The notes beneath the pieces were generated by a model. That model saw only the letters and a list, made by a program, of their open reading frames with translations. It made no database searches and had not been told where the DNA came from. This document shows positions 1 through 32,745 of a DNA stretch of 32,745 bases, in pieces. Both the position numbers and the translations under genes were made by a program. The stretch lies in contig JAIQZR010000156.1 in the NCBI GenBank assembly GCA_021777035.1, positions 1 to 32,745 of the forward strand, read 5' to 3'. The DNA is from Candidatus Scalindua sp. Its GTDB lineage: Bacteria; Planctomycetota; Brocadiia; Brocadiales; Scalinduaceae. Each line of letters begins with the position of its first letter. Positions within the stretch are counted from its first letter, which is position 1.

Positions 1-159
1 TATAATTCATTGTTATACAACAACTTAAGGAATTGAATTGTATCATATTACTCCCAATTTGCAAGGGTTTTATCGCAACGTTACACGCATAAATCACGGC
101 TATTAATACACTTAGGAATTTCCGTACAGAAACTAGTTAAATACATCACTTGCCAATTA

Positions 160-1338
160 GTGTCTGTTTTCCTCGTATTGATAATTCCGGTAAATGCGAA
201 TGGGACAACGTGCGTACTAACCCAGAATCATAGTTACGCGGACGGTACCCTTGATATGGATTTTACCCTGGGTGTATCAACTCAGGCAACCTGGAATGTT
301 TATTTATCTGTTTTAGACTTTGCCGTTCCTTTATTCTCAATCCCACTCCCGGCAATTGCTTCACCCATATCTGTCCCACTCTCTATTCCCGGTTTTCCAG
401 ACATTGGTGGAATTGGAGTTTTAACGACACTCACTACACCAGTCGATGGGATAATCTGCTCTGATTGGTTGACAGTTGACACGTCATCACCTGTTGGCCC
501 AATATTATTTAAGTTTCCGGATACCGGCCAAACTCAGGATTTTACGCCCACGTTTGGAGAAGATTCCGACTACACAATCAATCCGCCATCGTACACAGAC
601 AATGGAGATGGTACAGTTACAGATAACAATACCGGCCTTATGTGGCAGCAAGAGGATGATGATATTCAAAGGACATGGGACGAAGCAGTAAGCTACTCTG
701 AAGGCCTTTCGCTTGCCGGGCATACTGACTGGAGACTGCCGGGCGTAAAAGAACTCAAAAATATTGTAAATCTGGGCAATTACAATCCTGCAATGGATAG
801 CACATATTTTCCGAATACAAATCCATCGTACTATTGGTCATTTACTACCCTTGTGGGTGACCCCGGTGGTGCATGGCTCGTATATTTCTACAACGGGTAT
901 GTCGTCAATTACTATAAGTGGGACCGCTACTATGTCAGGTGTGTGAGAGGCGGCACAGATACAGCAGACTTTACTGATAATGGTGACGGGACTGTCACGG
1001 ACAATGTAACGGACCTCATGTGGCAGCAAGAGGACGATGATACTGAACGCAGTTGGGATGATGCCATTACGTATTGCGAAGGCATTTCGCTTGCCGGTCA
1101 TGCTGACTGGCGGCTTCCAAATTATAAGGAGCTTAGCTCTATTATTGATTATAGTCTATTCTCTCCCGCGATAGACGGGACATATTTTCCAAATACAGAC
1201 TCTGGGCTTTATTGGTCATCTACTGCCTGTGTGAGTTGCCCCAACAGCGCATGGGATATCAATTTCAGCTATGGACTCATCGGCAAGTACGGTAAGGCTG
1301 GCAGTCGCTATATCAGGTGTGTCCGGGGTGGACAGTGA
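160..1338 (+). CDS. Secreted protein with two DUF1566 (Lcl C-terminal-like) domains
   Basis: No enzymatic role is known to me for this family; DUF1566 domains occur in exported or surface proteins of environmental bacteria. The N-terminus is a short hydrophobic stretch ending near an Ala-Asn site, so export is likely. After a Pro/Ser-rich region of about 120 residues come two tandem copies of the same domain, beginning near residues 145 and 271. Each has the hallmark order DNGDGTVTDN, LMWQQEDDD, AGHxDWRLP, YYWS or LYWSS, and a terminal RCVRGG. The GTG start at 160 has no clear ribosome binding site and gives a signal peptide without a basic n-region. The open frame continues upstream to 37 and would encode a Lys-containing n-region from about 124, where an AGGA sits at good spacing from a GTA codon (see findings). 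The domain call is firm and the start is not. Confidence 0.8.
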   Translation: MSVFLVLIIPVNANGTTCVLTQNHSYADGTLDMDFTLGVSTQATWNVYLSVLDFAVPLFSIPLPAIASPISVPLSIPGFPDIGGIGVLTTLTTPVDGIICSDWLTVDTSSPVGPILFKFPDTGQTQDFTPTFGEDSDYTINPPSYTDNGDGTVTDNNTGLMWQQEDDDIQRTWDEAVSYSEGLSLAGHTDWRLPGVKELKNIVNLGNYNPAMDSTYFPNTNPSYYWSFTTLVGDPGGAWLVYFYNGYVVNYYKWDRYYVRCVRGGTDTADFTDNGDGTVTDNVTDLMWQQEDDDTERSWDDAITYCEGISLAGHADWRLPNYKELSSIIDYSLFSPAIDGTYFPNTDSGLYWSSTACVSCPNSAWDINFSYGLIGKYGKAGSRYIRCVRGGQ

Positions 1339-1385
1339 GTTGGTTATTATGCGGGGATAAAGACCCTCGGTGACTTTTGACACGT

Positions 1386-1432
1386 TAGGAGCCGTCTCCT
1401 GACGGCGATCGCCAACCGGAGTTGGCTCCTAC
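1386..1432. repeat. BIME-like double palindrome (two inverted REP hairpins)
   Basis: The outer arms TAGGAGCC and GGCTCCTA bracket two perfect small hairpins: GCCGTC-TCCT-GACGGC at 1391-1406 and GCCAAC-CGGA-GTTGGC at 1411-1426, joined by the palindrome GGCGATCGCC. Read on the minus strand the element begins GTAG followed by a hairpin, which is the classic foot of REP sequences mobilised by RAYT transposases. It lies between the DUF1566 gene and the end of tatA, where it could also stabilise or terminate the converging transcripts. Calling it a dispersed REP/BIME is inference from structure. Confidence 0.6.
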
Positions 1433-1475
1433 CAAAACATTGGAATTCCTCATACATTCAATTAACAAGTAATAT

Positions 1476-1703
1476 TTATTTTACGTTAACATCTTCCTTG
1501 TCAATATTCTTAATATCTTCCTTTACCTCATCAACTTCATCATTGACGCCCTTCAAACCTTTTTTAAATTCTACAAATCCTTTTCCAATGGACCTCATAG
1601 TCCCCGGAAGCCTTTTACCAAAAATTAACAACGCAACAATCAGTATGATAATCCACTCAAAGCCGCCAGGAATACCAAACCACCCAATTGGAATATTAAT
1701 CAT
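1476..1703 (-). CDS. tatA: Sec-independent protein translocase protein TatA/TatE
   Basis: This is the pore-forming subunit of the twin-arginine translocase, which moves folded proteins across the cytoplasmic membrane. The 75-residue protein has the family layout: one transmembrane helix (about residues 13-28, WIIILIVALLIFGKRLP), the FGxxxLP hinge, an amphipathic helix (MRSIGKGFVEFKKGLKG) and an acidic/basic charged tail. A GGAGG lies 8 bases upstream of the ATG. No tatC or tatB is visible next to it, so they must be elsewhere. It is the last gene of the long minus-strand run. TatA and TatE cannot be told apart here. Confidence 0.9.
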   Translation of the reverse strand: MINIPIGWFGIPGGFEWIIILIVALLIFGKRLPGTMRSIGKGFVEFKKGLKGVNDEVDEVKEDIKNIDKEDVNVK

Positions 1704-1747
1704 TTTAAATCGCCTCCATATCGTACTTCAATTATGAGATAATGGGA

Positions 1748-2719
1748 TCATCTATCTCGTTTAATCACATAATTACCTAGTTCTATAAGTGCTGTTTTAT
1801 GGACTGAATCCTGTATGATGGATAGTTCATCCTGTGCATCCATTACCAGCCGTCTTGCTGTTTCGTATGCGTAATCAACAGCGTCATGTTCTGCAAGCAA
1901 ATCAGCTATCGCAGCTTTTGAGTCTTTGCTATTGTTCTGGAAAATAAGTTCAAGCGCACTCTCTTTTCGATCAGTCGGCAACTTATCCACTAATCTAATA
2001 AATGGTAATGTCAGCTTTCCACTCTGAGTGTCTAAATTTATCGGTTTTCCCATTTTCTCTTCTGTACCCATAACGTCCAGACAATCGTCTATTATCTGAA
2101 AAGCCATCCCAATTTTTGAACCATAGTTGGTAAGAACCTCTGTCTGTTTTTTGTTTGCCCCGGAAGCGATTGCCCCTAATTTACAACTGGCGGCACAAAG
2201 AGAAGCCGTTTTGCGCTCTATAATGCTCAGGTACTCAGATTCTGTAACCTCGGCATCATAACATCTTAGGAGCTGGACGATCTCACCTTCACACAAGATA
2301 TTTATGGTCTGAGACATTATGAGTGTTGCCATCTGGGAATCGAGGGCAGAAAGTATTGTATAGGCCCTCGAAAAAAGGTAGTCGCCAAACAAAATGGAAA
2401 TTTTACTTCCCCATTTTATGTTCATAGTCTCGACATGCCTTCTAACCACCGCTTCATCAATAATATCATCATGTACAAGTGTTGCCGTATGTATAAGTTC
2501 CACAACTACTGCTAAATCAATATGTTGCGGCATTAAGCCGCCTGAGCATTGACCTGATAACAAAAGCAATGCAGGTCGAAACCTTTTGCCCTGTATCTTA
2601 CTGACATGGAACACTAGATCTGAAAGGCGTTTGTCTGCAGGGGATAAATCGCTGTAAAGACGATCCTCTACCTCACGCATTTGATCTTTTAAAGGTGCTA
2701 AAATAGCATCCGTACTCAT
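1748..2719 (-). CDS. ispB: Trans-polyprenyl diphosphate synthase (IspB/HepT type)
   Basis: The enzyme condenses isopentenyl diphosphate onto allylic diphosphates to make the long isoprenoid tail of a quinone. Both aspartate-rich motifs are present: DDIID at residues 84-88, followed by VVRRH, and DDCLD at 211-215. The KxxRFRP motif is near residues 45-49. The length of 323 residues is normal for octaprenyl or solanesyl synthases. There is a 133-bp gap to bioD upstream and 44 bp to tatA downstream, all in the same direction. Chain length cannot be read with confidence from sequence alone, so the ispB symbol is by family. Confidence 0.88.
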   Translation of the reverse strand: MSTDAILAPLKDQMREVEDRLYSDLSPADKRLSDLVFHVSKIQGKRFRPALLLLSGQCSGGLMPQHIDLAVVVELIHTATLVHDDIIDEAVVRRHVETMNIKWGSKISILFGDYLFSRAYTILSALDSQMATLIMSQTINILCEGEIVQLLRCYDAEVTESEYLSIIERKTASLCAASCKLGAIASGANKKQTEVLTNYGSKIGMAFQIIDDCLDVMGTEEKMGKPINLDTQSGKLTLPFIRLVDKLPTDRKESALELIFQNNSKDSKAAIADLLAEHDAVDYAYETARRLVMDAQDELSIIQDSVHKTALIELGNYVIKRDR

Positions 2720-2852
2720 CTGGTATAAGACTCCTAACTATTTCCTGAACGTATTAATTTATTAAAAGGGTCGGGTATGTTATCAAGAACTCAAAAAAAT
2801 GTCAATTATGTTTTATCCCATTATTTCACTCTTTACGTATACCAAAAACAGC

Positions 2853-3560
<708 letters not shown>

Positions 3561-3584
3561 TCAGTTCTTCGTAACGTCTAAACC

Positions 3585-4385
3585 CTAATGCCCTAAAACC
3601 AGCTTGTCACCCTTTTTCAATTTCAGGACATCTCCAGCGTTACCCAGATTCACTGATATTTCCAGATAACCGGAACTCCCAAATATTGCCAACGCCTCGT
3701 TGGCACCTACATCTGAATATGAACTACAGATACCGTTAATCCTTCTCCTGTCCATAGTAATTGACACTCTTTCCATTCCAATATCCATCCTGTCAAAAAT
3801 TTCTTTATTGATATTGGTAATAACATTGCCAAAGCTGTCCACATATATAATTTCTGCCGTTAACTCTCCGTCCGGAGAAAGAATCGGTTTTGGCAGACTA
3901 ATTTCTTTGATCTTGTCAATTCTTTCACCAAGTTCCTTGTAACTGACACCTTTAGAGAGATGTGAAGCTACAGGCGCAAAGATATCTCGCCCGTGAAATG
4001 TATCACTAACTGTCTGCAAGAAAAATTTCCTATTAGTAACATCTCTAATCGACGGAGACTCCTCCTTCGCAATAACCAGTGAGAGCACTCCATTGTCAGG
4101 CGCAAGGAACAGATAATCCTCAGTTTTTAAACAAAGAATTTTCCTCTCACTCCCTACTCCCGGATCAACTACAACCACGTGGATAGTCCCCTTGGGAAAA
4201 TAATTATATGAATCACTAAGGACACAAGCCGCCTGAAAAATATCTTGGGCAGCTATTGTATTGCTAATGTCAATTACGCTTGCCGATGGGTTGATATTGG
4301 CCATTACACCCTTCATAACGCCTGAATATCCATCTTGTAAACCAAAATCAGTTATTAACGTTATTATTGATTGTTTCTTAGACAT
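3585..4385 (-). CDS. S-adenosyl-L-methionine hydrolase / hydroxide adenosyltransferase (DUF62 family)
   Basis: Members of this family hydrolyse SAM to adenosine and methionine and are relatives of fluorinase and chlorinase. Family hallmarks are an N-terminal ITLITDFGLQDGYSGVMKG, then VVVDPGVGSERK, then LAPDNGVLS, a DTFHGRDIFAPVAS segment, and a C-terminal VDSFGNVITNI. The length of 266 residues is standard. No halogenase-type insertion loop is apparent, so the hydrolase is more likely than a halogenase. The gene is 27 bases ahead of bioD. The 204-bp gap to amrS upstream may hold its own promoter, but I see no convincing one. Confidence 0.88.
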   Translation of the reverse strand: MSKKQSIITLITDFGLQDGYSGVMKGVMANINPSASVIDISNTIAAQDIFQAACVLSDSYNYFPKGTIHVVVVDPGVGSERKILCLKTEDYLFLAPDNGVLSLVIAKEESPSIRDVTNRKFFLQTVSDTFHGRDIFAPVASHLSKGVSYKELGERIDKIKEISLPKPILSPDGELTAEIIYVDSFGNVITNINKEIFDRMDIGMERVSITMDRRRINGICSSYSDVGANEALAIFGSSGYLEISVNLGNAGDVLKLKKGDKLVLGH

Positions 4386-4589
4386 ACATAAATCCTCAAA
4401 ATAATTTTCCGTTATTCTATAACGTATCCACTTGCCAGACCATCTAAATCTGTTGCTTTGCGTTTTTATATTACTGTATCTACCGTCTTAATGCAATCTT
4501 CGATAACCACATGCATTTCTCATCGAAACAAAGTTCTCTTTCCCGTAACACTAGAAACTCACAAATCGCTCAAATTAAATGGATCTTTT

Positions 4590-5684
4590 TTATCCGGGAC
4601 TGCCAACAATCGGGATCTTAGCATTACAGTTTGTGCACAACCCGTCCCTAATTTCATATGTTCGAACACTGAAACCTGCCCTTTCAATCAGCATTTTTCC
4701 GCAACTATGACAATAAGTATTGTCCCACTTGTGCCCGGGAACGTTTCCTATGTAAACATATTTGAGCCCCTCTTCAACACCTATCTCTCTAGCCGATTCT
4801 AAAGTTGCAACCGGAGTAGATGGCACGTGTGACAACTCGAGATATGGATGAAATCTGCTCACGTGCCACGGGGTCTCATCTCCGAGATTTTGCACAATCC
4901 ATCTGGAAATGCCATGTAACTCTTCGGCACCATCATTATAACCAGGCACTACATTAGTTACTATTTCCACATGCATGTTCCATTTTGATTTCGCCCTGAT
5001 TGCCGCATCTAAAATCGGCTTTACACTCTTTATACCGGTAACGTCTCTATAGAAACAGTGCCTGGGATCTTGCAAGTCATCACTTACCTTAATATCTGTC
5101 CCCGAGGAACCTTTTGCCACGAAACTGTCATAGCCCTTTATGTCTACTCTGTAGGCATCTAAAAACGGCCCGATTGCGTCTAATGCATCCGGCTCTATAT
5201 AACCGTTTGTCACAAAAACTGTATACAGTCCTTTTTCCTTTGCTAATTTTGCGCCATCAATTGCATACTCAAGCCAGATTGTCGGTTCATTGTAGGTCCA
5301 CGAAATACCTTTACATCTGTTTTTCACTGAAAGAGCAACCAACTCCTTCGGAGAAATATAGGATGTGTTTCTATCACTACTATCAATACCTGAATGGGCT
5401 ATTTGCCAATTTTGGCAATGAACACATCGCATATTGCATCCAAGAGAACCGATTGAGAATGTGTGGCTACCGGGAAAGAAATGGTATAACGGTTTTTTTT
5501 CTATTGCGTCGGCACACGCCGATGAAACGCTACCATAAATCATCGAAAAGAGTTTACCGTCTATATTTTTCCTGACCCCACAGTAACCCAATTTACCATC
5601 TGCGATTACACATCTATGCGGACACAAACAGCAGCCAACTCTCTTACTATCTTCTGCATGATAAAACAGCGCTTCATGTTTCAT
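4590..5684 (-). CDS. amrS: AmmeMemoRadiSam-system radical SAM enzyme (AmrS-like)
   Basis: This is a radical SAM protein of the family that often accompanies MEMO1 and AMMECR1 homologues. The 4Fe-4S motif CNMRCVHC (CxxxCxxC) is at residues 83-90, after a Cys-rich N-terminus (CCLCPHRC, residues 18-25) typical of AmrS. The C-terminus has a zinc-ribbon-like pair (CHSC near 329 and CTNC near 352). The WTYNEPT motif is present. The exact reaction is not settled in my knowledge, so none is assigned. Neither MEMO nor AMMECR1 partner genes are present here. It starts 42 bases after the cupin gene and is probably in the nadE operon. Confidence 0.85.
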   Translation of the reverse strand: MKHEALFYHAEDSKRVGCCLCPHRCVIADGKLGYCGVRKNIDGKLFSMIYGSVSSACADAIEKKPLYHFFPGSHTFSIGSLGCNMRCVHCQNWQIAHSGIDSSDRNTSYISPKELVALSVKNRCKGISWTYNEPTIWLEYAIDGAKLAKEKGLYTVFVTNGYIEPDALDAIGPFLDAYRVDIKGYDSFVAKGSSGTDIKVSDDLQDPRHCFYRDVTGIKSVKPILDAAIRAKSKWNMHVEIVTNVVPGYNDGAEELHGISRWIVQNLGDETPWHVSRFHPYLELSHVPSTPVATLESAREIGVEEGLKYVYIGNVPGHKWDNTYCHSCGKMLIERAGFSVRTYEIRDGLCTNCNAKIPIVGSPG

Positions 5685-5726
5685 TGTAGTTGTTTTTGCT
5701 TCGCTCTTGACCCCGCCAGATCAGAT

Positions 5727-6128
5727 TTACACTCTTCCATAATCATCTTCCAAGCGTATGATATCATCTTCTCCAAAATATTCTCCCTGCTGTATCTCTA
5801 TAAACGTCAATATCTCATCACTATTATTAGACATACGATGTGCTGCCTCCCGAGGTATATCTACTGTATTCCCTTTTTCCATATAAATATCTTTACCATC
5901 AATAGTTACCATACCTTTCCCCTCGACCACCATCCAATGCTCACTTCTACTTAAGTGCTTTTGGTAGCTCAGCCTTTTCTCCGGCAACACAGTTATCCTC
6001 TTTACTTTATAAGCAGATTCGTCCAACAACACCTCCCATCTGCCCCATGGAGCGGTTGCATTCTTTGCATACGATTCAGGTTTACTCATCCCCCCCCCTA
6101 CCAGTAAAATAATCTCTTCACTCTTCAC
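5727..6128 (-). CDS. Small cupin, mannose-6-phosphate isomerase type II C-terminal-like
   Basis: This is a single cupin domain of about 120 residues like the C-terminal isomerase domain of bifunctional mannose-1-P guanylyltransferase/mannose-6-P isomerases: PWGRWEVL, KRLSYQKHLSRSEHWMVVEGKG and IPREAAHRMSN. The metal-binding His/Glu set (QxHxxRSEHW) is complete. The open frame begins at a GTG at 6128 inside a 7-bp tandem repeat. An ATG at 6087-6089 (residue 14) directly follows a nine-G tract that could serve as a ribosome binding site. The ATG gives MSKPESYAKN and fits the domain boundary better, so the 120-residue form (5727-6089) may be the true protein. The gene lies between nadE and amrS. 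Its substrate is unknown. Confidence 0.75.
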   Translation of the reverse strand: MKSEEIILLVGGGMSKPESYAKNATAPWGRWEVLLDESAYKVKRITVLPEKRLSYQKHLSRSEHWMVVEGKGMVTIDGKDIYMEKGNTVDIPREAAHRMSNNSDEILTFIEIQQGEYFGEDDIIRLEDDYGRV

Positions 6129-6134
6129 TCTTCA
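6090..6134 (-). repeat. G9 homopolymer and 7-bp tandem repeat at the cupin start
   Basis: On the minus strand three copies of a GTGAAGA-type heptamer (about 6113-6134) overlap the GTG start of the cupin gene. A run of nine G (6090-6098) abuts the alternative ATG at 6089. Both are slippage-prone and neither unit is a multiple of three. The tract is directly visible; any regulatory role is inference. Confidence 0.6.
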
Positions 6135-6150
6135 CTTACTTAATATACTA

Positions 6151-7827
6151 CTATCTTGTATATCGTTGCGCAAGAGGCATCCTCCTGCCAGTTCCAAACG
6201 CCTTTGTAGTAACCTTTAGTCCCGGGGCCGCCTGTTTCCTCTTGTACTCATTTTTATCAACCTTATTGATAATATCTTTAACAAGCGACTCATCATAGCC
6301 CATACTCACGATATCATCTACATCCTTTGATTCCTCAACATAGGCCCTTAGCACTCCATCCAGAACATCATACGGAGGCAATGAATCCTGGTCCTTTTGA
6401 TTTGGACGCAATTCGGCTGACGGAGGTTTTCCGATAGTTTCAGTAGGAATAATCTCTTTTCTCAAATTGATATATTCAGCAAGATCATACACCATGGTCT
6501 TGGGAATATCTGATATAACTGCCAGCCCACCACACATATCGCCATATAGAGTGCAATAACCAACGGCAAGTTCCGATTTGTTTCCGGTTGTGAGCACAAG
6601 GTATCCGAATTTATTTGAAATGGCCATCAGGATTTTACCCCTTATCCTCGCCTGTAGATTCTCTTCTGTAACATCAAATGGAAGCCCTGCAAATACGCCA
6701 CTCAATGTCTTTGTATACGCATTATAAACTGACTTTATTGGTATCACCCTACATTCAATTCCAAGTCTTTCAGCCAGCACCATGGAGTCTTCTATACTAC
6801 CTTTGGATGAAAAGTGTGAAGGCATTGTGACACCAATCACCTTGTCCCTGCCAAGGGCCTTAACTGCAATTACGGCAGTAACGGCAGAATCTATTCCACC
6901 GCTCAGGCCAATTACGGCTTTTTTGAATCCGCATTTTTTTAAATAATCCCGCGTACCCAGGATTAAGGCTTTATAGACAGACCCAACATCACCTTCACCT
7001 ACCACGCCTGGAGTTTCTCTCTTAACCGACTTTGATTTACTATCCACTGCGCTCACATCCGTGCCCTTGAACTCTACCATGAGTAAGTTCTCTTCAAACC
7101 CCGGAGCCCGGCTTACTATAATCCCATCTTTATTGATCGCAAGACTGTTTCCATCAAATATCAGATCGTCATTACCTCCAATCTGATTCACAAAAATAAT
7201 TGGTACACTGTTCCTCTTTGCGTGGCCTGACAGCATCTTCATCCTGGCATCCTGCTTACCAATAGTAAAAGGCGATGCCGAAATATTTATAATAATCTCC
7301 GCACCCTGCCTCATCATGCATCCGACCGGATCACTGTGATGAATTGTTCCCGGCCAAACGACATCTGCCCCCCAGGCATCCTCGCAAATAGAAATACCAA
7401 ACCTCCTGCCGGATATTTTTGCTACTGAAATGTTATGCGTCGGTTCAAAATACCTCTCTTCATCAAATACGTCATAGGTAGGCAGCAAAGATTTATAATG
7501 TATGGAGACAATCTTCCCGTTTTTTATATACGCCGCCGCATTATATAAAGTCTTTCCACGCGGTGCCGCATTTCTGTCAACAAAACCTACAATAGCTGAA
7601 ATACCGGTAACACTCTCCTTTACCACTTGTAGAGCTTTCAGATTACTATCTATAAACCCTGAAAGCTCCAACATGTCCTTTGGCGGATAGCCCACAATGC
7701 TCATCTCAGGAAATACAACCAGATCCGCTCCCTTCTCCCTGGCAATATTTATGAACTTGCAGATCTTTCGCGCATTCTGCTTAAACGCGCCAACAGTTGG
7801 ATTTATTTGGGCCAGACAAATTTTCAT
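6151..7827 (-). CDS. nadE: Glutamine-dependent NAD(+) synthetase
   Basis: The protein makes NAD from deamido-NAD, ATP and glutamine, the last step shared by de novo and salvage routes. It has two domains. Residues 1 to about 260 are a nitrilase-type glutaminase with the Glu-Lys-Cys triad visible as E41 (FPEMS), K112 (YKSLLP) and C148 (ISICEDAW). Residues about 285-558 are the NAD synthase domain with the ATP-pyrophosphatase P-loop SGGIDS at 309-314. The length of 558 residues fits the bacterial two-domain form. A GGGGA lies upstream of the ATG. It appears to head the minus-strand run that continues into the cupin and amrS, with a weak candidate promoter at 7911-7938. Confidence 0.95.
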   Translation of the reverse strand: MKICLAQINPTVGAFKQNARKICKFINIAREKGADLVVFPEMSIVGYPPKDMLELSGFIDSNLKALQVVKESVTGISAIVGFVDRNAAPRGKTLYNAAAYIKNGKIVSIHYKSLLPTYDVFDEERYFEPTHNISVAKISGRRFGISICEDAWGADVVWPGTIHHSDPVGCMMRQGAEIIINISASPFTIGKQDARMKMLSGHAKRNSVPIIFVNQIGGNDDLIFDGNSLAINKDGIIVSRAPGFEENLLMVEFKGTDVSAVDSKSKSVKRETPGVVGEGDVGSVYKALILGTRDYLKKCGFKKAVIGLSGGIDSAVTAVIAVKALGRDKVIGVTMPSHFSSKGSIEDSMVLAERLGIECRVIPIKSVYNAYTKTLSGVFAGLPFDVTEENLQARIRGKILMAISNKFGYLVLTTGNKSELAVGYCTLYGDMCGGLAVISDIPKTMVYDLAEYINLRKEIIPTETIGKPPSAELRPNQKDQDSLPPYDVLDGVLRAYVEESKDVDDIVSMGYDESLVKDIINKVDKNEYKRKQAAPGLKVTTKAFGTGRRMPLAQRYTR

Positions 7828-7910
7828 AAATTGGTCCCCACATATTTAGAAATGGAGATAAGCACTGATTAATTATTTTCAAGTACACCGTATTCACAGG
7901 CATTCAAAGA

Positions 7911-7938
7911 TTTATAAGCATTTAATAGTACAATTCAA
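7911..7938 (-). promoter_or_regulatory. Candidate sigma-70 promoter for nadE
   Basis: On the minus strand a TTGAAT (-35-like, 7933-7938) and TATAAA (-10-like, 7911-7916) are separated by 16 bases, about 85 bases ahead of the nadE ATG. The -35 match is weak, so this is only a candidate. Confidence 0.4.
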
Positions 7939-7956
7939 CACATAAATCAATAAAAT

Positions 7957-7984
7957 TTGACAACTATCGTATAAACCTGATAAT
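7957..7984 (+). promoter_or_regulatory. Sigma-70-like promoter for cysH with a very short leader
   Basis: A consensus TTGACA (7957-7962) and GATAAT (7979-7984) are separated by 16 bases. The cysH ATG is at 7999, only 14 bases past the -10 box, so the untranslated leader would be about 7-9 bases. An AGG (7990-7992) is the only ribosome-binding-like element. Confidence 0.6.
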
Positions 7985-7998
7985 ATGCAGGTAGCTAA

Positions 7999-8778
7999 AT
8001 GAATAACATAACGATTGACCAAAAACTTGTTGATAGACTGGAAGAGATTGCAGATCCGGGTGAATTAATGGCCGAGCTGTTTCGCATATTCGGGAAACGG
8101 GCTGCAATAGGTACGAGTGGACAATGGACAGGAGTGGCTTTGATAGATATGGTGGTTCGTGCCGGTATTTCAGTCCCCCGTGTTTACACCGTGGATACCC
8201 TACGCCTTTTTCCGGAAACATACGATCTCTTCCGTGAACTGGAGAAAAGGTACAATATCAAGATTGAAAAAGCGGCACCTGATTTTGATGCGGTAAGCAG
8301 AATGGTTCGTGACCACGGAGAAAGTCTCTTTTTTGATAGCAAGGCGAAACAGGAATATTGCTGTAAGATACGCAAGGTTGACCCAAATAACAGGATACTT
8401 GACACCCTTGATGTCTGGATTACAGGGTTGCGGGCCGATCAATCCGATGCCAGATCTCAAACTAAGCGAATAGATATTATTCAACATAAACAACAGGACG
8501 GGAAGGTACGCCCCTTACTCAAAGTGACTCCTTTAATTGCATGGACTGAAGAAAGAGTCAAGGAGTACGTCAGTGTCAATAATGTACCTGTACATAAATT
8601 GCTTGAGATGGAAAGAGATGGATGGCACTACGCCTCACTTGGATGTACTATCTGCACAACCCCCATCGGATCTAACGAAACACGCCGTGCAGGACGTTGG
8701 CGATGGTTTAACCATCAACTCAACGACGACCACAAAGAGTGCGGTCTGCACCTCACCGGTAGCAGGAATAGTCCCTAA
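7999..8778 (+). CDS. cysH: Phosphoadenylyl/adenylyl-sulfate reductase (iron-sulfur APS reductase type)
   Basis: This enzyme reduces activated sulfate (APS or PAPS) to sulfite in assimilation, using thioredoxin. The 4Fe-4S cysteines that mark the APS-reductase type are present: C121-C122 (EYCCKIRK) and C216 with C219 (GCTIC). The catalytic C-terminal motif ECGLH has its cysteine at residue 248. The TGLRADQS motif is present near residues 140-147. The phosphate-binding loop reads GTSGQWTG rather than the commoner SxxGAEDxVL, a mild deviation. The length of 259 residues is normal. No cysN, cysD or sat is adjacent. The gene converges on yggS with a 14-bp gap. The CC/CxxC pattern favours APS over PAPS as substrate. 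Confidence 0.88.
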   Translation: MNNITIDQKLVDRLEEIADPGELMAELFRIFGKRAAIGTSGQWTGVALIDMVVRAGISVPRVYTVDTLRLFPETYDLFRELEKRYNIKIEKAAPDFDAVSRMVRDHGESLFFDSKAKQEYCCKIRKVDPNNRILDTLDVWITGLRADQSDARSQTKRIDIIQHKQQDGKVRPLLKVTPLIAWTEERVKEYVSVNNVPVHKLLEMERDGWHYASLGCTICTTPIGSNETRRAGRWRWFNHQLNDDHKECGLHLTGSRNSP

Positions 8779-8792
8779 CCGGAAACTACTGA

Positions 8793-9524
8793 CTATTTAT
8801 CTACTTTCTCTGATGGCCAGTAATAGGCATCCGGGGTGTCCCTTGCACCAAAAATAGCCGTTCCCACACGCACCATATTAGCTCCCTCTTCGATAGCAAT
8901 GTGATAATCTCCTGACATCCCCATGGAAAGGTACTCCATCTCCACACCATCAATACCCTCTTCGATAACAGAGTCATGAATTCCTTTTAATAACTTGAAA
9001 CACTTCCGTATCTTTACCTCATTATCGGTAAAGAGACCAATGGTCATCAACCCACGGACCCTCAGTGTATCATATCGTGATGCCTCCTTTATCAGTGAAA
9101 TTGCCTCCTCGGGAGCAACCCCATATTTGCTCTCTTCATAAGAGGTATTAACCTGTATCAATACGTCCATAGAACGACCTTCACTCACAAGACGTTTATC
9201 CAGTTTCTCAACCAGACTCATGCGGTCTACAGAGTGGATCATATCCGCAAATTTCAATACATCCTTAACTTTATTCGTCTGCAAATGTCCGATAAAATGC
9301 CAGGCCGCATCCTCATCTTTCAACACGTCATATTTTCTCAGCGCCTCCTGGATCTTGTTTTCCGCAATAATACCACCACCATTTCGAACAGCCTCTCGTA
9401 TCCGTTCTACATCAACAGTCTTTGTTGCCATAACTAATGTAATATCTTCCGGCTTCTTACCAATCTTTTCGGCAGCATCCGCAATTTTCCGTTTCACTTT
9501 TTCCAGATTTTCTTTAATTGACAT
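8793..9524 (-). CDS. yggS: YggS/PLPHP family pyridoxal-phosphate homeostasis protein
   Basis: This is a small cytoplasmic PLP-binding protein implicated in vitamin B6 and amino-acid homeostasis; it has no firmly assigned enzymatic reaction. The fold-type III barrel motifs are visible: LVMATKTVD with the PLP lysine at residue 35, AENKIQEALRK, WHFIGHLQTNKVK, IQVNTSYEESKYG, LMTIG, LSMGMSGDYHIAIEEGANMVRVGTAIFG. The ATG at 9524 with an upstream GGAGA gives 243 residues, the usual size. The frame is open further upstream to 9668, but that extension lacks family similarity. It is convergent with cysH. Confidence 0.92.
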   Translation of the reverse strand: MSIKENLEKVKRKIADAAEKIGKKPEDITLVMATKTVDVERIREAVRNGGGIIAENKIQEALRKYDVLKDEDAAWHFIGHLQTNKVKDVLKFADMIHSVDRMSLVEKLDKRLVSEGRSMDVLIQVNTSYEESKYGVAPEEAISLIKEASRYDTLRVRGLMTIGLFTDNEVKIRKCFKLLKGIHDSVIEEGIDGVEMEYLSMGMSGDYHIAIEEGANMVRVGTAIFGARDTPDAYYWPSEKVDK

Positions 9525-9694
9525 AATTTCTCCAATCCTATTGTTAATCCCATATAAAACCAATTGTTGATTTGAATTATACCATGTATCCGATACGACA
9601 TGTTTATAAATTTGTAAAACAACATTTGTTACGCCAAGTACACTCCGTACTATAATCGTTGACAGCATGGTTGGATGTGGGTGAGACGGATGAA

Positions 9695-9716
9695 GGCACG
9701 AGCATTGTGCCCCTAC
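9695..9716 (-). repeat. REP-like GTAG hairpin, copy in minus orientation
   Basis: Read on the minus strand this is GTAG followed by GGGCACAA, a short loop and TCGTGCC, an imperfect hairpin nearly identical to the element at 16733-16756. The GTAG foot plus hairpin is the diagnostic architecture of REP sequences. It lies about 50 bp from the end of a RAYT transposase relic, as expected for its cognate mobiliser. Confidence 0.6.
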
Positions 9717-9764
9717 GGTGGAATGCGTTATCTCTTATATACTGCGTGTGCAATTCACAACTAT

Positions 9765-10013
9765 TTAATCCCTGTAATATTTGTCTTCCAGCCATCTCTC
9801 CCGGTTATACTTAATATATTCTGATATTTGGCCATACGATTTATCATTCCGTGTAACGTGTTCGTAATAACCACGCTGCCAAACCGGATGCCCAGGGGTG
9901 TTCCGGGTCTTATTTATCTGCTTTGTGACCGTTGATTTAAACCCACGAACAATTGTCGGTACTGTATTTGACGTTGGCTTGCCGAATTGTTCCGTCGTAT
10001 TGACACGTCTCAT
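9765..10013 (-). pseudogene. C-terminal relic of a REP-associated tyrosine transposase (RAYT, Y1_Tnp)
   Basis: The 82-residue frame matches the end of RAYT/IS200-like Y1 transposases. It keeps the segment GHPVWQRGYYEHV, which carries the catalytic tyrosine, and the terminal ISEYIKYNRERWLEDKYY. The N-terminal half with the HUH histidines is absent, and the fragment abuts the end of the neighbouring permease gene. The apparent ATG at 10013 therefore need not be a real start. It is a broken gene, inferred to be a remnant of the enzyme that spread the GTAG hairpins. Confidence 0.75.
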
Positions 10014-10030
10014 CGTGTCTATACGATATT

Positions 10031-10741
10031 TTATCTGGTAAAATTAGACCTGACCAGCGTCAGAAAACAGACCGATGAAATTCCAGCGGAACCAAATATC
10101 ATGCACATAACCATGATCTGATACCTCGCCGCGATAAACGGTGAAACCCCGGATAAGATCTGCCCCGTCATCATGCCTGGCAATGAAACCAGGCCTACCG
10201 CAAACAGAGAGTTTGTAATAGGTATAAGAGACGCACGAAGCGCTATAACACGTGCCTTGTCATACGGTACACTCCTCTCGACTTCAGCATCCAACCTCTC
10301 CAGCGCAATGCTGACACTATTCATAGCATTAGCGAAAATCATCCCGGCAAGCGGAACAACATAACTCGGCAGATACCACGGATGCAGTTCAAGGACCCCC
10401 TGCGTTATTAGCAGTAAGATTACACCTCCACCAACTGAAATAGAGCAGAACGATTTCAGATACAGTACCCTGCGGGGGATTTTCACCGTACGCAGAGCGA
10501 TCCAACTAGACGCAAAAAGCATAATCGCCAGAACCGCGACAACGATCAGATAGCTATCTGATTTGAAAATAAATATCAGAAAATATCCTATCAGCAGAAG
10601 CTGAATGAACATCCTGAAGATGGCGTAAAGCGAGTTCCCATAACCAAGCCCCCATTTCCAGAGAACCCCGACAACCTCTATAGCCGGAATGAAAGCCAAC
10701 ATCAGATTAATAAACGGAATTGTATGTACTGTGTGATTCAT
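10031..10741 (-). CDS. fetB: UPF0014 family membrane protein (FetB-like ABC permease)
   Basis: This is a multi-pass inner-membrane protein of about 236 residues with roughly six or seven hydrophobic segments. It is the permease half of the FetAB/YbbLM type exporter linked to iron homeostasis in E. coli. The family signature VSLPGMMTGQILSG is near residues 185-198, with the RASLIPITNSL loop just before it. The usual ATP-binding partner FetA is not adjacent on either side, and instead RAYT relics flank the gene. The transported substrate is unknown here. The ATG at 10741 is the first plausible start. Confidence 0.82.
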   Translation of the reverse strand: MNHTVHTIPFINLMLAFIPAIEVVGVLWKWGLGYGNSLYAIFRMFIQLLLIGYFLIFIFKSDSYLIVVAVLAIMLFASSWIALRTVKIPRRVLYLKSFCSISVGGGVILLLITQGVLELHPWYLPSYVVPLAGMIFANAMNSVSIALERLDAEVERSVPYDKARVIALRASLIPITNSLFAVGLVSLPGMMTGQILSGVSPFIAARYQIMVMCMIFGSAGISSVCFLTLVRSNFTR

Positions 10742-10779
10742 GATCTACCATCAAAATTACATTTATACCATGTTCTTTA

Positions 10780-10812
10780 CCGCTTAGGAAAGCAGGAAAT
10801 ACAGCAAAAAAG
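10780..10812. repeat. Partial copy of the left end of the 176-bp repeat
   Basis: It begins with the exact 19-bp terminus CCGCTTAGGAAAGCAGGAA and continues with about 14 further bases that match the repeats at 11890 and 12505 at all but about three positions. It lies between the FetB-like gene and the second RAYT relic. It is either a decayed insertion or the left boundary of a larger unit ending near 11868. Confidence 0.65.
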
Positions 10813-10879
10813 ATTTTGAAACTTACACATTGTAACCATACCCACAACGAAGAATAGCTGGCATTGTAGTTAATGCTTG

Positions 10880-10945
10880 CCAAATAATATTTGTCTTCCA
10901 CCCATTCTACCGGATTATACCTGATATATTCTGATGTTATGCGAA
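10880..10945 (-). pseudogene. Second, shorter RAYT transposase C-terminal relic
   Basis: The minus strand encodes SEYIRYNPVEWVEDKYY, homologous to the last residues of the relic at 9765-10013. At DNA level 10886-10935 aligns without gaps to 9776-9825, with most bases identical. Nothing of the catalytic region remains. Together the two relics bracket the FetB-like gene in the same orientation. Confidence 0.6.
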
Positions 10946-11077
10946 TTTAAGAAAATGAAAAGGCTATCGTTCTTCAAGACTGGGGTCCCAATGGCAAGTT
11001 ATCTATAAAGTCCTGAAAAACTTCTTCAAAGTTTACGTTTTTGAAATTAACCCACACAAATATTAGGAACTAACATT

Positions 11078-11344
11078 ATGAAAACAAATATAGACTCATT
11101 CGTAAAAGCCAAGGTAAATGTCAGTATTACACCAGGAGAAATGTTAAAGACTTTGAGGGAATTACAGGGATTGAGTCAGAAAGAGTTGTCAGAAATTACC
11201 GGAATAAGCCAATCTAACATTTCAGCCTTAGAAACAAATATCCGTAACATTGGTCGAGACAGGGCACTGGTATTGGCAAATGCACTAAAGGTACACCCAG
11301 CCGTTATACTATTCCCTGATTACAGCATGGAAACTGCTGTTTAG
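11078..11344 (+). CDS. XRE-family helix-turn-helix regulator, antitoxin-like
   Basis: This is an 88-residue protein with a central Cro/CI-type HTH (TLRELQGLSQKELSEITG then ISQSNISALE, about residues 26-57). The short N-terminal segment and small size resemble antitoxins of HigA type, which repress their own operon. AGGA precedes the ATG at suitable spacing. No RelE/HigB-like toxin frame is visible upstream (10946-11077) or downstream (11345-11626), so it stands alone. It lies in the accessory island between copies of the 19-bp-end repeats. It could equally be a solitary transcription factor. Confidence 0.75.
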   Translation: MKTNIDSFVKAKVNVSITPGEMLKTLRELQGLSQKELSEITGISQSNISALETNIRNIGRDRALVLANALKVHPAVILFPDYSMETAV

Positions 11345-11626
11345 AATTTATACTTGTTTTTAAGACAAAAACTACATAATCCAAATATTCACCTAAGCTG
11401 ACAAGAATATTTAATCGTCAAACTTGTACCCTAATAATTAATAAAAAGTTAGCCTAACCTTCATTCTGTCAGTAACTCAACAAGTTTTTAAACAATACGA
11501 TAGGTTGTTATTGTGACTGTAGTTCGACCTGTGAAAATCGGTGTTGAATCGTCTATTCTAATAATACCGCGTGTATGATTTGGCATATTTACCGATCCAC
11601 TTCTCAATGAAACGATGTTTATACCA
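11345..11626. other. Intergenic stretch without recognised features
   Basis: This 282-bp AT-rich region lies between the XRE gene and the convergent small lipoprotein gene. No coding frame with a start and ribosome binding site, RNA gene or strong hairpin was recognised. Confidence 0.5.
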
Positions 11627-11827
11627 TTAAAACGGGGCCTTATCAACTGTATCAGCGACCTCATCAACTACATTGTGGACTGTGTTTCCTGCTACCGGTA
11701 CTGAAGAGACAACGGCGCCGGTTACACGCATGGGTACAGTCACCACTTTTGTTACGAAACATCCGCCTAACAGTATTAAATGTAAGAGCAAAACCATGGC
11801 AATCGATACAAACTCTCTTTTTTTCAT
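11627..11827 (-). CDS. Small DUF6726-like lipoprotein
   Basis: The 66-residue protein starts with basic residues (MKKREF), a hydrophobic stretch and a lipobox LLGGC with the cysteine near residue 23, so it is predicted to be a lipid-anchored periplasmic protein of about 44 residues. The mature part (FVTKVVTVPMRVTGAVVSS, then VPVAGNTVHNVVDEVADTVD) resembles small lipoproteins grouped as DUF6726. No function is known. It sits inside the repeat-rich island, and a degenerate right end of the repeat lies just upstream of its start (11839-11868). Confidence 0.72.
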   Translation of the reverse strand: MKKREFVSIAMVLLLHLILLGGCFVTKVVTVPMRVTGAVVSSVPVAGNTVHNVVDEVADTVDKAPF

Positions 11828-11838
11828 TTCTTGTTTTA

Positions 11839-11868
11839 CCTCCCTGCAATCCCTGCCTTCCTTAAAGG
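11839..11868. repeat. Degenerate right end of the 176-bp repeat family
   Basis: About 23 of 30 bases match the right terminus of the repeats ending at 12065 and 12680, including the CTGCAAT-CCTGC-TTCCT core. Its orientation is that of a right end, facing the left end at 10780. It is a decayed copy. Confidence 0.45.
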
Positions 11869-11889
11869 TATCGCTTTTAAAATTTTTAA

Positions 11890-12065
11890 CCGCTTAGGAA
11901 AGCAGGAAATTCAGGAAAAAAACTATTGTTTACTTTTTTATCTCTCCCTGCTAATTCTAAACCTCCTTGACCACCATGTCCTTTTATCCGCTCAGGAAAG
12001 CAGGAAAAAACTATTGAATATAATTTCTTTGCTTTTCTTCCTGCAATTCCTGCTTTCCTAAGCGG
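11890..12065. repeat. 176-bp repeat copy A with 19-bp terminal inverted repeats
   Basis: The unit starts with CCGCTTAGGAAAGCAGGAA and ends with its perfect reverse complement (12047-12065). A third arm with one mismatch lies inside at 11988-12006, in the same direction as the left end, so 11988-12065 can form its own long hairpin. Copy B at 12505-12680 is the same length and differs at one base (A at 12013, G at 12628). It resembles a MITE-like non-autonomous element. No transposase gene of matching type is visible in the window. Confidence 0.85.
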
Positions 12066-12073
12066 CTCTTTCT

Positions 12074-12442
12074 TTACAAGATTACTCTTTTGATTTCTAA
12101 CGTCGGTTTTGAAAAATTCAGGATTAATCCATGTTTTTGATTTGTCGCTTTCAAATACGATCGAACTATTGCAAAATGTTCATTCGTCACTTCTTTTGTC
12201 GCCTTTAATTCAACAACCAATTTATTAAAAGCAAATATATCCAATCTATGTTTACCTATTTCCTCATTCTTGTAAAAAAGTGGTATTTCCCACTGTTTTT
12301 CATAGGGAATATGACAAGATTCAAATTCTATTGAAAGCGCATTTTCATAGACTGACTCAAGAAAACCGGGACCAAGGGTCTTATGCACTTCAATTGCCGC
12401 CGCAATAATCCTATCCGTCAGGTCTTCATGTTCCAGCTTCAT
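12074..12442 (-). CDS. GxxExxY protein (PDDEXK_3, PD-(D/E)XK nuclease-like)
   Basis: The 122-residue protein carries the family signature GFLESVY (GxxExxY) within LGPGFLESVYENAL near residues 24-37. A PD-(D/E)XK-like core follows: HRLDIFAF, then KLVVELKAT with the paired Glu-Leu-Lys. The last part (YLKATNQKHGLILNFSKPTLEIKRV) is also typical. The family is assigned to a nuclease superfamily by fold, but no cellular function is established to my knowledge. The ATG at 12442 follows a GGCGGG. The gene is enclosed by the two 176-bp repeats, with its stop only 8 bases outside copy A, so gene and repeats look like one cassette. Confidence 0.88.
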   Translation of the reverse strand: MKLEHEDLTDRIIAAAIEVHKTLGPGFLESVYENALSIEFESCHIPYEKQWEIPLFYKNEEIGKHRLDIFAFNKLVVELKATKEVTNEHFAIVRSYLKATNQKHGLILNFSKPTLEIKRVIL

Positions 12443-12504
12443 TTTTCCCGCCTTTCTAACTTCATTAAGAAGCTACGATTGTTGTTATACTAAAGAGATT
12501 ATTA

Positions 12505-12680
12505 CCGCTTAGGAAAGCAGGAAATTCAGGAAAAAAACTATTGTTTACTTTTTTATCTCTCCCTGCTAATTCTAAACCTCCTTGACCACCATGTCCTTTT
12601 ATCCGCTCAGGAAAGCAGGAAAAAACTGTTGAATATAATTTCTTTGCTTTTCTTCCTGCAATTCCTGCTTTCCTAAGCGG
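12505..12680. repeat. 176-bp repeat copy B with 19-bp terminal inverted repeats
   Basis: It is the second copy of the element at 11890-12065, in direct orientation and identical apart from one base. The terminal inverted repeats are at 12505-12523 and 12662-12680, with the internal arm at 12603-12621. Both copies are followed by CTCTT. Its right end contains the stop codon of the nicotinate phosphoribosyltransferase gene (12673-12675). With copy A it brackets the GxxExxY gene. Confidence 0.85.
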
Positions 12681-14040
12681 CTCTTGTTTTGTCCCTGACC
12701 TGCCTCAACCTTTTGCTGATAGTCACCGGGTATTCATTCTTACAATCCAAGTCCTTGAACTTGTCCGGTAGTTGAAAAATATTTCCCTCTGCGGTTTTCT
12801 GTATTTGTTGGACGGTTGGTATCTTACATATGATATTCCCTCTCTTCATAACCGGTCGTAAAAGTCTCTTGGCATCAAGATCTTCATCTACCAGGCCGAT
12901 TATGTCCTTTTTAAACATCCCTCTCTTATTGAGAAACCGGTAAACCTGTTTCTTTGACGGGCAAGTTGCCTTATCTTTACTTGTCTTCATTTTAGGGACG
13001 AATAGACCCTCTTTCTCCTGCTCAACCAGTTTATAGACCCCGCCGAGCGCGGGTGTGTCTTTCGAAGTGACCATCTCTGTCCCTACGCCAAATGAGTCAA
13101 TACACGCACCTTTGGCAAGCATTTTAGATATCTTGTACTCATTCAGGTCATTGCTTGCCGTAATCTTTACGTGTGACAAACCGGCATCGTCCAGTATCTT
13201 CCTTACCCTTTTACTTAATAGCGTAATATTACCACTGTCCAGCCTGACACCCTTCAGTTTCTTCCCTATCTTAGTAGCCAACTGCGCACCCTTAATGGTA
13301 TTGTATGTGTCTATCAAAAGAGTGGTGTTGTCTGGAAAAACCTTGTTAAAATCTTGAAATGATTCATATTCATCATCGTATGTCATGACCCATGAATGGG
13401 CAACTGTACCAATGGGAGGTATCCCCAACTCATAAGCCGCAAGGAGATTAGAGGTACCTACACAGCCGCCAATAAAACATGCCCTTGCGGCCAGTACCCC
13501 AGCCTGGGGGCCGTGTGCGCGCCTTGTCCCAAAATCTATTACCCCCCTGCCGTCAGCGAAATGTACTATTCTTGACGCCTTTGAGGCAACAAGTGTCTGA
13601 TAATTTATAATTGAGAGAAGATAGGTCTCAATTATCTGAGCCTCAATCATTGAGGCCGTTACCCTTACAATGGGTTCATTCGCGAAGATAACAGTACCCT
13701 CTGGGACAGCGTAGAGATCTCCATTGAAACTAAAAGCTTGAAGATAATCAAAAAATTCTCTGCTTATATTTTTAAAAACAGGAAGGCGCTTAAGATATTT
13801 TAAATACTCAGCCGTAAATTTCAGATTTTTAAGATAATAGATGGCCTGTTCAAGTCCGGCCGCTATGAGGTATGAACGTCTTTCAGGTAAGTCCCTGACA
13901 AACAGTTCAAAAGTTGATCTATGATCCATTTCACGTTCAAAATAACCGGCAGCCATAGTCAACTGATAGAGGTCAGTGGCCAAACATATATTTTCATCAG
14001 TCAAAAAGAGTGGTTTTGGGGTTCCGGTATTCTTTTTCAT
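12673..14040 (-). CDS. pncB: Nicotinate phosphoribosyltransferase
   Basis: PncB joins nicotinate to PRPP to give nicotinate mononucleotide, the entry of the Preiss-Handler NAD salvage route. Motifs are TDLYQLTMAAGYF near the N-terminus, the DFGTRRAHGPQAG loop, GTVAHSWVM, DTYNTIKGA and GVRLDSGN. The ATG at 14040 gives 455 residues. A TTG at 14073 would add 11 residues; neither has a clear ribosome binding site, and the ATG places the conserved start better. The last codons and the TAG stop lie at the border of repeat copy B, so the native C-terminus may have been replaced on insertion. nadE and nadB in the same window complete the NAD set. Confidence 0.92.
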   Translation of the reverse strand: MKKNTGTPKPLFLTDENICLATDLYQLTMAAGYFEREMDHRSTFELFVRDLPERRSYLIAAGLEQAIYYLKNLKFTAEYLKYLKRLPVFKNISREFFDYLQAFSFNGDLYAVPEGTVIFANEPIVRVTASMIEAQIIETYLLSIINYQTLVASKASRIVHFADGRGVIDFGTRRAHGPQAGVLAARACFIGGCVGTSNLLAAYELGIPPIGTVAHSWVMTYDDEYESFQDFNKVFPDNTTLLIDTYNTIKGAQLATKIGKKLKGVRLDSGNITLLSKRVRKILDDAGLSHVKITASNDLNEYKISKMLAKGACIDSFGVGTEMVTSKDTPALGGVYKLVEQEKEGLFVPKMKTSKDKATCPSKKQVYRFLNKRGMFKKDIIGLVDEDLDAKRLLRPVMKRGNIICKIPTVQQIQKTAEGNIFQLPDKFKDLDCKNEYPVTISKRLRQVRDKTRAA

Positions 14041-14143
14041 TTTTTTAGTACATAATGTGTAGACCGTTTGCAAAACTGGCCTTTAACCGTGTCACCGCTT
14101 AAACATGCATGATTACGGATGATGCACTCCATATTTCTTAATT

Positions 14144-14172
14144 TTTATAGCCTATTGCAAAAACATTGTAAA
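14144..14172 (-). promoter_or_regulatory. Sigma-70-like promoter for pncB
   Basis: On the minus strand TTTACA (14167-14172) and TATAAA (14144-14149) are spaced by exactly 17 bases, each with five of six consensus bases. The predicted leader to the ATG at 14040 is about 97 bases. Confidence 0.55.
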
Positions 14173-14346
14173 CCTGTTTTTTGGTACTATTTGAATAATT
14201 CTCACACAGAGGTCCAAAGATCACGAAGAGAGAAGGATGATTTGAAAAAACATAACAATAGACAATCGGTTGTCCCCTTGCCACTCTTAGCATATCTCTC
14301 TTATTTTAGTATCTTCATGTTATTATTAAATCACCTTAATCTTTGC

Positions 14347-14376
14347 GCACTCTGCATTGCATGAAGAGTGCTTTTT
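14347..14376 (+). terminator. Weak hairpin plus T-run, terminator-like
   Basis: GCACTCT (14347-14353) pairs with AGAGTGC (14365-14371) over an 11-base loop and is followed by five T. No obvious plus-strand transcript ends here, so it may shield the downstream promoter from read-through or be a relic. Confidence 0.35.
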
Positions 14377-14432
14377 CCTCTCTGTGTTCTATGTCTCAGT
14401 TTGATTTTTTCAAAAAGTTAAATTTCTGTATA

Positions 14433-14461
14433 TTGACACACATGTACGTATAGTTTATGCT
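14433..14461 (+). promoter_or_regulatory. Sigma-70-like promoter of the phosphonate-type operon
   Basis: A consensus TTGACA (14433-14438) and TATGCT (14456-14461) are spaced by 17 bases. The start codon of the first gene is at 14505, giving a leader of about 37 bases. No other promoter-like site is apparent between the next four genes, so this site probably drives the whole unit. Confidence 0.65.
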
Positions 14462-14504
14462 CTAGCATTGAATTTTCAACATACAACATTACTTTATTAC
14501 ATAA

Positions 14505-14996
14505 ATGCATAGATCTGAAGACTTTGCACGGAAATTAATAGACGCCGGTTACAATTTTTTCACTGGCGTTCCCTGTTCTATTATTGGGAACCTGATTACA
14601 ACTCTTACAAATATGCCTGACGTTACCTATGTTCCGGCTGTAAGGGAAGACGCTGCGGTCGGAGTTGCAAGTGGTGCGTATATGACAGGAAAAACACCGG
14701 TAGTTTTAATGCAGAACTCAGGGCTGGGTCAATGTTTAAATACCCTTACTTCCCTAAACCTCATTTACAAGCTTCCTTGCTTACTACTAGTCACGTGGCG
14801 TGGCTTCGAAGGCAAGGACGCACCAGAACATCTGGTGATGGGTAGAACGTGCAATAAACTACTTGATACGATCGGTATTTCGCACCATAGTTTCAACCAT
14901 GACAATATCAAAGTGCTCATAGATATGTCATATAAACTGATTACAGAAAACAAAGAGCCTATAGTCCTTTTCTTAAAAAAAGGAATAATTGATTGA
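14505..14996 (+). CDS. Phosphonopyruvate (or sulfopyruvate) decarboxylase alpha subunit, TPP-binding N-terminal domain
   Basis: This is the pyrimidine-binding half of a thiamine-diphosphate decarboxylase encoded as a separate 163-residue subunit. Motifs are FFTGVPCSIIGNL, VPAVREDAAVGVASGAYMTG with the conserved Glu, QNSGLGQCLNTLTSL and LVTWRG. These match both phosphonopyruvate decarboxylase (Ppd) and sulfopyruvate decarboxylase (ComD). The transaminase, nucleotidyltransferase and phosphatidyltransferase downstream favour phosphonopyruvate to phosphonoacetaldehyde. Its stop overlaps the TTG start of the beta subunit (TTGA), implying translational coupling and a heteromeric enzyme. Many Ppd enzymes are single chains, so the split form is notable. 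Confidence 0.82.
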   Translation: MHRSEDFARKLIDAGYNFFTGVPCSIIGNLITTLTNMPDVTYVPAVREDAAVGVASGAYMTGKTPVVLMQNSGLGQCLNTLTSLNLIYKLPCLLLVTWRGFEGKDAPEHLVMGRTCNKLLDTIGISHHSFNHDNIKVLIDMSYKLITENKEPIVLFLKKGIID

Positions 14997-15571
14997 ATTA
15001 CAGAGAAGCCATAACCACAATAATGGAATTACTGGACGATCAACTGGTTGTATGTGCGAATGGTTTGATAAGCAGAGAGACCTTTACGGTAAGAGACAGG
15101 ACTGAAAACTTTTACATGATCGGATCTATGGGAATGGCCTCGTCAATAGGTATGGGAGTTGCGTTAAGTATGCCTTCAAGAAAAACAGTTATTCTGGACG
15201 GTGACGGTAACCTGCTGATGAATCTTGGTTCATTACCAATGATAGGTTCTCTTCAACCAAAAAATCTTTTGCATATTGTACTGGACAATGAAGTTTATGC
15301 TTCTACAGGAAATCAACCAACTATTTCTAACGTTATAGAACTGGAAAAGATTGCAGAATCAGCCAGATATGTTTATGTAAAAAAAGTAGTAACTAATGAA
15401 AACCTGGAAAGAGAGATGGCTCATATACTGAAAAATAAAGGCCCATCATTCCTTCTGGTAAAAATATCTGATAACGGAGTAGAGAGAGATATTGGTAGGG
15501 TGACCCATACACCGGAACAGATTAAAGAGAGATTTATGTCAGCTATGAATTCCCTACACATTAAATTATAA
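14993..15571 (+). CDS. Phosphonopyruvate (or sulfopyruvate) decarboxylase beta subunit, TPP-binding C-terminal domain
   Basis: This is the diphosphate-binding half of the same enzyme, 192 residues. The ThDP motif GDGNLLMNLGSL is near residues 74-85, preceded by the SMGMASSIGMGVAL segment and followed by LDNEVYASTGNQPT, the stretch that closes the active site in Ppd-type enzymes. It begins with TTG at 14993, overlapping the alpha stop, with an AGGA upstream. It ends in TAATG overlap with the next gene. Substrate assignment rests on context, as for the alpha subunit. Confidence 0.82.
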   Translation: MNYREAITTIMELLDDQLVVCANGLISRETFTVRDRTENFYMIGSMGMASSIGMGVALSMPSRKTVILDGDGNLLMNLGSLPMIGSLQPKNLLHIVLDNEVYASTGNQPTISNVIELEKIAESARYVYVKKVVTNENLEREMAHILKNKGPSFLLVKISDNGVERDIGRVTHTPEQIKERFMSAMNSLHIKL

Positions 15572-16677
15572 TGAAAAATCTAAAACGGACGAAAAAAATG
15601 ATTTTACTGAACCCCGGACCGGTATGTACTTCAGAGAGGGTCAGAAATTCGCTTTTGAAAGGTGACATATGCCACCGTGAAAGTGAATTTTCAACAATTC
15701 TAAGTAACACGCGCAATAAAATACTGCAGGTATTTGCACCAAACGGAGGCTACGTGACAGCTATCATTACCGGTTCCGGAACTGCTTCATTAGAAGCGGG
15801 TATCTGCTCTTCAGTAAGCGAGGGGAGAAAGATATTAATCATAAATAATGGCGTTTATGGTGAGAGGATTTCACGTATAGCGTCCGCATATAAAATCGAT
15901 AAGGTTGAACTCAAGTACGACTGGCTTGAACGGCCGGACATTAATCAGATAGAGGATGCTATCTTACAAGACACTGAAATTGAAGTAGTATCAATGGTCC
16001 ACCATGAAACAACTACCGGTTTAATAAACCCAATCCATGAAGTAGGTGCTATTACTAAAAAGCACAACAAGACTCTCTTCCTGGATTCTGTCAGTGGCCT
16101 GGGTGGAGAAGAGATCGACTTGGCAAATGACAATGTGGATATATGTATCGGAACCGCAAATAAATGCATTCAGGGCCTGCCGGGATTATCATTTGTCCTT
16201 CTAAAAAAGGAGGAGGTACAAAGGCTCAGAAGTATACCTCCTCGTTCCCTTTACCTTAACGTCATCTCCCAACTGGATGAACAGGAGCAAAAAGGAGAAT
16301 GTCCATTTACGCCATCAGTACACACGTTCTATGCCTTTGAAGAGGCGCTGGACGAGTTGTTGGAAGAGAGTGTCCTGGGTCGGATAAACAGATACAAAAA
16401 AGCGTCATCATATTTAAGGAAAGAGTTCAAGCGACTTGGTCTGGAGCTACTTTTACCGGAAGAGTTCCTTTCTAATACAATTACGGCATTGTCTCTACCC
16501 AATAACATGACTTATGTACATCTACATGACAGTTTAAAGGAGAGGGGCTTCATCATCTATGCCGGTCAGGGATTATTAAATAAGACAATATTCAGGATTG
16601 CAAACATGGGAGAGTTAACCATGAATGACCTGGAAGCGTTTATTGCAAATCTAGAGGAAGTTATAGACGGCAGGTAG
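15571..16677 (+). CDS. phnW: 2-aminoethylphosphonate:pyruvate transaminase-like class V aminotransferase
   Basis: This is a PLP-dependent fold-type I transaminase of 368 residues. In this setting it would convert phosphonoacetaldehyde to 2-aminoethylphosphonate, running in the biosynthetic direction. Hallmarks are LLNPGPVCTSERVR, ICHRESEFS, ITGSGTASLEA, HHETTTGLINP, DSVSGLGGEEID and the lysine-containing TANKCIQGLPGLSFV, close to AEP transaminases. The start used (ATG 15571) overlaps the stop of the beta subunit; an internal ATG at 15598 would begin exactly at MILLNPGP. A degradative role is less likely because no phosphonatase (PhnX) is present. An alanine:glyoxylate transaminase is the main alternative. 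Confidence 0.78.
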   Translation: MKNLKRTKKMILLNPGPVCTSERVRNSLLKGDICHRESEFSTILSNTRNKILQVFAPNGGYVTAIITGSGTASLEAGICSSVSEGRKILIINNGVYGERISRIASAYKIDKVELKYDWLERPDINQIEDAILQDTEIEVVSMVHHETTTGLINPIHEVGAITKKHNKTLFLDSVSGLGGEEIDLANDNVDICIGTANKCIQGLPGLSFVLLKKEEVQRLRSIPPRSLYLNVISQLDEQEQKGECPFTPSVHTFYAFEEALDELLEESVLGRINRYKKASSYLRKEFKRLGLELLLPEEFLSNTITALSLPNNMTYVHLHDSLKERGFIIYAGQGLLNKTIFRIANMGELTMNDLEAFIANLEEVIDGR

Positions 16678-16732
16678 CATATATGATGGAATTACGAATT
16701 ACAATTTTAGATTTACGAATATAACAAGTTAT

Positions 16733-16756
16733 GTAGGGGCACGATGCTTCGTGCCC
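16733..16756 (+). repeat. REP-like GTAG hairpin, perfect 8-bp stem
   Basis: GTAG (16733-16736) is followed by GGGCACGA, loop TGCT and TCGTGCCC, a perfect stem. It is the plus-orientation relative of the element at 9695-9716. It lies within the operon, between the transaminase stop and the nucleotidyltransferase ribosome binding site. There it may modulate expression of the downstream half. Confidence 0.65.
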
Positions 16757-16785
16757 TGGCTATTTACAGGAGGAGAACGCAACAA

Positions 16786-17523
16786 GTGAAAGTTATTATG
16801 TTAGCCGCGGGTGTTGGGAAGAGGATGTCAGCAGTGACAAACGTAATACCCAAATGCCTGATTAAAATTGGCAATAAAACCCTTCTAGAGAGGCACATTG
16901 AAATAATATCCCAATTAGGAGTAGAGGATGTAGTTTTTGTTGTAGGTCATTTCAAGGAGAAGATAAAAGAGGTTGTAGAAAAAAACAGCAACGAATTAAA
17001 TATCACATATATTGAAAACGAGCAATACACAAAAGGCAGTGTCCTCTCTCTGTGGTATGCCAGAGAGGAGTTGGATGATGATGTACTGATTATGGATGCC
17101 GATGTGTTGTATCATGACAATCTACTTAAAAAGCTGGCAGAATCCAGTAATAAAAACTGCTTCCTGCTGGATGCAAACTGTGATGACACTGGCGAAGAGA
17201 TGATGCTCTTTGTAAAAGATGAAAAAGTAGTAGGGATATCGAAAGTCCACTCTTATGATTGTGATTTTAAGGGTGAAGGGGTTGGCTTTTTTAAACTTGC
17301 GGCAAAAGACTGCCATAGTCTTAAAACTATTCTTGAAGAGTTCGAACAGACCGGAAAGGTAAATGTTGAATATGAAGACACCCTACACGAGTTACTTTCA
17401 CAATGTACGGTCGGTTTTGAGAGTGTAGAAGAACTTCCATGGATTGAAATTGACTTTGAAGAAGATATAGAAAGGGCCGGAAGAGAAATTCTCCCAAAGA
17501 TAGAAAATGTCGTTAGCAACTGA
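16786..17523 (+). CDS. NTP transferase, LicC/PntC-like cytidylyltransferase
   Basis: This 245-residue nucleotidyltransferase probably activates a small amino-alcohol-type or aminophosphonate substrate with CTP. It has MLAAGVGKRM near the N-terminus with PKCLIKI, then LERHIEII, YIENEQYTKGSVLSLWYA, IMDADVLYH with the metal-binding Asp, a GVGFFKL strand and WIEIDFEEDIERA at the end. These match choline-phosphate and AEP cytidylyltransferases. GTG 16788 region (first base 16786) with AGGAGGAG upstream is chosen as start; an earlier in-frame ATG at 16744 falls inside the REP hairpin. CMP-AEP as product is inference from the neighbours. Confidence 0.78.
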   Translation: MKVIMLAAGVGKRMSAVTNVIPKCLIKIGNKTLLERHIEIISQLGVEDVVFVVGHFKEKIKEVVEKNSNELNITYIENEQYTKGSVLSLWYAREELDDDVLIMDADVLYHDNLLKKLAESSNKNCFLLDANCDDTGEEMMLFVKDEKVVGISKVHSYDCDFKGEGVGFFKLAAKDCHSLKTILEEFEQTGKVNVEYEDTLHELLSQCTVGFESVEELPWIEIDFEEDIERAGREILPKIENVVSN

Positions 17524-18163
17524 AAAAAAGAGTGACCAATCTGTAATGTCTCATTCAGACAGTCCAATAATTGATAGATACATAATCCGCAAAATATCAG
17601 GGTTTATTACAGGAGGCCTCATAAAAACACCCATCTCTCCAAACCAGGTAACCATCATAAGCCTGATACTTGGCATCATCTCAGGCGTTCTGTTTTCTTG
17701 TGGAGAACATGCTTACACCCTTATGGCAGGTGTAGTATATTTCCTTTCTACTATTTTTGACCAATGCGATGGAGAGGTTGCCAGGGCCAAACAGATGTCA
17801 TCTGAATTTGGCAGGATTTTCGATATAATAGTCGACTCTATAGTTAATGCAATAATCGTTATTGTGATAACTATTGCTATTTATAAAGTAAATGGTTCCG
17901 ATCTTACTATCATAGTAGGTTCGCTGTCTATGATAGGTATCGTAATTTCACTCCTCTTAACAACTTATTTTAGTAGTGAAAGTGAAAAATGTACCGGACC
18001 AAAAGAGATACTTGACAAGCTGAACAATAAGGATTTTTTTTATATTATCATGCTCGCATCCGTAATCTTTAATCAGATGATGTGGTTTCTTCTAATTATG
18101 GCGGTTGGAACAAATATTTACTGGATATTACACAAAATAGCCCATCGTAAAATTGTAACCTGA
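17507..18163 (+). CDS. CDP-alcohol phosphatidyltransferase family membrane protein
   Basis: This is an integral-membrane enzyme of 218 residues that transfers a phospho- or phosphono-head group between a CDP/CMP-activated donor and an alcohol. The signature DxxDGxxARx8GxxxDxxxD is complete: DQCDGEVAR followed by the spaced G, D and D of FGRIFDIIVDS, about residues 85-112. Four to five hydrophobic segments follow or flank it. The ATG at 17507 overlaps the preceding gene by 17 bases; an ATG at 17546 is an alternative. Its place after a PntC-like gene suggests that it attaches the activated head group to a lipid acceptor, but the acceptor is unknown. Confidence 0.82.
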   Translation: MSLATEKKSDQSVMSHSDSPIIDRYIIRKISGFITGGLIKTPISPNQVTIISLILGIISGVLFSCGEHAYTLMAGVVYFLSTIFDQCDGEVARAKQMSSEFGRIFDIIVDSIVNAIIVIVITIAIYKVNGSDLTIIVGSLSMIGIVISLLLTTYFSSESEKCTGPKEILDKLNNKDFFYIIMLASVIFNQMMWFLLIMAVGTNIYWILHKIAHRKIVT

Positions 18164-18181
18164 ATTGGATAACTCCTGATT

Positions 18182-19825
18182 GTGAGCATTAAGAAAATAA
18201 TTGAATATCACGAGAGGACAAAACACTTCCCGAATCGTCCAGCAAATTCTACAGGCTATCTCGATTGGGCCACTGAACCTAATCCGTTTAGAAGCTATGA
18301 GGGGACAGACCCTGTTCAGCTTCCTTTCTCAACTACTGTTCTGGATGCAAATTATTATGATTTATTTAACAGGAAGAAAAATGAGCTGCAACCCTTCTCC
18401 TTAACAAATATCGCCCGTCTCCTGGAGTTGTCCATGGGGCTTTCCGCCTGGAAATCACATTCAGGAACATCGTGGGCGCTACGAATGAACCCTTCAAGTG
18501 GGAATCTCCATCCCACTGAGACACATCTTGTTCTACCGCCGTGCCAGGGAAACAACCGTCCAGGAGGGGTTTTCCATTACAACTCTCTACCACATGTACT
18601 TGAACCAAGAGCAGAATTTGATGAACAGCTCTGGTTAAAACTAGAAAAACACTTTCGTCAAAAAGGATTTCTGGTTGGACTTACCAGTATTTATTGGAGA
18701 GAATCCTGGAAATATGGTGAACGTGCATTTCGTTACTGTAATCATGACATAGGGCATGCAATGGCCTGTCTGGCTTTCTCCGCAAACCTATTAGGGTGGA
18801 AAGCAACCTATCTCAATTCTTTGTCAACGAGAGAGATAGAAATCATTCTGGGATTTCAAAAAACCCGGTGGAAAGAATTTGAGAAGGAAGAACCGGAACT
18901 TCTATTATTTGTGCATGAAAGCACTGAAAGTTTTGACATAAGAGGCATTACACCTGACATTCTTGAATCATTTGAGTCTCTTAATTTCAAAGGTAGACCA
19001 AACCAGTTAAGCAAGGACCACGAGGACTGGTATGTTATTGATGAAGTATCCGAAGAGACGAACAAACCCGTAACAGAAGGAAAAACATATGATTACAAAG
19101 AGCATGAATATTTTGAGAAAGAAATAGCTTCAATGACTGGCGAAAAAATTATACGCCAGAGAAGGAGCGCCCAAGCCTATGATGAAAAAACCGCTATCAC
19201 AAAAAGAGTTTTTTTCGCTATATTAGACAAGACCATTCCACGGAGCCACAGCGCCCCATTTGATCTGGGACTTGGTGATATTTATGTCCACCTCTTCATT
19301 TTTGTTCACAGGGTAGTTGGTCTGGATTCCGGACTCTATTTCCTGGTTCGTAACGAAGAAGATCTTATAGACATTAAGCGAAATTGTCATCCATATTTCT
19401 TATGGAAAAAAGTGAATGATGCGCCACACACGCTTAATCTTTATCTTTTACAAAATGGAGATTTTAGGAGAGAGACTGCATTCGCAAGCTGCCAGCAAGA
19501 TATCGCCAGTGATGGAGCTTTTTCCATTGGAATGATTGCAAAGTTTAAGAGCAACTTAGAAAACGAACCTTTCTTATATCGCAGGCTCTTCTGGGAAACC
19601 GGAATAATTGGACAGGTGCTTTATCTGGAGGCGGAAGCCCATTCGGTTAGAGGCACTGGAATCGGATGTTTTTTTGACGATGTTGTTCATAAGCTCTTAG
19701 GATTTAATGACAATACATACCAAAGCCTCTACCACTTCACCATCGGAGGTGCATTAGAAGACACAAGAATTACTACACAATCAGCCTACTACCACTTAAG
19801 AAAAAGCAATCACAGCCACGAATGA
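18182..19825 (+). CDS. SagB/ThcOx-type nitroreductase-fold oxidoreductase with two domains
   Basis: The 547-residue protein contains two nitroreductase-like halves. The first (about residues 70-230) has RMNPSSGNLHPTE, the FMN-binding hallmark of SagB-type dehydrogenases, and ending in AFRYCNHDIGHAMACLAFSA. The second (about 320-540) has IIRQRRSAQAYD, a degenerate middle and GIIGQVLYLEAEAHSVRGTGIGCFFDD. SagB proteins oxidise azolines in RiPP synthesis, but no cyclodehydratase or precursor peptide is visible here, so the substrate is unknown. The start is GTG at 18182, 18 bases after the phosphatidyltransferase, so it may be the sixth gene of that operon. Confidence 0.8.
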   Translation: MSIKKIIEYHERTKHFPNRPANSTGYLDWATEPNPFRSYEGTDPVQLPFSTTVLDANYYDLFNRKKNELQPFSLTNIARLLELSMGLSAWKSHSGTSWALRMNPSSGNLHPTETHLVLPPCQGNNRPGGVFHYNSLPHVLEPRAEFDEQLWLKLEKHFRQKGFLVGLTSIYWRESWKYGERAFRYCNHDIGHAMACLAFSANLLGWKATYLNSLSTREIEIILGFQKTRWKEFEKEEPELLLFVHESTESFDIRGITPDILESFESLNFKGRPNQLSKDHEDWYVIDEVSEETNKPVTEGKTYDYKEHEYFEKEIASMTGEKIIRQRRSAQAYDEKTAITKRVFFAILDKTIPRSHSAPFDLGLGDIYVHLFIFVHRVVGLDSGLYFLVRNEEDLIDIKRNCHPYFLWKKVNDAPHTLNLYLLQNGDFRRETAFASCQQDIASDGAFSIGMIAKFKSNLENEPFLYRRLFWETGIIGQVLYLEAEAHSVRGTGIGCFFDDVVHKLLGFNDNTYQSLYHFTIGGALEDTRITTQSAYYHLRKSNHSHE

Positions 19826-20026
19826 AAGGGGTTTAGTGCAGATACTGTATAAAAAAAGCAAAAGTATGTACTTGCCCAGTTACACTAGCAATAGTGCTAA
19901 CTCACATTCAAACAGATGTTCGCTCTTCTCATTCTTTTAATAATCCCTGAAAATGTCACATCCAATGGACTGGTACAAGCAATTCATAGTGTTCAAAAGG
20001 CCTACCCTTTAGTCTCATCTTAACGT

Positions 20027-20041
20027 TTTAAGCGGGGTAAA
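20027..20041. repeat. 15-bp inverted repeat, left arm
   Basis: TTTAAGCGGGGTAAA matches the reverse complement of 20516-20530 at 14 of 15 positions. The arms flank the hemerythrin-like gene exactly, about 40 bp from each end. Confidence 0.45.
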
Positions 20042-20081
20042 CGTAAAATAATGAAACAAGAAACTGCTTCTCTTCCAGATA

Positions 20082-20483
20082 TCAATAACCTAGCTTTTCA
20101 AGCTCAGGGTAAAACTTTCCTTCTTCAAATGCGATTCTGTCTGCAAGCGCGTTTTTTATACCGCTGTAATCGTTTGCAAAGTCATCGCTGTCAACTGTAT
20201 CAGACGATGAGTACTTATCAAAAAATGGTAATAACGCTGTTTGTGCGATACTACCGAGTTCATCCATAAATCTTTGCGCTGACGACCTGAAAGGTCCTTC
20301 AACACCTACTTTATTCATCGCCTCCCGTATAACATTGTTTTCTTCCCCAACATGTGCCAACAAAGCCTCTTTTAAACTATTTAGCGCATCAACTCTTTGT
20401 TGCCCTTCCGAAGAATCAATCTGTCCCAATAAACTTACTGCTGTCTGGTGTGTTGCTTTGAAACCAACTACTGTTGCTCCCAT
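20082..20483 (-). CDS. Hemerythrin-like four-helix protein with reduced metal ligands
   Basis: The 133-residue all-helical protein follows the HHE/hemerythrin layout: helix 1 with FKATHQTAVSLL (His12), helix 2 with LLAHVGEEN (His43, Glu46/47), helix 3 with FMDELGSIAQTALLPFF and helix 4 with LADRIAFEEGKFYPELEKLGY. Standard HHE proteins have a His in helices 3 and 4 (HxxxE); here those positions read as other residues, so a di-iron site may be incomplete. The ATG has a G-rich ribosome binding site 8 bases upstream. It is a single gene, convergent with nothing close. Function unknown. Confidence 0.6.
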   Translation of the reverse strand: MGATVVGFKATHQTAVSLLGQIDSSEGQQRVDALNSLKEALLAHVGEENNVIREAMNKVGVEGPFRSSAQRFMDELGSIAQTALLPFFDKYSSSDTVDSDDFANDYSGIKNALADRIAFEEGKFYPELEKLGY

Positions 20484-20515
20484 ATGACAACCCCCCTCTC
20501 TTAATATTACAAAAA

Positions 20516-20530
20516 TTTACCCCGCTCAAA
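20516..20530. repeat. 15-bp inverted repeat, right arm
   Basis: TTTACCCCGCTCAAA pairs with the arm at 20027-20041 with one mismatch. It lies upstream of the hemerythrin-like gene on the minus strand and could be an operator half or a scar. Confidence 0.45.
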
Positions 20531-20593
20531 TTTGTATCTATATAGAAATAATGAAAAGCAGAAAATATCTACTCAGATCAGAAATTTATCTTT

Positions 20594-20622
20594 TTGACAA
20601 TGTACCCGTGCGAATATACAAT
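20594..20622 (+). promoter_or_regulatory. Sigma-70-like promoter for nadB
   Basis: Consensus TTGACA (20594-20599) and TACAAT (20617-20622, five of six) are spaced by 17 bases. The nadB ATG is at 20666, giving a leader of about 36 bases. Confidence 0.65.
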
Positions 20623-20665
20623 CCATATACATAGAGGCAGGGTAATCTAACAATATTTATAGGCG

Positions 20666-22270
20666 ATGACAACAAAAAATATTTTCAAAAGATACTTAGT
20701 TTCCTTCAACAGCAAAACACTTCAACATATTTTCACAGACACTCTTATAGTAGGAAGCGGTGTCGCGGGCTTAAGCTCTGCCTTACATGCTTCAAAGGGA
20801 GGATCAGTCTTAGTAGTCACTAAGTCAAAGATAAATGAGAATTGCACTGAGCATGCTCAAGGAGGGATTGCCGCAAAACTAAATCCAGTTGATAGCTATA
20901 AACAACACATAAATGACACCTTGGAGACAGGGCATGGTATTTGTGATGAAAGTGTGGTTAGCGGAGTAGTCAGAGAAGGCCCAAAGCGTGTAAAAGAATT
21001 AATAGCGTGGGGTGCCAAATTTGATAAGGAGGACGGAAAACTGGCCTTCACAAAAGAGGGTGCACACCGTTATCCGAGAATACTACGGGCCAGGGGAGAT
21101 TCCACGGGTAAGGAAATTGAAGAAACACTGATCAATGTCGTTAAAAAAAATCCTAGAATCAGGGTTTTTGAGCATACATTTGCTCTTGATCTGTTGGTAA
21201 GTAAAAACAGTTGTAATGGAATTATTGCATGGCGTAAGAAAGGAGGAAACACTCTGATATGGGCCAAGCAAACAATCCTGGCATCAGGAGGTTGTGGCCA
21301 GGTTTATCGAGAAACAACAAACCCTGAAATATCAACCGGAGACGGAATTGCGATGGCTTACCGGGCCGGTATAAAACTGCAGGATCTAGAATTCGTACAA
21401 TTTCACCCGACAACATTATACGTAGCTGGCGCTGAAAGGGTCTTAATTTCTGAAACAGTCCGTGGCGAGGGGGGAATATTGAGGAACAAATTTGGTGAAA
21501 AGTTCATGCTAAAGTATCATCCCAGCGCCGAACTTGCACCTAGAGATATCGTCAGCAGGAGCATTGTACAGGAAATTCGCGCAACTGATCACACGCATGT
21601 ATATCTAGATGTAAGGCACATTCCAAAAGAAAAACTCAGCACAAGGTTTCCAAAAATAAAAAAGTTATGCAAGTCTTTTGGAATTGATATAACCAAAGAA
21701 TTGATCCCGGTACACCCAAGTGCCCATTATATGATTGGTGGCATTAAGGTAGATGAAAAAGGAAGGACGAGCATGGACAACCTCTTTGCATGCGGAGAAG
21801 TATCCTGCACAGGATTACATGGTGCAAACCGATTAGGTAGCAACTCATTACTAGAAGGGCTGGTCTTTGGCTACAGAGTCGGTCACATAGCGAGTAAGGA
21901 AGCGGCAAAAAGGAAAGATGAACTTTTATCTCCACGTTTCTTTAAAGGGCCGCCCAAAAAGCACTTATATAATGAGCTGAACCTGAAAGATGTAAAAAAT
22001 TCCCTAAAAAGTATTATGTGGAGAAATGTTGGTATTGAGAGAGATGGCAAGTACCTTAAAGACACAGTTAATAGCATTAAACACTGGTCAAAGTATATAA
22101 TAAGTAACGAATTTTCATCACCACATGGTTGGGAAGTACAAAATATGCTCACAGTGTCAATTTTAATTGCAAACTCAGCTTCCAAGAGATGTGAATCGAG
22201 AGGTGTACACTATCGGATAGACAACCCTGAAACAAATAACAAGCAATGGAAAAAACACATCATAGTTTAA
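20666..22270 (+). CDS. nadB: L-aspartate oxidase
   Basis: NadB oxidises aspartate to iminoaspartate with FAD, the first step of de novo NAD synthesis. The dinucleotide motif VGSGVAGLSSALHA is near residues 29-42. It is followed by EHAQGGIAAKL, the RARGDSTGKEIE segment, EFVQFHPTTLY, GEGGILRN, HPSAHYMIGGI and GANRLGSNSLLEGLVFG, all family hallmarks. The 534-residue length is normal, with an N-terminal extension of about 25 residues before the FAD loop. The final catalytic NadB-specific HPSAHYMIGG supports aspartate oxidase over succinate dehydrogenase. No nadA or nadC is adjacent. Confidence 0.93.
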   Translation: MTTKNIFKRYLVSFNSKTLQHIFTDTLIVGSGVAGLSSALHASKGGSVLVVTKSKINENCTEHAQGGIAAKLNPVDSYKQHINDTLETGHGICDESVVSGVVREGPKRVKELIAWGAKFDKEDGKLAFTKEGAHRYPRILRARGDSTGKEIEETLINVVKKNPRIRVFEHTFALDLLVSKNSCNGIIAWRKKGGNTLIWAKQTILASGGCGQVYRETTNPEISTGDGIAMAYRAGIKLQDLEFVQFHPTTLYVAGAERVLISETVRGEGGILRNKFGEKFMLKYHPSAELAPRDIVSRSIVQEIRATDHTHVYLDVRHIPKEKLSTRFPKIKKLCKSFGIDITKELIPVHPSAHYMIGGIKVDEKGRTSMDNLFACGEVSCTGLHGANRLGSNSLLEGLVFGYRVGHIASKEAAKRKDELLSPRFFKGPPKKHLYNELNLKDVKNSLKSIMWRNVGIERDGKYLKDTVNSIKHWSKYIISNEFSSPHGWEVQNMLTVSILIANSASKRCESRGVHYRIDNPETNNKQWKKHIIV

Positions 22271-22275
22271 AGATG

Positions 22276-22291
22276 ACAAAGACGGCTTTGT
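22276..22291. terminator. Short hairpin between convergent nadB and fabF
   Basis: ACAAAG, loop ACGG and CTTTGT form a 6-bp stem in the 60-bp gap between the two convergent genes. There is no T-run on either side, so it is a weak bidirectional terminator candidate. Confidence 0.3.
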
Positions 22292-22330
22292 ACAATAACT
22301 TCTCAATGTAGTAGATTCAGACAATAAGTA

Positions 22331-23572
22331 TTAGCGGGCCTTACCCAGGATAATGCTGACATTGTGTCCGCCAAAACCAAAAGAATTGGACATCACATTC
22401 TCTACGTGCATCTCCCTCGCTTCGTTTGGTACAAAGTCTATTCCACTACAGTCCGGATCCGGATTTTCATAATTTATCGTAGGAGGTATTACGTTCTTAT
22501 CTAGTACCAATGAGCATATCAATGCCTCTACTCCACCTGAAGCTCCTAATTGATGTCCCAACATAGATTTTGTCGAGCTAACAGACAGTTTTTTTACATG
22601 ATCCCCAAAGACCTTCTTAATAGCATTAATTTCAACCATATCACCAAGGTGAGTAGACGTCGCATGCGCGTTAATGTACGATATTTGTTCAGCGTTCAAT
22701 TTGGCATCATCTAATGCATTTCTCATTGCGATACATGCACCGTCACCCTCAGGGTGTGGAGCGGTTATGTGATGTGCGTCATCGCTCATTGCAAAGCCGA
22801 GCATCTCAGCATAAATGGTTGCGCCTCTCCTCTTTGCACTTTCCATTTCTTCTAAAATTACCATACCAGAACCTTCCGAAATGACAAATCCATTCCTATC
22901 TCTGTCAAAAGGCCTGCTGGCTTTCTGAGGATCATCATTTCTTTTCGACAATGCCTTCATATTGTTAAAAGCGCTTACACAAAGCGGAGTAATCGTCGCT
23001 TCAGTTCCTCCTGCAAACATTACAGAAGCTTCTCCTCTCTGAACAATCCTGAAAGCTTCAACAATAGCATGCGCACCAGACGCACAGGCAGTGATAACAG
23101 AAAAATTCGCGGCTTGAAGTCCAAACTTAATAGCTATGTAACCCGGTGCAGCATTAGCCATTAATTTGGTAATCATAAACGGAGAAACTCTTGATGGGCC
23201 TCTTTCGAGCAAAACCTTATGCTGAGCTTCAATCTCAATAATACCTCCAATACCTGTACCGATAATTGCACCTACCTTTTTCCGATCCATACTATCAAGG
23301 TCTATTCCGGAATCTTCAATGGCAAGAGTAGCTGATGCTACAGCAAATTGAGTAAATCTATCTAATCTTCTTTCTTCCTTTTTATCAAACCACTTACTTG
23401 GATCAAAGTCCGATGCTTCCCCTGCGATAAACACTTCCTGACCTGCAGTGTCAAAAGCAGTTATATTAGAAATTCCACTTTTTCCACTACATAATGAATC
23501 CCAAAGTAGATCTTTCTGATAACCCACCGGTGTTATTGCCCCAAGACCTGTAATCGCAACTCTAAGTCCCAT
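22331..23572 (-). CDS. fabF: 3-oxoacyl-[acyl-carrier-protein] synthase II
   Basis: This is the condensing enzyme that elongates acyl-ACP in fatty-acid synthesis. The Cys-His-His active site is complete: C163 in TACASG, H303 in NAHATSTHLGD and H340 in SMLGHQLGASGG, with K335. The length of 413 residues is standard. The NAHATSTH motif carries Ala and His where most FabF proteins have NAHGTSTP, a mild variant. The gene starts 5 bases after acpP and is surely co-transcribed with it. Confidence 0.94.
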   Translation of the reverse strand: MGLRVAITGLGAITPVGYQKDLLWDSLCSGKSGISNITAFDTAGQEVFIAGEASDFDPSKWFDKKEERRLDRFTQFAVASATLAIEDSGIDLDSMDRKKVGAIIGTGIGGIIEIEAQHKVLLERGPSRVSPFMITKLMANAAPGYIAIKFGLQAANFSVITACASGAHAIVEAFRIVQRGEASVMFAGGTEATITPLCVSAFNNMKALSKRNDDPQKASRPFDRDRNGFVISEGSGMVILEEMESAKRRGATIYAEMLGFAMSDDAHHITAPHPEGDGACIAMRNALDDAKLNAEQISYINAHATSTHLGDMVEINAIKKVFGDHVKKLSVSSTKSMLGHQLGASGGVEALICSLVLDKNVIPPTINYENPDPDCSGIDFVPNEAREMHVENVMSNSFGFGGHNVSIILGKAR

Positions 23573-23577
23573 CGTTT

Positions 23578-23820
23578 TTACTTATGCTCCTTAATATAGT
23601 TTATTGCATCACCGACAGTTTGCATCTTCTCAGCATCTTCATCCGGAATACTCACATCAAATGCATCTTCCAACTCCATCACTAATTCTACGGTATCAAG
23701 CGAATCCGCACCCAAATCGTTTATGAATGAGGTGTCTGGAGTAACCTGATCCTTATTAGCACCCATCTGCTTAACAATTATTTCTTTTACCTTTTCTTCA
23801 ACTGATTCTTCTGTAGACAA
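23578..23820 (-). CDS. acpP: Acyl carrier protein
   Basis: The 80-residue acidic protein carries growing acyl chains on a 4-phosphopantetheine arm attached at Ser40 in the motif [16 protein letters not shown]. The length and helix pattern are typical of fatty-acid ACP. An AGGAGG-like site lies just ahead of the ATG. It is followed directly by fabF; upstream there is a 172-bp gap to fabH where fabD and fabG usually sit. Confidence 0.96.
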
Positions 23821-23992
23821 GACATTTCCTCCTTAGGACAAAATTCCCAGATTTTTCAATATTTTACTATTACTAATACTTCTCATATTTCTGTAGGATC
23901 AATTTCTCATAGGCAATTATACAAACAACTTCCTCGAACCTATTCTATAAAGCACTTCAGATTATCCAAAGACTACATTTATGTTCTTCATT

Positions 23993-24982
23993 TTACCACT
24001 TAATAACAGACGAACCCCATGTTAAACCTCCTCCGAATGCAACTAAAATTGCCGTATCGCCTGGTTTTAACAAGTCCCCCTTCACTATCTCATCAATTGC
24101 TATAGGAATAGAGGCAGAAGATGTGTTACCATATCGGTTAATGTTAATGTACGCTTTTTCCCTTGGTAGCCCCAGCTTTTCCATCGCCGCTTCAATTATT
24201 CTAATGTTACTTTGATGCGGAATAACCATATCAAAATCTTCTACCTGCATGTCATTTGCAGCAGCGGCCTTAGTGATTACATCGACCATGTTAATAATGG
24301 CTTGCTTAAATACCTCTTTACCTCTTAACTTAATATAATGCGAATGCGATTCGACAGTCTCATGTGATGCAGGTAATTTAGAACCACCTGCCGGTAGCGT
24401 CAATAACTCTGCCTGACTACCATCCGAACCCAAATGGGTAGTAACTATTTCCCGTCCGCCATTACCTTGTTGAACGACTACCGCACCAGCTCCATCACCA
24501 AAGAGAATACATGTCGACCTGTCTGTATAGTCAGTGATCTTTGACATACATTCTGCCCCCACAACCAATACTGTTTTCATGGCTCCGGACGCAACAAAAC
24601 TTTTGGCTACAGACAACGCATAAACAAATCCTGAGCAAGCTGCTAATAAATCAAAAGATCCTGCATTCTGCGCGCCTATCTTCTCCTGTATATAACAAGA
24701 AGTAGAGGGGAATAAACAATCGGGCGTGACAGTGGAAGTTATTATTAGATCTACTTCAGTGGGTAAGACATTTGCGTCATCCAGCGCACGCAAAGACGCT
24801 TCAACCGCCAGATCCGAAGCAGCAACTCCATTTTCTACAATACGTCTTTCACTTATTCCCGTGCGCTTGGTGATCCATTCATCTGTTGTATCCAGCATCT
24901 TAGACAGATCATCATTGGTGAGTACTTTTTCGGGTAAAAAAGACCCTACCCCTGTAATCGATGCCTTATATCCTTTTTCCAT
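23993..24982 (-). CDS. fabH: 3-oxoacyl-[acyl-carrier-protein] synthase III
   Basis: FabH starts fatty-acid synthesis by condensing acyl-CoA with malonyl-ACP. The Cys-His-Asn triad is C116 (LLAACSGFVY), H256 (IPHQSN) and N286 (YGNTSSAS). The N-terminal ITGVGSFLPEKVLTN and DEWITKRTGI are characteristic. The length of 329 residues is usual. It lies 34 bases after plsX in the rpmF-plsX-fabH order common in bacteria. Confidence 0.95.
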   Translation of the reverse strand: MEKGYKASITGVGSFLPEKVLTNDDLSKMLDTTDEWITKRTGISERRIVENGVAASDLAVEASLRALDDANVLPTEVDLIITSTVTPDCLFPSTSCYIQEKIGAQNAGSFDLLAACSGFVYALSVAKSFVASGAMKTVLVVGAECMSKITDYTDRSTCILFGDGAGAVVVQQGNGGREIVTTHLGSDGSQAELLTLPAGGSKLPASHETVESHSHYIKLRGKEVFKQAIINMVDVITKAAAANDMQVEDFDMVIPHQSNIRIIEAAMEKLGLPREKAYININRYGNTSSASIPIAIDEIVKGDLLKPGDTAILVAFGGGLTWGSSVIKW

Positions 24983-25016
24983 TAATTATCCTAATTAAAT
25001 TAGGAAATTTGGCTTA

Positions 25017-26036
25017 TTATGTAGCTGTCACGAGTGACGAATTCGCCTTCTCGAGCTCAGAGTTAATATGTTTATTTACTTCGTACTTACCAAATTGTAT
25101 AGCTTCTCTTATTGCGTTTTGAATTGTCTTGGAATCTGACCTGCCATGAGAAATAATACTGATACCATCGATCCCAAGTAGCGGTACACCACCGTATTCA
25201 GTATAATCCATTTTACTGTACAGATGCTCTCGAACAGGCTTACAAAGCCAGGATCCCAGTCTGGTCAAGACACTCTTATTCGCCTCCGAGGCAAAAGCAG
25301 ATAACATGCTTATCGAAAGCCCTTCGGCAAATTTCAGCAAAACATTACCAACAAAACCTTCACAAACAACTATATCAAACTTACCATCAAAGACGTCACG
25401 TCCTTCAGCATTTCCAACAAAATTCAGATTAGTACTTGAAAGAAGAGCAAAAGTCTCTTTTACCAACTCATTACCCTTTGCATCCTCCTCTCCAATATTT
25501 AAAAGCCCTACTCTCGGTTTTTCAATATTTAATACGTACTTACAAAAAACCGATGCCATGACTCCATATTGCATTAGATGAGCAGGCTTGCATTGAATGT
25601 TTGCTCCAGCATCGATTACCATGCATGCACCATGAAAAGTCGGTATAGACACAGCAATCCCCGGACGTTTTACATGTTCTAACGTACGAAGAAATAAGGA
25701 TGATGCGGCTACAGTTGCACCTGTGTTTCCCGCACTTACTACAGCATCTGCCGCTTTCTCCGCAACCAGCTTGACACCCTTGGTAATTGATGAATCAGCT
25801 TTTTTCCGCACAGCCACAGTTGCAGACTCATTCATATCTACTACTTGTGAGGCATGCACAACGGATATATTGTCAAGTGTGGCACCACCACACGCGGACA
25901 ATTCACTTTGAATTCGACCCTGATCACCTACCAATATTATCTCGTGATCGGTATAGAATCGTGCAGCTGCCACTGCTCCCTTTACAATCTCAACAGGAGC
26001 TGCATCTCCACCCATTGCATCAACAGCAATTCGCAT
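25017..26036 (-). CDS. plsX: Phosphate acyltransferase PlsX
   Basis: PlsX converts acyl-ACP to acyl-phosphate for PlsY, linking fatty-acid to phospholipid synthesis as a peripheral membrane protein. The start at ATG 26036 gives MRIAVDAMGGDAAP, the family N-terminus; the frame extends upstream to 26087 but overlaps rpmF and lacks similarity. Other motifs are DAGANIQCKPAHLMQYG, LLNIGEEDAKGN and VVCEGFVGNVLLKFAEG. Length is 339 residues. It starts 2 bases after the rpmF stop, so the two are translationally close. Confidence 0.95.
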   Translation of the reverse strand: MRIAVDAMGGDAAPVEIVKGAVAAARFYTDHEIILVGDQGRIQSELSACGGATLDNISVVHASQVVDMNESATVAVRKKADSSITKGVKLVAEKAADAVVSAGNTGATVAASSLFLRTLEHVKRPGIAVSIPTFHGACMVIDAGANIQCKPAHLMQYGVMASVFCKYVLNIEKPRVGLLNIGEEDAKGNELVKETFALLSSTNLNFVGNAEGRDVFDGKFDIVVCEGFVGNVLLKFAEGLSISMLSAFASEANKSVLTRLGSWLCKPVREHLYSKMDYTEYGGVPLLGIDGISIISHGRSDSKTIQNAIREAIQFGKYEVNKHINSELEKANSSLVTAT

Positions 26037-26038
26037 AA

Positions 26039-26269
26039 CTATGCTCTCTCTACAGCTATTACTTGTTGGCCACGATAATAGCCACAATTATGACAAACTG
26101 TGTGTGGCTTTTTTATTTGTTTACAATGAGGACAAATAAACTTTTTTGATCTACTACCTGACGTACTCCCCGCAAATTCAGAGCGTGGAACATTAGGCGG
26201 TGTCAGAGCGTCATGTGAACGTCTCTTACCTGACCTTGAACTAGATTGTCTTCTTTTAGGAACTGCCAT
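26039..26269 (-). CDS. rpmF: Ribosomal protein bL32
   Basis: This is a small basic large-subunit protein of 76 residues beginning MAVPKRRQSSSRSGKRRSHDAL, with the zinc-ribbon pairs CPHC and CHNC. The usual partner order rpmF-plsX-fabH is kept. The upstream in-frame start at 26284 would add five residues and is less likely, since the protein normally begins MAVPKR. It is preceded by a long leader with a strong hairpin (26302-26391) and a near-consensus promoter. Confidence 0.95.
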   Translation of the reverse strand: MAVPKRRQSSSRSGKRRSHDALTPPNVPRSEFAGSTSGSRSKKFICPHCKQIKKPHTVCHNCGYYRGQQVIAVERA

Positions 26270-26301
26270 TATGGTAACTCTCAACTATAAAATCTAAAAT
26301 A

Positions 26302-26391
26302 AATAAGGGAAGAATGAGAAAGAAAGGGGAAAAGTATAAGGCATTATCTTTACTACCAAGCCTCCCGTTACTTTCTTGTTCTTCCCTTATT
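26302..26391 (-). promoter_or_regulatory. Long-stem leader hairpin ahead of rpmF
   Basis: 26302-26322 is complementary to 26371-26391 at 19 of 21 positions, including 13 uninterrupted pairs, around a 48-base loop. It lies wholly between the predicted transcription start (about 26445) and the rpmF ATG, so it will be part of the mRNA. It matches no riboswitch I recognise. It could control translation, act in RNase processing or attenuate read-through from alaS. Confidence 0.6.
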
Positions 26392-26452
26392 CAGCCTATC
26401 TCCTTTAATCTCATAAACTTACAAGAGCATCAGCTGGATCAATAATTTCATC

Positions 26453-26481
26453 ATTCTATATCTGTACCTTGTGTTTGTCAA
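26453..26481 (-). promoter_or_regulatory. Sigma-70-like promoter of rpmF-plsX-fabH
   Basis: On the minus strand consensus TTGACA (26476-26481) and TAGAAT (26453-26458, five of six) are spaced by 17 bases. It is in the gap after alaS and implies a leader of about 175 bases. Confidence 0.65.
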
Positions 26482-26514
26482 GCAAAAACATCATTGACAA
26501 GATTTCTCAGTAGA

Positions 26515-29169
26515 TCACACATGATCCTCTATTTTATTTTGTAGTATCTTGAACCCTAAGTCCATGGCGTCATATATCTTATCCGGGAGCTGGCCACCAG
26601 CCTGAGCCATATCTGCGCGTCCACCACCTCCCCCTCCCACAATTTTTGCAACCTCCCCGGCAATTTTACCGGCATGAAGCCCTTTCTTCACCAAATCACT
26701 ACTCAATGAGGCTATCAATGTGACTCTACCATTCTCTACAGTTCCTAATATTATAGCAACAGACCCCAGACTCTTTTTTATCAAGTCGACCGTCTTTCTC
26801 AAATCATCAACTCCCACTCCTTTTACCACCTCTGTTACAACTTTTACCCCTAATACTTCTTTGGCTTTGGAAGTAAAGTCAGAAGAATATTTCTGTACGC
26901 TATCTCTGCTTGCCTTCTGTACCTCTTTTTTAAAACTCTTTATTTGCTGCATCAACTCTTCAGCACGTTGAACGACCGTGCTCTCCTGTGTTTCAAGCAC
27001 ACCGCACAATCTTTCCAACGTCTCTTCCTTTCGCCTTGCCCATGCAATGGCTTCATTTCCAGTAACAGCCTCTATCCTGCGTATTCCTGCTGCTATTGAT
27101 GATTCACTAATAATCTTAAATAATCCTATTTCGCCGGTATTATCGACATGAGTGCCCCCGCAGAGTTCCTGACTGTAATCTCCAATATTTACAACCCTGA
27201 CATTCTCACCATATTTTTCTCCAAACAATGCCGTAGCGCCTGCTTTCCTGGCCTGGTCTAATGCCATTTGATCTGTAATTACAGAAGCATTTTCCATAAC
27301 CCTCCCATTCATCAGTTCTTCTATCCTTGTGATTTCGGCTTCTTTAACACCCTCAAAATGGTGAAAGTCAAAACGTAGCCTTTCCGGGGTTACAGAAGAT
27401 CCAGATTGTTCGGCATGTTGCCCTACTACTTGTCGTAAAACAGAATGAAGTAGATGCGTTGCTGAATGATTGCGTTTTATGGCGTCTCTTCGTTCTACAT
27501 CAATAACACAAGTAACGTTTTCATTGGCCTTGATCTTACCATCTACCACCTTGCCAATATGCACTATTATGTCATTGACTTTCTTTGTATTGCTAATCTC
27601 GACCTTTGAGTCATTTGTTTGAATTATACCAGTATCACCAACCTGGCCACCAGCCTCCGCATAAAAAGGAGTTTGATCCAGCACTATGTGAATTTCCTGC
27701 CCTGCTTCAGCAGAATCAACCAATTGTTCATCTACAATCAAACCGATGACCTTACTCTCTGTTTCACACTTTTCGTAACCCTGGAAAATCGTCTCTTTTA
27801 CTGTTTCTTTAATTATGCCTATCGGACCCTCATCAAATATATTACCGGTCATTTGCGTAGAAGACCTTGCCTGCTCACGCTGTTTTTCCATTTCTCTCTC
27901 AAAACCCTCTTTATCAACGGTCAGGTTGTTTTCTGCTACGGTTGACTCTGTTATTTCGAATGGAAAACCAAAGGTGTCATATAGTTGAAAAGCATCCTGA
28001 CCAGACAACATCTTCTGTCCGCTACTGCGAAGGCCTTCCATAAGTTCGTCCAGTCTCTTACTACCCATAAACAAGGTTTCATGAAACCGTTCCTCTTCAT
28101 TCTTGATAATTCTTGCAATGTTTTCCCGACGTTGCTTTATTTCAGGGTAAGCATCATGCATCACCTCAGCAATTACGGGAACAAGTTTGTAGAGAAAGCA
28201 CTCCTCTTTCCCCAATTTTAACCCATCACGAACCGCTCTTCTTAAAAGTCTTCTCTCTACATAACCCCTGCCTTCGTTACCAGGCAGAACACCATCTGAG
28301 ATACAAAATATTATTGCCCTTATATGGTCGGCTATTCTATTCATCATCTTGCCGTTTTCTGTCTGGCTATCGTATTCTACTTCAACAAGTTCAGAAATAT
28401 TTTGAATTATCGGTTCAAATATATCTATTTCAAAATTTGTACTGACACCCTGAACAACACTGGCCATTCTTTCGAGACCCATTCCCGTATCGACATTCTT
28501 ATTTGGCAGGGGGTTAAGCACCCCTCCGTCTCTTCTGTCAAACTGTGTAAAAACAAGATTCCACACCTCGACAAAACGCTCACAATCACAATCCGGGGCA
28601 CACTCTTTCCTTCTGCATCCAATGTTCTCTCCACGATCGTAAAAGATTTCTGAGCACGGACCACAAGGGCCGTTAGGGCCCTCTGAGGGAGCGCTTGCCG
28701 GCCAGTAATTTTCCTTTTCTCCAAACCGGTATATCTTATCTTCTGGAATTCCAATCTTATTGAGCCATATCCCATAAGACTCTTCGTCATCCTGGAAAAT
28801 GCTAACTGACAATCTTTCTTCCGGTAGCTTCATCTCATTAAGCATAAATTCCCATGCCATCTCTATTGCCTCTAACTTAAAATAATCTCCAAAGGAAAAG
28901 TTACCTAGCATCTCAAAAAAAGTATGATGTGTAGGGGTTTTACCCACATTATCTATATCACCTGTTCGGATACATTTTTGACATGTAGTAGCTTTATTTA
29001 CATCCAGCGTTCCCTTACCCAAAAACATATCTTTGAACTGGTTCATCCCTGCACCGGTGAACAGCAGTGTTGGATCATCTTCCGGGACAAGTGAATCACT
29101 TGGCAAAAGAGAATGCCCTTTTTTCTCGAAAAAACTTAAATATTTCCTTCTAATTTCGTTAGTTTTCAT
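26515..29169 (-). CDS. alaS: Alanyl-tRNA synthetase
   Basis: AlaS charges tRNA-Ala and edits mischarged Ser/Gly. The 884-residue protein starts MKTNEIRRKYLSFFEKKGH, the family N-terminus, at ATG 29169; a TTG-started extension to 29211 has no similarity. The class II core (about residues 1-230) includes FTGAGMNQFKDMFLG and GPNGPCGPCSEI. The editing domain has HSATHLLH (zinc His pair) and CGGTH. A coiled segment and the C-Ala domain with GGGGGGRADMAQAGG end the protein. Cys-rich CRRKECAPDCDC near residue 190 is an elaboration seen in some AlaS. It is a single gene with a gap of 245 bp to rpmF. Confidence 0.97.
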   Translation of the reverse strand: MKTNEIRRKYLSFFEKKGHSLLPSDSLVPEDDPTLLFTGAGMNQFKDMFLGKGTLDVNKATTCQKCIRTGDIDNVGKTPTHHTFFEMLGNFSFGDYFKLEAIEMAWEFMLNEMKLPEERLSVSIFQDDEESYGIWLNKIGIPEDKIYRFGEKENYWPASAPSEGPNGPCGPCSEIFYDRGENIGCRRKECAPDCDCERFVEVWNLVFTQFDRRDGGVLNPLPNKNVDTGMGLERMASVVQGVSTNFEIDIFEPIIQNISELVEVEYDSQTENGKMMNRIADHIRAIIFCISDGVLPGNEGRGYVERRLLRRAVRDGLKLGKEECFLYKLVPVIAEVMHDAYPEIKQRRENIARIIKNEEERFHETLFMGSKRLDELMEGLRSSGQKMLSGQDAFQLYDTFGFPFEITESTVAENNLTVDKEGFEREMEKQREQARSSTQMTGNIFDEGPIGIIKETVKETIFQGYEKCETESKVIGLIVDEQLVDSAEAGQEIHIVLDQTPFYAEAGGQVGDTGIIQTNDSKVEISNTKKVNDIIVHIGKVVDGKIKANENVTCVIDVERRDAIKRNHSATHLLHSVLRQVVGQHAEQSGSSVTPERLRFDFHHFEGVKEAEITRIEELMNGRVMENASVITDQMALDQARKAGATALFGEKYGENVRVVNIGDYSQELCGGTHVDNTGEIGLFKIISESSIAAGIRRIEAVTGNEAIAWARRKEETLERLCGVLETQESTVVQRAEELMQQIKSFKKEVQKASRDSVQKYSSDFTSKAKEVLGVKVVTEVVKGVGVDDLRKTVDLIKKSLGSVAIILGTVENGRVTLIASLSSDLVKKGLHAGKIAGEVAKIVGGGGGGRADMAQAGGQLPDKIYDAMDLGFKILQNKIEDHV

Positions 29170-29289
29170 AATTATAAGCTGATATTCTACATGCCTTAAT
29201 AGCGAAATCAAGCCAAATATTATTACAGAAAAACTGTCTCATTGGCCTTGTCAGTTACTTCTAAATGCATAGAGTATATTAATTTAGCG

Positions 29290-29317
29290 TTGACAACATT
29301 AAACCACCAGATATAAT
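29290..29317 (+). promoter_or_regulatory. Sigma-70-like promoter for ilvD
   Basis: Perfect TTGACA (29290-29295) and perfect TATAAT (29312-29317) with 16-base spacing, 63 bases ahead of the chosen ilvD start. Confidence 0.7.
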
Positions 29318-29379
29318 TTTATCACAATTTTAATGAAAATAAACTTGAGTATTTATTGATAAATAGAAAGGACATAAAC

Positions 29380-31035
29380 TTGCGTAGCGATACTATTACG
29401 TGTGGAATTGAGAGGTCACCGGCAAGGGCATTACTCTACGCGACCGGGCTGACTAAGGAAAGCATGAGTAAACCGTTTATAGGCATTGCCAGTAGTTTTA
29501 CGGACTTAATTCCGGGACACACCCACATGAGAAAGCTTGAAAGGGATATAGAGAAAGGCATACATGCGGCAGGAGGCGTCAGCTTCATTTTTGGTGTACC
29601 CGGTATCTGTGACGGAATTGCCATGGGGCATAAAGGGATGAGTTACTCTCTCTCGTCGAGAGAATTAATTGCCGATTTAATAGAAACTGTCACAAATGCA
29701 CACTGCCTGGACGGACTGATATTGTTAACTAATTGCGACAAGATTACTCCCGGAATGCTTATGGGCGCGGCCAGAATAGATGTCCCCACTATTGCAGTGA
29801 CAGGCGGACCAATGATTTCAGGACGCCGCAACATGAAAAAACTCTCTCTGGTTCGTGATACTTTTGAGGCCGTCGGTAGAAAACAAAAAGGTGAAATCAG
29901 TGAGGAGGAGCTTGAATCTCTTGAGAAAGAAGCGTGTCCCGGACCCGGATCGTGTCAGGGATTATATACGGCAAACACAATGGCCTGTGTAACTGAAGCG
30001 CTGGGAATGTCGTTACCTGGATGTGCCGCATCTCTGGCCATTTCAGCTGAAAAAGAAAGAATAGCCTATAAAAGTGGAGAAAGAGTAGTTGAATTAGTAA
30101 GAAAAGGGGTAAGCACTAGAAAAATTATGACTCGTGAGGCATTTGACAATGCGATATTAATAGATATGACACTTGGAGGCTCAACAAATACTTGTCTCCA
30201 TATTCCCGCAATATCCCACGAAGTCGGCATTGACATAGAACTGGACCGCTTCGATGAAATCAGCAGAAAAGTACCCCAGATAACAAATCTACGTCCAGGT
30301 GGTGAGCACTTTATGGAAGACCTTTTCTATGCGGGTGGTATTCCGGCAACAATGAAGAGGCTTGAGGACGACATTAATGATTGCGAAACAGTCAGTGGTT
30401 TCAGCACAAAAGAAATTGCAAAACAGGCAATCGTCTATGATGATGATATTATACGAACAAAAGAGAACGCCTATAGTAAGGAAGGTGGTATAGCAGTACT
30501 TCGTGGAAATATAGCACCGGATGGCGCCATAATTAAGCAAAGCGCACTATCTGAAGATATGATGGTTTTCAAAGGTACGGCCAAGGTCTTTGGGAGTGAA
30601 GAAGAAGCGATGAAGGCAATCATGGATAAGAAAATTTCTAAGGGATCGGTAATGATTATCAGATATGAAGGCCCTCGTGGTGGTCCCGGGATGAGAGAAA
30701 TGTTGTCGCCCACTGCGGCGCTTGTTGGAATGGGCCTGGATAATTCTGTTGCCTTAATAACAGACGGACGTTTTTCAGGCGGCACAAGAGGCCCCTGCAT
30801 CGGACATGTCTCACCCGAAGCAATGGTAGGCGGGCCGCTAGCCTTGATAGAAGATGATGACGAGATAGTCATTGACATTCCAAATCGCAAATTATATGCT
30901 GTTGTATCTGATTCAGAACTTGATAGCCGCAGGGAAAAATGGACACCGCCTCCGTTGGCAGTTACCAGTGGATGTCTTGTCAGATACGCTAAAAACGTAA
31001 CATCAGCAGACAAAGGAGCTGTTCTGCAGGACTAG
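29380..31035 (+). CDS. ilvD: Dihydroxy-acid dehydratase
   Basis: IlvD dehydrates 2,3-dihydroxy-isovalerate and -methylvalerate in valine, leucine and isoleucine synthesis, using an Fe-S cluster. Motifs are [24 protein letters not shown], the cluster segment [11 protein letters not shown], and [18 protein letters not shown] with the other cysteines. The end has [21 protein letters not shown] chose the TTG at 29380 because AAAGGA sits 7 bases ahead and the protein then begins LRSDTIT, close to the family start; a TTG at 29356 would add 8 residues. Length is 551 residues. It is a single gene followed by tRNA-Gln. Confidence 0.95.
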
Positions 31036-31039
31036 TAGT

Positions 31040-31054
31040 CAGGAAGTTTTCCTG
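31040..31054 (+). terminator. Hairpin after ilvD
   Basis: CAGGAA, loop GTT and TTCCTG form a 6-bp stem just past the ilvD stop, extendable by three weaker pairs. It lacks a clean T-run, so termination is uncertain. Confidence 0.3.
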
Positions 31055-31089
31055 GTTATTAACCGTTGCAAATTGTCTATACATCGTAT

Positions 31090-31163
31090 TACCCGGTAGT
31101 GTAATGGCAACACTAGAGATTTTGATTCTCTCATTGGAGGTTCGAGTCCTCCCCGGGTAACCA
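31090..31163 (+). tRNA. tRNA-Gln (anticodon TTG)
   Basis: The cloverleaf is readable by eye. The acceptor TACCCGG (31090-31096) pairs with CCGGGTA (31153-31159), and the D arm contains GTGTAATGGCAACAC. The anticodon stem AGAGA/TCTCT encloses loop TTTTGAT with anticodon TTG, and the T arm is GGAGG-TTCGAGT-CCTCC. The discriminator is A, and the CCA end is encoded (31161-31163). It is a single tRNA between ilvD and the radical SAM gene. Confidence 0.95.
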
Positions 31164-31201
31164 CCTAAGAAGAAATATCAATCGTCACAAAATATTTACC
31201 T

Positions 31202-31229
31202 TTGACATTACGTTTTAATGGTATAGAAT
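31202..31229 (+). promoter_or_regulatory. Sigma-70-like promoter for the B12-radical SAM gene
   Basis: Consensus TTGACA (31202-31207) and TAGAAT (31224-31229, five of six) with 16-base spacing. The leader to the ATG at 31313 is about 77 bases. Confidence 0.55.
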
Positions 31230-31312
31230 TTGGTATCCTGATATTTAAAGAAGAGCTCCATTTTTTCTTGCTGTTCTTAATAGTATAAAAATATTAGCGA
31301 AATACTAACATT

Positions 31313-32745
31313 ATGAATGCATTACTGATATATCCTGAATTTCCAGATACGTTCTGGAGTTTCAAACACGCACTTAAGTTCATACGAAAAAAGGCATCAT
31401 TCCCACCACTTGGATTGCTAACTGTAGCCACAATGCTCCCGGAGGAGTGGGCAAAACGCTTAGTGGATGTCAATGTAACAAATCTCACGGACAAAGATCT
31501 GGAATGGGCAGATTATGTATTCTTCAGCAGCATGGTCGTTCAGCGAAAATCTGCTTTTCAACTCCTCGAACGGTGCAAAAAAGCAGGCGTAAAAATTGTT
31601 GCCGGAGGTCCACTGTTTACAAGCGAACATGATCAATTTAAGAATGTCGACCATTTTGTACTCAATGAGGCAGAGATAACCTTACCATCTTTCCTGGAAG
31701 ACCTGAAAAACGGTTGTGCCAAGCCGGTATATAGATCTTCTGATTTTGCGGATGTTCGGGAAACCCCAGCCCCTTTATGGAAACTAGCCGACTTGAATAA
31801 ATACGCCTCTATGGGCATACAATATACGAGAGGCTGTCCATACCAATGCGAGTTTTGTGACGTAACAGCCTTATTTGGTAGACGTACACGAACCAAAAAC
31901 ACGGAACAGATCATTGCGGAACTCGATACTTTCTATAATCTGGGATGGCGTGGAAATGTATTTTTCGTTGATGACAACCTCATAGGAAACAGAAGAAGCC
32001 TCAAGAAAGATTTGCTGCCTGCAATAATCAAGTGGCAGGAAAATCACACTGGAATAACGTTTAATACTGAAGTATCCATCAATCTTGCTAAAGATGAAGT
32101 ATTATTGCAAATGATGTCCAAAGCTGGATTCAACACCGTATTTGTAGGTATCGAGACTCCTGACACAGACAGCTTGGCAGAGTGCGGTAAATCACAGAAC
32201 AAAGACAGAGATTTAGCCGAAGACGTAAGAATTATTCAGCGAGCCGGATTACAGGTACAGGCTGGCTTCATTGTCGGTTTTGATAACGATACGCCATCCA
32301 TATTTCAAAGACAGATTGATTTTATCCAGAAAACCGGAATTGTAACGGCTATGGTAGGCCTGCTCCAGGCTCCAACCGGAACAAGACTGTATGAACGTCT
32401 AAAAAAAGAGGGACGACTGCTTGGACGGATGACTGGAGACAATGCGGACGGTTCTACGAATATAATTCCCAACAACATGGATGCTGACACATGTCGAGAA
32501 GGATACAAGACAATATTGAAACATATATATTCCCCCGAAAATTATTATAAGCGAATTATGACACTCTTCAAAGAGTATAAGTCTCCAACAATTAAGGGCA
32601 CAATTAAATTCGAACATATCGTGGGATTGTTTAATTCCATTTACCGCCTCGGCATTTTTGGCAAGGAACGTGTCCCATTCTGGCGTCTTTTGTTATGGAC
32701 GACTTTTCATCGTCGCGATTTATTCCCGCTAGCCGTTACTCTTGC
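31313..32745 (+). CDS. B12-binding domain radical SAM protein with DUF4070 C-terminus (3' end cut by window)
   Basis: The frame is open from ATG 31313 to the window edge, at least 477 residues. An N-terminal cobalamin-binding-like domain (MNALLIYPEFPDTFWSF..., FPPLGLLTVATMLP, VAGGPL) is followed by the radical SAM motif CPYQCEFC with cysteines at residues 175, 179 and 182, then VFFVDDNL and VFVGIETP. The last part (FKEYKSP, GLFNSIYRLGIFG, RVPFWRLL) matches DUF4070. Such proteins include methylases acting on unactivated carbons (for example hopanoid HpnP-type relatives), but the substrate cannot be read here. The start lacks a clear ribosome binding site. It is partial at the 3' end. Confidence 0.88.
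   Translation, partial: MNALLIYPEFPDTFWSFKHALKFIRKKASFPPLGLLTVATMLPEEWAKRLVDVNVTNLTDKDLEWADYVFFSSMVVQRKSAFQLLERCKKAGVKIVAGGPLFTSEHDQFKNVDHFVLNEAEITLPSFLEDLKNGCAKPVYRSSDFADVRETPAPLWKLADLNKYASMGIQYTRGCPYQCEFCDVTALFGRRTRTKNTEQIIAELDTFYNLGWRGNVFFVDDNLIGNRRSLKKDLLPAIIKWQENHTGITFNTEVSINLAKDEVLLQMMSKAGFNTVFVGIETPDTDSLAECGKSQNKDRDLAEDVRIIQRAGLQVQAGFIVGFDNDTPSIFQRQIDFIQKTGIVTAMVGLLQAPTGTRLYERLKKEGRLLGRMTGDNADGSTNIIPNNMDADTCREGYKTILKHIYSPENYYKRIMTLFKEYKSPTIKGTIKFEHIVGLFNSIYRLGIFGKERVPFWRLLLWTTFHRRDLFPLAVTL

Follow-up and report, generated by a model that had tools for sequence, protein, structure and literature searches.

The locus described here raises the question of why a small nuclease-like gene should lie between two nearly identical 176-bp direct repeats, and whether such repeats are the ends of something that moves. 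It lies in a Candidatus Scalindua contig (JAIQZR010000156.1), of which one stretch of 32,745 nucleotides, called the window here, was analysed as a whole, and an earlier note on this DNA had read it as a composite cassette that recently moved or duplicated. Comparison with related genomes provides good support, at the level of sequence, for the existence of a compact mobile unit composed of an arm, a GxxExxY gene and a second arm, of which the window holds one nested, recently duplicated member.

Architecture of the window locus

Direct comparison bore out the two repeats that the earlier note had described: the copies differ at a single base (A at 12013, G at 12628), and each has a third, internal arm together with terminal inverted repeats that are perfect over 19 nt and identical at 30 of 33 nt (Table 1). 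The stretch 11988-12065 is a 78-nt palindrome in its own right, with a z of -6.1 when folded as single-stranded DNA. The arm of the window, ACCGCTTAGGAAAGCAGGAAATTCAGGAA, is about 33 nt long and stepped at about 8 nt like the arms of other loci, and matches to AGGAAAGCAGGAA with at most two mismatches number 11 in the window against 0.85 expected, a count that none of 100 shuffles reached. The gene-proximal arms have their outer (CCGC) ends pointing toward the GxxExxY gene, since a 176-bp nest of arm, spacer and 78-bp palindrome forms each end, and only the outermost arms (11890 and 12680) bracket the gene in the inward-pointing manner that is usual elsewhere. With 250-nt flanks, the inverted-arm score of the GxxExxY gene is 51 and that of the next-best of the 26 ORFs in the window is 25. 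Of the ORFs between the outer arms, the PF13366 gene alone reaches 90 aa, and no DDE transposase gene lies there; an Rfam scan of the window returned one tRNA and nothing else. An HTH_3 antitoxin-like gene (11078-11344, plus strand) lies between the arm at 10780 and the reverse arm near 11850, and could be the cargo of another arm-bounded stretch.

Table 1. Coordinates of features at the window locus
Feature	Position	Strand	Basis or remark
RAYT-like (Y1_Tnp) fragment	9774-9995	-	77% to the C79 gene
Further arm, same family as outer arm	10780..10811	+	94% to 11890-11921
Stretch missing in G012 and G007	10780..12685	.	between UPF0014 (FetB-like) gene and pncB
RAYT-like (Y1_Tnp) fragment	10878-10931	-	61% to the C79 gene
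RAYT-like (Y1_Tnp) fragment	11542-11592	-	65% to the C79 gene; weak, E 0.035
Degenerate reverse arm	about 11840..11870	-	core 11850-11862, two mismatches; remainder by eye
176-bp unit, copy 1	11890..12065	+	sequence comparison
Outer arm of copy 1	11890-11922	+	
Inner (third) arm of copy 1	11988-12006	+	
Reverse arm of copy 1	12033-12065	-	
GxxExxY / PDDEXK_3 gene, 122 aa	12074..12442	-	profile matches
176-bp unit, copy 2	12505..12680	+	one base different at 12628
Outer arm of copy 2	12505-12537	+	
Inner (third) arm of copy 2	12603-12621	+	
Reverse arm of copy 2	12648-12680	-	

In the assembly of this genome (4.16 Mb, 204 contigs, 5.5% contaminated) the full 176-bp unit has two copies only, which lie with one extra outer arm on the same contig, and contig C5 holds one weak partial match; the unit was therefore rejected as a genome-wide mobile repeat. 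The idea that the repeats are the ends of a mobile cassette holds in general, in that inverted arms enclose GxxExxY genes and empty sites exist, but fails for the 176-bp unit, which is a local nest of an arm and the 78-bp palindrome. That GxxExxY genes are generally flanked by this repeat, a point the note had put up for testing, was not borne out by the other such genes of the genome, whose arms have different sequences. The near identity of the copies fits the recent duplication or gene conversion that the note had proposed.

The GxxExxY gene and its protein

The assignment of the enclosed gene to the GxxExxY, PD-(D/E)XK-like proteins, made earlier without searches, was confirmed by two profiles, PDDEXK_3 (PF13366; E 1.2e-36, 126 bits, curated cut-off 22) and TIGR04256 GxxExxY (E 8.5e-39, 132.5 bits, curated cut-off 35). 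The gene is intact over 122 codons and is preceded by a putative ribosome-binding stretch, AAGGCGGG, recognised by eye. Its protein keeps the GxxExxY motif and D68, E78 and K80, which we take, from the PD-(D/E)XK superfamily, to be the catalytic residues. Across 118 near-full-length loci, D68, E/D78 and K80 occur together in 117, the G, E and Y of the name motif are nearly invariant, and an in-frame stop is present in 6. Third codon positions change 2.3-3.1 times as often as first positions, an excess that argues for purifying selection on GxxExxY. The Q of a Q-x3-Y stretch (position 92) is found in 113 of the 118 loci and is replaced by I in the window copy, an alteration that may weaken its activity.

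PF13366 genes are present in 50 of the 59 genomes of the order, this one included with 13 matches, and TIGR04256 genes in 70 of 149 genomes sampled across the phylum. A search of PDB chains with GxxExxY gave no match better than E 0.034, and a plasmid search returned 8 records, none above 60% identity. Phage origin was rejected, as the window protein had no PHROG and a related protein (L054) found no match in a phage collection; a role as a defence gene was likewise rejected, its PADLOC support amounting to one weak match (PDC-M36A, E 2.5e-4). The literature passage that names the GxxExxY family states no function in the part available, and a search of a limited collection of papers found none linking GxxExxY with repeats.

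Inverted arms bracket GxxExxY genes

No AGGAAAGCAGGAA-like site (two mismatches) occurs within 800 nt of any of the other 12 GxxExxY genes of this genome, and inverted repeats of other sequence adjoin four of them (L009, L010, L013 and L016). These arms are built of short steps, for example CCGCAAAG ACGCAAAG or CAGGATAAACAGGAT; the steps differ from locus to locus and agree on the two sides of one locus, and a single arm sequence common to all the GxxExxY genes of the genome was rejected for that reason. With 250-nt flanks and a score of at least 24, arms were found at 10 of 13 genes in this genome and 26 of 29 in its relatives, against 3 of 77 control ORFs.

The same layout was recovered over a far wider range. 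Loci were collected by a protein-pattern scan with two peptide patterns in one genome per species (84,980), and the best 80 of 582 confirmed loci, which by record title cover about 15 bacterial phyla and Methanothrix, were scored by the best inverted match between 200-nt flanks; 4 of the 80 were dropped because a contig end lay too near, leaving 76. Within this set of the best 80 of 582, a score of at least 28 was reached by 59 of 76 GxxExxY genes and 9 of 517 other ORFs, and a score of at least 24 by 64 of 76 and 15 of 517, respectively. Control ORFs with free flanks on both sides gave the same picture (5 of 193 reach 24 and 4 of 193 reach 28). One of the two Methanothrix loci has arms (L110) and the other lacks them (L094). 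That many phyla and an archaeon share this layout suggests that a kind of very small mobile element has been overlooked.

The period of the arm steps peaks at 8-9 nt. The regular expression for arms matched on the left in 76 of 122 loci, on the right in 79 and on both sides in 65, and the terminus and duplication tests were therefore restricted to those 65; the 122 loci include an identical pair (L093 and L052) and a near one (L092 and L054), and so are not all independent. The outer end of 155 arms tends to TTCACC, of which the CC is imposed by the search pattern. Among the matches listed, arm pairs no more than 700 nt apart were, by eye, inward in 23 cases, outward in 1 and tandem in 0. For 30 arms picked regardless of genes, with partners found by a position matrix within 1 kb, the corresponding counts were 12 inward, 2 outward and 6 tandem, with 14 having none.

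Some arms carry additional structure. The two arms of one GxxExxY element, L016 (G000:C93), contain an identical insert of about 30 nt at matching positions, which looks as though one arm was overwritten by a copy of the other. In L100 and L101 the inner part of both arms holds, by eye, a hairpin whose position is kept and whose stem sequence differs by side. Dispersed AGGAAACCAGGAA arrays with 8-nt steps, to which no gene partner is assigned, occur on contigs C5, C68, C69, C82 and C92 of the same genome (G000; loci L030, L031, L042-L048, L050 and L051, several of them near contig ends).

Arm sequence and protein lineage

Arm sequence tracks the GxxExxY protein lineage. Protein identity and arm similarity are correlated over 91 loci (Mantel rho 0.41, p 5e-4, with shared ancestry not removed), the largest rho among 2,000 permutations being 0.31, and several arm families share one genome, each paired with a different protein lineage. 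In G001 a shortened relative of the window gene, 81% identical, lies between inward arms of the AGGAAAGCAGGAA family, which indicates that this arm family accompanies the lineage of the window protein; 20 further stretches of the AGGAAAGCAGGAA family are mostly arm pairs without a gene or single arms.

Across the 59 genomes, this one included, the exact arm pattern gave 531 matches against 6 for the reversed pattern. Arms are present in 44 of the 50 genomes with GxxExxY and in 1 of the 9 without, all 9 of which come from one family and together hold 1 of the 531 matches. In the phylum sample of 149 genomes, arms occur in 30 of 70 genomes with GxxExxY and 7 of 79 without (Fisher p 2.6e-6; 3.3e-5 for new genomes only), the exact pattern being missing from 40 of the 70. 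Three genomes are rich in arms in the absence of any match in the GxxExxY search, namely G108 (102 arms, genome 84% complete), G097 (18 arms, 92% complete) and G146 (8 arms, 76% complete), and four more have 1-2 arms each and no match. The contrary possibility raised in the earlier note, that the repeat is widespread with no link to GxxExxY genes, is thus half right: arms without a gene are common, and genomes with GxxExxY have arms far more often, but a few genomes have arms and gave no GxxExxY match.

Presence and absence at orthologous sites

Between the UPF0014 and pncB genes the window has 1.9 kb, delimited by the arm that starts at 10780 and the one that ends at 12680. An empty pncB site, proposed earlier as a check, was found in G012 and G007, 2 of the 13 genomes of the genus searched, where the two genes are spaced by 80-81 bp. 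In G010 the junction spans about 10 kb and arms are present. The junction also carries RAYT genes, one open on contig C79 of the window's own assembly (L204:2880-3506; Y1_Tnp E 2.6e-6) and one broken in G004, and fragments related to the C79 gene persist in the window. RAYT was rejected as the mover of the arms, the neighbouring REP-like GTAGGGGCACG repeat being unlike them by eye.

A second junction, between genes that we take from their sequence to be cusB-like and cusA-like, has four states in 11 genomes of one genus: one GxxExxY element in 4 genomes, a second GxxExxY-type element with other arms in 3, this second type deleted or interrupted in 3, and an empty site with abutting flanks in 1. 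The second-type element was recognised by a PF13366 match in G051 and by eye in the other genomes. At the same junction in G053, a degraded GxxExxY element (L180) is split, by eye, by a GIY-YIG-like short frame.

Two species of another genus hold different PF13366 elements at one site (L322 and L326). One lineage of element, 413-486 bp long and 85.5-91.4% identical, occupies six loci in six genomes, with homology that stops near the arms. Some pairs have flanks in common (L009/L010 and L016/L064), and L009 and L010, both in the genome of the window, are therefore not two insertions. At some orthologous sites, then, the alignments have the arm-gene-arm unit present or absent as a block, and related copies of it turn up at unrelated sites.

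Gene-less palindromes

Arm-bearing palindromes of 54-265 bp occur at 19 further places, which include three orthologous pairs. By profile search, one of the 19 (L272, E 1.5e-26) contains a GxxExxY remnant, as do an internally deleted copy (L281) and a decayed copy (L280); reversed sequences gave none. Visual inspection had also suggested remnants in L265 and L268, but the profile did not support these two. The L071 element is represented by deleted copies at three places. L266 and L273, an orthologous palindrome in G030 and G058 with a right flank 85% identical, have, by eye, a spacer that is inverted between the species. The folding z is -12.5 for L276 and weaker for L274 (-2.6) and L214 (-3.5).

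Empty sites were sought across the genus with queries in which the two flanks of a palindrome were fused; of seven palindromes treated in this way, four gave contiguous, palindrome-free matches. The L264 site is contiguous in 7 genomes and split in 3, the L270 site contiguous in 4 and split in 7, the L274 site contiguous in 3 and split in 7 (the halves lying on different contigs in G053), and the L272 site contiguous in 9 and split in 2, one of these two having a full GxxExxY gene and the other a 265-bp deleted copy. The remaining three sites had no contiguous match in the genus. In the alignments, empty sites additionally lack about 8-19 nt beyond the ACC...GGT ends.

Target-site duplications

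No target-site duplication at a fixed position was found in 65 GxxExxY elements over offsets of 0-8 and lengths of 2-8, and a flexible search of 64 elements stayed near chance (8-mers, 1 against 0.28 expected). One GxxExxY site has suggestive 8-bp copies, exact in L069 and matching at 7 of 8 in L272. The flexible search gave 7 against 0.82 expected in 34 palindromes, where the largest control was 4. A palindrome family of the window's own genome, up to 98% identical (L357, L358, L359, L360, L362 and L363), has octamer arms inside GTAWCTATTC-like ends, and of its six copies three have exact 8-bp direct repeats outside those ends (AAAAATAT, GGCATTTT and ATCCAGCA) and a fourth matches at 7 of 8; L358 has no direct repeat at the expected place and L362 is interrupted by a contig end. 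This family is perhaps a MITE of another transposon that contains octamer arms, and its different ends and 8-bp duplications imply that something else can move such palindromes. GTAAY ends were present at 6 of 155 GxxExxY arms against 3.75 expected, and GTAAY was rejected as a general arm terminus for want of enrichment. Since ends of the GTAWCTATTC type are not enriched at GxxExxY arms, the 8-bp duplications favour a second mover and not the GxxExxY element.

A parallel in PF05635 genes

PF05635 genes, familiar from the intervening sequences of 23S rRNA, are present in 54 of the 59 genomes and matched 11 times in the genome of the window, and show the same design with 7-nt steps. After 2 of 40 loci were dropped for a contig end too near, inverted arms (score at least 24) were found at 35 of 38 testable genes and at 3 of 69 control ORFs, and these arms have clear period peaks at 7 and 14 nt. 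PF05635 proteins are not known to be nucleases, so such arms need not imply one.

Discussion

The simplest reading of these data, to which we give a probability of roughly 0.58, is that the nuclease itself moves the arm-gene-arm unit. The element would consist of one GxxExxY PD-(D/E)XK nuclease gene flanked by inverted arms of about three 8-nt steps, and is probably a selfish element of about 0.4-0.6 kb whose nuclease recognises its own arms. The enzyme would read the step array and cut at the arms, perhaps in an extruded or single-stranded form of the palindrome, after which repair or template switching would place the element elsewhere; gene-less palindromes would be deletion products, which may be mobilised in trans. 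In the window, an arm would first have taken up the 78-bp palindrome to form the 176-bp unit, which would recently have been duplicated in direct orientation across the gene; recombination between units, or integration of a circle bearing the gene and one unit, would be the simplest routes. It is the direct orientation of the two nests that suggests these routes and not a simple end pair.

We rank below this, as a considerably less probable account, a role for GxxExxY as a passenger between arms used by a transposase encoded elsewhere, either a DDE enzyme that leaves 8-bp duplications or one of the RAYT/IS200 type, with the gene persisting by helping itself otherwise, for example by cutting foreign DNA. 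Such a role would accommodate the arms of PF05635 genes, the 8-bp direct repeats outside GTAWCTATTC ends, the RAYT gene and fragments at the UPF0014-pncB junction, the genomes rich in arms that gave no GxxExxY match, the scarcity of detectable remnants in gene-less palindromes and the weak PADLOC match. It sits poorly with arms that track the GxxExxY lineage, with several arm families and protein lineages in one genome, with the lack of enrichment of GTAAY ends at GxxExxY arms and with the REP-like repeats beside RAYTs, which do not resemble the arms by eye.

Two further accounts appear improbable. The arms could act on RNA, as a long stem in the transcript that is cut out by RNase III like the intervening sequences (IVS) of 23S rRNA, spread being incidental. 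One well-studied site follows a stop codon and precedes a start codon in what looks like an operon, palindromes such as L276 and that of the window can fold strongly, and the IVS of Coxiella is excised by RNase III according to the sections of Hicks and Minnick (PMC4990558) consulted here; block presence and absence, deleted copies elsewhere and homology bounded by the arms are, however, left unexplained by RNA folding, and six such loci matched no Rfam family. Slightly more remote still is the view that the direct duplication in the window reflects faulty assembly, or routine recombination with no meaning beyond the element. Repeats of 176 bp that are nearly identical and 615 bp apart are difficult to assemble from short reads, this assembly is broken into 204 contigs with 5.5% contamination, and no other locus with the exact layout of the window was seen among the loci examined, unsystematically; against this, the copies differ by one base and their flanks differ on all four sides.

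Comparison with known systems places the GxxExxY element near several of them. Like the 23S rRNA IVS it is compact, with one small ORF and inverted repeats; it differs in that its gene is of a nuclease family, its arm steps measure 8-9 nt, and the window locus lies between UPF0014 and pncB genes, outside rRNA, with an ORF that matches PF13366 only and no S23p/PF05635 ORF. In the consulted sections of the Coxiella study (PMC4990558) the IVS is described as selfish, with three tandem heptamers ahead of the S23p ORF in several strains. With insertion sequences and MITEs it shares a single gene, terminal inverted repeats, deleted derivatives and empty sites, but it has no DDE or Y1 transposase inside, its ends are short tandem arrays, and no general target-site duplication was found. 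Gene-less, deleted copies with the ends of a gene-bearing partner, as expected of MITEs, are seen among relatives (L071-type, L272 and L281), whereas the 78-bp palindrome of the window has only arms in common with the gene-bearing element. REPs, described in the available part of PMC3733652 as bearing GTAG or CGTC tags and having a Y1 transposase partner, likewise consist of many short intergenic palindromes tied to one small protein family; GxxExxY arms lack these tags by eye, and the Y1 fragments near the window locus fall outside the gene unit. Intergenic heptamer repeats, TAACTGA in Beggiatoaceae (PMC4679880) and GGGAATC in Xanthomonas/Nostoc (PMC4692102), resemble the arms as short intergenic arrays with a period of 7 nt, but the passages at hand make no tie to GxxExxY, PF05635 or gene-bracketing inverted arms, and that of PMC4692102 states that GGGAATC-type repeats are generally not found with mobile elements. 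The Rpn nucleases (YhgA-like, PF04754), in the excerpt available from PMC5350276, are also a nuclease family linked to DNA mobility. Their Pfam family is distinct from PF13366. We know of no arm architecture for Rpn nucleases.

A broader proposal is tentative, and we consider it rather more doubtful than not: GxxExxY and the S23p four-helix-bundle proteins could be the two protein branches of a single, so far undescribed class of selfish DNA, in which each end is an array of 7-9-nt steps that the encoded protein reads like a ruler. The scattered heptamer and octamer repeats described from many bacterial genomes would then represent solo ends of that class, with GxxExxY acting alone as a PD-(D/E)XK 'transposase' of a non-DDE kind. 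The PF05635 parallel offers one framework for both the long-puzzling intervening sequences of 23S rRNA and the heptamer repeats of other bacteria. The reading of GxxExxY loci as mobile elements would explain the copy number of the family and its patchy spread across phyla, and would give many unexplained intergenic octamer palindromes a testable partner. Should the nuclease alone move the element, few autonomous transposable elements would be smaller.
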